Below are positions 1 to 52,104 of a stretch of DNA of 52,104 nt, piece after piece. Where the stretch lies: positions 1 to 52,104 of the forward strand of contig JANYJH010000024.1 of the NCBI GenBank assembly GCA_025361865.1, in the 5' to 3' direction. The notes under the pieces were generated by a model. It saw nothing but the letters and a program-made list of their open reading frames with translations, did not search any database and had not been told where the DNA came from. The position numbers were made by a program, and so were the translations under genes. Each line of letters begins with the position of its first letter. The first letter of the stretch is position 1. The DNA comes from Phragmitibacter sp. (GTDB taxonomy: Bacteria; Verrucomicrobiota; Verrucomicrobiia; Verrucomicrobiales; Verrucomicrobiaceae).

Positions 1-1
1 T

Positions 2-199
2 ACAGGACAGGCAATTGCTGGATCAATCGGAACAATTGGTTCTGCTAGAAGTCTTTCTATAACGGGACAACAAGCCTCTACAAGTCAAGGAATTATTCCC
101 TTTTCACTTGGGTTTTCTTTATTCACTTCCGAGAGCCCGGACCCACAGCGAATCTTCAACGAGGCGTTACTGATCATTTCCTTCTTCATGAGGAATTGA
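2..199 (+). CDS. 3' end of a possible phage-tail-like repeat protein (partial at left edge)
   Basis: An open frame enters from the left edge and stops at 197-199. Its first 30 or so residues include TGQAIAGSIGTIGS and SITGQQASTSQG. This Gly/Thr/Ser spacing resembles the short repeats (TGQ.atts.Gt type) of some phage tail and adhesin-like structural proteins; that likeness is from memory of the family. The last 38 codons lie antisense to the 85-543 gene, so the true end may be earlier or this may be a decayed remnant. No start, promoter or full domain is visible. The alternative is a chance open frame. Confidence 0.35.
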   Translation, partial: TGQAIAGSIGTIGSARSLSITGQQASTSQGIIPFSLGFSLFTSESPDPQRIFNEALLIISFFMRN

Positions 200-543
200 A
201 CCGAGACTTCGTTCTCTTTGTGCCATTTCGATCTGAGCGCCAAGGGGACTTGCACCAGCATCCCGTCCGCGCCAGTCACCGTCAGGGTAAGACCGAACAA
301 ATCCTTGAGCTTGCCAGCGACGGTGGCGTCAAATTTCACCACATACTCTGGAGCAGGGCCATTGATCGGGAATACCTTGTTGAGATCTTGGGCTCGCCAG
401 TCATCGTGCTTGTCTTGCACGGAAAGCTTGTAGGCGAGTTCCCGCTCAAGATCGGAAGAACGGGCGACCAGATGACGTCTCTCGTTTGCGTTCGCAGGAA
501 GGCTGAAAAAGAAGAGGAAACTCAGAAGTGCGGCTATTTTCAT
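85..543 (-). CDS. Small secreted protein, function unknown
   Basis: The 152-aa product starts at the ATG at 543, where a clear Sec signal peptide begins (MKIAALLSFLFFFSLPANA, probable cleavage after ANA). A longer upstream frame exists, but its first 41 residues would bury the signal peptide. The mature part is mixed charged and beta-rich (for example LFGLTLTVTGADGMLVQVPL) with no catalytic motif I recognise and a single Cys. It is transcribed in the same direction as the secreted gene at 720-1211 and is about 180 bp from it, so the two may be co-expressed. The signal peptide is visible; function is unknown. Confidence 0.6.
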   Translation of the reverse strand: MKIAALLSFLFFFSLPANANERRHLVARSSDLERELAYKLSVQDKHDDWRAQDLNKVFPINGPAPEYVVKFDATVAGKLKDLFGLTLTVTGADGMLVQVPLALRSKWHKENEVSVQFLMKKEMISNASLKIRCGSGLSEVNKENPSEKGIIP

Positions 544-719
544 GGAGCGATATATCCCTGACTTGAAGTTTATCTTCAATTCGTGGACTACAATGACGCT
601 GTCGCCTGCAAGAATGAAGCTTTTTCTGGAGAGGCCGAGAGGGAGCCGAACGTCAAGGTGTGGCACCGGCTACCGGGAGCGCCACTCCGCAACAGAGTTA
701 AGGGTTGTAGTCAAGAAGG

Positions 720-1211
720 TCATTTCGACTCGGGGCGGGTAGCCGGTTGTCCACCACCGTCTTGTTCGGCTTGTTTCTTCTGTGGATCGTAGAGTCTCCC
801 GAACTCAATAGAATCCGGCAACTGCTTCCCTGGGAAATTGCCATCTGGCGTCGGGGAATGAAAGGTAATCTTGCCGGAAGGCTTCAGAATAAAGAATACC
901 TTGGGGATCACGCGTGACGCTCCTCCCTCTGTAATTGTGGCACCCCCTTCGAAATAGCCGATCGTGTAAGATCGCCTGATGCAGGTCAAAACTGCTCCTG
1001 CCGAAATCAAAATCTTCGAGTCGTTGTCGATAATGTCGAAGAGTTCTCCCTCCGACTCAAAACGGAACTTCCCATATAGATTAATGCCAAGGTCGGTAAA
1101 CTCGATCTTTGGGATTGGAGCTTCAGCTTGCTTCGACTTGGGCGTCTCTTGAGCCGGAAGGATTGAAGTGAGGATCGAACAGGCGACTAATGTTGTGAGG
1201 AAAGAGTGCAT
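720..1211 (-). CDS. Small secreted protein, function unknown
   Basis: The 163-aa product has an N-terminal signal peptide (MHSFLTTLVACSILTSILPAQ). The mature domain of about 140 aa contains FTDLGINLYGKFRFES and SAGAVLTCIRRSYTIGYFEG, which look like beta strands, and ends in a charged low-complexity tail. I do not recognise a family. No Shine-Dalgarno sequence precedes the ATG. It lies upstream of, and in the same orientation as, the 85-543 gene, and both encode small exported proteins. The 121 bp upstream (1212-1332) hold nothing else I can identify. Confidence 0.6.
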   Translation of the reverse strand: MHSFLTTLVACSILTSILPAQETPKSKQAEAPIPKIEFTDLGINLYGKFRFESEGELFDIIDNDSKILISAGAVLTCIRRSYTIGYFEGGATITEGGASRVIPKVFFILKPSGKITFHSPTPDGNFPGKQLPDSIEFGRLYDPQKKQAEQDGGGQPATRPESK

Positions 1212-1332
1212 GTTGTGAATTCTTGCCGAACATTAAAGATCATGCACAGATACGTTGTAGGTCAGCAACATGATGGGGCACAAAAATGTTGGCCTATTAC
1301 GCGCAAGGTCGGGCATGTGTGCTGTTTTACGG

Positions 1333-1740
1333 TCATGGTGTCGGTGAATCCTCATCAAGAAATCCTGCATGGTCGCGCGGGGTGCAGCAGAAAGTATCCG
1401 CATAGACTTCTGGCTCCATGCCACTGTCGCGCATGATTGAGTAAATCTCAGAACCTTGTCCAAGGGTCTCATCAAATAACTGATAAGAATCGGTAGCACG
1501 CACAAAAAGGCAATTGGCCTCCGTCGCATACGCCGCCGCCTCCACTTCCGCCAGTTCAATGGCCTTTTTAAAAGAGCTCGTTCGCCAGAGTGTCGTGCGC
1601 TCCTCGTAGAGAAAGCGCACAGCATCGTCAACTCTGCTTGGATGCGAGAAGAGGCATTTGACGGTGAACCACGCCTGATCCGGGGAAGTGGGTGCGTCTT
1701 CGGTCATCGTCCAGATTGTGCTTCCTGATGCTGATTTCAT
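1333..1740 (-). CDS. DUF4288 family protein
   Basis: The 135-aa cytoplasmic protein starts at the ATG at 1740, preceded by GGAG five bases upstream; a GTG two codons earlier overlaps that site. The body resembles the DUF4288 family (recalled pattern: W..V..L, then EERI.L, A..A..A, and F.LFDE.L..G.EVYS). Matching stretches here are AWFTVKCLF, YEERTTLW, FKKAIELAEVEAAAYA and YQLFDETLGQGSEIYS. Function is not known for this family. It lies 18 bp downstream of the cytochrome c lipoprotein gene on the same strand, so the two may form a transcription unit. Confidence 0.7.
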   Translation of the reverse strand: MKSASGSTIWTMTEDAPTSPDQAWFTVKCLFSHPSRVDDAVRFLYEERTTLWRTSSFKKAIELAEVEAAAYATEANCLFVRATDSYQLFDETLGQGSEIYSIMRDSGMEPEVYADTFCCTPRDHAGFLDEDSPTP

Positions 1741-1758
1741 CCACACTCCAAAACCACC

Positions 1759-2229
1759 TCAAAGACCGACCCGCAACGTCCCCGCTGCGCCCTCCGGCCA
1801 CACCGCGCCTTCCTTGACCCATTGCGTGAGGATCGCTGTCTCATCCGCTGTCAGACGATCCCCCACGGGGGGCATGACGCTGACGCTTTGATGGGCGGAT
1901 TTGATATTGGTGATGAGCAGGCTGCTCTCCGGACGACCGGGGATGATGAAGGCTCCGAGGGCTCCGGTGCGAATGGCCTCACTGCGGCTTTCCAGGCTCA
2001 TATGGCCTTTGAGCGTCTGGTGGTTGTGACACATGACGCATTTGGCCTCCAGCACCGGCTTGACGTGGGCCACGAAGCCCACGGGACCGGACTTCGCCGC
2101 GCGGAGGCCTGACGTGCTCAGAACATTCCCGCCCATCGGTTTGGTTTCGGGATCGGGGGCGGTGGCACAGGCGGCGAGACCGATGACGCCAAGGGCGCAA
2201 AGCAGACTGTGGACGTAGAGCGATTTCAT
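1759..2229 (-). CDS. Cytochrome c domain lipoprotein (planctomycete type)
   Basis: The 156-aa product has a lipoprotein signal (lipobox LAAC, Cys21), so it should be anchored in the outer or inner membrane facing the periplasm. A single heme c motif, CVMCH (Cys64, Cys67, His68), follows a typical FVAHVKPVLEAKC approach. A downstream SVMPPVGDRLTADE segment supplies a candidate axial Met and the LTADE..ILTQWVKEGAVWP helix typical of planctomycete-type cytochrome domains (PSCyt1/c-type cytochrome). It is probably a small electron carrier. The DUF4288 gene follows closely on the same strand. Confidence 0.8.
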   Translation of the reverse strand: MKSLYVHSLLCALGVIGLAACATAPDPETKPMGGNVLSTSGLRAAKSGPVGFVAHVKPVLEAKCVMCHNHQTLKGHMSLESRSEAIRTGALGAFIIPGRPESSLLITNIKSAHQSVSVMPPVGDRLTADETAILTQWVKEGAVWPEGAAGTLRVGL

Positions 2230-2413
2230 ACGCTGACTGAACGCCTATTGAGACGGCGCGCAATGGGTCAGTTCTCTCATTTCTTGGCCTTCAAAAAACA
2301 GGCGCTGCTTTTTAGCGGGCCGGGAAACTGAGTGGCACGGATGGTGCTTTGCGAAATTTAACCCCTAGCCCTTTTACTGTTTCCCCTCATGCTGTGGGCC
2401 TTACCATTCTAAC

Positions 2414-4267
2414 ATGACTTCAGACAGCACCGCTACCTCATCGCCCGTTCTCGATTACCTTCATAAGCTGCATCAGACCCACGCGGGCGTGCTTGAAGGA
2501 GAAGTAGCCACCTACATCCCGGAGCTGGCTAAGGCTGATCCGAACTGGTTCGGCATCTGCCTGGTGACCGCCGATGGCCAGGTCTATGAAGTGGGCGATA
2601 GCCAGCGGGAGTTCACCATTCAGTCCATCTCCAAGCCCTTCATCTATGGCATGGCCTTGGAGGACAATACGCGGTCGGAAGTCCTGGCGAAGATCGGCAT
2701 GGAGCCGACAGGGGATGCCTTTAATGCCATCAGTCTGGAGTCCGGCACGGGGCGTCCGCGTAATCCGATGATCAATGCGGGAGCCATCGCGGCGGCGGGC
2801 CTGATCGCGGGCAAGTCCATGAGCGGGAGGTTGCAGCGTATTCTGGAGACGTTCTCACTCTTTGCCGGACGTGACTTGAAAATTGATGAAAGCGTCTATG
2901 CCTCTGAGAGCACCACGGGGCATCGGAATCGCGCCATCGGGCACATGCTGCGGAACTTTGACATCCTCGATGGCGACCCCACGCCGGTGGTTGATCTCTA
3001 CTTCAAGCAATGCTCCATCTCCGTGACCTGCCGTGACCTCGGCATCATGGCGGCCACCTTGGCCAATCATGGCGTCAACCCCGTGACGGGGAAGCGCGCC
3101 ATTCGCGGCGAGTATGTGGAAAGCGTGCTCAGCGTGATGGCTTCCTGCGGCATGTATGACTATGCGGGCGAGTGGATTTACCGGGTCGGGATGCCCGCGA
3201 AGAGCGGCGTGGCGGGCGGCATCATGGCCGTGCTGCCGGGGCAGTTGGGCATCGGGATCTTCTCGCCACCGCTCGATCCACGCGGCAACAGCGTGCGCGG
3301 CATCAAGGTCTGCGATGATCTCTCCCGTCACTTCAATCTCCATCTTTTCAACTCTCCTCACGTCAACAAAGCGGTCGTCCGTCTGCAATACAACGGCTCA
3401 GAAGTGAACTCCAGCCGCGTGCGGAGTGAGAAGCAAATGGGAGAACTCCGCCGGTCTGGTAAGGTCATCCGCGTCTATCAACTTCAGGGCGATCTCTTCT
3501 TCTCCACCGCTGAGGTGGTCGTGCGTGAGGTCATGTCTGATTTGGAGCATAAGAAGTTCGTCATCCTTGATCTCAAACGGACGCTGGAGGTGAATGAAAG
3601 CGCGTGCAGCCTTTTCCATCAGCTTCTCATGAAGCTGGCGGCCTTGGACATCGTTCTGATCTTCACGCACACTTCCCACGCGCCCATGCTGAGGCGTTAC
3701 ATGAAGCTGAAGCTCGGAGAGAGCGCCATCGGCCTCTATCATGCCTTCGATGACAACGACCTCGCGCTGGAATGGTGCGAAGATCGGTTATTCCTGAAAC
3801 TGCTGCCCGAATACGGCGGTGAAAATCTACTGCCGCCTGAGAAGTATGAACTCTTCCAAGGTCTCACCCTTGAGGAGATCAGCGTCCTGAAAGGACTGAT
3901 GCGCCTGCAAAAGTATGGCGTAGGCAGTGTCGTCGTGAATGCAGGCGATGCAGCCCGCGAGCTCTTCATCATCGCCAGAGGCCGCGTCAGCGTAACCGTA
4001 ACGCTGGCCAGCGGACTTCAGAAGCGACTGGCTACGTTTTCATCAGGCATGGCCTTTGGAGAAATGGCGATGCTCGATAACGCGCCCCGGTCTGCCATCG
4101 TCGTCGCAGACACTGAGGTCGAATGCCAGCTCCTGACCATCGAAGCCTTTGAGAATCTGGAGAAAGATCATCCGCGCATCAAGATCGTGCTCCTGCGTAA
4201 CCTCGCTCACAGCCTGTCCAGCAAGCTACGCAAAGCGAACCGCGAGGTCAGCATCTTTGATTACTAA
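2414..4267 (+). CDS. glsA: Glutaminase fused to STAS and cyclic-nucleotide-binding domains
   Basis: This 617-aa protein has three domains. Residues ~25-305 are a GlsA-type glutaminase (L-glutamine to glutamate plus ammonia). The beta-lactamase-like SxxK site is Ser71-Ile-Ser-Lys74 in IQSISKPF, with NPMINAGAI (~118-125) and PAKSGVAGG (~261-269). Residues ~345-455 form a STAS-like domain (FVILDLKRTLEVNESACSLF). Residues ~475-600 form a cyclic-nucleotide-binding domain with a phosphate-binding-cassette-like GMAFGEMAMLDNAPRSA (545-561). Classical bacterial glutaminases are ~310 aa, so the extra 300 aa are a regulatory half. Activity may respond to a cyclic nucleotide, but this is inferred. The gene appears monocistronic; no clear Shine-Dalgarno sequence precedes the ATG. 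Confidence 0.93.
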   Translation: MTSDSTATSSPVLDYLHKLHQTHAGVLEGEVATYIPELAKADPNWFGICLVTADGQVYEVGDSQREFTIQSISKPFIYGMALEDNTRSEVLAKIGMEPTGDAFNAISLESGTGRPRNPMINAGAIAAAGLIAGKSMSGRLQRILETFSLFAGRDLKIDESVYASESTTGHRNRAIGHMLRNFDILDGDPTPVVDLYFKQCSISVTCRDLGIMAATLANHGVNPVTGKRAIRGEYVESVLSVMASCGMYDYAGEWIYRVGMPAKSGVAGGIMAVLPGQLGIGIFSPPLDPRGNSVRGIKVCDDLSRHFNLHLFNSPHVNKAVVRLQYNGSEVNSSRVRSEKQMGELRRSGKVIRVYQLQGDLFFSTAEVVVREVMSDLEHKKFVILDLKRTLEVNESACSLFHQLLMKLAALDIVLIFTHTSHAPMLRRYMKLKLGESAIGLYHAFDDNDLALEWCEDRLFLKLLPEYGGENLLPPEKYELFQGLTLEEISVLKGLMRLQKYGVGSVVVNAGDAARELFIIARGRVSVTVTLASGLQKRLATFSSGMAFGEMAMLDNAPRSAIVVADTEVECQLLTIEAFENLEKDHPRIKIVLLRNLAHSLSSKLRKANREVSIFDY

Positions 4268-4336
4268 TGCGGTAAGCCATCTGCCTGTGTCAGTCTGACC
4301 GCAAGCAGCCATCAATAACCTACAGACGGGATGTTG

Positions 4337-4479
4337 GGGAGCGCGGGCGTCCCGCCTGCCGTCTTGGGCGTCTCGCGCAAGACACGAGCGTCTCCTGATT
4401 GTGTCCGTTTAGTGCACTTCGCACGTCCTAAGGTGTTCGGCGGGACGCCGACCACAGCAGGCGGGACGCCCGCGCTCCC
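4337..4479. repeat. REP-like palindrome with 23-bp perfect arms
   Basis: Arms at 4337-4359 and 4457-4479 are perfect reverse complements of 23 bp (left arm begins GGGAGCGCGGGCGTCCCGCC). The ~97-bp centre contains smaller GC-rich dyads. The element fills the gap between the glutaminase gene and the DUF1592 gene. Both strands read through it as peptides such as AGGTPALP or AGVPPA, typical spurious translations of a dispersed repeat. It could fold in RNA and act as a transcription terminator for the glutaminase gene, but there is no U-tract. Confidence 0.85.
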
Positions 4480-4556
4480 CCAAACGAGGATCTTCGCGAG
4501 CCCTGATGGAATGAGCCTATGGGGAGCGTTTGACTCTGCTGCATCTGCTTCCAGAC

Positions 4557-7178
4557 ATGACTTTCCCGCGTCCTCTTTTGCTCTCCCTTCTTCCCTTCGC
4601 GGTCTTGCATGGGAAGCCTGACGCGCCCCTGAACGCATTCATTGAAGCACACTGCGTGGAATGCCATGACGCTGATACGAAGAAGGGCAGCCTTGATCTC
4701 ACGGCGCTCAAACTGGATGCGGGGAGTTTTGACACTTGGGTAAAGGTGCACGACCGCGTGCGCGCTGGCGAGATGCCGCCGGAGAAGAAGCCGCGCCCTG
4801 AGGCTAAGGAACAGGAGGCGGCTCTGAAGGCGCTCTCAAAGGATCTCATCGCCACGGATACCGCGCGGGAGCTGCGCGATGGGCGCGCACGCTTGCGCAG
4901 GCTGAACCGTGTGGAGTTTGAGAACACGCTGCGTGACTTGCTGGCAATGCCTGCACGGAAGGTGAAAGAGTCGCTGCCGGAGGATGGGAAATCACATGGC
5001 TTCGACCGACTCGCGGGTGCGCTGGACATGTCCTTCGTTCACATGGAATCGTATCTGGCCGCTGTGGACAAGGCTTTGAATGAGGCGCTGTGCCCCTTCC
5101 CAGAACGTCCGCCCGTGTTCAAGTTCCGCCATCAACTCACGGAGAATAACCGCAAGGATGGCAAGGAGTGCGAGGGCTCGGTGGGACTGGCCATTCAGAA
5201 CAAGACGGCCATCGGGCTGATCGGCATGAAGCGGGATGAGAAGCTCATCGCGGATACGGCGCATCACCTCACGGACGGCGAACCCAAGGCCACCGCTATC
5301 GGCATGTTTCGTCACGAAGATGCGGACTATCGCTGGACCATGACGGCGATAGAGCCTGTCATTTCTGGTCTCTACAAATTGCGTGTTTCCGGTTACAGCT
5401 TTGGTTGGGATGGAACTCAAGTCGTGCCCACGGAGCGACACGGCGCGCTGGGCTGGGGCGTCTTCGCCGCGAGCGAGCACTATGGCACCGTTGATCTGCC
5501 ACCGAACAAACCTGCGGTGCGGGAGATCAGTGCTTGGCTGGAACGCGGCGGCGGCATGAACCACGGCACGGATGATTTCCTGCGCATCATCGCGGCGTCT
5601 TGTGAGAACTTCCGCGACTATGCTTTCGGCAAGAACAAGGACGTGATCGGCCCCATGAGCCCTGCGCCGGGCGTCGCGGTCGAATGGGTGGAAATCGAAG
5701 GACCGATCTATGATCAATGGCCGCCTGCGAGCCATCGCGCCTTGTTTGGTGATCTGGCCGTGAAGGAATGGACGAAGGACAGCGGCGTGCCCAAACCGAC
5801 CCAGCAGACGTGGCCACGCGGGAATCCTTATTCGCTCCCGAAGGACATCTATGGCGAACGCGGAGACAAGCGCCCTGTTGTTTATGTGGAAGCCAAGGAG
5901 CCTGCGAAGGACGCCGAGCGCCTGCTGCGGACCTTTCTACGACGCGCCTTGCGTAAGCCAGTGAGCCCTGAGGTGGTCGCAGAGTATCTGGCCAAAGTGA
6001 CGGCTAAACTCGCCGCAGGTGAAGCCTTTCAAGACGCCATGATCACGGCTTATCGCGCCATCCTGACCTCACCCGATTTCATGCTGTTGCACGAGTCCAC
6101 AGGCACGCTGGATGATCATGCGCTGGCCACACGGCTTTCCTATTTCCTCTGGAACACGCTGCCAGATGATGAACTGGCGGCGCTCGCGGACAAGCATGAA
6201 CTCAGCAAACCCGCCACGCTCCGTGCCCAAGCCGAGCGCTTACTGAAGGACAAGCGAGCTGGCCGCTTCATCGAGAACTTCACCGCCCAATGGCTCGCCT
6301 TGCGTGAACTCAATGCCACCCAGCCTGACAAGAAGCTCTACCCGGAATACATGCCGTGGTTGAGCGAGGCGATGCTGATGGAATCCCGCGCTTATTTTGC
6401 GGAACTGTTGCAGAAGGATCTCGGCGTAAAGTATTTCGTGCGATCAGACTTTGCCATGCTCAACGAACCATTGGCAAAGCTTTACGGCATTGAAGGCGTG
6501 CGCGGCTGGGACTTGCAACGCGTCGCCTTGCCCGCTGATAGCCTTCGCGGCGGCTTCCTCACGCAGGCTGCCGTTCTCAAAACCACGGCCAATGGCAGCG
6601 TCACTTCGCCTGTGAAACGCGGGGCCTTTGTCATGGACAAGATTCTCGGAATCGTCCCCACCCCGCCACCACCGAACGCGGGAGCCATCGAGCCTGATGT
6701 GCGCGGAGCCACGACCATCCGCGAGCAGTTGGAGAAGCATCGACGCAATGCGACATGCGCTGGATGCCACGCGAAGATGGACCCTTATGGCTTCGCCTTG
6801 GAGAGCTTCGATGTCGTCGGTGAATGGCGCGGCCAATACCGCGCGATGGGCGTTGCAGGCCGTGATGAAGACCGAAAGCTGGTCAACGGACACCGCATCG
6901 AATACCATGCAGGGTTGCCCGTGGACTGCACCGGTTTGTTGCCAGATGGGCGTCCATTTAAGGATGTGAACGAACTGCGCACGATGCTGGCAGACGATCC
7001 CGAGCGTCTGGCGAGAGCCTTCGTCGGACAATTGGCCACCTATGCGACGGGAGCGGAGATGAGCTTCGCTGATCGCAGTGTTGTTGAAGACATTCTCGCC
7101 AAATCGAAGGTTGCTCATTATGGCATGCGGACTTTGGTTTTGCAGGTGGTGGAGAGTGCGCTTTTCCGGAGCAAGTGA
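4557..7178 (+). CDS. DUF1592/DUF1587 multidomain cytochrome c protein
   Basis: This 873-aa exported protein starts at the ATG at 4557, where a hydrophobic signal begins (MTFPRPLLLSLLPFAVLHG); a TTG nine codons earlier is less likely. The order of parts is a planctomycete cytochrome domain with heme motif CVECH (Cys33, Cys36, His37), DUF1587 (RRLNRVEFENTLRDLL), a carbohydrate-binding-like middle part, DUF1595 (LLRTFLRRALRKPV), DUF1592 (LATRLSYFLWNTLPDDEL), DUF1588 with a second CxxCH (CAGCHAKMDPYGFALESFD) and DUF1585 near the C-terminus. Such proteins in planctomycetes and verrucomicrobia normally sit directly upstream of a DUF1552 gene and are thought to serve periplasmic redox or polymer degradation. 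Here a cassette separates the pair. Confidence 0.92.
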   Translation: MTFPRPLLLSLLPFAVLHGKPDAPLNAFIEAHCVECHDADTKKGSLDLTALKLDAGSFDTWVKVHDRVRAGEMPPEKKPRPEAKEQEAALKALSKDLIATDTARELRDGRARLRRLNRVEFENTLRDLLAMPARKVKESLPEDGKSHGFDRLAGALDMSFVHMESYLAAVDKALNEALCPFPERPPVFKFRHQLTENNRKDGKECEGSVGLAIQNKTAIGLIGMKRDEKLIADTAHHLTDGEPKATAIGMFRHEDADYRWTMTAIEPVISGLYKLRVSGYSFGWDGTQVVPTERHGALGWGVFAASEHYGTVDLPPNKPAVREISAWLERGGGMNHGTDDFLRIIAASCENFRDYAFGKNKDVIGPMSPAPGVAVEWVEIEGPIYDQWPPASHRALFGDLAVKEWTKDSGVPKPTQQTWPRGNPYSLPKDIYGERGDKRPVVYVEAKEPAKDAERLLRTFLRRALRKPVSPEVVAEYLAKVTAKLAAGEAFQDAMITAYRAILTSPDFMLLHESTGTLDDHALATRLSYFLWNTLPDDELAALADKHELSKPATLRAQAERLLKDKRAGRFIENFTAQWLALRELNATQPDKKLYPEYMPWLSEAMLMESRAYFAELLQKDLGVKYFVRSDFAMLNEPLAKLYGIEGVRGWDLQRVALPADSLRGGFLTQAAVLKTTANGSVTSPVKRGAFVMDKILGIVPTPPPPNAGAIEPDVRGATTIREQLEKHRRNATCAGCHAKMDPYGFALESFDVVGEWRGQYRAMGVAGRDEDRKLVNGHRIEYHAGLPVDCTGLLPDGRPFKDVNELRTMLADDPERLARAFVGQLATYATGAEMSFADRSVVEDILAKSKVAHYGMRTLVLQVVESALFRSK

Positions 7179-7218
7179 GATCAATGAAGAATGAACATTG
7201 GAAAATGGTGATTGAAAA

Positions 7219-7587
7219 ATGAGTGAGAAGAAAGGTGAGGAGCTGGAAGAACGGCTGCTGGAATTCGCCGCGCGAATTGGCAAGGTCGTGGATGCTTTGC
7301 CAGATTCTCGGATGGGTAAACATATTGCAGGACAGCTCGTGCGTTCGGGCACTTCGCCAGCGCCCAATTATGGCGAAGCCTGCGCTGCCGAGAGCAAGAA
7401 GGACTTCATTCACAAGCTTTCCATCGTCTTCAAAGAACTACGTGAAAGCCGCGTATGGGTGCGGCTCATCATCAAGGCCAAGCTGCTTCCCAATCCACGC
7501 ATGACCGCTGTTCTTAATGAATGCGACCAGCTCTGTAATATCATCGCTAAGTCGCTTATAACTGCGAAAGCTAATCGTGAACGATGA
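7219..7587 (+). CDS. Four-helix bundle protein (23S rRNA intervening-sequence type)
   Basis: The 122-aa helical protein belongs to the four-helix-bundle/S23 family (TIGR02436-like), recognised by SRMGKHIAGQLVRSGTSPAPNYGEA, split here as SRMGKHIAGQLVRSG then TSPAPNYGEA, plus ESKKDFIHKLSIVFKELRE and the C-terminal ECDQLCNIIAKSL helix. The family was first described inside intervening sequences of 23S rRNA genes and also occurs as stand-alone genes of unknown role. The start codon lies inside the left 42-bp direct repeat, so the repeat supplies the translation start region. The product is probably cytoplasmic. Length is normal for the family. Confidence 0.88.
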   Translation: MSEKKGEELEERLLEFAARIGKVVDALPDSRMGKHIAGQLVRSGTSPAPNYGEACAAESKKDFIHKLSIVFKELRESRVWVRLIIKAKLLPNPRMTAVLNECDQLCNIIAKSLITAKANRER

Positions 7588-7640
7588 ATCAATGCAGTAT
7601 TCTCAGAACCTTCGACATCCCTGTTTCAATGAAAAGTGAA

Positions 7641-7713
7641 CATTGGAAAATGGAAATTGGAAAATGATCCCACGCCAACCCCATCACCATTTTCCAATCT
7701 CCATTTTCCAATG
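7641..7713. repeat. 26-bp inverted repeat downstream of the four-helix-bundle gene
   Basis: Arms 7641-7666 and 7688-7713 are reverse complements with one mismatch, separated by 21 bases. Each arm contains two copies of a TTGGAAAATG-like unit. The hairpin lies between the cassette gene and the DUF1552 start at 7740. It may be the cassette end structure or a terminator for the four-helix-bundle transcript. Confidence 0.8.
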
Positions 7714-7739
7714 ATCCTTTTCCATTTTCCTCTTCTGCC

Positions 7740-9035
7740 ATGAACGCTCCTTATATCAACACCAACCAAGGCCTATCCCGCCGCGCCATGCTTAAAGGCG
7801 TCGGTATCTCTCTGGCTCTGCCGATGCTCGAAGCCATGCGGCCCAGCTTCTTGCGCGCTGCTTCCTCCGTGCCACCAAGACGCTTCGTTGGCATGATGAC
7901 GAACATGGGTATTCTGCCACAGTATTTCTTCCCGGAGAAAGAAGGCCGCGACTATGCGCTGACGCCTTATCTCGATCTTCTTAAAGAGCACCGTGATAAC
8001 CTCACTGTGTTCTCAGGTGTCTCATTGCCAGGCGTCGATGGCGGCCACGCAGCCGAGAAATCGTTCCTCACCGGAGCACCGGGAGCCAGCCGTGGATCGT
8101 TCAAGAACAGCATCTCGCTGGATCAGGTGATGGCTGAAAAGGTCGGTGGAGAAACACGTTTTCCATCGCTCACCCTAATGGTTGGGGCCGAGCAGATGAG
8201 CTGTTCCTGGACGCGCAGTGGCTCGATGATTCCACCGCAACAGAGTCCGCTGAAGCTCTATCAGCAGCTCTTTGTGGAAGATACCGCTGCGGGCAAAGCC
8301 GCCGCCACACGACGTTTGCAGGAGGATCGCAGTCTGCTCGATTCCTTGCGTGACCAAGCCAAGCGCCTAGAGAAGAGCGTCGGTGCTGCGGATCGCGAGC
8401 GCCTTGATCAATACTTCACGAGCGTCCGTGACCTGGAGCAACGCCTTGCGAAAGCCACCGACTGGGTGGATCGGCCTAAGCCCAAAGTCACCCTCGCCGC
8501 GCCGGAAGAAATCAAAGAACGCGATGACCTCGCGAAGAACGAGCGAGTGATGTTTGATCTCGTGCGACTCGCGCTGGAAACCGATTCCACGCGCATCGTC
8601 ACCGTTTGCCTCAACACCGGAAGCCTCACGCCACGCCAAATTCCCGGCGTGAAATCCATGTGCCATGAACTCACGCATCACGGTGGTCGTGAGGAGAAGC
8701 TCAGTGAGCTGCGTCGCATTGAGGAAGCCCAGTTCAGCGCGCTGGCGGAGTTTATGCACGGCATGAGTGCCGCAAAGGAACAAGGCGCATCGCTGCTTGA
8801 TCAAACGTCCATCCTTTACGGAACGAACATGGGCAGCGCTAATGCCCATTCCAACGACAACCTCCCCGTGCTCCTCGCGGGTGGCGGCTTCAAACCCGCG
8901 GGCCACCTCGCCTTTGACAAAAAGAAGAACTACCCGCTGACGAACCTTTACGTCAGCCTCCTCCAACGTCTCGGTTGTGAAGCAGGTAGCTTCAGCAGCG
9001 GCACCAGCACGATGCGTGGGCTGGAGATGGTGTGA
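7740..9035 (+). CDS. DUF1552 protein, Tat-exported
   Basis: The 431-aa protein opens with a twin-arginine signal (LSRRAMLKGVGISLALPML, Arg14-Arg15), so it should be exported folded through Tat. The body matches DUF1552: RRFVGMMTNMGILPQYFFP, FSGVSLPGVDGGHAAEKSFLTG split as FSGVSLPG and GGHAAEKSFLTG, LYGTNMGSANAHSNDNLPV and the C-terminal LLQRLGCEAGSFSSGT. Function is unproven; it is almost always the partner of a DUF1592 cytochrome, as here (4557-7178). No Shine-Dalgarno sequence is visible before the ATG. The upstream sequence is the cassette hairpin, so expression from the original upstream promoter may be affected. Confidence 0.92.
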   Translation: MNAPYINTNQGLSRRAMLKGVGISLALPMLEAMRPSFLRAASSVPPRRFVGMMTNMGILPQYFFPEKEGRDYALTPYLDLLKEHRDNLTVFSGVSLPGVDGGHAAEKSFLTGAPGASRGSFKNSISLDQVMAEKVGGETRFPSLTLMVGAEQMSCSWTRSGSMIPPQQSPLKLYQQLFVEDTAAGKAAATRRLQEDRSLLDSLRDQAKRLEKSVGAADRERLDQYFTSVRDLEQRLAKATDWVDRPKPKVTLAAPEEIKERDDLAKNERVMFDLVRLALETDSTRIVTVCLNTGSLTPRQIPGVKSMCHELTHHGGREEKLSELRRIEEAQFSALAEFMHGMSAAKEQGASLLDQTSILYGTNMGSANAHSNDNLPVLLAGGGFKPAGHLAFDKKKNYPLTNLYVSLLQRLGCEAGSFSSGTSTMRGLEMV

Positions 9036-9186
9036 TCAACAGCCTATTGACGAGATGCTTGCCGTTTTCATGGGAAGACAGAACATGTCGGTATGAAGAC
9101 AACGATTGGGATACCTTAGCCGCCTTGCCACCATGAGGGCTGTGGCGCTGGGCAAGAGCATTCGAGGATCTCATGCGGGGCGCGCG

Positions 9187-9240
9187 CTTAGTCGCGAAGT
9201 GCAGGACGCACCGACTTTAGCGCCGCATCCAGCGACTAAG
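9187..9240. repeat. REP-like inverted repeat in a 362-bp gap
   Basis: Nine-base perfect arms CTTAGTCGC (9187-9195) and GCGACTAAG (9232-9240) enclose a GC-rich 36-base centre. The surrounding gap, 9036-9397, shows no convincing gene. A weak TTG-started frame at 9106-9450 has no recognisable domain and runs into the gene on the opposite strand. The repeat may terminate transcription of the DUF1552 gene, but there is no U-tract. Confidence 0.5.
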
Positions 9241-9397
9241 GAATGCACGCCTCTCTACAAGGTCAACGCACTGGTATTTAAGGTCTTGAACCGACAGGTT
9301 GAAGTCGCCGCGATGGTCACTGATACACACGGTATTCAGATGCGGGAAGAGTTATGCAGAGCATCGGTCCTGCATTTTCTGACTGGTTCAACAAATT

Positions 9398-10207
9398 TTA
9401 AAAACCAAATGGAGGAGGCGAATCATTTGAAACATTTAGAAACATTTTAATCGAAGGGACAAGCTGCATCAAAAGTATCAATAATAGTAAATAATCGGTT
9501 TTAGTAAAAGGCGCTCCACTTCTCCATTGCCAAATTAGAAGAACTCCGATTAAGGCGCTAGTGATCAGAGTGAGTATTAGATACACCCATTCAAAAATAT
9601 GTTGCCCAGCTCTTTTCTCGAATTGTTCTTGAATTGTTTTTAGAGATTCGCCGCCATATTTTCTTTCTATTATTCTATGTTGTCCAATTACACTCCCAGT
9701 TACGATAAAATTTTCTGTGGGAGAGCCCGCATAAATGAGCTGGACAGATGCACCATCATTACACTCAAGGGCCTTCCAGTTGAAAGTAATTTTCCCTTGC
9801 TCGCACATTGCTGAATCAATTGTAAACAAGATTTCTTCCCTGCTAGTTTTGCGTATCTTAGCTTCAAGAATGGGACATTTAGACGCTGATTGAATAGCGA
9901 TAGGTGAAAGTAAATCCTCGTGACGAACTGGACATTTACCAGCATTCCATATAGCGATTTGAACAGCCGAAACATCTTTGTCCAGTTGCTTGCCGTTGTA
10001 ATTGATAGTTAATCCCTTGGATTGCTCAGCAGATACCACAGTAGCTCGAGCAGGATGAAGATAGTATGTAAGACATGGTTGTTGGATGCTCTCAAAGTAA
10101 AAATAAAACGCCAACGGCAATCCAATTAAGCTCGCAATAGATCCTGCAATCCCCATGAAAGGAGAGGTGAAGATTCGATAAAATAGAGACCTGTTGGTTT
10201 CAGACAT
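9398..10207 (-). CDS. AT-rich membrane protein, function unknown
   Basis: The 269-aa product has a membrane segment at about residues 17-38 (GIAGSIASLIGLPLAFYFYF). An ordered ~160-aa domain with four or more Cys residues follows, then two C-terminal membrane segments (about 205-226 and 236-255). The middle domain should lie on one face of the membrane, probably outside. I recognise no family. Its A/T-rich codons (many aaa, att, tta) stand out from both neighbours, which suggests acquisition by transfer. It is separated from the helicase gene upstream by about 110 bp. Confidence 0.65.
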   Translation of the reverse strand: MSETNRSLFYRIFTSPFMGIAGSIASLIGLPLAFYFYFESIQQPCLTYYLHPARATVVSAEQSKGLTINYNGKQLDKDVSAVQIAIWNAGKCPVRHEDLLSPIAIQSASKCPILEAKIRKTSREEILFTIDSAMCEQGKITFNWKALECNDGASVQLIYAGSPTENFIVTGSVIGQHRIIERKYGGESLKTIQEQFEKRAGQHIFEWVYLILTLITSALIGVLLIWQWRSGAPFTKTDYLLLLILLMQLVPSIKMFLNVSNDSPPPFGF

Positions 10208-10316
10208 ACTTACGTGAAGTTAATGGATGCGCATTACTTTCATATGCTAAGAGACAGCCCAAATATGAGAGCGTTATACTTAGGTTTTGCAAGGCTATTG
10301 CCTACCTTCCACTTTC

Positions 10317-12317
10317 TCACCCCACGATCTCAGTGGGGCATTTCGGCAGGGCGTTGATGAAGGCGCGGCCATAGGGTTTGCTGAGCACTCGATTGTCCAG
10401 AATGGCGCAGATGCCGTGGTCTTTTCTGGAGCGGATGAGACGGCCCACGCCCTGACGCAGTTTGAGGATGGCCTCGGGGACGGAGTATTGCATGAAGGCG
10501 TTGCCGCCGTGCTCGGTGATGTATTCCAAGCGTGCGGCGGTCAAGGGATGATCCGGCACGGCGAAGGGGAGCTTCGTGATGATGACGTTGCTCAGGGCTT
10601 CACCGGGGACATCCACGCCGGTCCAGAAGCTCTCGGTGCCGAAGAGCACGCTGTGGGTATCGCGCTTGAACTCAGCGAGCATTTGATGTCGGGGCAAGGC
10701 GCGACCTTGCACGAGGAGTTGCCAGCCGCGCTTCTCGAAGAAGTCGGCCATCTCATCCGCGATCTTGTTCATCTGCGTGTAGCTCGTGAACAGGACGAAG
10801 GCGCGGCCTTTGCTGAGATCGAGGAAATGCTCGATCCACTTCGGCAACGCGGCTTCGTGCTCCTTCGTGCCGGGCGCTGGGATGCCCTTCACGAGGTAGA
10901 GCTTCATCTGCTTGCTGAAGTCGAAAGGACTATCAATGCACACGGCGGGCGTCTCCATGCCGCCGACCCGTTTGCGGAAATACTCCAACGGTTCGCCTTC
11001 GCCGATGCCGAGCGTAGCGCTGGTCAGGATGCTGACGCGGCCCGGACGAAAGAGGAGATCACCGAGCTGCTTGCTCACATCCACCGGCGCGCTGTGCATG
11101 GAGATGGCCTTGTTATCCGCACTGCTGCGCTCTACCCAATAGACGTGATCGTCCTCGGATTGATCAAGGAAGGCCGCGATGTCATTGCGCGCGGCGGTCA
11201 GGCGATTGGCCAGATCATGAAGCTCTAAGCGCGTGGTCTCGTGCTTGGTTTCATCGCCCGCCATCTTGGCGCGTTCGGAGAGCTTGTGCAGCGGGATGGC
11301 GAGGTTGTTCTCCGTCAAACCGGTCTCGCGAACGCGGAACTCGCGGCCAAGACTTTGGAAGGTGCAGGAGCCTTCAACCGCGCGGAAGAAGTCCTCCATG
11401 CTCGCGATGGCTTCTTTGACGAAACGCACGCCGACCTCATCTCCTGAATGCGGGAAGAATCCCTTGCGGGTCTTGGGATGATAAAGCCGCTGTAACTCAT
11501 ACCGCAGGCTGCCCTCCGAGATGTGAATGCCAAAAGCCTTCGCAGCGACGTTCTCGATAGTGTGTGCTTCGTCGATGATCAGGAAGTCATTGGGGAAAAT
11601 GAAGTTCGCATCATCCGGCAGCAGGTCTTCTACGGAGGAGAGCAGCGTGAAGAAGAGCGTGTGATTCAGCACGATGACATCCGCTTCGGCAAGGCGCTTC
11701 CGCACCGCTTGATAGAAGCATCGGGAGCCGCCGCAACGCCTCGGCGTGCAGATGTGGGCCTCACTGCAAACCTGCGACCACACGCGTGGCGAGGGTGAAA
11801 AATCCAGGTCGCTCAGAGTGCCATCCGTCGTCGTTTGGCTCCAGTCCCAGATCAGCTTTACTTCGGAGTGTTCGCTCGAAGTGAAGAGGTCAGCGGTGCC
11901 ACGAAAGGCGTGCTCCAGCCTTTGCGGACAGAGGTAGTTCCCCCGCCCTTTCAGCAGTTCGGCCTTGAACCCCTGCTCCACCAGCTTCTGCACGATGGGG
12001 ATGTCTTTGTGAACGAGCTGCTCTTGGAGGTTGATCGTATGCGTGGAGATGATGGCCTTGCGCTTCTGCTCCACGGCAAACGTCGCGGCGGGCAGGAGAT
12101 AAGCCAACGACTTCCCGACCCCCGTGGCGGCCTCGATGACCACGGAGCGCGTCTTGTCCAAGGCACTGCCGACAATGCGCGCCATGCGCTGTTGTTGCTG
12201 GCGGAACTCGAAATCAGGTGACGCCGCGAGCTGGCCATCCAGTGAAAACGCCTTGGCCATGCGCTCCAGCAGGAGAGGCTGGGAGAAGCTTTCGGCATCC
12301 GAGGCGAGGTGAATCAT
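10317..12317 (-). CDS. dinG: DinG/XPD-type ATP-dependent DNA helicase
   Basis: The 666-aa superfamily 2 helicase starts at the ATG at 12317, preceded by GGAGG at five bases; a longer frame to 12494 lacks a ribosome site. Walker A is ATGVGKS (about 64-70) and the Walker B box is DEAH in LIIDEAHTIENVAAK (about 247-260). Cys130, Cys190, Cys195 and Cys200 (RCGGSRC region) fit the iron-sulfur cluster of the DinG/XPD family. The C-terminal half has LFGTESFWTGVDVPG and LRQGVGRLIRS (motif VI). It should unwind DNA 5'-3' during repair or R-loop and replication-fork processing. It is divergent from the LptF-like gene, with about 108 bp between the starts. Confidence 0.93.
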   Translation of the reverse strand: MIHLASDAESFSQPLLLERMAKAFSLDGQLAASPDFEFRQQQQRMARIVGSALDKTRSVVIEAATGVGKSLAYLLPAATFAVEQKRKAIISTHTINLQEQLVHKDIPIVQKLVEQGFKAELLKGRGNYLCPQRLEHAFRGTADLFTSSEHSEVKLIWDWSQTTTDGTLSDLDFSPSPRVWSQVCSEAHICTPRRCGGSRCFYQAVRKRLAEADVIVLNHTLFFTLLSSVEDLLPDDANFIFPNDFLIIDEAHTIENVAAKAFGIHISEGSLRYELQRLYHPKTRKGFFPHSGDEVGVRFVKEAIASMEDFFRAVEGSCTFQSLGREFRVRETGLTENNLAIPLHKLSERAKMAGDETKHETTRLELHDLANRLTAARNDIAAFLDQSEDDHVYWVERSSADNKAISMHSAPVDVSKQLGDLLFRPGRVSILTSATLGIGEGEPLEYFRKRVGGMETPAVCIDSPFDFSKQMKLYLVKGIPAPGTKEHEAALPKWIEHFLDLSKGRAFVLFTSYTQMNKIADEMADFFEKRGWQLLVQGRALPRHQMLAEFKRDTHSVLFGTESFWTGVDVPGEALSNVIITKLPFAVPDHPLTAARLEYITEHGGNAFMQYSVPEAILKLRQGVGRLIRSRKDHGICAILDNRVLSKPYGRAFINALPKCPTEIVG

Positions 12318-12425
12318 CGCGCCCTCCATAAAGCAAATGTGGCCGCAATCAACCACGTCCCTTCCACTCAGCTTGACGCGGGGCCCTGCGTGGCGGAATC
12401 TCGCCATTCGCTGCACCTGCCTGCC

Positions 12426-14114
12426 ATGAAGTTTCTGTCTCCTGTCTTCTCTGTATTGAATGTCCTTTGGCGTCTGATCCGCCAGACTCCGCACCTGAGT
12501 TCACTGGCCTTTCTGCTGGCGTTGCTAGGGATGTTCATCGCTCAGCAAACGGGCTATCACCTGCCCTTCATGCCGAAGGAGCCTTCGACGGTGGAGCCGC
12601 TGCCGAATGGTTGGATAGGGCTTCCTGATGAAGCCTACATCACCATCTATCTGCTGGCCTACATGCGGCTCTTCGTCTTTCTGGGCGGCGCAGTCTTCCA
12701 CATCGTCATCTTTCGCGCTTATCCCAATGCCGAAAAGATGCTGCGTCCCACCTGGGCGGCTTCCATTTATTTGGCCGTCTGGGCGCTGGCGACTAATCTC
12801 TACGACTTCTGGGAGAACTCCCGTCTGGAGTCCATCGGAGAAGAGATTTCAGTGACCGCCTTTGTCATTCAGACAGTGCTGATGATCGGGATGATCCTCT
12901 CCCCGCCCCTGCTGCTAACCTACTACTCCCGCTGTAAAATCATGGAGCGCTACGTGCTCACAAACTTCCTTCAGCCGCTCGTATTTTGTTTCGTTGCGTT
13001 CTGCTCGCTTTGGATCGTGATGGACCTTTTGGACAACCTGAACAACTTCAAGGAAAACCACATTCCGATGGGGCAGATCCTGATGTTCTATCTCCGGCTC
13101 ATCCCTTATATTTACGTCTCGGTAGCTCCGGTGACCATGCTGCTGGCCACGCTTTATTCCCTCGGGAAAATGTGTCGTGCGAACGAACTGATCTCCATGC
13201 TCGGCGCGGGCAAAAGCCTGGCCCAGGTGTTGCGACCCATCTTTATCTTTGGAGCTTATGCTTCCTTCATCGGCATGACCGCGAACTACCACTGGGCACC
13301 CGTGGCCGAGGGTAACAAGAAGACGCTTCTGGAAGACGTGAAGGACAAGGTGAGCCGCAACATCCGCGTGACTGATCTGGTGTATCGCAATCAAGAAGAC
13401 CGCCGCACCTGGTATCTCGGCGTCGTTCCTTATGATCTGCGGGATGACAAGGTGCGCCGCGTGGAAGTGCGGCAGGAAGATGAACATGGCAAGCTGCTGA
13501 AGGCCTACTACGGGCGCTCCAGCTTCTGGTGGGCGAACAAGCGCGTGTGGTCGCTCTACGGCGGCGTGGAGGTCACTTATGATCAGGGCAAGATCATCAC
13601 CATGCAGGAGTTCCCACGTAAGGATCTGGAAGGCTTTAACGAGACGCCTTGGAGCCTCATCAGCGGTTCGCTAACACCTGAATTCCTCGGCGTGCCGGAG
13701 TTGCTGGCCTATGTGGACGGCAACAAATCCTATACCGCCTCAAAGCTCGCCCCCTTCCGCACGCATCTGTTCTACCGCTTCGCCTTGCCTTGGCAGTGCC
13801 TCGTCATCGTGCTCATCGCCGCGCCGCTCGGCGTCGTCTTTTCAAGGCGCGGCATGCTAGGTGGCGTCGCCAGTTCCATCTTCATCTTCTTCGTCCTGAT
13901 CTTCATCGACAACTTCTTCCTGAACCTCGGCAAAGGTAACCACGTAGCCCCTTGGTTCACCGTTTGGGTGCCGCACATCGTGCTCGCCAGCATCGGAGGC
14001 ATCCTCTTCTTCTTCCGTTCTCAGAACAAGGATTTCCCGAAGGTGACCAGCTTCGCCTCCCTCGTGGACTCGGCCAAGTTCCTCTGGAATGGACTGATGG
14101 GGAGAACGACATAG
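12426..14114 (+). CDS. LptF/LptG-family permease with extra N-terminal membrane domain
   Basis: The 562-aa protein starts at the ATG at 12426 (MKFLSPVFSVLN). Residues from ~171 (KIMERYVLTNFLQPLVFCFV) to the end match the YjgP/YjgQ (LptF/G) permease, including LLATLYSLGKMCRANELISMLGAG split as LLATLYSLGKMCRANE and LISMLGAGKSL, and C-terminal helices ending LPWQCLVIVLIAAPLGVVFS. LptF/G with LptB move lipopolysaccharide out of the inner membrane. Normal family length is ~360-400 aa. Here ~170 residues with about four hydrophobic segments (near 25-42, 72-97, 110-128, 143-166) precede the domain. No second permease gene is adjacent. Confidence 0.85.
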   Translation: MKFLSPVFSVLNVLWRLIRQTPHLSSLAFLLALLGMFIAQQTGYHLPFMPKEPSTVEPLPNGWIGLPDEAYITIYLLAYMRLFVFLGGAVFHIVIFRAYPNAEKMLRPTWAASIYLAVWALATNLYDFWENSRLESIGEEISVTAFVIQTVLMIGMILSPPLLLTYYSRCKIMERYVLTNFLQPLVFCFVAFCSLWIVMDLLDNLNNFKENHIPMGQILMFYLRLIPYIYVSVAPVTMLLATLYSLGKMCRANELISMLGAGKSLAQVLRPIFIFGAYASFIGMTANYHWAPVAEGNKKTLLEDVKDKVSRNIRVTDLVYRNQEDRRTWYLGVVPYDLRDDKVRRVEVRQEDEHGKLLKAYYGRSSFWWANKRVWSLYGGVEVTYDQGKIITMQEFPRKDLEGFNETPWSLISGSLTPEFLGVPELLAYVDGNKSYTASKLAPFRTHLFYRFALPWQCLVIVLIAAPLGVVFSRRGMLGGVASSIFIFFVLIFIDNFFLNLGKGNHVAPWFTVWVPHIVLASIGGILFFFRSQNKDFPKVTSFASLVDSAKFLWNGLMGRTT

Positions 14115-14233
14115 GGGGAATGAAGAATTTAAAATGCGGAATGCGGAATTCTGAAACAGCGAAGACCAATGGTTCACAAAAGATGCGCCTGTAGCTAGAA
14201 CTCATCATTCTTAATTCTTAATTTCATCCCACC

Positions 14234-14815
14234 ATGCAACTCTGGAACCTCAAATCCCGCGCTCATGAATGCGCCCGCACCGGGCGGCCTTTTGCCGAGA
14301 AGGAAGTGTTTCACACGGCCATCTATTTCGATAAGGTCACGGGTGAGTTTCAACGTCGCGATGTCGGTTTGGATGTTTGGGAAGAAGAGATCGCGGAGCG
14401 CAAGCCGTTCTCGTTTTGGAAGACCGAGTATCAACCGCCGGGCGGCGATGCCAGGGCCAAGATCGAGATCGCCAGCCGGGAAAGCGCGGAGAGCCTGCTG
14501 CGTCGTCTCGTGGAAGAAGACGAGCCGGAATCCGAGAACGCCCGCTACATTCTGGCGCTCATGCTGGAGCGCAAAAAGATCCTCGTTCCGAAAGAGGTCA
14601 AGCACACCGAGCAAGGCAAAATGGTGCTCTACGAAAACCGCAAAAGCGGTGAGGTTTACATTATTCGTGATCCTGAACTGCGCCTAGATGAAATGGGCCA
14701 GGTGCAGGATGAAGTGGCCATGCTCCTCGGCTTCGGCGGGCCTGCTGCGGAAGCAGCGGCGGCGGTGGGGATGAAGATCACGACAGAGGGAAAGGTGGTT
14801 CCAGCTTCGGGCTAG
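14234..14815 (+). CDS. Conserved hypothetical protein of PVC type
   Basis: The 193-aa soluble protein carries CARTGRPFAEKEVFHTAIYF near the N-terminus, then RDVGLDVWEE, a helical middle (ENARYILALMLERKKILV) and YIIRDPELRLDEM. I recall the pattern C..TGR.F..GE.F.T.L followed by LLERK and Y.VRDPEL in planctomycete and verrucomicrobial genomes, with no assigned function. One Cys (13) is present, so zinc binding is not evident. The 3' end overlaps the stop of the convergent nucleotidyltransferase gene by 4 bp. The 119-bp upstream gap contains A/T-rich repeat-like sequence. Confidence 0.7.
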   Translation: MQLWNLKSRAHECARTGRPFAEKEVFHTAIYFDKVTGEFQRRDVGLDVWEEEIAERKPFSFWKTEYQPPGGDARAKIEIASRESAESLLRRLVEEDEPESENARYILALMLERKKILVPKEVKHTEQGKMVLYENRKSGEVYIIRDPELRLDEMGQVQDEVAMLLGFGGPAAEAAAAVGMKITTEGKVVPASG

Positions 14816-15759
14816 AAAGCCTGATCTGTGGCGGTTCCAGAGGCGCTGATTCCTGAACGGACGATGCAGCGCGTCAGGCTCGCGTTCGCTGCCACGACGG
14901 CCTTGGGCCATAGGATGCAGTCTTCCAAGACCGCGCCTTCACTGACTTCAGCGCCTGCGGAGAGGATGTTGAGTCCATGAAGTTCGGCTTTGCGGTCGGT
15001 GACGGCTCCGGCTTGCACGGGCTCGGCAATGACTCCGCCATAAGCTGGGAAGCGGTGGCCCATCTGGTGCATGGTTTGGTGCGCTTCCAGATAGCTTTCG
15101 CGATCGCCGAGATCCCACCAGACGCCTTGATCTATGACGACGGCTCCCATGCGGGCGCCGCTCTGGATGAGCTTCAGGAAGATGGGGATGACGCTTTCCT
15201 TTTTCCCAGGCTCCAAGTGCTTTAAGAAATCAGGGCGGATCGCGTAGATGCCGGTGAACTGGTGGGTGCCTGCGTTGCCCGTGCCAAGCTTGTTGCGGAT
15301 GTCTGTCACGCGACCGGATTCGGCATCGAACGCGATGTGTGGCGCTGGGCCGATGGAACGGAGAACTAGGGTGATGATGTTCTCACCGCGCTCATGTTCG
15401 TGGATGAGCGACTGAAGCGGGAGGTCTGTGAGGATGTCGCCATTATAAACGATGAAGGATTGATCCGTGATGAGATCGGCGATGTTCGCGATGCCGCCCG
15501 CTGTCTCCAGCAAAAGGGGCTCATGGCGGAAGGTGATGGGTGCCCTGCGGTATGTCTTATCAGGAAAGGCGAGGTCATAGCATTCCGGCAAATGGTGCGT
15601 GTTCACGATGAACTCACTGAGCCCGGCGGAGAGAAGATGATCGAAGGCATACGTGATGAGCGGCCTGTGGAAGACCGGAATCAGGGGCTTCGGGAGCTGG
15701 TCAGTGAGGGGTCGGAGGCGGGTGCCCAGTCCGGCACCCAAAACAAAAGCCTTGTTCAT
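14812..15759 (-). CDS. Sugar-nucleotide pyrophosphorylase (NDP-sugar type)
   Basis: The 315-aa protein has the nucleotidyltransferase signature LGAGLGTRLRPLT (about 7-19) followed by LPKPLIPV, and VYNGDILTDLP as the metal-binding region. It should join a hexose-1-phosphate to an NTP, releasing pyrophosphate. The C-terminal ~70 residues (LHGLNILSAGAEVSEGAVLEDCILW split as LHGLNILSAGAEVS and EGAVLEDCILW) look like a short left-handed beta-helix. The substrate cannot be read from sequence; mannose-1-P guanylyltransferase or MurNAc-1-P uridylyltransferase are candidates. It is divergent from the TPR gene at 15847. Confidence 0.85.
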   Translation of the reverse strand: MNKAFVLGAGLGTRLRPLTDQLPKPLIPVFHRPLITYAFDHLLSAGLSEFIVNTHHLPECYDLAFPDKTYRRAPITFRHEPLLLETAGGIANIADLITDQSFIVYNGDILTDLPLQSLIHEHERGENIITLVLRSIGPAPHIAFDAESGRVTDIRNKLGTGNAGTHQFTGIYAIRPDFLKHLEPGKKESVIPIFLKLIQSGARMGAVVIDQGVWWDLGDRESYLEAHQTMHQMGHRFPAYGGVIAEPVQAGAVTDRKAELHGLNILSAGAEVSEGAVLEDCILWPKAVVAANASLTRCIVRSGISASGTATDQAF

Positions 15760-15846
15760 GGGAACGATTTACGTTCTGATGACAGCGCTTGCAAACACGA
15801 AGCGGCAGATGCAATGAGCCTTCGCACTATTCATCGCCCCCATTCC

Positions 15847-16317
15847 ATGAATCACCACGAACGCAGCATCATCGCCGCTCAGGGTTACCTTGAGCTCGGG
15901 ATGTTCCGTGAAGTCTGGAGGGAGCTGCACACGCTGCCTTCAGAAATGCTGGGGCGCAGTGATGTGTTGGAGATTCTGGCGCTGAGTCTGATGGGTGAAG
16001 AGCGCTGGGCGGAAGCGCTGGTGGTGGCGGAGCGGCTGCGGGAGGAAGCGCCTGGGGAAGCGGGCGGGTTCATCCATTCTGGCTACTGCCTGCATGAGAT
16101 GGGCCGCACGGAAGAGGCGCTGCACGTCCTGCTCAATGGGCCGGATTCACTGCGGACCAAATCCGTCTTCTTTTACAACGTCGCGTGTTATCAGGCCAGA
16201 CTCGGCCTGTTCGCGGAAGCGATGGAGATGCTGCGGAAGTCCTTTGAAATGGACGCCAGCCTTCGCAAATCCGCCCGGCGTGATCCGGATCTGGTGGCGC
16301 TGCAATCTAAAATCTAA
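15847..16317 (+). CDS. TPR-like helical repeat protein
   Basis: The 156-aa protein starts at the ATG at 15847 (MNHHERSIIAAQGYLELGMF). A frame to 15394 is open upstream but runs antisense through the pyrophosphorylase gene. At least three degenerate helix-turn-helix repeats of about 34 residues are visible: YLELGMFREVWRELHTLP, GEERWAEALVVAERL and YQARLGLFAEAMEMLRKSFE. It is probably a protein-protein adaptor in the cytoplasm. The serine hydrolase gene begins 7 bp after the stop codon, so the two are likely co-transcribed. Repeats are visible; partner unknown. Confidence 0.8.
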   Translation: MNHHERSIIAAQGYLELGMFREVWRELHTLPSEMLGRSDVLEILALSLMGEERWAEALVVAERLREEAPGEAGGFIHSGYCLHEMGRTEEALHVLLNGPDSLRTKSVFFYNVACYQARLGLFAEAMEMLRKSFEMDASLRKSARRDPDLVALQSKI

Positions 16318-16323
16318 CCGGCC

Positions 16324-17490
16324 ATGAACACGCAAGCTGAGCACGTTCAACGAGCGCTTAGGCCTTGGTTCGAGAGGAACTTCCTCGAACGCGGTGAGCT
16401 GGGAGCGTCGGTTTCCATCTGGATGGGCGAGCAAGAAATCGTCCACTTCGCGGAAGGCTTCGCCAATCGTGAACGCACTCAACCGTGGACTGCGGACACC
16501 TTGATCCCCGTCTGGAGCGCGACCAAGGGGCCTGCGGCGGTGGCTTGTCTGCTGGCGCTGGATGAGGCCGCACTGCCGCTGGAGACGCCGGTGGGCGAGG
16601 TCTGGCCGCGCTTTGTCGGCGGTGGCAAGGAGCACATCACCTTCGCGCAGGTGCTCTCCCATACTTCGGGGTTGAGCGCGCTGGATCAACAAGCGCCCAT
16701 CCTGGATCACGATGCGGTTATCAGGGCCATCGAAGTGCAGACGCCTGCTTTTGAGCCGGGCACGAAGCAGGCTTACCAAGCCCGCACGCATGGTTTTATT
16801 CTGGATGAGATCGTGCAACGCATCACGGGCGCGGCTTCGCTCGGGGAATACTTCAGGGAGATGATCGGCGATCCGATGGCGTTGGATTTCTGGATCGGTC
16901 TTCCGGAAAGCGAGTGGCCGCGAGTGGCCACGCTCTACCCTGGCAAGATGCGGATCAGCGGCGCCGATGATGCCTTTATGAAGGCGTATAGCACCCGCGG
17001 GAGCCTGACCCAGCGGACGTTCACTTCCCCAGTCGGGTTGGGCGCGGTGCAGGACATGAACCGTTCTGAAACCTGGGCCCGAGGCTTTCCCAGCATGGGC
17101 GGCGTGGGCACGGCCAGCGCGCTCGCCAGATTCTACGCCATGCTGGCCAATGGGGGCTGGTGGGGCGGAACGCAGCTCGTGAAAGGCTGGATCATCGAAG
17201 CCTTGCAGACGACGTTAAGCCAGTCCGTTGATGAGGTCTTGTGTGAAGAAGTCGCCTTCAGCGCGGGCCTGATGCGTGATCCGGTGGACTGGGCATCACA
17301 GCAAAAGAAACGGACGCTCTTTGGTTCATCCGCCCGTGCCTTTGGGCATCCCGGCGCGGGAGGAAGCGTGGCCTTTGCCGATCCTGAGCGCGGCTTCGGC
17401 TTTGCTTATGTGATGAACCAGATGGAGCTGGGGGCGATGCCGAATGACAAGTCCATTGATTTGATCCGGGCTTTGGATCAGATCATCTGA
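16324..17490 (+). CDS. Beta-lactamase-related serine hydrolase
   Basis: The 388-aa protein belongs to the class C beta-lactamase/esterase (EstB-like) family. The nucleophile motif is Ser65-Ala-Thr-Lys68 in PVWSATKGPA. LSHTSGL (~111-117) and Tyr151 in QAYQARTHGF follow in the expected positions, and HPGAGGSVAFAD is near the C-terminus. Such enzymes hydrolyse esters or D-Ala peptides. No signal peptide is evident, so the enzyme is probably cytoplasmic. It lies 7 bp after the TPR gene. Substrate is unknown. Confidence 0.88.
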   Translation: MNTQAEHVQRALRPWFERNFLERGELGASVSIWMGEQEIVHFAEGFANRERTQPWTADTLIPVWSATKGPAAVACLLALDEAALPLETPVGEVWPRFVGGGKEHITFAQVLSHTSGLSALDQQAPILDHDAVIRAIEVQTPAFEPGTKQAYQARTHGFILDEIVQRITGAASLGEYFREMIGDPMALDFWIGLPESEWPRVATLYPGKMRISGADDAFMKAYSTRGSLTQRTFTSPVGLGAVQDMNRSETWARGFPSMGGVGTASALARFYAMLANGGWWGGTQLVKGWIIEALQTTLSQSVDEVLCEEVAFSAGLMRDPVDWASQQKKRTLFGSSARAFGHPGAGGSVAFADPERGFGFAYVMNQMELGAMPNDKSIDLIRALDQII

Positions 17491-17508
17491 TGAAGGCGGC
17501 GGTGAAAG

Positions 17509-18549
17509 TCACTTCGCTTTCTTGCCCTTCTTCATTTCTTCGGGCTTCGGCGCGGGAGCCGTGATGACCACATTTCCTACGATCTCAGCCTTTGGCAGCG
17601 AGGCTTTAAGCTTAGCTACGCCTGCATCGGTGACTTTAGTATCCGAGAGGAAGACGTTTCTCAAGGTCTTGATCTGGGCCAGTGAAGCCAGTCCGGCATC
17701 GGTGATCTCCGTGCCGAACAGATTGAGGTAAACGAGGTTCTTCGCGGTGGCGAGCTGCCCCAGACCTTTATCCGTGATCTTCGTCTTACGGAGATCAAGA
17801 CGGGTGAGACGCGGCATGAGGACGATGCTTTTCGCGGCTGCATCGGTGATCTCCGTGCGGGCTAGGTCAAGGTGAACGATGTTGTCCTTGAGGGGAGTCA
17901 ATGCGGCGAGGCTCTCGTCATTGCACTTGGTAACTCCGGCCAGGAAATCTACGTGCAACAAGGGACTGCCCACCTGAAGTGCGGCGATCTGAGCGCCGCC
18001 ACTGGCGATCTTCTTTAGCGTCTCTTCGGTCGGCGGCTGAAGTCCCTCGGCCAGTTTCTGATAGAGCAAGTCATGCTCGCGATCCTTCAGCGGGACTTTG
18101 GCCGCAGGCGCTACGGCCTCGGCAGGCTTCCCATCCAGGTTCCCTTCCCAACCGCCGAAGTCTGCCCCTTCGATGATCCAAGTCTTCAGTTTGTTGATTT
18201 CGTCTGGCGTAAGGGGATCGCCTTTGCCTTCTGGCGGCATGAATTTATCGTCGTCTTTAGGCAAAGTGGTCACTTGGATGATGCCGCTCTTCGTCACGTC
18301 TTTAGGGACTACAGGCACGGTTTCCTTGTTCCCTTTGAGAAAGGCCCATGCGCCGTCCAGACGGATGTCCCCCTTCGGCTTCTGCATTTTCCCGTTCTCT
18401 TCATGCGGCCCCTTATGGCATTTCAGACAGCGGGATTCGATGAGCGGGAGGATGTCCACTTTGAAATCGGTCTTGGCGTGGCTTACTCCGGCAAGGGATG
18501 TCACGAACAAGAAAAGTGAAACTGGGCGGTAGGGGGAAGACTTACGCAT
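17509..18549 (-). CDS. Cytochrome c domain protein with leucine-rich repeats
   Basis: The 346-aa exported protein starts at the ATG at 18549 (MRKSSPYRPVSLFLFVTSLAG, a signal peptide ending near SHA); a start 11 codons earlier is less likely. The heme motif is CLKCH (Cys41, Cys44, His45), followed by KFMPPEGKGDPLTPDEI with a candidate axial Met. From about 195 to 325, leucine-rich repeats of ~24 aa appear, for example LTRLDLRKTKITDKGLGQLA and LVYLNLFGTEITDAGLASLA. The protein probably docks a periplasmic redox carrier to a partner or surface. It is divergent from glgC. Confidence 0.88.
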   Translation of the reverse strand: MRKSSPYRPVSLFLFVTSLAGVSHAKTDFKVDILPLIESRCLKCHKGPHEENGKMQKPKGDIRLDGAWAFLKGNKETVPVVPKDVTKSGIIQVTTLPKDDDKFMPPEGKGDPLTPDEINKLKTWIIEGADFGGWEGNLDGKPAEAVAPAAKVPLKDREHDLLYQKLAEGLQPPTEETLKKIASGGAQIAALQVGSPLLHVDFLAGVTKCNDESLAALTPLKDNIVHLDLARTEITDAAAKSIVLMPRLTRLDLRKTKITDKGLGQLATAKNLVYLNLFGTEITDAGLASLAQIKTLRNVFLSDTKVTDAGVAKLKASLPKAEIVGNVVITAPAPKPEEMKKGKKAK

Positions 18550-18601
18550 ATTGAAGCAAGGAAACGCTTGCTCTAATGCCATGTTTCAGGAAAAATGTTC
18601 T

Positions 18602-19927
18602 ATGTCTGCCGCTGCATCTCCCGCCATGAACCGCTTTGAAACTGAGGCACTTTTAAATCGCTCTACATTGGGCATCGTGATGGGTGGTGGTGCTGGGACT
18701 CGCTTGTTTCCACTCACTAAGGACCGTGCGAAGCCCGCCGTGCCGCTCGCTGGGAAGTATCGCTTAGTGGACATCCCGATCAGCAACTGCATCAACAGCG
18801 GTGTCCGTCAGGTCTATGTGCTGACGCAATACAATAGCGCCTCTCTGAATCGCCACATCAGCAGGGCTTACAAGTTCGATTTGTTCAGCAGCGGCTTCGT
18901 TGAAATTCTTGCCGCTCAACAGACGCCCGATGGCGAAGCCTGGTATCAGGGCACAGCAGACGCGGTGCGCCAGAACCTGCGCTACTTCACCCAAGGGAAG
19001 TATAAGTATTTCCTCATCCTGAGCGGTGATCAGCTCTACAGGATGGACTTCCGCAAGGTCTTGGAGAAGCACATTGAGCACAATGCAGACATCACGATCG
19101 CCACCATTCCGGTGGACGGTGAGAAGGCCAAGTCCTTCGGCATCATGCAAACGGATGCCACGGGCCGTATTCATAACTTCGTGGAAAAGCCGCAAAAGGC
19201 GGAAGAGCTGAAGGCGCTCACGATGCCAATCGAGACCATGCGGGATCTCGGTATCGCGGAGGACCAGCCACACTATGAAGCCAGCATGGGCATCTACGTT
19301 TTCAATCGCGAGGTTTTGATCAAAGCGCTCGACAACAACCTCGCTGATTTCGGACGCGACATCATTCCGGCAGCAATCAAGAGCAGCCGCGTGCAGAGCT
19401 ATCCATTCCAGGGCTACTGGGAAGACATCGGCACGATCCGCTCGTTCTTCGATGCCAATCTCGATCTCTGCTCGGTTATTCCCAGCTACGATTTCTTTGA
19501 CTCTCAGGCACCGATCTTCACCCACGCTCGATTCCTGCCTGCCACCAAAATCAACGGTGGTAGCATTCGCCATGCTCTTCTCTCCGATGGCTGCATTCTC
19601 TCTGAAGCAGTCATCCAAAACAGCATCCTCGGGGTGCGCACCGTCGTGGATGAAGGCACCACCATCCGTGACTGTATCATCATGGGAGCAGATTTCTATG
19701 CTGGAGCCGTGAATAGCCCCACGGACCGCCCCGCGCCCGGCATCGGCAAGAACTGCCAGATTGAGCGCTCCATTATTGATAAGAATGTCAGCATCGGTGA
19801 AAACGTGGTCATCACCCCGCGCGGTAAGCCCGAGAACTACGATCACCCTGAGGGTCTCTACCACATCCGTGACGGCATTGTCGTCATTCCGAAGGACGCC
19901 GTGATTCCTTCGGGGATGTGGATTTAA
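18602..19927 (+). CDS. glgC: Glucose-1-phosphate adenylyltransferase (ADP-glucose pyrophosphorylase)
   Basis: This ~441-aa enzyme makes ADP-glucose from ATP and glucose-1-phosphate, the committed step of glycogen synthesis. Signature stretches are GIVMGGGAGTRLFPLTKDRA (about 24-43), KPAVPLAGKYRLVDIPISNC, WYQGTADAVRQN and the C-terminal beta-helix (LSDGCILSEAVIQNSILGVR). The ATG at 18602 is preferred because AGGA lies 10 bases upstream; ATGs at 18581 and 18626 are alternatives. No other glycogen gene is nearby, so it may act alone or feed other polysaccharide genes. It converges on the GT2 gene, with a hairpin between them. Confidence 0.92.
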   Translation: MSAAASPAMNRFETEALLNRSTLGIVMGGGAGTRLFPLTKDRAKPAVPLAGKYRLVDIPISNCINSGVRQVYVLTQYNSASLNRHISRAYKFDLFSSGFVEILAAQQTPDGEAWYQGTADAVRQNLRYFTQGKYKYFLILSGDQLYRMDFRKVLEKHIEHNADITIATIPVDGEKAKSFGIMQTDATGRIHNFVEKPQKAEELKALTMPIETMRDLGIAEDQPHYEASMGIYVFNREVLIKALDNNLADFGRDIIPAAIKSSRVQSYPFQGYWEDIGTIRSFFDANLDLCSVIPSYDFFDSQAPIFTHARFLPATKINGGSIRHALLSDGCILSEAVIQNSILGVRTVVDEGTTIRDCIIMGADFYAGAVNSPTDRPAPGIGKNCQIERSIIDKNVSIGENVVITPRGKPENYDHPEGLYHIRDGIVVIPKDAVIPSGMWI

Positions 19928-19962
19928 TCTAGCGTCGCTGCCGACCTCGATCACCGAGTATT

Positions 19963-19981
19963 GCCGACGAAGGTCGTCGGC
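19963..19981. terminator. Short hairpin between convergent glgC and GT2 genes
   Basis: Arms GCCGACG (19963-19969) and CGTCGGC (19975-19981) flank a 5-base loop. A second 4-bp dyad (CTCG at 19946, CGAG at 19955) precedes it. There is no T-run on either side, so a Rho-independent role is uncertain; it may be a shared REP-like hairpin. Confidence 0.4.
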
Positions 19982-19988
19982 GCTCCTA

Positions 19989-21563
19989 TCAAGCAAGCAC
20001 GGGATCGCTCGGCTCTTCGGGCGGGCCGCTCATGGAGCCGAAGTCGAACCACTTCTCCATCGAGCCGAGAACGACATAGACGAAGCCAAACTGGAACATG
20101 GCTAGGAAGGGAATGGACGCCCATTGGAGCTTCCAGATCGCCAGTGCTAGAAGATAGGTGAAATACACCGCTAGCGCGACTTCGATCCAGAATGAGACGG
20201 AACGCGCCGCTTTGTAACGGTTGCTGGGTCGGATGCCCAAAGAGTTGCCTTGTTTCGGTGTTCGCACGAAATCGGACTGATGATCAAACAGTGCCTCCAG
20301 CACGGCGATGCCGTTGTTGATGGACATCCCGATCCCGAGCGCGAGGAGCAGCGGCAGATAAGGCAGTGCTTTAAGCCAGCCCCACGGACGTTGCGCGCCC
20401 TGTGCGGCCAGATAGAAGATGATCACCGAAAGGCTCGCGAAGAAAAACACGGGGAGATCCAGCAGTAGCGCTTTTTGCCAAGAATTCTCGAAGACGAAAT
20501 TAGCTGGATACATCAGCACCAGCACTCCAAACATGAGGAGGTAGGTGAAGTTCGCTCCAAGATGCGCGGTGGCTTCCAGCTTGATGCCGAGGCTTTGATC
20601 ACTGCGCCATACGTCTCCAAGAATCTTCTTACAGACCTGAATGGAACCCTTCGTCCAGCGATGCTGTTGGCTCTTAAACCCATCCATGTCCGGCGGCAGC
20701 TCAGCGGGAACGAGAATGTCCTTCAGATAAACGAAGCGCCAGCCGCGCATCTGCGCGCGATAGCTGAGGTCCATGTCTTCCGTGAGCGTGTCATGCTCCC
20801 AGCCGCCCGCTTCGATGATGGTCTTCTTCCGCCAGATACCGGCAGTTCCGTTGAAATTGAAGAAGTGCCCGCTCCGACTGCGCGCGGTCTGCTCAAGCAC
20901 CAGATGGCCATCCAGCATCATGGCCTGCAATCTCGTCAGCAGAGAGTCGGCCTTGTTGATATGTCCCCACCGTGCCTGCACCAATCCCACTTTATCATCC
21001 GTGAAGTGATGGATCATGTTTTGCAGCAAATCCGAGGGCGGCAGGAAATCCGCATCGAAGATCAACAGGAAATCGCCTTTCGCGCTGGGCATAGCTTCTT
21101 CCAGCGCCCCTGCTTTGAAACCAATGCGGTGACTGCGATGCCTTAGCTCGACATCGAATCCCTGGCGTCGCAGGCTTTCAGCGCAGTCTTCGCAGACACT
21201 CTTCGTCTCATCCGTGGAGTCATCTAGGATTTGAATCTGCAGCTTATCCTTCGGGTAATCCAGTTTGCTGACTGACTCCACGAGCCGCTCCACCACACAG
21301 ACTTCATTGAAGATAGGCAGTTGCACCGTCACGACGGGAAGCTGATCAAAGCGGCCCTGTGGCTCCGGTTTGCGCCCGCGATGCACCCAATAGAGGTAGA
21401 GAATTCGCAGCCGATGAGCCCCAAACACGGACAGGCCGAAGAACACCGCGATGTAGCAGCAGAGCCAAAGTGTAACTGTCCAATCTGTCATAACGAAACC
21501 AAAATTTGCCCACGAAAATAGCTGCATAGCATGTTTGCCGCTGAGCGTAGCGTCAAGTTCCAT
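19989..21563 (-). CDS. Family 2 glycosyltransferase, CslA/BcsA-like synthase
   Basis: The 524-aa integral membrane enzyme carries the processive GT2 motifs: VTVQLPIFNE, LDDSTDET (first Asp), DADFLPP (DxD), TEDMDLSYR (catalytic TED) and QQHRWTKGSIQ (Q..RW). One or two membrane helices precede the catalytic domain and about four follow it. These motifs fit synthases of linear beta-glucans or mannans (CslA-like or BcsA-like). No PilZ domain, BcsB or BcsZ gene is nearby. Several in-frame ATGs exist (21563, 21527, 21491); the longest is annotated. The polymer cannot be deduced from sequence. Confidence 0.88.
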   Translation of the reverse strand: MELDATLSGKHAMQLFSWANFGFVMTDWTVTLWLCCYIAVFFGLSVFGAHRLRILYLYWVHRGRKPEPQGRFDQLPVVTVQLPIFNEVCVVERLVESVSKLDYPKDKLQIQILDDSTDETKSVCEDCAESLRRQGFDVELRHRSHRIGFKAGALEEAMPSAKGDFLLIFDADFLPPSDLLQNMIHHFTDDKVGLVQARWGHINKADSLLTRLQAMMLDGHLVLEQTARSRSGHFFNFNGTAGIWRKKTIIEAGGWEHDTLTEDMDLSYRAQMRGWRFVYLKDILVPAELPPDMDGFKSQQHRWTKGSIQVCKKILGDVWRSDQSLGIKLEATAHLGANFTYLLMFGVLVLMYPANFVFENSWQKALLLDLPVFFFASLSVIIFYLAAQGAQRPWGWLKALPYLPLLLALGIGMSINNGIAVLEALFDHQSDFVRTPKQGNSLGIRPSNRYKAARSVSFWIEVALAVYFTYLLALAIWKLQWASIPFLAMFQFGFVYVVLGSMEKWFDFGSMSGPPEEPSDPVLA

Positions 21564-21661
21564 TTCACAGGGGGATTCACCTCATTTTGAACACCACGGC
21601 CTGCTTATGATCGAATTCAGAATCATTCGCATTCGTCCACATCTGCCCTAGTATCAAGCCC

Positions 21662-22555
21662 ATGACGACCCCTTGGCCTCAAGCCAAACTATCCTTTCTC
21701 GGTGCAGCCCTTCCCCTGTTCTTTCTATGTTCAGTGGGCACTATCCGTGCTCAGGACAAGAACACTCCCAAGGAAAAGACCGCAGCCAGTCCTTCCAAGC
21801 CCAAAGTCCCGGATGAACTCATCGGCAATGAACACGTCCGTGAGGAATTCGGCGTGAATGGCTTCACGACGCCGTCCATCAGGAAGATTTTCGATCAACT
21901 CGACTCACTCGGCACGCTGCCCTACGATAACCTTAAGCGCCCCTTCACTGACAAGGCACCAACCGACCGCGCGATGATCTCTCTAGGACTCGGCACCCTG
22001 ATCGCTGATGCCTTCCTGATTGTGCATTGTGAGAAGATCGAAGAGATGGAAAACGTGGGCCGCGCCTTGCTCAAGTATTCCAAAGCCTTGGGAGCTGGAA
22101 CCCGCGTGAACATCCACAGCCAGAGCCTTCTGGAGAACAGCCTCAAAGGAAACTGGACGAAGCTTCGCGCGGAACTGGCCTCCACCCAAGCCGATGTCGA
22201 AGCGGAGATGGTTCTCCTTCGTGACTCTGAAGTGGCGCACCTGATTTCGTTGGGCGGTTGGCTCCGAGCCTTTCAAATCAGCACCGAAGCCATCGCGGAG
22301 AACTATTCAGCAGAACGTAGTCGAAATCTCAGTCGCGCAGACATTGTAGAATACTACATCAGCAACTTGGAAACACTCAGTCCAGAGATTCAAAAGCTGC
22401 CCTATATCCAAGACTTGCGCGAAGGTTTGACCGCCATGCTCCCTGTTCTGGATGTGCCTGAAGGCAAAGCCTTTACCTTAGAAGAAGTCAAAGACCTTCG
22501 TGACAAGGCGAAGCTGCTTTCGCTCGTGGTGCAGGAAAATCTGCCGAGGAAGTAA
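21662..22555 (+). CDS. Secreted helical protein, function unknown
   Basis: The 297-aa product has an N-terminal signal peptide (LSFLGAALPLFFLCSVGT, cleavage near RAQ). A charged linker rich in Lys, Pro and Ser follows, then ~230 residues that look mostly helical (for example LGTLIADAFLIVHCEKIEEM and NVGRALLKYSKALGAG). It resembles no family I can name. It is divergent from the GT2 gene. Its stop lies about 90 bp before a degraded TIR-like fragment, so it marks the left border of the defence-like island. Confidence 0.7.
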   Translation: MTTPWPQAKLSFLGAALPLFFLCSVGTIRAQDKNTPKEKTAASPSKPKVPDELIGNEHVREEFGVNGFTTPSIRKIFDQLDSLGTLPYDNLKRPFTDKAPTDRAMISLGLGTLIADAFLIVHCEKIEEMENVGRALLKYSKALGAGTRVNIHSQSLLENSLKGNWTKLRAELASTQADVEAEMVLLRDSEVAHLISLGGWLRAFQISTEAIAENYSAERSRNLSRADIVEYYISNLETLSPEIQKLPYIQDLREGLTAMLPVLDVPEGKAFTLEEVKDLRDKAKLLSLVVQENLPRK

Positions 22556-22644
22556 GAGTGAAAATCTTGCCTGCCAAATAATGGCAAGCATAGGTTAGAT
22601 GGCCTGTTTTGAGCTTAGATGATCGAAGCAGATGCACCGCACGT

Positions 22645-22874
22645 ATGACCCGCCTACCCCGCGTCTTCATCTCCCGCACCACCGCCGGACTCGCAGCCCT
22701 CACGAAGCGAGTCGCCGAGGTTCTCCGGCAGCGGGGCATCGAGCCCCGATCATCCAGACCGGCTTCTACCCGTCCACGCATGACTATCAAAGGCATGTTG
22801 GCCAAGCACTTGCAGCAATGCGACACCGTCATCTCCTCATATATTCGGAAAATGGATTCCGAGTGTTACTCTAG
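22645..22874 (+). pseudogene. Degraded TIR-like domain fragment
   Basis: Three + strand frames read in order give one TIR-like sequence: PRVFISRTTAGLAALTKRVA..RQRGIEP (first frame, from the ATG at 22645), then IIQTGFYPSTHDYQRHVGQAL (second frame), then CDTVIS (back to the first), then LIYSENGF (second frame again, stopping at 22872-22874). The FISRTT..LA and C..VI..I pattern resembles TIR-like domains that sit before NB-ARC or TPR modules in bacterial immune proteins. Frameshifts near 22746 and 22820 and lack of a downstream domain mark it as a remnant. It has no visible start region and lies directly beside the ABC-3C operon. Family assignment is from memory. Confidence 0.55.
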
Positions 22875-22892
22875 ATCTGGCGATTTATAAAG

Positions 22893-24626
22893 TTACGAAT
22901 CATACTCCAACTTCACTTTCACGCCGAGGAGCTTACCTGCTTCTGAGTCGTCGGTAAGTTCTAGGATGATGGCGTCGCAGAAGAGGCGGTCGAACTCTGG
23001 CTGGCCTATGCGGGTGCGAATGGATTCCAAGTGGTCTTCGTTGATGTTGGCGATGTATTGAACATCGTTGGCCTCGGCGGCCAGTTTGGCTTGCTGGAAG
23101 AGGATGCTGCGCTGGCGCGGGTCCATGCCTCCAAAGAGTCGGCCATCGTGGGCGATGAAACGCATGTGATGATGATGGCGGGCGAGGAGGATCATCATGT
23201 CGTAGCAGAAGATTTTCACGCTACCGATGCCATCGGCGGAGTCGTCGTCGATGGAGGCCTTGATGTTGAAACGAATCTGGTTGTCTCCTTCGTTGGCCGT
23301 GAGGGTGATACCGCCGGGTTTGTTCTCGTAGAATTGACCAGAGAAGCTACGGAAGATGTCGAGATTGCGATCAAGGCCGGCATCGAACTCCCGGAGGTAG
23401 CGGGCGGTTTCCAGGTTGAGTTCGCTCAGACGGGCTTTCAGGCGGTTCACACGGTCCTTGTAGTGGCCGATGAGGTCCTGCCATGCTTTGATACGATCCA
23501 GTCGAGCGCGCTGGTCGGCGAGCTTTTGGGAGAGGGCCATGTGATCGGACAGGGCTCCGTGATGGCTCAAATATTGAAGTTGCGACGTCCGCTGGGTGGA
23601 AAGTTCAGTTTGCTCCGCCAGCAGGGCATCTCTTGTTTTGATGAGGCTGTCGCGTTCTGAACCAAGGCGTTGCTTGCGGTCAGTAAGCAGGCGCTGATGA
23701 AACGTTTCCAATTGCTCCAGCGTGCGCTTGGTGCCACCCGCAAGGATGACATTGGCCTCTTCGAGAAGGGCCAGCATTTGCTGGCGCGGGAGGTCAGCTC
23801 CGAGTTGCAGACTGGCATCGATGATGGCGATGCGGTCGTCCAGACCAGAGAGTTCTGCCGTGATATCATCCAAGCGACGTTTGGTGGCTCCCGCGTCACG
23901 CTTTACAGCACCGTAGTCCTCTGCGATTTCGAAGCTCGCAAGATGGTGTTCCAGTTTGGTAACTTGGTCTTCTAAATCTTTTCGTTCGATCCGGGGATCG
24001 GCACCTGATTCAAAGTGCTGGGCGAGTTCAGTGTCGCCTTTAATCTGTCTGGCTAATTTTTCTGTTTCGGTCTGCTCTTTGCGTGCATCGTATTTGGCGC
24101 GGACGAACTCAGGGACGATCCCGAAGAGGTAGCCATTGCGTAACAGGACTTCCCAGTCCTTTTCTTCTTTTACAAAGCTGTCCCACTTGAGATAACTGTA
24201 TTTGGTCGGGCGAGCGAAGCGCGTGATAAGGCTACGGAAGCTGAGGAATGGCTGGGGTGAGATGAGGTTAAAGGCTTGGCGGCCCAATTCCGCCGTATAG
24301 TCATCAAGCGCCAGCTCTACGCCATCAAGCGTGACGGTTTGCTGGCTATCTACGCTCCGTGAAGCGATATGAGTCGCCCCCTCGTGCTCAAACTCCAGTG
24401 TAAAGACCCAGCCGGGAAGTGCGACGGTGAGTTTGTCTTCCTTCGATGCACCAAGACAGAAATGGATGAGGTAGATGGACAGCGATTTCCCAATGCCATT
24501 GTAGGTCTTCTGGCTGGAATCCTTGGTTCCTGCTTTGGCCCTGCCTACGATCAACGACACCCCTGACCGTCGGAAGACGACGGGCTTGAAGGTGGGTTGG
24601 TTGGCGCTGAGTTTAAGCAGTCTCAC
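22893..24626 (-). CDS. ABC-3C system DUF2326 SMC-like ATPase
   Basis: The 577-aa protein is an SMC/RecN-type ABC ATPase. Walker A is NGIGKS at 43-48, long coiled-coil helices run through ~185-400 (for example KDLEDQVTKLEHHLASFEIA), and the C-terminal DUF2326 half has FIAHDGRLFGGMDPRQRS (about 490-507) and VQYIANINEDH, the Walker B/switch region. It should be the DNA-engaged, ATP-driven component of an ABC-three-component system, a family predicted to act in conflicts with phages or plasmids. It begins within the end of the 82-aa middle-component gene (14-bp overlap). The Walker A is NGIGKS rather than GxxGKS and is preceded by a KDSSQKTY insert. Confidence 0.88.
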   Translation of the reverse strand: MRLLKLSANQPTFKPVVFRRSGVSLIVGRAKAGTKDSSQKTYNGIGKSLSIYLIHFCLGASKEDKLTVALPGWVFTLEFEHEGATHIASRSVDSQQTVTLDGVELALDDYTAELGRQAFNLISPQPFLSFRSLITRFARPTKYSYLKWDSFVKEEKDWEVLLRNGYLFGIVPEFVRAKYDARKEQTETEKLARQIKGDTELAQHFESGADPRIERKDLEDQVTKLEHHLASFEIAEDYGAVKRDAGATKRRLDDITAELSGLDDRIAIIDASLQLGADLPRQQMLALLEEANVILAGGTKRTLEQLETFHQRLLTDRKQRLGSERDSLIKTRDALLAEQTELSTQRTSQLQYLSHHGALSDHMALSQKLADQRARLDRIKAWQDLIGHYKDRVNRLKARLSELNLETARYLREFDAGLDRNLDIFRSFSGQFYENKPGGITLTANEGDNQIRFNIKASIDDDSADGIGSVKIFCYDMMILLARHHHHMRFIAHDGRLFGGMDPRQRSILFQQAKLAAEANDVQYIANINEDHLESIRTRIGQPEFDRLFCDAIILELTDDSEAGKLLGVKVKLEYDS

Positions 24627-24861
24627 GGATTAGTTCTCCAGTGGTGGAATAGGTGATGGCCCCTGACAGGTAGAGAAAGTCGAGGGCTGCGATGAAGTTC
24701 TCAAAAGTATGGTAGGCGGGCAGTAGGTCGGACTGATTGATCTGTTGAAAGCTGTCCCAGAGGGTCTCGACCTTCGTGCTTGCTGGCAGCAGGCTGATGA
24801 GCACGGCACCGAGGCCGAGCAGGGACTCGGAGAACATGATGTGTTTCGTGGGAAGAATCAT
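24613..24861 (-). CDS. ABC-3C system middle component (MC6-like)
   Basis: The 82-aa protein begins MILPTKHIMFSESLLGLGA and ends with FIAALDFLYLSGAITYSTTG. This matches the small linker of ABC-three-component systems described as middle component 6 (pattern MILPTKHI..SLLG.GA followed by LW and a winged-helix-like F..ALDLLY..GAI). It is thought to bridge the ATPase and the effector. Its start overlaps the stop of the effector gene by 4 bp and its end overlaps the ATPase start by 14 bp, so all three should be translated from one mRNA. The assignment relies on remembered family pattern. Confidence 0.8.
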   Translation of the reverse strand: MILPTKHIMFSESLLGLGAVLISLLPASTKVETLWDSFQQINQSDLLPAYHTFENFIAALDFLYLSGAITYSTTGELIRETA

Positions 24862-25796
24862 GTCAGTGGCGGTGGCTCCTTGTAAATGTCACAGGCCTCG
24901 AAGTAGTAGGCCATCAGCAGTAGAGCTGCATTTTGGTGGCGCGATGTCTTTTGCAAAGTGATGTGGTCCAAGATCTGGTAGAAGATGAGACTTTGGGCCT
25001 CATCGGCCTCGGCGAAAAGGAGTTCGGCTGCGTTGTAGAAGCCTTTGAACCGTTGACCGAGAAGTTCCTTGTCGCTGGTCGAGCGGTAGCGAAAATAAGT
25101 GCTGATGACGCTGGCCGCCTCAGCATTGCGGGAGCGCAGATGGCTGGCTACGAGGTCAGGGAGCTGATTGAACTCGATCTTACGATCCAACGAGGGGTCC
25201 AATGGTATGCCAAGGATAGGCATTGGACCGTCTTCATGGAGGATGTGGTGAATGACGGAGGAGAGAGCGTCATTGTCCACTGTCTCAGGCGTCATGCTTG
25301 GGGCCATGCCGCCGAGGATTTCGTCCTGATGGAATGGGTCGAGGCTGAGGAACTCCTCCTCTAAATGGCCCGTGAGAAGTGAACTGAGTGGATCAAGTTT
25401 GGGGTGGAGCGGCCGGATGTCGCGCAAGGTTTGCTCGATCTCGGGGCCGAGACCTTTGTATTTGTCGTTCACGACGTAGCGGAATGCCTTCACCTGCCCG
25501 GTTTGGTTCCAGTATTTCAGGAGGCCAGCGAGGTCTGTCGCCAGCTTGTCAGCTCCATACTTGTCGCCTTTCCAAACATCCTCTGGTGCGAAGACTTGGA
25601 AGTAGGTGCCTGAGGAGTCATCGAAGCCGTCGTTCTTGCGGTCACCGAGCTGCCCTTGCGGTTTAATCTGCCGAAACGCAGGTAGTTTTTTGCTCATGAT
25701 CCAAGTAAACAAGTCCTCAAACGCCTGACCATCGGACTGGTATGCGCGGACCTTAAACCGTAAGGATTGGACATGTTTCTGTTCGGGTGTGAGCAT
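24858..25796 (-). CDS. ABC-3C system effector with restriction-endonuclease-like N-terminus
   Basis: The 312-aa first gene of the operon starts at the ATG at 25796. The N-terminal ~110 residues contain GQAFEDLFTWIM, KPQGQLGDRKNDGF (51-58) and YFQVFAPEDVWKGD (65-78). Such blocks occur in ABC-3C effectors and look like a PD-(D/E)xK nuclease: Glu27, Asp56 and Gln67 are candidate active-site residues, with Lys54 in GDRKNDG. The C-terminal ~130 residues are helical and probably bind the other components. I infer DNA cleavage when the system is triggered. No other toxin gene follows. A 5-bp dyad at 25830-25841 lies upstream, but no convincing promoter was found. Confidence 0.8.
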   Translation of the reverse strand: MLTPEQKHVQSLRFKVRAYQSDGQAFEDLFTWIMSKKLPAFRQIKPQGQLGDRKNDGFDDSSGTYFQVFAPEDVWKGDKYGADKLATDLAGLLKYWNQTGQVKAFRYVVNDKYKGLGPEIEQTLRDIRPLHPKLDPLSSLLTGHLEEEFLSLDPFHQDEILGGMAPSMTPETVDNDALSSVIHHILHEDGPMPILGIPLDPSLDRKIEFNQLPDLVASHLRSRNAEAASVISTYFRYRSTSDKELLGQRFKGFYNAAELLFAEADEAQSLIFYQILDHITLQKTSRHQNAALLLMAYYFEACDIYKEPPPLT

Positions 25797-25839
25797 TGTC
25801 TGGAGGATGTGTGTAGCTTCTTTGTTTCAGACCAAATGG

Positions 25840-26243
25840 TCAAGCACCTACAGCCGACAAAGTTCGCTTTTGCAAGAGCATCTCCTTTCCCTCATCCGTC
25901 AAAGAGGTTGTGATCAGAAAGACTGTTTTTCCTTTTCGATAAAGTGGAGATTCCCACCCCGCCGGAGCGGATCCTAACGCACACCTACTTGTTTAACGAA
26001 TCCCTCGACATCGGAGCTATTAGCATCTCAGAGCCAGCCATAACCAAGCGCCCGAGTAGCAATGGTTTCCAAATGAGTAACATGTAGGGGAAAACTGAGG
26101 AAATCTCCAAAGTTGAACACGAGGGGATCATTGCCCTGCGGGCAACTGCGCAGGTGGGCGAGAGCGCTGGCTTTGATGGTGCAGGTGAGGATGATAAAAT
26201 GGGCATCGGATGCGCTTCGCGACTTTGGCTTTAGCCGAATCAT
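25840..26243 (-). pseudogene. Decayed gene upstream of the ABC-3C operon
   Basis: From an ATG at 26243 the minus strand encodes a sensible run (HFIILTCTIKASALAHLRSC and THLETIATRALGYGWL). It is interrupted by an in-frame TGA at 26030-26028, continues in the same frame (DANSSDVEGFVKQVGVR) to a TAG at 25976-25974, and then picks up in another frame as ESPLYRKGKTVFLITTSLTD, ending at TGA 25842-25840. The chain would be about 130 aa. One nonsense codon plus one frameshift mark it as broken. I do not recognise the family. It points the same way as the ABC-3C genes. The remaining gap 26244-26440 is A/T-rich. Confidence 0.5.
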
Positions 26244-26354
26244 TCGAGATGCGGCTAAAGCAGCAGCCACTCTGCAGGGCAAACAGTCCTGCTACCCAAA
26301 AAGCCACTTAAAATTCTCAATTCTGATAAACTTCACAAAATTATCATAATTATA

Positions 26355-26383
26355 TTTACAATTCTAGTAATTACGGTTAATAT
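26355..26383 (+). promoter_or_regulatory. Sigma-70-like promoter for the small secreted peptide
   Basis: TTTACA (26355-26360) is followed by a 17-base spacer and TAATAT (26378-26383). This is a close match to a housekeeping promoter in an A/T-rich block. Transcription would begin near 26390, leaving a leader of about 50 bases before the ATG at 26441. Confidence 0.55.
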
Positions 26384-26440
26384 TATTCTCATTCCAGCAA
26401 ACAAACTCATTCAACTCTCAAATCCAACCCAACAACTACT

Positions 26441-26623
26441 ATGAAATTCCTTGCCAAACTCCTCGTGCTTGCCTTCGCCGCTAAAACCTTCATGGCTTCC
26501 CCTCAGCATTCAGCCAGTAAGAAAATGAACAACGTCGGTGACATGACGCTCCGCCAACTCAGCCACGAAGCCATGAGCACCTTCTCAATGGTGGAAGCGA
26601 AACTCTCGAAACTCCTTTCCTAG
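26441..26623 (+). CDS. Small secreted peptide (60 aa), function unknown
   Basis: The 60-aa product has a signal-peptide-like N-terminus (MKFLAKLLVLAFAAKTFMAS) and a mature part of about 40 residues with an amphipathic helix (LRQLSHEAMSTFSMVEAKLS). It lies 58 bases downstream of a good sigma-70-like promoter, which supports expression. Its TAG stop overlaps the TAG stop of the convergent tilS gene by two bases. No Shine-Dalgarno sequence is visible. Because it is short and has no family, a non-coding role for the transcript cannot be excluded. Confidence 0.5.
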   Translation: MKFLAKLLVLAFAAKTFMASPQHSASKKMNNVGDMTLRQLSHEAMSTFSMVEAKLSKLLS

Positions 26624-27648
26624 TCGGCCTCCTCCAGGAACAGCCTTTGGGCCTTCCGTCTCAGATGGCGGTCATGCGGCAGATTGATCTTGGCTGGCCC
26701 ATCCGGCTTCAGCAGATCGAGCGCTTGTTCCAGTTCGTGATTGCCGATTCCGCGCAATCCAAGGCCATCCACCAGCCAATACCTGACGATCCGTGAAGTG
26801 ATCGCAGGATGAAGTTCTCTCAATCGAGAGATTAGCAGCGAGTGATCAGGCCGAATCAACGCCAAATGGACGATCAAGTCCATCGCGAGCCCTTGCAGGC
26901 AATCCTCATCCCGTGCGGCCAGTTTGCCGAAGCGGGCAATAACAGGCGTCACTTCCCGCTGAAGCACGTCATCCAGTAACGGCAGCACTTCATGCCGAAG
27001 TCGATTCCGACGATGCAGCGCCGAGAGATTGCTGGAATCCTCGCGATACGTTAGCGACTGAGCCTCAGCATAAGCATCCAGCTCTTCGCGCCGCACCTCC
27101 AGCAGCGGACGAATCTTGAGCAAGTCACCACCGAGAGCCGCCATCGGCTCCATGCCGGTGACGCCCTGCATCGCTGAGCCCCGGAGCAGATTCCCGAGAA
27201 TGGTCTCTGCATTGTCATCCGTATGATGAGCCAGGAAAACGAATCGCGTTCCCACTTGCCGGGCCACGGTCCCAAAAAATACGTCCCGCCGTTCGCGAGC
27301 CGCCGTCTCCGTGGAAAGCTTCGCCGCTGACGCAAACGCCGCGATGTCCTCCCGATAGACCACGCAGGGCAGATCGTAGCGTTTGGCCAGCCTACGCACG
27401 AAGGCCGCATCCTGGCCAGATTCCCGACCGCGCAGGCCATGATTGAAGTGCGCAACGGTGAGTTTCTGCCAGCCTTGCGAAACCAAAAAATGCAGTAGCG
27501 CGACTGAATCCCGCCCGCCGGAGACGCCGATCACGGCTGGCTGGTCTGGCGCGAGAGCAGGGATATTTTGTAACGACTTCAGTGCCTTGCCCTCAAAGGC
27601 CGCTGCTTTAGCCGATGACTTCTTTGCCGAAGTAGGGCTTGAGCGCAT
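26620..27648 (-). CDS. tilS: tRNA(Ile)-lysidine synthase
   Basis: TilS converts the wobble cytidine of tRNA-Ile(CAU) to lysidine using lysine and ATP. The PP-loop is SGGRDS (about 43-48 of a 342-aa protein started at the ATG at 27648), followed by VAHFNHGLRG (HxNHGLRG) and LAHHTDDNAETILGNLLRG, all hallmarks of the family. The TilS C-terminal domain is short: after ~310 residues it ends at FLEEAD. The start overlaps the end of serS by about 41 bp; a frame extending to 27768 is open but lies wholly within serS. No Shine-Dalgarno sequence is seen, so coupling to serS translation is likely. Confidence 0.93.
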   Translation of the reverse strand: MRSSPTSAKKSSAKAAAFEGKALKSLQNIPALAPDQPAVIGVSGGRDSVALLHFLVSQGWQKLTVAHFNHGLRGRESGQDAAFVRRLAKRYDLPCVVYREDIAAFASAAKLSTETAARERRDVFFGTVARQVGTRFVFLAHHTDDNAETILGNLLRGSAMQGVTGMEPMAALGGDLLKIRPLLEVRREELDAYAEAQSLTYREDSSNLSALHRRNRLRHEVLPLLDDVLQREVTPVIARFGKLAARDEDCLQGLAMDLIVHLALIRPDHSLLISRLRELHPAITSRIVRYWLVDGLGLRGIGNHELEQALDLLKPDGPAKINLPHDRHLRRKAQRLFLEEAD

Positions 27649-28879
27649 CGGGGATTTTAATGGTGCCGTCGGCTTGTTGGTAGGTTTCGAGGAGTGCGAC
27701 GTAGAGCCGTGCAAGCGCCGTGCCGGAGCCGTTGAGCGTGTGGCAGAACGTGTTTTTTCCCTTTTCATCCTTGAAGCGGAGATTCATGCGCCGCGCCTGA
27801 TAGTCGCCGAAACTACTGCAACTGGAAACCTCAAGATAGCCATTCTGTCCCGGAGCCCAGACTTCGATGTCATAGGTCTTAGCCGAGCCAAAGCCGATGT
27901 CGCCCGTGCAGAGCTCGATGACGCGATAGTGAAGGCCCAGCTTTTGGAGCACTTTTTCGGCGTTGGCCGTGAGCTTTTCCAGCTCCTCCATGGAAGCTTC
28001 CGGCGTCGTAATCTTGACCAGTTCGATCTTGTCGAATTGATGCATTCGGATCAAGCCGCGCGTCCCGAGGCCCGCCGATCCAGCCTCCCGGCGGAAACAA
28101 GGCGTATAAGCGGCGTATTGAATCGGCAACTGTTCCAGCTTCACGATCTCTTCACGATGAAGATTGGTCACTGGCACTTCAGCGGTCGGTGCGAGGTAGA
28201 GTTCATCGCGATCACAGCGATAAAGCTGGTCTTCAAACTTCGGCAACTGCGAAGTCCCCACCAGCGAATCCGCCTTCACGAGAAACGGCACGCCGACCTC
28301 GGTATAGCCGTGTTCCGTCGTGTGAAGATCGAGCAGGAAATTGATCAGCGCACGCTCCAGCTTCGCGCCAAGACCACGATAAACGACGAACGCGCTGCCC
28401 GTAATTTTTGCGCCGGCCTCGAAGTCGAACAGTCCATGCTCAGCACCGAGAACCGTGTGATCCTTCGGTGTAAACGCATACTCCGGCTTCTCACCCCAGA
28501 CACGCACTTCCGGATTCTCTTCCGCGCTGTGGCCGATGGGACAGGCTTCATGCGGCAGGTTCGGGATACCGAGCATCAACTCACGCTGCTTCACGTCCAA
28601 CGCTTCTGCTTCCTTGCCCAACTGAGCGATGCGATCACCGATGCCGCGCACTTCCGCCTCGATAGCTGAGGTGTCATTACCTTGTTTCTTAGCAAAGCCG
28701 ATCTCCTTGCTGATCCGGTTGCGATCACTCTGAAGCTTCTGATTTTCCGTCTCCGCCGCGCGCCGATCCTTGTCTATGGAAAGCACCTCATCCACTAAAG
28801 CGGCAAAATCACCACCGCGTGTGGCGAGGCGTTCCTTCACATAGTCGGGCTTTTCACGGAAGAGTCGGATGTCGAGCAT
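27608..28879 (-). CDS. serS: Seryl-tRNA synthetase
   Basis: The 423-aa class II synthetase charges tRNA-Ser. It starts at the ATG at 28879 (MLDIRLFREKPDYVKERLAT), the canonical SerRS N-terminus; a frame 12 codons longer is unlikely. The coiled-coil arm spans about 30-100 (ETENQKLQSDRNRISKEIG). Motif 2 is FRREAGSAGLGTRGLIRMHQ, and motif 3 lies in LNGSGTALARLYVALLE followed by the expected KIPDALKPYFG end. It is upstream of, and overlaps, tilS. Confidence 0.96.
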   Translation of the reverse strand: MLDIRLFREKPDYVKERLATRGGDFAALVDEVLSIDKDRRAAETENQKLQSDRNRISKEIGFAKKQGNDTSAIEAEVRGIGDRIAQLGKEAEALDVKQRELMLGIPNLPHEACPIGHSAEENPEVRVWGEKPEYAFTPKDHTVLGAEHGLFDFEAGAKITGSAFVVYRGLGAKLERALINFLLDLHTTEHGYTEVGVPFLVKADSLVGTSQLPKFEDQLYRCDRDELYLAPTAEVPVTNLHREEIVKLEQLPIQYAAYTPCFRREAGSAGLGTRGLIRMHQFDKIELVKITTPEASMEELEKLTANAEKVLQKLGLHYRVIELCTGDIGFGSAKTYDIEVWAPGQNGYLEVSSCSSFGDYQARRMNLRFKDEKGKNTFCHTLNGSGTALARLYVALLETYQQADGTIKIPDALKPYFGKEVIG

Positions 28880-28971
28880 AGGGCGCGGAAAATAGAGGCA
28901 AAGTCGCGTGTGCAAAGCGTAAATTTGCTGTTGTCTGAAACTTCATCGTCGCTTCCCGTCCAACAGCTCAG

Positions 28972-30138
28972 ATGATCTACCTTGATTCCAACGCCACCAC
29001 CCAAGTTGATCCGCGTGCCGTTGAGGCCATGCTGCCCTTCCTCACGCAGCACTATGCCAATGCCTCCGCCTCTTATGCCGCAGCACGAATCGTGAGAAAG
29101 GCGCTGAACACGGCCCGCGAACAAGTGGCGGCGCTGTTGAGTTGTGAGCCTGAGGAAATCATCTTCACCAGTGGCGGCACCGAGTCCAACAATGCCGCCA
29201 TCTTCTCAGTGCTGACGATGGCTTCGCTTCGTGCTCATTTCGTAACAGCGAAAACGGAACACAGCGCCGTTATTGAGCCCGCGAAGCATTGGTCTGACCG
29301 AGGCCATCCGGTGACGGAAGTGGATGTGGATCACGCTGGAATCGTGCGCATTGATGAACTTCGCGAAGCCACGCGAGCTGGGCAAACGGCCCTCGTCAGC
29401 GTGATGTGGGCGAACAATGAAACGGGGGTCATCGCGCCCATGACGGAAGCCATTGAAGCGGCTCATCATCATGGCGCGCTCTTCCATACGGACGCGGTTC
29501 AAGCCGTCGGCAAAGAACGAATTTCATTGCGTGATCTGCCCATTGATTACCTCTCCCTCAGCGGCCACAAACTTCATGCGCCGAAAGGCGTAGGTGCGCT
29601 TTACATCAGCAAGCGCGTGCGCTTCAAGCCGTGGCAAATCGGCGGCGGGCAGGAATTCGGTCGTCGTTCTGGCACGGAGAACGTGGCCTCCATCGTCGCG
29701 CTCGGTGTGGCTGCGGACTTGATGCGGCAGGAGTTGGAGCGCGGAGGCGATGTCGAGATCAAAGCCATGCGTGATGCCTTTGAGGAACGCGTCATCGAAG
29801 CCCTACCCGACACGCTGCGGAACGGTCATCGCGAGCAGCGGCTCGGCACCACTTCCAGCCTTTGTTTTCCTGGCGTGGACGCTGCTGGTCTGCTGATCTT
29901 GCTGGATCAGCGAGGCGTTGCTTGTGCCGCTGGCTCCGCCTGTCACACCGCCGATCTTCATCCGTCCCATGTCTTGGAAGCGATGGGCTATGATGCCCGA
30001 CACGCTGCTAGCACCTTGCGGTTTTCTTGGTCCCGATTCAATACAATGATCGAGACTGCGGCAGCCGCTGAGCACGTCATTCAGAGCGTGCAGAAGATGC
30101 GCTCTCTGCGTTCAGCGGGAGATGTGATCAACCACTAA
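28972..30138 (+). CDS. Cysteine desulfurase (NifS/IscS family)
   Basis: The 388-aa PLP enzyme removes sulfur from cysteine for iron-sulfur cluster or thio-tRNA synthesis. The N-terminus MIYLDSNATT is typical. The PLP lysine is Lys200 in LSGHKLHAPKGVG, His97 in KTEHSAV sits over the ring, and the catalytic Cys324 is in AAGSACHTADLHPSHVL. The short active-site loop suggests the group I (IscS/NifS) type. No IscU, IscR or SufU is adjacent. It is divergent from serS and overlaps the convergent amidase gene by 4 bp. Whether it is IscS or NifS proper cannot be told. Confidence 0.93.
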   Translation: MIYLDSNATTQVDPRAVEAMLPFLTQHYANASASYAAARIVRKALNTAREQVAALLSCEPEEIIFTSGGTESNNAAIFSVLTMASLRAHFVTAKTEHSAVIEPAKHWSDRGHPVTEVDVDHAGIVRIDELREATRAGQTALVSVMWANNETGVIAPMTEAIEAAHHHGALFHTDAVQAVGKERISLRDLPIDYLSLSGHKLHAPKGVGALYISKRVRFKPWQIGGGQEFGRRSGTENVASIVALGVAADLMRQELERGGDVEIKAMRDAFEERVIEALPDTLRNGHREQRLGTTSSLCFPGVDAAGLLILLDQRGVACAAGSACHTADLHPSHVLEAMGYDARHAASTLRFSWSRFNTMIETAAAAEHVIQSVQKMRSLRSAGDVINH

Positions 30139-30866
30139 ATCCTCGGCATCGGCCCCGGCACGATCCTTTGATATTGCGCCATCACACGGCCTAGGAACCA
30201 GTTCCATGTCGGACCGGGACGACCACGATCCAAGAGGAAATGCGGGCAGGGTTTGTGCTCAGGATTCACGCCGATACGACGCCAATGATAATGCGGAACC
30301 ACATGGCTGATGGGAATCTGGTGCTCATACATGAGGTAGGCGGCGAGCTTCGCGGTGTTGTCGATCGTGCGCGCCAGATCGTTTCCGTTATGCTCACACA
30401 TCTCGATCCCGACGCTATAATTGTTGCCCGGACCGTCAAAGTCTGCGTGCTCGCCTTGCTCATTCGTGGGTAAATGCTGATAGGCCACGTCCGCCTGCAC
30501 GGTGAAATGCCAGATGAGAAAACCAATGCGATTCCCACCCACGCGGCGTGGCGCGGTGAGGGCTCCACGCTTCAACGCCAGCGCATGATGCCAAGCATCC
30601 CCCGTGCTGTTTTCCGTCGCGTGGATGGTGATGTATTGCGTCTGCATGGGCCGGTAATACTTCCGTCCAGCCGTGCCGAAGGGAACCAAATCCTGCTTCA
30701 CCTTAGCCTCCAGTAAGAGTTGCACGGGCGTGACTTGCGTCGTGGGAACAGGGCCTAGTCTCGCATCCCAAGTTCCGACATAGGGGCTGATGGACTCACA
30801 ACCATTGAAAGTGATGAGCAGGACGGCGGCTCCGAAAAGAGGAAGAATGAGTCGAAGAGAACGCAT
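30135..30866 (-). CDS. N-acetylmuramoyl-L-alanine amidase lipoprotein (AmpD-like)
   Basis: The 243-aa product has a lipoprotein signal ending LLITFNGC (Cys23). The Amidase_2 domain follows, with His82 in YITIHATENS as the first zinc ligand, GIEMCEHNGND (Glu155 in the active-site area) and the C-terminal HVVPHYHWRRI with NPEHKPCPHFLLD, supplying further His/Cys ligands (His194, Cys207 or His209 are candidates). It should cut the bond between MurNAc and L-Ala in peptidoglycan or its fragments, probably on the periplasmic side of a membrane. A segment before the domain (LLLEAKVKQDLVPFGTAGRK) may be linker. Confidence 0.9.
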   Translation of the reverse strand: MRSLRLILPLFGAAVLLITFNGCESISPYVGTWDARLGPVPTTQVTPVQLLLEAKVKQDLVPFGTAGRKYYRPMQTQYITIHATENSTGDAWHHALALKRGALTAPRRVGGNRIGFLIWHFTVQADVAYQHLPTNEQGEHADFDGPGNNYSVGIEMCEHNGNDLARTIDNTAKLAAYLMYEHQIPISHVVPHYHWRRIGVNPEHKPCPHFLLDRGRPGPTWNWFLGRVMAQYQRIVPGPMPRI

Positions 30867-30920
30867 GGCCCATTTATTTAACCTTTCTTAGACAATGAGC
30901 AAGCGCGACCTGCCATTGCG

Positions 30921-30937
30921 AAATCAAGTCATGATTT
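30921..30937. promoter_or_regulatory. glnB: AAATCA-N5-TGATTT dyad upstream of glnB
   Basis: AAATCA (30921-30926) and TGATTT (30932-30937) form a perfect 6-bp dyad with a 5-base spacer about 60 bases before the glnB start at 30995. It could be a protein-binding site. I could not match it to NtrC or another known operator. Confidence 0.3.
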
Positions 30938-30976
30938 GGCTTGCAAGCCCTTCCCTGCATCGCTTAATCAAATTAA

Positions 30977-31345
<369 letters not shown>

Positions 31346-31349
<4 letters not shown>

Positions 31350-32182
31350 TTCGTGAGTGGCGGATCAATGATCCAGCCTTGGTGATAAGCCACGAAGAGC
31401 AGAATGCCGACGATCACGCGGTAGATAGCGAAGCCATTGAAGCTGTGGCCCTTAACATAGCCGATGAGCCAGCGCACAACAAAGAACGACGTGACAAATG
31501 CGACCACGAATCCCAGAGCGACCATCGGCCAGTTCTCCACTGAGTGCGGCAAAGCCACTCCGTTGACGGGCTTGGGATGAAGCGCTTCCAATATCTTAAC
31601 TCCACTGGCTGCGAACATAGTCGGGATACCGAGCAGGAATGTGAACTCCGTGGAAGCTGAACGGGTCAGGCCAAAAAACATGGCCAGCATAATGGTCGAA
31701 CCAGATCGTGATGCGCCCGGAAAGACCATCGCGATAATTTGGCCAAAACCAACGATCACCGCTACTGTGTGAGTCACCTCGTCATCCAGCACGCGACGTT
31801 TGCAGAGCGCTTCGACCGCCAGCATAATGAGACCACCAATGAGGAGCGCCCAGGCCACAGGTTGGATGGTTTCAGGCAGCTTGATCCCCAGCTTCTTCAT
31901 CACAGGATAAGCCGCTGAGGTAACGAGGAAAGCCAGGGTCAGCTTGATCAGCATCGAACGGTTCGTCGGGTTGTTAAGTCCAAAGATCATGCCTGATAAC
32001 TTCGTCCAAAACAGCGGCACCAGCGCCAGCACCGCCCCTAGTTGGATGACCACATTGAAGAGATCCGTTTGCCGGGGCAGCCATTGTTCAGCGATGAGCA
32101 AATGGCCTGTGGAAGAAACAGGGATGAACTCAGTAAGTCCTTCAATGAGTCCTAGAAGTATGACGGAAAGCCAGTCGGGCAT
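31346..32182 (-). CDS. uppP: Undecaprenyl-diphosphate phosphatase
   Basis: The 278-aa integral membrane enzyme dephosphorylates undecaprenyl-PP, recycling the lipid carrier for peptidoglycan and exopolysaccharide assembly. It has the UppP/BacA signatures GLIEGLTEFIPVSSTGH (11-27, with the catalytic Glu and Ser) and PGASRSGSTI in the second re-entrant motif. About eight hydrophobic segments are seen. It converges with glnB. It would regenerate the carrier used by the exopolysaccharide locus further right. Confidence 0.95.
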
Positions 32183-32453
32183 AAGTGTTTAGTGTGCGCT
32201 TGAAGCTGCATGTTGCGGACATCACGAGGAAGCGCAAGCAACAAGTCTCAAATCAACAATGAAGGCTTTCACCTCATGCGCCATAGGCATTTTACCAGCC
32301 ACAGATCCTCATTTTAGTGAACATGGTTTTACCCAAGGATTATCTCACAGCAAAAGTGACTTGATCTTGGCAAGCCTCATCGCTCGCTCTACTTTTACGA
32401 CCACCCGTGGCGTGATTTTCAACATTCCTCCCACCCTGACTGTCGCAGTCCCG

Positions 32454-33344
32454 ATGCCAAGCTCAAGACAAGTCCAGTCATCTCCAACCACCGTATTTTC
32501 CTCCGGTGCGTTGTGCCTTTGGCTGATGCTGTTTGCCATAAGTGTCCGGGCTTCAGAAACCACGCGATGCAGACTGGCAGATGGTTTCGATCACGCCGTC
32601 GGGAAGCCTGACGCGAAGGGCTACCACAAGGCACGCGGCTTCTCCCCGAATGGCCACATGGGCGAGGACTGGAATGGTGACGGCGGCGGAGATACCGATC
32701 TGGGTGATCCCATCTACGCCATCGGTCACGGTGTCGTGGTCTTCTCCGACAACGTTCACAGTGGCTGGGGTAACGTCATTATCATCCGCCATGCCTACCG
32801 GGAAAATGATGGCCGGATCAACATGGTGGACTCGCTCTACGGACACCTGCTGGTGCGTAAGTTCAATGTAGGTGCTGTGGTCGAGCGTGGACAGTTGATC
32901 GCGACGATGGGCACCAACAACGGCATGTATCCCGCCCATCTTCACCTAGAGGTTCATAAGAATCTCGTCATGGGCCTCAATCGGAGCCAGTTCGCCCACG
33001 ATTACTCGAACTACTACAGCCCGACGGCCTTCATTGAGGGGCATCGTCGTTTATCAGCAGACTTCGGCAAGTATGACATCCCCATGGAAATTTCCACGTA
33101 TGGTCAGGCGGTGACTGAGGCCCAAAAACAGAGCGGTAAAAAACTCATCATCCCAGTCATCAAGAATCCCACAGTTCCGACCAAGCCTACGCCGACGACA
33201 GTGACGACGACTCCGAAAGATCCGAAGCCTTCCACCTCTGGAACTCCTCCAGCCACGCCGGAAACCAAGAGCGATTTCTGGTCACGACTCCGAACGAAGC
33301 TGAAAGAAGGCCAGACCACGAATGCGGATGACGCTAAGAAATAG
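32454..33344 (+). CDS. M23 family metallopeptidase (LytM-like)
   Basis: The 296-aa protein starts at the ATG at 32454; a hydrophobic signal follows (GALCLWLMLFAISVRAS). An open frame to 32259 encodes an untypical N-terminus and is rejected. The LytM/M23 zinc site is His68...Asp72 in NGHMGEDWN and His162-Leu-His164 in AHLHLEVH, with His131 in LYGHLL. It should cleave peptidoglycan cross-bridge peptides in the periplasm. After the domain a Pro/Thr/Lys-rich stretch (about 230-270) acts as a linker, with a charged helical end. All catalytic ligands are present. Confidence 0.9.
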   Translation: MPSSRQVQSSPTTVFSSGALCLWLMLFAISVRASETTRCRLADGFDHAVGKPDAKGYHKARGFSPNGHMGEDWNGDGGGDTDLGDPIYAIGHGVVVFSDNVHSGWGNVIIIRHAYRENDGRINMVDSLYGHLLVRKFNVGAVVERGQLIATMGTNNGMYPAHLHLEVHKNLVMGLNRSQFAHDYSNYYSPTAFIEGHRRLSADFGKYDIPMEISTYGQAVTEAQKQSGKKLIIPVIKNPTVPTKPTPTTVTTTPKDPKPSTSGTPPATPETKSDFWSRLRTKLKEGQTTNADDAKK

Positions 33345-33500
33345 AGCTTACTGAATCGCAGCAGATGCTGGAGGATCAAGCATCTTGAAAAAAGAGAGAC
33401 CAAGAGGAGTTGATGTCGGTTGTGGCCTGTTAGTGCGGCCTGCAACACTAAGAGACTGATCAGAGTGCTAGGCTGTTCGAGGCTAACGCACCAAACGAAG

Positions 33501-33525
33501 AAAGGCGGACATAACGTCCGCCTTT
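33501..33525 (-). terminator. Intrinsic terminator-like hairpin after the RRM gene
   Basis: AAAGGCGGAC (33501-33510) and GTCCGCCTTT (33516-33525) form a 10-bp stem with a 5-base loop, about 34 bases beyond the stop of the RRM gene. On the minus strand it is followed by CTTCGTTT, a modest U-rich tail. Confidence 0.75.
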
Positions 33526-33558
33526 CCTGCTGAAAATATCGGGTTGGGTAATCTTGGA

Positions 33559-34044
33559 TCAATCCCAGTCGCCACCACCACCACCGCCGCCAAAGCCTCC
33601 GCCGCCGCGCTTACCACGGTCCCAAGAGCCCTTGCCTTTGTCCTTGAAGCCGCCTCCGCCGCCTCCGCCACTTTTGTAGCCGCCGCCGCCGCCGCCGCCT
33701 CCGCCTCCGCCGCCTCCATACCCACCACCGCCGCCGCCTGGGGGTTTGAAACCACCACCACCACCGCCGCCACCACCGGGGCGAGGTGTGAAGGGACGAT
33801 CTTCCTTAGGCCGAGCTTCGATCACCTTGAGGGGACGACCGGACACTTCGATATTGTTGAGTCCGTTGATGGCCGCACGGGCCTCGTCATCGTTGGGCAT
33901 GTCCACGAAAGCAAATCCGCGTGAGCGGCCTGTTTCGCGATCAAGGATAATACGGGCATTAGTGACTGCCCCGTAGGCTTCGAAGGCCTGACGCAATTCA
34001 GCGTCCGTGAGGCTGTAGGAGAGATTACTGACGTAGAGGTTCAT
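33559..34044 (-). CDS. Glycine-rich RRM RNA-binding protein
   Basis: The 161-aa protein has one RNA-recognition motif: RNP2 is LYVSNL (3-8) and RNP1 is RGFAFVDM (42-49). From about residue 88 the tail is almost all glycine with Lys, Phe, Tyr, Arg and Pro. Similar RRM-plus-glycine proteins in cyanobacteria and other bacteria bind RNA, often in cold or stress responses. The gene is preceded by a promoter whose transcript would carry a leader of ~100 bases, and is followed by a hairpin terminator, so it is probably monocistronic. Confidence 0.93.
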   Translation of the reverse strand: MNLYVSNLSYSLTDAELRQAFEAYGAVTNARIILDRETGRSRGFAFVDMPNDDEARAAINGLNNIEVSGRPLKVIEARPKEDRPFTPRPGGGGGGGGGFKPPGGGGGGYGGGGGGGGGGGGGYKSGGGGGGGFKDKGKGSWDRGKRGGGGFGGGGGGGDWD

Positions 34045-34153
34045 CTTGTTTGTCTTTGACTGGTCGCCATGATTTTTGCGCTAGTGATTCGATCCATGAC
34101 GATAACCTGAACCCCAATTACACGTCACCACGATAAAGCAGCAACTGCGCCGA

Positions 34154-34182
34154 TTTATGCAGTCCCGCCTGCAAATTGTCAA
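34154..34182 (-). promoter_or_regulatory. Sigma-70-like promoter of the RRM gene
   Basis: On the minus strand TTGACA (34182-34177) is followed by 17 bases and CATAAA (34159-34154). Transcription would start near 34147, leaving about 100 bases of untranslated leader before the ATG at 34044. A long leader is common in cold-shock-type RNA-binding genes and could be regulatory. Confidence 0.6.
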
Positions 34183-34207
34183 GATTTTTGAGCCAACACA
34201 GCACGGC

Positions 34208-34654
34208 TCAATAAAGAAGGAGCCCGATGTCGCTATCAGAAAGAGGAATCGTCTCCTGCTGGGCGAGCAACTCCGTGAGCGGATTCATACTGTCGAGATC
34301 AGCCGCGAAATCAGGCTCCGTGCCCATGTCTTCACGATAAGCCTGCGCAAGCGCCTGCTTAGTTTGACTGGCTGGGGGCTTCACTTGCACCGTCTGATTT
34401 GGCACCGTTCCGATGGCTGACCACATGAGCAGTGATAAAGCCACGAGGCCCAGTGTAGCGAGGCTTCCCGCCGTGTAAGACAGTCTGATCGGAGTCTCAA
34501 AAAACCAATCGGCGAATCTCGCCCATACGCTCTGCTGCTGGGGAACCTGACGTGCGGCCCGCATGACATTCTGGGTAAAGTTTGCACGGGGCTCCACCTG
34601 CCGGGCTTTGCCCAGAAGTTGATGAAGCGGATCTTGTGGGCTGAGGGGTTCCAT
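34208..34654 (-). CDS. Anti-sigma-factor-like membrane protein
   Basis: The 148-aa product has a cytoplasmic N-terminus of about 60 residues (DPLHQLLGKARQVEPRANF, then FTQNVMRAARQ), one membrane segment (AGSLATLGLVALSLLMWSAI, about 62-81) and a short extracytoplasmic tail. The pattern DPL..LLG.A..V.P...F..NVMRA, with one membrane helix, is found in verrucomicrobial proteins encoded after ECF sigma factors. No sigma factor gene is adjacent, so an anti-sigma role is inferred. A palindrome lies 37 bp upstream of its start. The RRM gene follows downstream in the same direction with its own promoter. Confidence 0.55.
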   Translation of the reverse strand: MEPLSPQDPLHQLLGKARQVEPRANFTQNVMRAARQVPQQQSVWARFADWFFETPIRLSYTAGSLATLGLVALSLLMWSAIGTVPNQTVQVKPPASQTKQALAQAYREDMGTEPDFAADLDSMNPLTELLAQQETIPLSDSDIGLLLY

Positions 34655-34690
34655 GACGTTGGATAGTAACCGATACGGCGGGGCTTTGTT

Positions 34691-34707
34691 TCGGAAATTA
34701 TTTCCGA
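34691..34707. promoter_or_regulatory. TCGGAAA-TTA-TTTCCGA inverted repeat upstream of the anti-sigma-like gene
   Basis: TCGGAAA (34691-34697) and TTTCCGA (34701-34707) form a perfect 7-bp dyad with a 3-base centre. It sits about 37-53 bp before the start at 34654. It could be an operator or a small hairpin. Confidence 0.45.
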
Positions 34708-34822
34708 GGTGTCTCTGTTAAAAATAGAAGCGTCTCAATCAGCGCAGCAAATGCGCCATTGCTCACGTCTGTTTCACGACTACTGATTCATCCAAATCCA
34801 GACCCGCTAGCGTTCCACAGAC

Positions 34823-35317
34823 ATGACATCCCGACTCCTGCTTCCCCTCCTCACTCTGATGCTCACGGCCTGTGATTCTGGGGAGCCGGGGAAGATGTCC
34901 TTGGACGAATACGAGGGGCCGGAAGGCGAGGCCATCGTCCGCTATCTGATAACACATCTACCGCCTGTTGATCCTCAAGTTCCCAAGGTTTATACCGTGG
35001 TGAAAGGGCCGAACCTGAAGAGCACGAAAATGGGCTTCGTAAAACGCATGGAGGATCTGAAGGTGCAGTTCATCAGCGGTGAAGTGCTCACGTTGCGTGA
35101 TCCTGACAAGAGCATCGTCGATCCCCGCAGTGGCCTCGCTCCGGTGCAAATTCAAGTCGCAGAGATCAAACACAGCGGCGGGGATAGCTACACGGCGGTC
35201 GCAAGCTGGGCCTACAAGAAGACTTGGGAACGTTATAAATTGAAGCTGGTGAAAACGGCTTCCGGCTTGGAAGTCAGCGAGTGTGCTCGGTTGGAAGGCA
35301 ACTACGTGGCGCAGTAG
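34823..35317 (+). CDS. Small lipoprotein, function unknown
   Basis: The 164-aa product has a lipoprotein signal (LLLPLLTLMLTAC, Cys17), then a mature domain with about 5 predicted beta strands and helices (VYTVVKGPNLKSTKMGFVKR and LAPVQIQVAEIKH). No catalytic motif is recognised. It is divergent from the anti-sigma-like gene and convergent with the DUF6797 cytochrome gene, from which it is separated by a palindromic repeat. Membrane anchoring is supported; function is unknown. Confidence 0.7.
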   Translation: MTSRLLLPLLTLMLTACDSGEPGKMSLDEYEGPEGEAIVRYLITHLPPVDPQVPKVYTVVKGPNLKSTKMGFVKRMEDLKVQFISGEVLTLRDPDKSIVDPRSGLAPVQIQVAEIKHSGGDSYTAVASWAYKKTWERYKLKLVKTASGLEVSECARLEGNYVAQ

Positions 35318-35320
35318 ATT

Positions 35321-35423
35321 GTGGCACAGGCATCTTGCCTGTGTGTAACAGCCATCCTGGCTGTTGCCTGAACTGATTTCAGGCAGGCTGCCTGAACTAC
35401 ACACAGCCAAGATGGCTGTGCTA
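35321..35423. repeat. REP-like palindrome between convergent genes
   Basis: The ends (35321-35345 and 35399-35423) are imperfect reverse complements, about 21 of 25, containing CACAGGCATCTTGCCTGTG and the related CACAGCCAAGATGGCTGTG. Two internal hairpins (CAGCCATCCTGGCTG and CAGGCAGGCTGCCTG) fill the centre. It can fold in transcripts from both sides and may terminate both genes. Confidence 0.8.
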
Positions 35424-35424
35424 C

Positions 35425-38217
35425 CTACTTCAGACTCTTGATGAACAGCGTGAGCGATTCAATCTGCGAGTCCGTGAGCACCCCCGCATAGATGGGCATT
35501 CCGGTGTCGAATTTCTCATAACCTTTCACGATTTTCGCGCTCGGATTCTGGATGGATTCCTTGATGTAGGCTTCATCGGCGATGCACTTATCGCCGCCCT
35601 TCGCCAGCAACCGTTCACTCCCGAACAAGCCCTTCCATGTCGGCCCCACCTTGCCATAGAGCGCTCCGTCCGTGGAATGACAGGCAATGCAGCCCATCAT
35701 CTGGTAGAGCCGTTCGCCTTCTTCTTTGGTCGGTTTCACTTCGGCCACCGCGACCACTTTGCGCGGTGTCAGATCCACCGTGACGTTTTCAAAGCCTCGC
35801 GATTCCGGTTCAAACTTCGCCAGTTCATAAGGCGTCAGATAGGCGTTGTTCTGCGCTGGCCCGCCATCGGCCCCTTTGATCCCCCAGCCCACACGCATCT
35901 GCATGACTCCGGCCTTCATGTCAGGAATGCCGATGAAGACTGATTTTCCATCCTTGGCCAGATAGGCGCTGCTCGGCGGCATCCACTCCTGACCGGGCTG
36001 GCCATCGAGCTTTAAGTGCGGCGATCCATATTTAAAGGTGCGCTGGTAGTTCCAGCGTTCGATGCTGTAGTTCGCCAGATCACAGGCGACGGCTTTGTCC
36101 AAAGGCACGTTGAAGCTCAGCAACACGCCTTTGTCCATGGGCGTAATTTCCTTGAGCAAGACGCGAGGCTCACCGGTGTATCGGATGCGAGCGAGGCCGC
36201 TGATACGCTTCACCGTAGTGCCCCAAACTTGAAAGCCGGTGACATAAAGCTGGCCATCGGCTGGATTCACGGCGGCATTCAGCGTGGGGAAATCCAGATC
36301 CTTGATCCAAGGCACCACGGCAGCTTGCGGCTTGCCAGGGAGCGTCGCTGTCCCTGTGGATGACTGGCCGGCAAGGATGCCAGCGCTCCCAGAAAGGACC
36401 CGGAACAGCTCCGGCTTGTTGTAGCTGATGAGGATCATCTCCTCATTGATCGGGCCCATCTTCGCATCAACCAACCAAGTCTGCGTCGCCGCGCTGGCCA
36501 CCACGGGATGCGGAATCCAGGTCAGAGGATCGGCGATGGTCTCAGGGTATTGCTCCTTCGGCTGAAGCTCCGAGAGGAAGCCGTAGTAATGATGATCCTT
36601 AATGATCTGGAGCGGTGTGGTCGGCGTGTAGTTGCCTTCCTGATCGCTCGCGGTGACGAGTCCTGTCTTTGGATGCACGCCGACGAACGGCTGCCGCAAT
36701 CCGTAGCCGATGACCTCGTAGCTCTTCCCATCTGGCGCGACGCGAATGACCGTGCCATTGTCCTTCCCGCGCGTCGTGCCTTCTTGGCCACCCTTGCTAA
36801 TGACGAACGAGCCATCCGGCGCGAGTTTCATGCTGTTCGGAAACTCGCGAGTCTCAGCGGTCTGAGTGAAGCGATTGCAGAACATCTCATACACGTCGGC
36901 CTCGCCGTCGTTGTTCGTGTCGCGGAGCTTCCAGATGCCGCTGCGGTCATAGACATAGATACAAGATTCAAGAGGGGAAGAGGCAAGACCTGATGGCGGA
37001 GCTGATGTTGAATCTTGAATCTTCAAATCTGGCCTCTCTTGTCGAATGACAAGGCTCATCGGCTCATGCAGCCCACTGGCAAAGCGCTTCCATTTCACCT
37101 CTTGGAGATCGCCCGACAAGCCGGAGATCAACCACACATCGCCGTCCATGGTGACAGCGGCGGCGGTGCCCGGCTTGTCCTTGAAGAACGCGATGTCCGC
37201 GAGGCGGATGTTTCGCTTCCAAGGGTTGTCGAGCGGGAGCGGGATGTCATCGACGACATAAGCGTCTTTGGCGGTGGAGAGCTTGGCCTTGGTGGCGAGG
37301 GTTTGAGGCCAATGTTGTAAACCCGTTTGGGCCTTCTGAATCACCTTTTCCTCTGATGGCAATACGTATTGCATTCCGGCATTCGAATCAACTGTCGAAG
37401 GAGGTATTGCGAACCAAGGAGGACTTCCTGGCTTAGGTGTAATTTGTGCTCTCCCGTCCTTCCCATCCTGAGACCCTATGTATTCAACGAATGACTCGTC
37501 CATCACTCCTGGAAGCCAAGATACGGAAGAAGCACCAGCCGACACACGAGCAGTGTGCGACACAATCAGCTTCGCGCGTTCACTCTTAACCAAGATTTCC
37601 TCAGTAACTTGGCGATCGCCTACACTTAACATCAACTCAAAGCCACTGGAAGTGAGCTTGATTGCTCTGAAAACCACTTTCGCATCCAGCGGTCCACGGC
37701 CCACCTCATCCTTACTCGGTCCCGGCTCTCTCGGGTCCACGAAACTCGGCTTGTCATCCGGCGACTTCAGCACTTGCCAGCCGGGATAAATCCCATTCGC
37801 CAGCCACACCTTGCCATCGGGCTTTGGTAGATTGTCCTGACCGTCCTTTGTTTTCTGCCCCGCTATATGATAAGAGCCCGGCGCGAGAGCGACTGGCGTG
37901 ACGCCTTTTCCCTGCCAGATGCAGGAGATGCGCAGAAGATCGGTGTCGAAGCAGGCCCAGAGATCGTGGCCGAGGTTCAAAATAAGACCTCGTGGGGTGA
38001 GATTGTCCTTGGGGAAACCCTCGCCGATGTCGCGCGCATCCAGAACGGACGAAAAGAACGGGAAGTCCTTCTCCACCCAGTCACTCCAGTTGTATTTTCC
38101 GGCGTAGGCCATCGCATTGATGTCCAGTTCTGGGAGTTTGGACTTTTTAGCAGGCTTGTCAGCGCACAAGGCGGGCGCCGCCAAGGTGAGAAGCAACAGG
38201 GGCAGGAATCGGTTCAT
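35425..38217 (-). CDS. DUF6797 beta-propeller cytochrome c protein
   Basis: The 930-aa exported protein starts at the ATG at 38217 (MNRFLPLLLLTLAAPALCAD, signal peptide). Residues ~35-220 match DUF6797 (NWSDWVEKDFPFF, RGLILNLGHDLWACFDTDLL). A beta-propeller of PQQ-dehydrogenase/sorbosone-dehydrogenase type follows. The C-terminal cytochrome has CIACH at 843-847 and a Met907 candidate ligand in DTGMPIYAG. Such proteins probably oxidise sugars or polymers and pass electrons to a periplasmic chain. Two in-frame repeat insertions (about 395-418 and 610-627) break the propeller loops without a frameshift. The gene converges with the lipoprotein gene. Confidence 0.9.
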   Translation of the reverse strand: MNRFLPLLLLTLAAPALCADKPAKKSKLPELDINAMAYAGKYNWSDWVEKDFPFFSSVLDARDIGEGFPKDNLTPRGLILNLGHDLWACFDTDLLRISCIWQGKGVTPVALAPGSYHIAGQKTKDGQDNLPKPDGKVWLANGIYPGWQVLKSPDDKPSFVDPREPGPSKDEVGRGPLDAKVVFRAIKLTSSGFELMLSVGDRQVTEEILVKSERAKLIVSHTARVSAGASSVSWLPGVMDESFVEYIGSQDGKDGRAQITPKPGSPPWFAIPPSTVDSNAGMQYVLPSEEKVIQKAQTGLQHWPQTLATKAKLSTAKDAYVVDDIPLPLDNPWKRNIRLADIAFFKDKPGTAAAVTMDGDVWLISGLSGDLQEVKWKRFASGLHEPMSLVIRQERPDLKIQDSTSAPPSGLASSPLESCIYVYDRSGIWKLRDTNNDGEADVYEMFCNRFTQTAETREFPNSMKLAPDGSFVISKGGQEGTTRGKDNGTVIRVAPDGKSYEVIGYGLRQPFVGVHPKTGLVTASDQEGNYTPTTPLQIIKDHHYYGFLSELQPKEQYPETIADPLTWIPHPVVASAATQTWLVDAKMGPINEEMILISYNKPELFRVLSGSAGILAGQSSTGTATLPGKPQAAVVPWIKDLDFPTLNAAVNPADGQLYVTGFQVWGTTVKRISGLARIRYTGEPRVLLKEITPMDKGVLLSFNVPLDKAVACDLANYSIERWNYQRTFKYGSPHLKLDGQPGQEWMPPSSAYLAKDGKSVFIGIPDMKAGVMQMRVGWGIKGADGGPAQNNAYLTPYELAKFEPESRGFENVTVDLTPRKVVAVAEVKPTKEEGERLYQMMGCIACHSTDGALYGKVGPTWKGLFGSERLLAKGGDKCIADEAYIKESIQNPSAKIVKGYEKFDTGMPIYAGVLTDSQIESLTLFIKSLK
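36338..36390. repeat. REP-like insertion inside the DUF6797 gene
   Basis: GGGAGCG (36338-36344) and CGCTCCC (36384-36390) close an imperfect palindrome. On the gene strand it reads as GSAGILAGQSSTGTATLPGK, a peptide typical of dispersed palindromes rather than of a propeller. It corresponds to residues about 610-627 and keeps the frame. It is related in ends to the element at 4337-4479 (GGGAGCGC). Confidence 0.65.
36962..37018. repeat. Second palindromic insertion inside the DUF6797 gene
   Basis: CAAGATTCAA (36962-36971) and TTGAATCTTG (37009-37018) are perfect 10-bp arms around a 37-base centre. On the gene strand the block reads as LKIQDSTSAPPSGLASSPLE, low-complexity for a propeller, near residues 395-418. 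It also keeps the frame. Confidence 0.5.
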
Positions 38218-38414
38218 TGGGAGAAAATGGAACAACCAAAACGCCGCCACTCTATCAAAGATGCGGGCGAGGGTAAGAAATCCCGCCAAATCAGGCACCA
38301 TACCGCCCCTGAGTGGTAATACCTAAGGAATACATATTACCAACCATAATATTAAGCCATCCAAATCATGTTTCCTCCGATTATCATCAGTTTAGATTAT
38401 TTTCATAAAATGAT

Positions 38415-38442
38415 TTGATATGAGAGTCATAATTGATATAGT
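38415..38442 (+). promoter_or_regulatory. Possible promoter of the exopolysaccharide locus
   Basis: TTGATA (38415-38420), a 16-base spacer and TATAGT (38437-38442) lie in an A/T-rich region (38302-38450). Transcription would begin near 38449, almost at the ATG at 38451, so either the mRNA is leaderless or translation starts at the later ATG at 38496. Confidence 0.4.
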
Positions 38443-38450
38443 TACCAATT

Positions 38451-40025
38451 ATGGAAACAATAGTGAAATCCAACTGGGCAGCACTTCAAGGCGCAATGGC
38501 GACTCCGAATGCGCCTATCGCCCTCGGCGTTGCCCATAGAGAGGCGAACACGCCGAACGCTCACCCTTCGATTCAACAGGAAAGCAGCTCCGCCGCAGCC
38601 TGGCACGACACCCGTAGCGTTCCGAAGATGTCCGCTCATAGCTGGGTTTATGCCACCATCGCAGGCGACGCTTTCTTCGTTTTCTGTGCCTCGCTTGTCG
38701 CATTTTGGTTGCGCTTCCATGCAAACATTCGCATTTTTGGTAACTTGGATGAGCAGACCTTCCAACAATACGCTGGCTACATCATCTTCGGCACCATCAC
38801 CCAAGTGCTCACGCTCGCCTGGTTGGGCGTCTATGACCGCAAGGTGCTTCTCCGCACAAGCTGGCTGAATGCACGCATCGCTCGCGGCGTCCTCATCTGG
38901 ACCAGTGGATTCTTGGCCATCACCTTGGCACTGAAATTCCAGCCCGCCATTTCTCGTATGTATACCGCGCTGAGCGGTTCTTGCACCCTGCTGTTGCTGC
39001 TTGCCTGGCGTCAATCTCTCTCCCGCGTGCTTCATCAACCTGCACGTCTCGCGGCTTTAAAACAACGCACCATCTTCATCGGCTGGAACGCCGACGCGCA
39101 ACAGCTCTCCTCCGAGCTGAGCCGTGATGCCTCCAGCGGTTATGATGTGATCGGTTGGGTGAACACGAACAGCGAGAAGACCGCCGACAGCACCGACTCC
39201 GATCTGCCTTATCTGGGCCGCATCGAGCAGCTCGACCATATCTTGGCCAGCCAAAAAGCCGACCTCGTCATCATGGCAGAACTCAGTGGCCCCCGTGAAG
39301 AAATCCTCGCCATCTCCAACCTCTGCGAGCGCGAAATGGTTCCTTTCAAGGTTATCCCCTCCTGCTTCCAAATCTTCGCTTCTGGCCTGCATCTGGAAAC
39401 CGTCGCCGGAACGCCCATCCTCGGTGTGGATCGTCTGCCCCTGGACAGCATCTTCAATCTGGCCTTCAAGCGCTTCGTTGACATCGTCGGTGCCCTCGTC
39501 GGTTTGGCCATCTTCACTCCGATCATGGCCGTTTTCGCCGCCATCGTTTACATCGAATCCCCAGGCTCCATCATCTACCGTCAGCGTCGTATGGGACTGA
39601 ATGGCAAGTCCTTCGATATTCTCAAAATCCGCTCCATGAAGCTCAACGCTGAAAAGGAAACCGGTGCCCGCTGGTGCGTGCAGGACGATCCCCGTCGCCT
39701 CCGCATCGGAGCCTTCATGCGCAAGACGAACATCGACGAGCTTCCCCAATTCTGGAACGTGCTGAAAGGCGAGATGAGCCTCGTCGGCCCTCGCCCGGAA
39801 CGCCCCGAACTCATCCGTGGATTCAAGCACCAGATTCCCCACTACAATGCTCGTCACAACGCGAAGCCCGGCATGACCGGTTGGGCCCAAGTGAACGGAC
39901 TCCGTGGCGACACCGATCTCACCGCCCGTATTCAGTGCGATCTCTGGTATCTCGAAAACTGGAACATCCTCCTTGATGCTCAAATCATGCTCCAGACCTT
40001 CGCGAAGCAGAAGAATGCGTATTGA
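38451..40025 (+). CDS. Polyprenyl-phosphate sugar-1-phosphate transferase (exopolysaccharide priming enzyme)
   Basis: The 524-aa membrane protein belongs to the WcaJ/EpsE-like sugar transferase family. Four to five membrane segments lie in about 65-190, then a CoA-binding-like domain (LKQRTIFIGWNADAQQLSSE). The catalytic sugar transferase runs from ~340 (KRFVDIVGALVGLAIFTPI, IYRQRRMGLNGKSFDILKIR, NIDELPQFWNVLKGEMSLVG, PRPERPE). It transfers a sugar-1-phosphate to undecaprenyl phosphate to start the repeat unit. The annotated ATG has no Shine-Dalgarno sequence. An ATG at 38496 is preceded by AAGG five bases upstream and by a better promoter distance, so the true start may be there. Confidence 0.93.
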   Translation: METIVKSNWAALQGAMATPNAPIALGVAHREANTPNAHPSIQQESSSAAAWHDTRSVPKMSAHSWVYATIAGDAFFVFCASLVAFWLRFHANIRIFGNLDEQTFQQYAGYIIFGTITQVLTLAWLGVYDRKVLLRTSWLNARIARGVLIWTSGFLAITLALKFQPAISRMYTALSGSCTLLLLLAWRQSLSRVLHQPARLAALKQRTIFIGWNADAQQLSSELSRDASSGYDVIGWVNTNSEKTADSTDSDLPYLGRIEQLDHILASQKADLVIMAELSGPREEILAISNLCEREMVPFKVIPSCFQIFASGLHLETVAGTPILGVDRLPLDSIFNLAFKRFVDIVGALVGLAIFTPIMAVFAAIVYIESPGSIIYRQRRMGLNGKSFDILKIRSMKLNAEKETGARWCVQDDPRRLRIGAFMRKTNIDELPQFWNVLKGEMSLVGPRPERPELIRGFKHQIPHYNARHNAKPGMTGWAQVNGLRGDTDLTARIQCDLWYLENWNILLDAQIMLQTFAKQKNAY

Positions 40026-40058
40026 GTCGTGGCGGCTGTAGCCTTTGGAGTTTGCTCT

Positions 40059-40103
40059 CCTTGTCCCACAGAATTGACAACTAGTGGGACAAGGGCCTAG
40101 AAT
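40059..40103 (+). promoter_or_regulatory. Toxin-antitoxin promoter with palindromic operator
   Basis: CCTTGTCCCAC (40059-40069) and GTGGGACAAGG (40084-40094) are perfect 11-bp arms with a 14-base centre. The -35 box TTGACA (40074-40079) lies in the centre and TAGAAT (40098-40103) follows after 18 bases. A repressor on the dyad would block RNA polymerase. This fits autoregulation by the ribbon-helix-helix antitoxin encoded at 40125. An AAAGGA ribosome site lies seven bases before that start. Confidence 0.75.
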
Positions 40104-40124
40104 ACCCTTACGAAAGGAAATCTT

Positions 40125-40379
40125 ATGGCCGAAGGAGTGAATGTCAGATTTGCAGGTGAACTTCAGCGTTTCATTCAGAATCGCATCAGCACCTCGGGGC
40201 TTTACAGCTCGGCCAGTGAATACATTCGTGATCTCGTAAGACGGGACTACGAACGCGAGGAACTGCGCAAGTGGCAGTGGCTTCGCCAAGAGCTGAAAGA
40301 CGGGCTTGAAGCCGATGAATCTGAATTCGTCGCGTTAGATGCGGATTCCATCATCAACGAGGCCAAGAAACGCAGGTAG
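40125..40379 (+). CDS. Ribbon-helix-helix antitoxin (ParD/CopG type)
   Basis: The 84-aa protein begins with a beta strand and helix pair (VNVRFAGELQRFIQNRI then SASEYIRDLVRRDYEREE) typical of ParD-like ribbon-helix-helix DNA-binding dimers. The charged tail (LEADESEFVALDAD) should bind the toxin. It has its own promoter and palindromic operator and a good ribosome site (AAAGGA). The toxin starts 4 bases after its stop codon. It should bind the operator and neutralise the toxin. Confidence 0.85.
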   Translation: MAEGVNVRFAGELQRFIQNRISTSGLYSSASEYIRDLVRRDYEREELRKWQWLRQELKDGLEADESEFVALDADSIINEAKKRR

Positions 40380-40383
40380 TAAC

Positions 40384-40707
40384 ATGGCCGTAAAAATTTA
40401 CCCGGCTGCGAGAGAACAGATTCTCGACATCTGGAACTATACGGAAAGAGCCTGGGGCGAGGAACAAGCCGATCTGTATGTTCGCGGTCTCGTGGAGATC
40501 CTCAATCAAGCACAAAGCAAGCGCTATCAGTGGCGACAAGTTTTGGATGAGGCCTTGGAAAACGTGTTCTTTATTCGCTATCGGCATCACTATCTCTTTT
40601 TTCGTGAACTCTCGAAGAAGACATTGGGTGTGATCAGCATTCTCCATGAAAACATGGACATTCCAGTGCGGCCGAAACAAGATTTCAAGCGAGGCGATGA
40701 TGAATGA
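40384..40707 (+). CDS. RelE/ParE-family toxin
   Basis: The 107-aa protein starts at the ATG at 40384 (MAVKIYPAAREQILDIWNYT), a few bases after the antitoxin gene; a frame beginning at 40339 overlaps the antitoxin and is less likely. The fold signature is a helix pair (AREQILDIWNYTERAWG), then a beta sheet with NVFFIRYRHHYLFFRELSKK and the terminal VISILHENMDIPVR. ParE proteins poison DNA gyrase, whereas RelE cuts mRNA on the ribosome. The assignment to ParE is based on partner type and the IPVR end; the target is not proven. Confidence 0.82.
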   Translation: MAVKIYPAAREQILDIWNYTERAWGEEQADLYVRGLVEILNQAQSKRYQWRQVLDEALENVFFIRYRHHYLFFRELSKKTLGVISILHENMDIPVRPKQDFKRGDDE

Positions 40708-40810
40708 TCCTTCGCTTTGGAGAAAGTGAAGATTGAAATATCTCTCGTCGTCGCACGAATCCCGCGACAAGTATTCGCCAAAGAGCAGAATACGTATTAA
40801 TATAGTGGAT

Positions 40811-42235
40811 ATGGAAATTTCCATTCCTAAACCCACTATCTCAACTTCATCTCTCTGGCAGCGTGGTCTGGCACTGGTGCGGGAGAAATGTTCGGGCACG
40901 GCGCTGGGGGCCATGCTTTCAGGGTTTATGACCGTCGCAGCCCTGACGCTGCTAGCGAAGGCCGTCTCCTTCTTCAAAGACGCGACGGTCGCCCATCACT
41001 TCGGAACAAGGGACACGCTGGATGCCTTCGTGCTCGCTTTCTCGTTTCTCACGTTTCTCGCTTCCGTGCTTGGAGGCGGCTTGCCTGAAGCCTTTCTGCC
41101 TGCGTTCTCTGAAGTCCGTCACCGACGCAGCATCCACCGGGCGCAGCGGCTCGGTGTGCAGTCCGCTTTCAGCCACGGCCTTAGCCTAATCGCCGTCGCC
41201 TTGATCATCTACCTCGCCGCGCCGGGCATCGTCTCGCTGACAGGCAGCGGGTTCGCCCCTGAAAAGCGCGCGTTGTCCATCCACAGCCTGCGACTCCTCC
41301 TTCCCTTTTTCATGTGCTATGGGATGACGCTGCATTTCGCCATCTGGCTGCGAGCGGAGAAAGCCTTTGCCTTGGCCGCGTCAGCCCCCTTGCTGCCGCC
41401 GTTGATCATCATGCTGAGCCTCATTTTTGCAGGAGGCCAAGCCAATATCTACACGCTCATTACAGGCACTTTGATCGGCACTTCGCTGCAAGTCCTCGTG
41501 CTCGGCATCGCCGTAAGCCGTCGTCTTCCCCGTAGTTTGCCGTGGCTTTTCCGATGCGCAAAACTCTGGGAGCCGCAGAACCGCGTGGTTCTGGGCAATG
41601 CGCTTCCCTACATGCTGGCGGGCGTGATTCTGGGCAGCTCGACCGTCGTTGACCAAGCGATGGCCGCTTGGCTCCAACCGGGCAGCGTCGCCGTCTTGAA
41701 CTACTCGGATAAGGTATGCAGCATCGTCTTGGCCCTCACCGCATCGGCGGCCAGCGAGGCCCTATTCCCTTACTTCGCCGATGCCGTGGCCCGCAAAGAA
41801 TGGCTCCTGCTGAAGAAGCATCTGCTGCAAATCACAGGCATGATTCTCTGCTTCGCGGTGCCAATGGCCATCATCATGGGAGTGTTCGCGCCGGACATCG
41901 TGCGCCTCCTCTTCGAGCGCGGCAGTTTTGGTCCTGACGACACCGCGCGCGTGGCCACGGTGCTGCGCTGTGCAGCCTTACAAATCCCCTTCTACATCGC
42001 TGGCACCCTCGCTTCTCGGGTCGCTGTTTCACTGCAAGCCACGCGCTTCATGCTCATCGCATCCGTGGTCGGACTGACGGCGAACATCGGCTTCAATGCC
42101 TGGTTCATGCACTACCTCGGCGTCGCGGGCATCGCCTTATCCACCGCAGCCGTGCATCTGCTTTCGGCGACCGCGCTCTACGTTTTCATCTTCCGTGGCA
42201 TCGCCCGCCGGGTCCGTTCGGAGACCGCTCAATAA
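40811..42235 (+). CDS. MurJ/Wzx-type lipid-linked oligosaccharide flippase
   Basis: The 474-aa membrane protein starts at the ATG at 40811 (MEISIPKPT); an in-frame ATG at 40733 would add 26 hydrophilic residues. It has about 14 hydrophobic segments and the MurJ/MviN-like stretches LLAKAVSFFKDATVAHHFGT and LASVLGGGLPEAFLPAFSE. In this locus it probably flips the undecaprenyl-linked repeat unit rather than lipid II. It lies 9 bp before the O-antigen ligase-like gene. The toxin-antitoxin pair separates it from the priming transferase. Confidence 0.85.
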   Translation: MEISIPKPTISTSSLWQRGLALVREKCSGTALGAMLSGFMTVAALTLLAKAVSFFKDATVAHHFGTRDTLDAFVLAFSFLTFLASVLGGGLPEAFLPAFSEVRHRRSIHRAQRLGVQSAFSHGLSLIAVALIIYLAAPGIVSLTGSGFAPEKRALSIHSLRLLLPFFMCYGMTLHFAIWLRAEKAFALAASAPLLPPLIIMLSLIFAGGQANIYTLITGTLIGTSLQVLVLGIAVSRRLPRSLPWLFRCAKLWEPQNRVVLGNALPYMLAGVILGSSTVVDQAMAAWLQPGSVAVLNYSDKVCSIVLALTASAASEALFPYFADAVARKEWLLLKKHLLQITGMILCFAVPMAIIMGVFAPDIVRLLFERGSFGPDDTARVATVLRCAALQIPFYIAGTLASRVAVSLQATRFMLIASVVGLTANIGFNAWFMHYLGVAGIALSTAAVHLLSATALYVFIFRGIARRVRSETAQ

Positions 42236-42244
42236 TTCGTCATC

Positions 42245-43498
42245 ATGCTCACCATCCCTTTATCCTTAGCCGTGCCTGGACCGCGTGAACTCGCGGCCAA
42301 GGCTCTGCAATGGACGACGATGGCCATCGCCTTACTGCTGCTCGTTCCGATGATGAGTGAGGCCATGCCGCGACTCTTTGAGCAAGGCTCGCTCCCCTTC
42401 AAGCCACGCGATTATAAGATCGGCTTATCGTTGATCGGCCTCGTGCTAGTCATCATCAATCGACCCGCCATCTGCCTGCCCGCGCTGCTTCTGCTTTTGA
42501 TCCCCATCATTCGGTTGGCCGATGCCGCGATTCTTGAGCGCTTTTCGGTTCAGAGCGTCATGGGCGATCACGCGAACTACGTGATGAGCCGCGCCTCAGA
42601 TCTGCTCGTGACCATCGTCGGCGTGGGCCTGCTCTTCACTCAACACGGCTACCGGATCGCCGTGTGGGTCGCAGTAGGAACGATCTTCGTCGTGACTGGT
42701 TCCACCATCTATGAATGGAGCGGCCATGCGCAATGGACCGCTGTTCCGGGTCGCGCCTCGGGCTTCCTCGTGGACCCGAATGCACCCGGCATCGTGCTCG
42801 GTTTGTTTCTTGGAATCGTGCTGACCTTGAACAAATCGTTCTGGTGGAACGTCGCGCTCATCATCGTGTCCTGGGTCGGCATCGCTCTGACGTTGAGCCG
42901 CAGTGGGATGATCGGTCTCGCCTTGATCGTCGTCGTGTATCTCATCGCGAATTTACGGAAACGCGGTGGGGCCTTGATCCTCATCATCGCCGCTTGCGCG
43001 CCGCTCGCCATCGCAGGGGTAGCCTTCCTGACGGCTTCAACCGAGCGCCAAGGCGTGGTGAAAGATGAGAACGCCACGAGGCGCGTTCAGGCCATCTATG
43101 AGCTGGACTTTGCGAAGCTCTGGAGCGGCGAACGTGCGAAGGATCTATCAGATGGTTGGGAGGCCGTGATGAAGAAGCCGATGCTCGGTCATGGCACCGG
43201 ATCAGGCACGTTCTGGTGGCAGCCGCACAATGAATTCGTGACTCTGTGGGTGGAGCTTGGCGTGGCGGGACCGTTGCTATTTTTCGGGCTTCTGATGATG
43301 CTCATCATCGGCGTTGCCAGGTCGAGATTTAGGGGCTTCTACGGCATCGTGCCAGTGTTGTTTTACATCCCCTTCAGCCAAGTCATGATCGAGTGGCCGA
43401 GCTACTGGTTCGCCGCTGCGGTGGTCGCTTGTGTGACTTCGCCAAAACGCTACGCGCTCGGTTTGCGCTCATCAGCAGCCCTTCATCACGATGCGTAA
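42245..43498 (+). CDS. O-antigen ligase/polymerase-like membrane protein
   Basis: The 417-aa membrane protein has about ten hydrophobic segments and the Wzy_C/WaaL signature region (VGIALTLSRSGMIGLALIVV and KPMLGHGTGSGTFWWQPHNE). It is probably the polymerase (Wzy) of the exopolysaccharide, or a ligase that joins the chain to another lipid. It follows the flippase by 9 bp, and its end overlaps the next glycosyltransferase gene by 8 bp. Wzy versus ligase cannot be told from sequence alone. Confidence 0.8.
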   Translation: MLTIPLSLAVPGPRELAAKALQWTTMAIALLLLVPMMSEAMPRLFEQGSLPFKPRDYKIGLSLIGLVLVIINRPAICLPALLLLLIPIIRLADAAILERFSVQSVMGDHANYVMSRASDLLVTIVGVGLLFTQHGYRIAVWVAVGTIFVVTGSTIYEWSGHAQWTAVPGRASGFLVDPNAPGIVLGLFLGIVLTLNKSFWWNVALIIVSWVGIALTLSRSGMIGLALIVVVYLIANLRKRGGALILIIAACAPLAIAGVAFLTASTERQGVVKDENATRRVQAIYELDFAKLWSGERAKDLSDGWEAVMKKPMLGHGTGSGTFWWQPHNEFVTLWVELGVAGPLLFFGLLMMLIIGVARSRFRGFYGIVPVLFYIPFSQVMIEWPSYWFAAAVVACVTSPKRYALGLRSSAALHHDA

Positions 43499-44585
43499 GA
43501 TGGCCCAAATCGCTTACAGCGGACCTAGCGGTGCCGCTGACCTTTGCGTGACGCTGGCACTGGCCGGACAAAAGGCGGGCACACCGCAAACCATCGCCTT
43601 CTGGGGAATCGAAACCCCACCCGCAGATCGCTTGAAACGCTGCGCTGAGGGAGGCTTGGAAGTTGCCGTCTTCGATAAGAAAATCGGCACGGATGCCGCT
43701 GGCCAAAAGGGACTCCGCGAGTGGGCCGCACAGCTCGATGTGGACGCGATCATCATCCATTACCCTGCGGCGATGATGGCGTTACGCGGTGCTTTTAAAG
43801 GCCGACGCAAGCCGCGCCTGATCCTCGTGGAGCACAATGCGAACTCCCAGAAGCGTGTTCATCATTGGCTGCTCAGCGCGCTCGCCTTCTGGCTTTGCGA
43901 CGGCATCGTTTATCTCACCGAGAACTATCGCGATCAAGTAGCGCGCCGCCTTGGCCCACTCTTCCGAAGCCAGAAAACGCGGGTCATCGCGAACGGCCTC
44001 GATCTCGCGCTCTATGAATCACTGACCGTCGGTTCAAGCACTCAAGATGCCTTCATTATTGGCATGTCGGGGCGCATGGTTCCGGTGAAGGATTACAGCA
44101 CGCTCATGGAGGCCCTCGCCTTGCTGCCTGCGGATTCATTCATGCAGCTCGAATTCGCGGGCGATGGTCCGATGCGAGCTGAACTGGAGGCGAAGGCGCA
44201 GGCTTTGGGCATCGGCGACCGCGTGAAATTCCTGGGCAATCTGCCGCATCAGAAACTCATCGAACGCATGTGGACCTGGGACGCTTTTGCGCTCTCTACG
44301 CAAGGTGAGACACAGAGCCTCGCGATCATGGAAGCGATGGCTAGCGGCCTTCCCTGCATCTCCACAGAGGCTCCCGGAATCAAGGAAATGATCACCAACG
44401 GCGTAACAGGTTTGCTCGTTCCGGTGGGAGATGCGGCGCGGCTGGCCACAGTGCTTCAACAGCTCTGTGACGATCCCTTGTTGGCTTCACGACTCGCCGC
44501 CGCTGGACTGGCTCAAGCCAAATCCATCTATTCTTCAGAAAGAATGCGACGTGATTATTATGATTATATTGCTAATTTAATATAA
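43491..44585 (+). CDS. Family 4 glycosyltransferase
   Basis: The 364-aa GT-B enzyme has the C-terminal donor-binding helix with the E-x7-E motif in ETQSLAIMEAMASGLPCIST and IIGMSGRMVPVKDYSTLMEA at the start of the C-domain. It adds a sugar to the growing repeat unit; donor and acceptor are unknown. Its start overlaps the polymerase gene by 8 bp. The last 15 codons are unusually A/T-rich (YYDYIANLI), and a TATAAT box follows across its stop, so the next gene may have its own promoter. Confidence 0.88.
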   Translation: MRKMAQIAYSGPSGAADLCVTLALAGQKAGTPQTIAFWGIETPPADRLKRCAEGGLEVAVFDKKIGTDAAGQKGLREWAAQLDVDAIIIHYPAAMMALRGAFKGRRKPRLILVEHNANSQKRVHHWLLSALAFWLCDGIVYLTENYRDQVARRLGPLFRSQKTRVIANGLDLALYESLTVGSSTQDAFIIGMSGRMVPVKDYSTLMEALALLPADSFMQLEFAGDGPMRAELEAKAQALGIGDRVKFLGNLPHQKLIERMWTWDAFALSTQGETQSLAIMEAMASGLPCISTEAPGIKEMITNGVTGLLVPVGDAARLATVLQQLCDDPLLASRLAAAGLAQAKSIYSSERMRRDYYDYIANLI

Positions 44586-44587
44586 TT
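44559..44587 (+). promoter_or_regulatory. Possible internal promoter before the deacetylase gene
   Basis: A perfect TATAAT (44582-44587) lies across the stop of the GT4 gene, with a poor -35 (TTATGA, 44559-44564) at 17 bases. The transcript would start near 44594, 13 bases before the ATG at 44607. Confidence 0.35.
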
Positions 44588-44606
44588 ATGGTAATTTTAG
44601 ATAGCA

Positions 44607-45677
44607 ATGCCTGCTATCTATCAACTCCGCAAGTTAGCTTCCTTTCTTTTTGTCTGTTCTGGGTTCTCCAAACTAGCCAAAATGCGTCGGCATGGTCAGC
44701 CCTGCATCCTCATGTTTCATGGCGTGCGCGCGGATGGGGATATGGGTCTGCTGGACAGCGGCTTGCACATTGAACACCGCGTCTTCCGCAACGTCTGCGC
44801 CTACCTTGCGCAGCACTTCAATGTGGTGCCGCTTTCCGAGATCATCGACTCCTTGAAAACGGGTCATAAGCTGCCCGAATGCAGCGTCGCCTTGACCTTC
44901 GATGATGGCTATGCCTCGAACTATCATCTGGCCTTTCCCGTCCTGAAACAGTTCGGCCTACACGCCACCATTTTCCCAGCGACGGGCTTCCTTGATCAAA
45001 CCGAGATGCCGTGGTTTCTGCGTCTCGAATATGCTGTGGCTAAGAGCCCGCGCACGGCCATAAAAATCTCTCACGATGGCCGTCCGCATACGATGCATTT
45101 CAACACGATGCAGGAGCGCGCGAAGTCCCTGGCCGTCTTGCAGGAACGCTTAAAAGCACTGCCTCAGGAGAAGATCATCCCGGAGATGAATCGCCTCGAA
45201 GAAGAGCTGGAATGCGGCCTTCCCGCCGCAGAGGAGCTTCCTGACATCTTCCGCCCCATGAGCTGGGATCAGGCGCGGGAACTGCATCACAGCGGGCATG
45301 TTGAACTGGGCGGCCATACGCATCGGCATCTGATTCTCGGGCATTGTCGCAAAGAGACGGCCCAACAGGAAATCACTGAATGTCGGGATCGGCTCACCGC
45401 AGAGATCGGAGTCGCGCCGAGGCTTTTCGCTTACCCAAACGGACAAGTCGGCGATCACACCCCTGACACCGCTGATTTGCTGGAAGCAGCAGGCTTCACC
45501 GCAGCCGTGACCACCTCCGCCGGAGCCGTGCGCAAGGACGCGAATCTCTTCACCCTACCGCGCTATGGATCACCGCTTTCGCAGTTCCACGCGGAGGCCG
45601 TGGTGACGGGTTCCTTTGAGACGATCAAAGAGATTCGTAACGCCCCTTTCAGCTTCCTCTTCGCCCCCGCCACATGA
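44607..45677 (+). CDS. Polysaccharide deacetylase (NodB homology)
   Basis: The 356-aa protein has the NodB-type motif TFDDGY (97-102) and His237-Thr-His-Arg-His241 in GGHTHRHLIL, the metal ligands of carbohydrate esterase family 4. It should remove acetyl groups from N-acetylated sugars of the polymer. A hydrophobic stretch at 11-20 is not a clean signal peptide, so it may be membrane-associated. Its end overlaps the start of the next GT4 gene by 4 bp. The start at residue 26 (MRRHGQPC) is an alternative. Confidence 0.88.
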   Translation: MPAIYQLRKLASFLFVCSGFSKLAKMRRHGQPCILMFHGVRADGDMGLLDSGLHIEHRVFRNVCAYLAQHFNVVPLSEIIDSLKTGHKLPECSVALTFDDGYASNYHLAFPVLKQFGLHATIFPATGFLDQTEMPWFLRLEYAVAKSPRTAIKISHDGRPHTMHFNTMQERAKSLAVLQERLKALPQEKIIPEMNRLEEELECGLPAAEELPDIFRPMSWDQARELHHSGHVELGGHTHRHLILGHCRKETAQQEITECRDRLTAEIGVAPRLFAYPNGQVGDHTPDTADLLEAAGFTAAVTTSAGAVRKDANLFTLPRYGSPLSQFHAEAVVTGSFETIKEIRNAPFSFLFAPAT

Positions 45678-46870
45678 GCAGACGCACCTCCAACTCCAGC
45701 GGCGGCACCGTGCTGCACTTCGCACCGAACATCATCGGCGGCGGTGCCGAGACGATGATGCGGAACCTCATTGAGGCCATGCACGGCGGGCCATGGCGCA
45801 CCGTGATGGTGGCGCTTTCCTCTCAATATGCCGGCCCTGAACGGGAACGCCTGCAAGGGCTCGTAGATGCTTATTACGAACTTAATTCCTTCGCCTTCAT
45901 GCGGCCCAGCGTTTGGCTGGCCTTGCGTGACATTATGCGTGAGGAGCAGCCTGATGTGGTGCAGACGTGGATGCACCGCGCAGACATCGTAGGTGGTTTA
46001 GTGGCCCGCTCTCTCGGGATCAAACACATCGTCTGGGGCATTCACAGTCGCGGCATTTTCCGTTCACCGGGAGAGAGCAATCTCAAGCTCGCGCTCTATC
46101 AACAAGCCATGCGCGCGGCCTCTCACGCCGTGCCGCAACTCATCGTTTCCTGCTCGACGACCGCCATTCAGGATCACTGCGAAATGGGCTATCCCGAGTC
46201 CAAAATGAAATGGATTCCCAATGGCATCAGCACGGAGCGCTTCGTGCCAGATGCGGCGGCTGGCAAGGCCGTGCGAGCGGAGCTGGGCATCCCTGCGGAT
46301 GCGCCCGTCATCGGCTTCATGGGTCGCTTCCATCCGGTCAAAGATTTGCCATTGTTCCTGGAAGCTGTCGCGCTTCATCAGGCCCGTCATCCAGACACGC
46401 ACTTCATTCTCTGCGGTGGGCACGAAGACCATCTGGAGCCACGAGCCTATGCGCTATGGGAAGCTCTGCCACTGCGTCATCAGGTTCATTGTGTGGAGTT
46501 CCGAAGTGATGCTGAACGGCTCTACAACGCCTTCTCCCTGCTCTCTCTTTGCTCGCAATCAGAAGCGCTGCCGATGGTCCTTCTGGAAGCGATGGCCTGC
46601 GGCGTTCCCTGCGTCACGACTGATGTGGGAGACTGCGCCAGCGTGATCGGTAAGAGCGGTTTCGTCGCGGCACCAAACAATCCTGAAGCCCTCGCGAAGG
46701 CTTGGGAAAAGGTGCTGGAGCAATCACCTGACGCCTATCACGAGATGTCCGTCCTCGCCCGTGATCGGGTGGAATCCCACTTCAGCATCCACAGCGTCGC
46801 TGAGCAATACGAAGCCACCTACCGCAGCCTCATCAAGCCCTCAGCCCACCTTCTCCCAGCCCTCGCATGA
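45674..46870 (+). CDS. Family 4 glycosyltransferase
   Basis: The 398-aa GT-B enzyme opens with LHFAPNIIGGGAETMMRNLI (N-domain glycine loop). In the C-domain it has GFMGRFHPVKDLPLFLEA and the E-x7-E motif in EALPMVLLEAMACGVPCVTT. It is closely similar in layout to the following GT4 gene at 46867 (both have GGAETMM near the start, VQTWM.HAD and DVGD), so the two probably arose by duplication and may add consecutive sugars. Both ends overlap neighbours by 4 bp (ATGA). Confidence 0.88.
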   Translation: MSRRTSNSSGGTVLHFAPNIIGGGAETMMRNLIEAMHGGPWRTVMVALSSQYAGPERERLQGLVDAYYELNSFAFMRPSVWLALRDIMREEQPDVVQTWMHRADIVGGLVARSLGIKHIVWGIHSRGIFRSPGESNLKLALYQQAMRAASHAVPQLIVSCSTTAIQDHCEMGYPESKMKWIPNGISTERFVPDAAAGKAVRAELGIPADAPVIGFMGRFHPVKDLPLFLEAVALHQARHPDTHFILCGGHEDHLEPRAYALWEALPLRHQVHCVEFRSDAERLYNAFSLLSLCSQSEALPMVLLEAMACGVPCVTTDVGDCASVIGKSGFVAAPNNPEALAKAWEKVLEQSPDAYHEMSVLARDRVESHFSIHSVAEQYEATYRSLIKPSAHLLPALA

Positions 46871-48060
46871 GTGAACCCGTGACCATTTTTCATGTCATCA
46901 CGAGCCTCAATCTCGGAGGCGCGGAAACCATGATGTGCCAGCTTCTGGAGCACACAGATCGCTCACGTTTCACGCCCGTCGTCGTTTCACTGCGCCCCGC
47001 TTCGGCCTTGGCACCGCGCATTGAGAAGGCGGGCATCACCGTTCACAGCCTGGACATGAACTCGCCACTGGCCCTGTTTTCGGGCCTTGCGAAGCTCCGG
47101 CAGCTCATGCGCCAGTATCAGCCAGCACTGGTGCAGACGTGGATGTATCACGCAGACCTGCTCGGCGCGATGGCCGCGAACAGCCTGTCTCCACGGCCTC
47201 CCGTCGTTTGGAATATTCAACATGGCACGATGGACCCGCGCAGCACGAAGCTCCTCAGCCTCTGGCTCTGCCGCTTGCTCGCGCCCGTTTCACGACTCTG
47301 GCCGGACAAGATCGTCGTTTGCTCACGCGCTGCCATCGCGACCCATGCGGAGCTTGGTTATGCCCGCGAGAAGATGATCCACATCCCGAACGGCGCGGAC
47401 GTTGAGCGCTTCAAACCGGACGCTGTGGCACGCCTTGAAATGCGGAAGGAACTCGGTCTGCCAAAGGATGCGCGCGTCATCGGCATGGCCGGACGGAATA
47501 ATCCGCAGAAGGATTACCCGAACTTCTTCGCGGCCATTCGTGAGTTCCAGAAAACGGATCAAAGCACGCACTTCATCGCCTGCGGATCAGGCGTGACTTT
47601 GCATGGTGCGCAGCTCTCCGCGCTTCATGCGCAGTGCCCCAAACCGGAGCTGGTTCACCTGATCGGGCCGCGTCAGGACATGCCGCGCGTCTATACCGCT
47701 TTTGACGTGGCCACGCTCTCTTCCGCTTATGGCGAAGGTTTGCCCGTGACGCTCTGCGAGGCCATCGCGTGCGGCTTGCCGGGCGTCGTGACGGATGTTG
47801 GAGACTCCGCTGATGTGATCGGTAATTGCGGGCAGGTCGTTCCTCCGCGTGACGCTTCCGCTTTGGCCCGAGCATGGCGCTCCGTGCTCGATTCCACGCC
47901 GGATGAAATGGCCGCATTGAAGCAAGCCGCCCGTGAACGTGCGGTCCGCAACTACGCGCTGACGACCATCACCGAACGCTATGAAGCGCTCTACAACGAG
48001 ATCTTAAAGCCACGGCCAATCCCTCAACCCGCAGCTCTCAAACCCTGCCTGCTCGCCTGA
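46867..48060 (+). CDS. Family 4 glycosyltransferase
   Basis: The 397-aa GT-B enzyme resembles the preceding gene: FHVITSLNLGGAETMMCQLL, VQTWMYHADLLGAMAANSL and MAGRNNPQKDYPNFFAAI, then the E-x7-E motif in EGLPVTLCEAIACGLPGVVT. The Pro in GLPGV where the sister has CGVPCV is a small difference of the loop. It starts 4 bp inside the upstream gene, and its TGA shares the A with the next ATG. Donor and acceptor are unknown. Confidence 0.88.
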   Translation: MSEPVTIFHVITSLNLGGAETMMCQLLEHTDRSRFTPVVVSLRPASALAPRIEKAGITVHSLDMNSPLALFSGLAKLRQLMRQYQPALVQTWMYHADLLGAMAANSLSPRPPVVWNIQHGTMDPRSTKLLSLWLCRLLAPVSRLWPDKIVVCSRAAIATHAELGYAREKMIHIPNGADVERFKPDAVARLEMRKELGLPKDARVIGMAGRNNPQKDYPNFFAAIREFQKTDQSTHFIACGSGVTLHGAQLSALHAQCPKPELVHLIGPRQDMPRVYTAFDVATLSSAYGEGLPVTLCEAIACGLPGVVTDVGDSADVIGNCGQVVPPRDASALARAWRSVLDSTPDEMAALKQAARERAVRNYALTTITERYEALYNEILKPRPIPQPAALKPCLLA

Positions 48061-49280
48061 TGAACACCCTCCATCTCAGATCCACAGACTACTTTACCGA
48101 GCACGATGCCTTGGACGTTCCGACGCGCTCTATAACCAGTCCCCTAGTGCTGGACATCGTGCGTGATGAGCCCGGCTTCCATGCGCTGGAACCCGCCTGG
48201 GATAAGCTGCTGGAGACTTGCGCGACCACCGCACCGTTCATGCGCTGGGATTGGGTTAGCCTGTGGTGGGAAGAGAACCGTGAGGACTTCACTCTGGCCA
48301 TCGCGGTGCTGCGGAACTCACGGCATGAACCTGTGGCCATCGCGCCATTTGTGATCGGTCACGACTTGCAGAAAGCGCGCCGACCACTGCGTCAGCTCGC
48401 CTTCATCGGCGGCATAGGCCAGATCAAATTACAGCGCTTTGATTTCCTCGTTCCTCAAGGGCTTGAGGAACACTTCACGCCTCTGCTTTGTGAAGCCTTC
48501 CGTGAGCTTCGGCCTCAATGGGACACTGTGCGCCTGACCTGCATTCCTGAGGAGTCGCCGAACCTTCCGATCATTCACGAGGCGCTAAAGAAATGCGGGG
48601 TGGGTGCTGCGATATTCAATCGGCTTGAGTCGCGCTGCATTGCTCCTCTGCCCGTGAATTGGGAAGGCTACGAGAACCTGCATTCCAAGAACTGGCGGAG
48701 CAAGATACGCCGCCGATGGAAAGCCATGTCCAACGGCCATGAGGCCCGCACGTTGCTAGGTGGTCAGGACAAGCCCGCCGCTGAATCCATGAAGATGCTG
48801 GCCACACTGCACGCGAACCGTTGGCCAGTAGGAGTCAGTGAATTCCTTCACGAACGCGCCCAGCGTTTTCATCTTAAGCTCGCTGAGCGTTGGCTGCCTG
48901 ATGGTCGCGCCATCCTGCCTTACATCGAGATCGACGGCCAGCCCGCAGGCGTGATGTATGGCTTCCACGAGGGCGATTCCTTCTACCAATATCAGATGGG
49001 CTGGGACCCAGCGTTCACGAAAATCAGCATGGGGAAACTGGCCATGATGTGGTGCGTCCAGTCCGCCATGAAGCTCGGCGTCGTGACCTATGACATGCTG
49101 CCCGGCGACTTCGCTTACAAGGCCCAATGGTGCAATGCGATCCGCTACACCGTGGACGTGGAAACCTTCCATCCGTTCAGCCCGGCGGCCCTGATCTTCC
49201 GCACGCTGCGGCAACTCAAGCGCCTGACCACACGCGAGAAATCCGAAGCCGTATCAACCCCTGACGAATCCGAATCATGA
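48060..49280 (+). CDS. CelD/BcsL-type GNAT acyltransferase
   Basis: The 406-aa protein has the two-lobed GNAT layout of CelD-like enzymes. The first lobe includes FHALEPAWDKLLETCATTAP and PFMRWDWVSLWWEE; the second has NWRSKIRRRWKAMSNG, LPYIEIDGQPAGVMYGF and MGWDPAFTKISMGKLAMM. It probably transfers an acyl group (acetyl or similar) to the repeat unit or to a nucleotide sugar amine. It sits between two glycosyltransferases with start and stop shared with them by 1-4 bases, so it is part of the same operon. The exact acceptor is unknown. Confidence 0.82.
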   Translation: MNTLHLRSTDYFTEHDALDVPTRSITSPLVLDIVRDEPGFHALEPAWDKLLETCATTAPFMRWDWVSLWWEENREDFTLAIAVLRNSRHEPVAIAPFVIGHDLQKARRPLRQLAFIGGIGQIKLQRFDFLVPQGLEEHFTPLLCEAFRELRPQWDTVRLTCIPEESPNLPIIHEALKKCGVGAAIFNRLESRCIAPLPVNWEGYENLHSKNWRSKIRRRWKAMSNGHEARTLLGGQDKPAAESMKMLATLHANRWPVGVSEFLHERAQRFHLKLAERWLPDGRAILPYIEIDGQPAGVMYGFHEGDSFYQYQMGWDPAFTKISMGKLAMMWCVQSAMKLGVVTYDMLPGDFAYKAQWCNAIRYTVDVETFHPFSPAALIFRTLRQLKRLTTREKSEAVSTPDESES

Positions 49281-50518
49281 AAGTCGTCGTCCTCACCGCA
49301 GACGCCAACACCCTCGTTTACCATCGCGGAGATCTCATTCGTGATCTCGCCGCGCGTGGTTGTGAAGTAGTCTCTTCAGCCGCCGAAAATCATCCGCATG
49401 TGCAGGAGTTTTTACGCTCCGTCGGCGGCAGGCATTCGCCCATACGCATGGCCCGTTCAACAGTCAATCTGGCGCGTGATCGCGAGACGTTCCTGGACAT
49501 GTGGCGGCTCTTCAAGCGCGAGAAACCGGACGCGCTCTTCGCTTACACGATCAAATCCGTTTGCTATGGCTGCGTGGTCGCGAAGCTCGCTGGAGTGCCG
49601 CGGATCTATGCCTTGCTGCCCGGTCTGGGCATCACGTTTGTGAAGCAGGAAACGCTTAAGGGCCAGATCGTCAGCCGCATTTCTAAGGCGCTTCATTGGA
49701 TCGCCCTCAAGTGCGCGGACGTGATCTTTGTGCAGAACTCAGACGACCTCGCGCAGCTCCGTGAGGAGCGCCTCGTGCCCGCGAATACGCCCGTTCATGT
49801 GACGGCCGGATCAGGCGTGAATCTCGACGAGTTCCCGCATGAGGAAATGACGGATGATCAAGACCTCGCGGAAGGCCGCGTGCGCTTCGTCTTGGTGAGC
49901 CGACTGCTTCACAGCAAGGGCGTATGCGTCTTTGCGGAGTCAGCGCGACGCTTGAAAGCGAAGTATCCGAAAGCAGAATTTCATCTTGTCGGGCCGTTCG
50001 ATCCTAACCCTGATCGCGTGCCGGAATCGGATGTCGCGAAATGGGTAGAAGAAGGCACGTTGATTCACCACGGAATGGTCAAAGACGTGGGCGCACTGCT
50101 TAAGAAGATGCACGTCTTCGTGCTGCCCACTTGGTATCGCGAAGGTGTTCCTCATGCGACGCTGGAAGCTCTCTCGATGGGCCGCGCGGTCATCACGACC
50201 GACTCCATCGGTGCCCGTGAAACCGTGCAACTAACCTCCAAAGGCCGCGCGCAGAAACGACGCGGTGAATCCGTCATGCAAGGCGTGAACGGCTTCCTCG
50301 TGCAACCGCGCAATTTCGATGCGGCCCATCTGGCGATGGAAGAATGTCTCACCAACCCCGAACGCATCGCATGGATGGGTTTGGCCAGCCGTCAGTTGGC
50401 TGAAAAGGTCTTCGATGTGCGCATCGTGAACTCGACCATTTTGCGCGCCATGAATCTCGGCGAAGGCGTCCGCAGCACACCCACGAGGGTTCATTGGCAG
50501 GAAGCTCTCAGCGTATGA
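49277..50518 (+). CDS. Family 4 glycosyltransferase with an insertion
   Basis: The 413-aa GT-B enzyme opens MKVVVLTADANTLVYHRGDL; the C-domain has VLVSRLLHSKGVCVFAESAR and the E-x7-E motif in EGVPHATLEALSMGRAVITT. The usual RETV-GVNGFLV segment is split by about 16 residues (QLTSKGRAQKRRGESV), a basic insertion not seen in the sister genes. It might alter acceptor or partner binding. It begins 4 bp inside the GNAT gene and ends 4 bp inside the chain-length gene. Confidence 0.86.
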   Translation: MKVVVLTADANTLVYHRGDLIRDLAARGCEVVSSAAENHPHVQEFLRSVGGRHSPIRMARSTVNLARDRETFLDMWRLFKREKPDALFAYTIKSVCYGCVVAKLAGVPRIYALLPGLGITFVKQETLKGQIVSRISKALHWIALKCADVIFVQNSDDLAQLREERLVPANTPVHVTAGSGVNLDEFPHEEMTDDQDLAEGRVRFVLVSRLLHSKGVCVFAESARRLKAKYPKAEFHLVGPFDPNPDRVPESDVAKWVEEGTLIHHGMVKDVGALLKKMHVFVLPTWYREGVPHATLEALSMGRAVITTDSIGARETVQLTSKGRAQKRRGESVMQGVNGFLVQPRNFDAAHLAMEECLTNPERIAWMGLASRQLAEKVFDVRIVNSTILRAMNLGEGVRSTPTRVHWQEALSV

Positions 50519-52104
50519 TTTTCAGCAAAAACCCCACTCCCGTTATGTCGCAGATTTCCCTCTTCTCCGGTTCATCTCAGAGCCTCGTTCCTGTGGCGGG
50601 CACTGCGGGTGCGCTTGGTCAATACACCCCCGCTTATCGCTCAGCGCCCGCCGCTCAAGCGCCGCCAATGCCCGAGAACACGGTCACGGTGATCAGCGTG
50701 ACGGACATCGTTCGTTACTTACGGAAGCGTTGGAAGCTCGGTGTGATGATCGGACTTCCCCTCGCGGCCATCACCTTTTCCGCTCTCGGTTTGGGAGAGA
50801 AAATCTACGAATCAGAATCCCGTCTGCTCTTGCGCATTCAGGACACGAACGTTTTCAACTTCAGTGAAATGAGCCACGCGGCCATCTCTGAAGTCAGCGC
50901 GCCGATGCTCGTGAATAATCACCGTTCTGAGCTTCAGGCGCGACGCTATCTGGAGTATCTCTACACGCAGATTCCCGAAGCCGAGCGACTGACCTTTATT
51001 GACCCAGAGCTGCATCCGAAGGCAAGCTGGAAGGACTATCTGCGCTTCCTCTCCACGCCCAAACCAGCGGCTGATCCGCGAGAACTCTTCATCAACAAGC
51101 TCGCACTGAATACCCGTGTTGAACCGCTGAAGGACTCCCATGTAATCCGGGTGCAGATACGTGATCACAGCCCGGCGATGGCTGCGAAGCTGGCGAACTA
51201 TTATGTTCAGGACTACATCAGCTACGTCTCTGAACAGGAGCTGAAAGTGACAAAGGCCACCTCCGAATTCCTTGAGCAAAAGAGTGGGGAACTCCGCGCC
51301 CGACTGCAACAGAGCGAGGACACGCTCTCCAGCTACCGCAAGACAGAGAGCCTCGTGCAGGACAGTGAGTTGAAGGATTACTCCGGTGAGAAAGTGCGCC
51401 TCCTCACGCAGGCTCTCAGCGATCTCGAAGTGAAGCATTCCAAATCACGTCAGGACTTGGATACCATCCGCGCTGCTCAGCAGTCAGGGCGCGATCTTCT
51501 CCAAGTGCGCCTTCTCGGTGATAATCCTGATGTCTCCACCAACCGCAAACTACTCGAAGCCGCGCAAGCTGAGCTGGCGAATCTGCTGGTGCTGCGCGGT
51601 CGCAAGCATCCGGTGGTGTTAGAAAAGATTCAGAAAATCGAGTCCATCAAAGCCTCCATCAAAGACAACATCCAGGCCGTGGTGGCCATGACGGAACAGG
51701 AAGAGGCCAATACTCAGCGCCAGACCGAAGACCTCAAACTACAGCTCGAAAAGTCCCGCAACGAAGTCCTCGCGATGGGCGGGAAGAACATTCAGCAGAA
51801 CCTCCTGCGTGATCAGGTGGCAATGGATCGTGAGCTGTATCAGAACATTCTGAAGCGCATGAATCAGAATGACCTGACCGGGCAATTTAAAGACAGTGGC
51901 TCCCTTCGTGTCTCTGACATCGCCACTGAACCAGATGCTCCCGTGAAGCCCAGCAAGGCCATCGCCTTGCTCGCGTCCATGCTCATCTTTGGCTTCTGCT
52001 TCACGGGAGTGCCCATTGGATGGGGCTTCGCCGAGGACTATCTCAAGCCCGCGATGCTCATGCCCTTGGAATCGAAGACAGCTCCCGCTAAGGAGAGCAG
52101 CACC
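50515..52104 (+). CDS. Wzc/GumC-like polysaccharide chain-length protein (partial)
   Basis: The frame from the ATG at 50515 has 530 codons and runs off the right end. An ATG 10 codons later is an alternative. After a ~55-residue Ala/Pro-rich leader comes a Wzz-type domain: VTDIVRYLRKRWKLGVMIGL as first membrane segment, then a large periplasmic coiled-coil region (ELRARLQQSEDTLSSYRKTE) and RGRKHPVVLEKIQKIESI. A second membrane segment (SKAIALLASMLIFGFCFTG) follows the expected Pro-rich EPDAPVKP stretch. It should set chain length and couple polymerisation to export. Whether a tyrosine kinase domain follows cannot be seen. Confidence 0.88.
   Translation, partial: MIFSKNPTPVMSQISLFSGSSQSLVPVAGTAGALGQYTPAYRSAPAAQAPPMPENTVTVISVTDIVRYLRKRWKLGVMIGLPLAAITFSALGLGEKIYESESRLLLRIQDTNVFNFSEMSHAAISEVSAPMLVNNHRSELQARRYLEYLYTQIPEAERLTFIDPELHPKASWKDYLRFLSTPKPAADPRELFINKLALNTRVEPLKDSHVIRVQIRDHSPAMAAKLANYYVQDYISYVSEQELKVTKATSEFLEQKSGELRARLQQSEDTLSSYRKTESLVQDSELKDYSGEKVRLLTQALSDLEVKHSKSRQDLDTIRAAQQSGRDLLQVRLLGDNPDVSTNRKLLEAAQAELANLLVLRGRKHPVVLEKIQKIESIKASIKDNIQAVVAMTEQEEANTQRQTEDLKLQLEKSRNEVLAMGGKNIQQNLLRDQVAMDRELYQNILKRMNQNDLTGQFKDSGSLRVSDIATEPDAPVKPSKAIALLASMLIFGFCFTGVPIGWGFAEDYLKPAMLMPLESKTAPAKESST

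Follow-up and report, generated by a model that had tools for sequence, protein, structure and literature searches.

A PF05635 gene framed by inverted tandem-heptamer arrays between DUF1592- and DUF1552-type genes of Phragmitibacter sp., with counterparts in many phyla

Intervening sequences (IVSs) with an S23p open reading frame (ORF) have been described in the 23S rRNA genes of Leptospira, Coxiella and others. RNase III cuts rRNA IVSs in their stem; the 23S IVS of Coxiella has a terminal 28-bp stem and tandem GACAGAT heptamers before the ATG of S23, in strain-variable copy number, and the origin and spread of rRNA IVSs are unresolved (PMC4990558). A survey of 7006 prokaryotic genomes reported that, among intergenic tandem repeats, heptamers are the commonest, and that nothing clearly points to what they do (PMC6344855). 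Known heptanucleotide repeats comprise the STRR of Calothrix, GGGAATC in Xanthomonas, GGGGA(C/T)T in Nostoc and TAACTGA in Beggiatoaceae (PMC4692102, PMC4679880).

In the present study a locus of Phragmitibacter sp. was analysed, which lies in a window, i.e. the whole stretch of DNA under analysis, of 52,104 nucleotides (contig JANYJH010000024.1). It shares with rRNA IVSs the PF05635 ORF within terminal inverted repeats, but is situated in a protein-coding operon (DUF1592-DUF1552) instead of an rRNA gene, such cassettes occur many times per genome with a heptamer of their own in each copy, and excision by RNase III would here be assumed by analogy. With STRR-type repeats the arrays have in common the 7-nt period, the intergenic position and AG- or GG-containing units, and Xanthomonas arrays are likewise often inverted pairs; however, STRR-type repeats were described as orphans with one heptamer dominant per genome, and the open-licence literature searched holds no link of theirs to a gene cassette. 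MITEs and IS elements resemble the cassette in inverted ends, intergenic position and gene-less derivatives, but the termini of cassette copies follow no fixed sequence, a transposase was not recognised, and no target-site duplication stands out clearly at the two sites compared, L092 and L087.

Anatomy of the locus and its protein

The cassette runs from a sense array through the gene to a second sense and an antisense array, all built from one tandem 7-mer (Table 1). A preliminary description, made from the sequence alone, had noted 42-bp direct repeats with 37 identical positions around a four-helix-bundle gene, and these were recovered at 7181-7222 and 7626-7667 (88% identity, spacing 445 bp); the pattern of their 25-nt core occurs four times in the window, whereas 100 dinucleotide shuffles gave 0.00 matches. 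The layout sense-gene-sense-antisense nevertheless makes the direct repeat a by-product, and the diagnostic ends are the inverted tandem-heptamer arrays around the ORF. Thus, of the transposase-less mobile cassette bounded by direct repeats that had been proposed, the cassette stands and the direct-repeat ends do not; no transposase is encoded in it. The hairpin seen on the right is present as well, yet its stem measures about 33 bp instead of 26 bp and its second arm repeats the same array in inverted orientation (folding of 7631-7722: -40.2 kcal/mol, z=-7.95). That translation starts in the repeat was borne out, the ATG at 7219 falling within the left array.

Table 1. Features at the DUF1592-DUF1552 junction, in window coordinates
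Feature	Position	Strand	Description	Basis
Upstream host gene	4530..7178	+	PSCyt1/PSD3/PSD5/DUF1592/DUF1588/DUF1585 protein (also given as DUF1587/1592/1588/1585/1595); stop codon 7176-7178	Pfam
Left sense heptamer array	7184..7222	+	ATGAAGA ATGAACA TTGGAAA ATGGTGA TTGAAAA ATGA; includes the ATG of the ORF	
Four-helix-bundle ORF	7219..7587	+	PF05635 (23S_rRNA_IVP / S23), 122 aa	Pfam, predicted structure, PDB fold matches
Right sense heptamer array	7629..7667	+	ATGAAAA GTGAACA TTGGAAA ATGGAAA TTGGAAA ATGA; gives rise to the direct repeat	
Right antisense heptamer array	7688..7735	-	AATGGAA / ATTGGAA units in minus-strand reading; can pair with each of the two sense arrays	
Hairpin from the two right arrays	7631..7722	+	Resembles four gene-less hairpins elsewhere in the genome	
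Downstream host gene	7740..9035	+	DUF1552 (HXXSHH)	Pfam

A second, gene-less array is found in the window at 14118-14220 (GAATGAA GAATTTA AAATGCG GAATGCG GAATTCT); downstream of it lies a weak inverted partner.

The gene had been placed in the family known from 23S rRNA intervening sequences, and the 122-aa ORF indeed matches PF05635 (E=1.4e-13, 51.4 bits, gathering cut-off 33.8). An AlphaFold model reached a pLDDT of 96.9, and fold comparison returned 2rld and 2gsc as top PDB matches, followed below significance by Avd of diversity-generating retroelements (4dwl/8ub7; TM ~0.74, E ~0.06), to which the predicted fold is similar; a PDB sequence search with the window protein gave no Avd match.

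Array anatomy across genomes and change of the units

The genome of the window contains ten PF05635 genes, nearly all of which, inspected singly, are framed by inverted 7-mer arrays whose words differ from locus to locus (AAAGTCC, AGTAGTC, TTAAGAA, AGTGATG, TTTTGGA, TTGAACN etc.). Among 38 relatives of the same order, 33 possess PF05635 genes, with up to 11 per genome, and flanking inverted repeats at a score of at least 16 were detected at 83 of 95 loci (87%) compared with 1.1% of 366 controls; the score takes the best local match, and controls were handled identically. Autocorrelation within these arms amounted to 0.57 at lag 7 and 0.55 at lag 14, against a level of about 0.27. In a set drawn from more than 15 phyla such flanks occur at 63 of 80 loci (79%; controls 1.5% of 480), again with peaks at lags 7 and 14, while some loci use 8- or 9-mers. 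Many of the surveyed loci stem from MAGs. Conversely, sampled genomes contributed 844 ORFs with a length of 240-900 nt, and heptad inverted flanks were found at only eight of these, seven being PF05635 genes and the eighth a spurious ORF within a gene-less hairpin. A comparison of cassette ends in many copies had been suggested in the preliminary description; the inverted heptamer-array anatomy is a family-wide trait of PF05635 genes in many phyla.

The 42-bp sequence itself did not hold up as a mark of the family. The heptamer differs at nearly every locus; over 125 loci the unit follows the skeleton AG[TG]NNNN and the left arm is rich in G (positive GC skew in 87%), and at a score of at least 16 the arms of one locus pair in 82% of cases versus 2.9% across loci. 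No fixed sequence marks the ends; they are characterised by the 7-nt period and the similarity of one arm to the other. Most cassettes lie within operons in the sense of transcription: 101 have the same orientation as both neighbours, compared with 15 that are opposed to both, a bias that fits a constraint at the RNA level. None of the PF05635 loci scanned showed a 23S motif, and phage records gave just two partial matches. As a single case, a PF05635 gene was observed between cas6 and cas4 in the type I-D CRISPR operon of the Anabaena sp. 90 plasmid pANA02 (L314).

The two arms of a cassette change in concert. At the ilvB-ilvN junction of four congeners the flanking coding DNA is conserved, and the heptamers of both arms have changed together (AGTAAAA/AGTGAAA versus AGGGATA); between loci L156 and L159 the difference in array units amounts to about 90 nt. 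Exact copying between arms was rejected, since unit order hardly exceeds that of shuffled arrays (p<0.05 at 19% of loci). Given this weak match, the property that is preserved may be something other than strict stem pairing, and shared units may count more than perfect pairing. That the protein dictates the heptamer was likewise discarded, its similarity being weakly correlated with that of the heptamers (rho 0.25).

Occupied sites, empty sites and arrays without the gene

The two host genes had been described as normally adjacent, and an empty junction had been suggested for search. Five paralogous DUF1592-DUF1552 pairs in the same genome were found without a cassette, with gaps of 10-28 bp (upstream proteins of three of the five confirmed by Pfam). 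In a sister genus (G002) a heptamer cassette occupies the same junction (L092), its protein being 71% identical to that of the window and its start codon likewise within an array, whereas the junction in a congener of G002 (G012, C6:359826-359869) spans only about 42 bp and has no cassette. At ilvB-ilvN the four congeners carry the cassette and G012 a pseudogene cassette, while the site in G002 is empty (C1:5820774-5820831, compared with the occupied L087). Arrays and gene form one unit: of junctions that are otherwise orthologous, some have it and others lack it. Within single MAGs, moreover, two pairs of copies (L154/L163 and two in L155) are about 88% identical in unrelated flanks, with the identity stopping at the arrays. 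Presence and absence together with these same-genome copies point to a mobile cassette, although some empty sites could represent clean loss instead of gain. No target-site duplication is evident at L092 and L087, where the intergenic flanks have diverged. The L066 site yields no clean empty counterpart, because the junction is taken up by other genes; a dispersed repeat of about 75 bp with tens of copies in g2 genomes, unrelated to the heptamers, lies at 4535-4609 of that locus.

Junctions with similar neighbours, of the PSD1-DUF1501 and DUF1592-DUF1552 types, hold cassettes repeatedly (L010, L043, L064, L073, L101, L102; L006, L009, L054, L079, L092, L192), and at some of them the PF05635 proteins are very divergent.

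On these grounds we consider it likely that the feature is a stand-alone IVS-type cassette, consisting of one PF05635 ORF within inverted tandem-heptamer arrays. A competing view would regard the arrays as independent STRR-type repeats and the gene as a passenger, brought in by insertion into existing hairpins or by recombination between them. Arrays without the gene speak for it: the heptamer of the window recurs at four gene-less hairpins of its own genome (C195, C42, C91, C433), the preliminary description having suggested a search for its repeat with and without the gene; further gene-less hairpins are built from other heptamers, such as two GTTCTTG/GTTCCTC elements on contig C322 (L304; 2675-2825 and 4012-4168), arranged sense-sense-antisense like the window; G002 retains a solo array at the L084 site, from which the gene is absent, and G001/G011 keep heptamer residues at the L066 site. 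In G025, in which no PF05635 gene was detected, 21 arrays were counted in 200 kb, which refutes a confinement of heptamers to PF05635-bearing genomes, and in the sample of G011 solo arrays outnumber paired ones (0/13 paired). The cassette thus cannot fully account for heptamer repeats. Against a mere passenger stand the two empty sites devoid of heptamers (G012 for L092, G002 for L087), the same-genome copies that bring matching arrays into unrelated flanks, and the near absence of paired heptad flanks from ordinary genes of the same genomes, so that we regard this view as unlikely.

As side observations, the two C322 elements are slightly more than 1 kb apart and follow another PF05635 cassette (L006) on its downstream side at a distance of about 1.6 kb, and the solo arrays of G025 (L373-L382) are of one heptamer type, ATCGTCC/ATCGTAA, recalling GGGAATC of Xanthomonas.

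Mobility through a reverse transcriptase partner, as for Avd in diversity-generating retroelements, would agree with the Avd-like fold and with a sense bias compatible with an RNA intermediate. However, no reverse transcriptase and no template or variable repeats lie near the window cassette, the own genome (91% complete) has no RVT_1 match at 1e-8 despite its ten cassettes, eight of 16 cassette-rich genomes likewise lack such a match, and the counts are uncorrelated (rho 0.12, n.s.); this partnership was rejected as very improbable. Slightly less probable still is a REPIN-like mobilisation of the arrays in trans by Y1/RAYT transposases. PF05635 and Y1_Tnp counts do correlate in 38 genomes (rho 0.65, or 0.43 with p=0.007 once genome size is accounted for), but heptamer arrays flank 0 of 20 Y1 loci (0 in 46.7 kb), and most of these carry REP-type inverted repeats of their own, for which reason this candidate was dropped, too. 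The Y1/RAYT genes inspected (L319-L338) are mostly framed by long, GTAGCCC-like repeats of this kind. Vertical descent of a normal operon gene with incidental repeats, to which junctions kept across genera would lend some weight (ilvB-ilvN in the four congeners; L006, L072 and L079, about 85% identical), is hardly credible and was rejected, as it is contradicted by the empty paralogous and orthologous junctions, by about ten different sites per genome, by unrelated proteins at the same junction type (window versus L006, 16% identity) and by similar copies in different flanks.

Proposed working and significance of the cassette

For the stand-alone IVS-type cassette the following course of events may be envisaged. 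In the transcript the arms would pair, with the stem enclosing the small gene, and RNase III probably cleaves this array stem by analogy with rRNA IVSs; an insert between co-transcribed genes would be tolerated because the stem is probably so processed. For the ORF, the purine-rich left array would also serve as start region. Spread of the unit presumably takes place at the DNA level, through an activity which the cassette does not encode or which is not recognisable. Array units would turn over fast by slippage while both arms are kept similar; possible binding partners of the pentameric S23 protein are the arrays or their RNA.

In a wider and more tentative reading, which we hold to be possible but less likely than its opposite, PF05635 cassettes constitute a distinct and very widespread class of mobile elements, the ends of which are recognised by period and mutual similarity instead of a fixed sequence, each lineage having its own 7-mer (in some cases an 8- or 9-mer) that is altered jointly in the two arms. 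Together with their gene-less derivatives they would then be a main source of intergenic heptamer repeats, and rRNA IVSs would represent those members whose insertion site was an rRNA gene.

Until now the PF05635 gene was known mainly from rRNA inserts. An S23/IVS gene framed by inverted heptamer arrays in many phyla, within operons and at sites empty in relatives, ties the question of heptamer-repeat function to that of IVS origin, and comparisons of strains and assays with RNase III make both open to test. For proteins that bear the annotation 'four helix bundle protein' or 'S23 ribosomal protein', it is suggested that most represent cassette genes, not ribosomal proteins, and the design of the cassette may contribute to an explanation for the high frequency of 7-letter tandem repeats in bacterial intergenic DNA.
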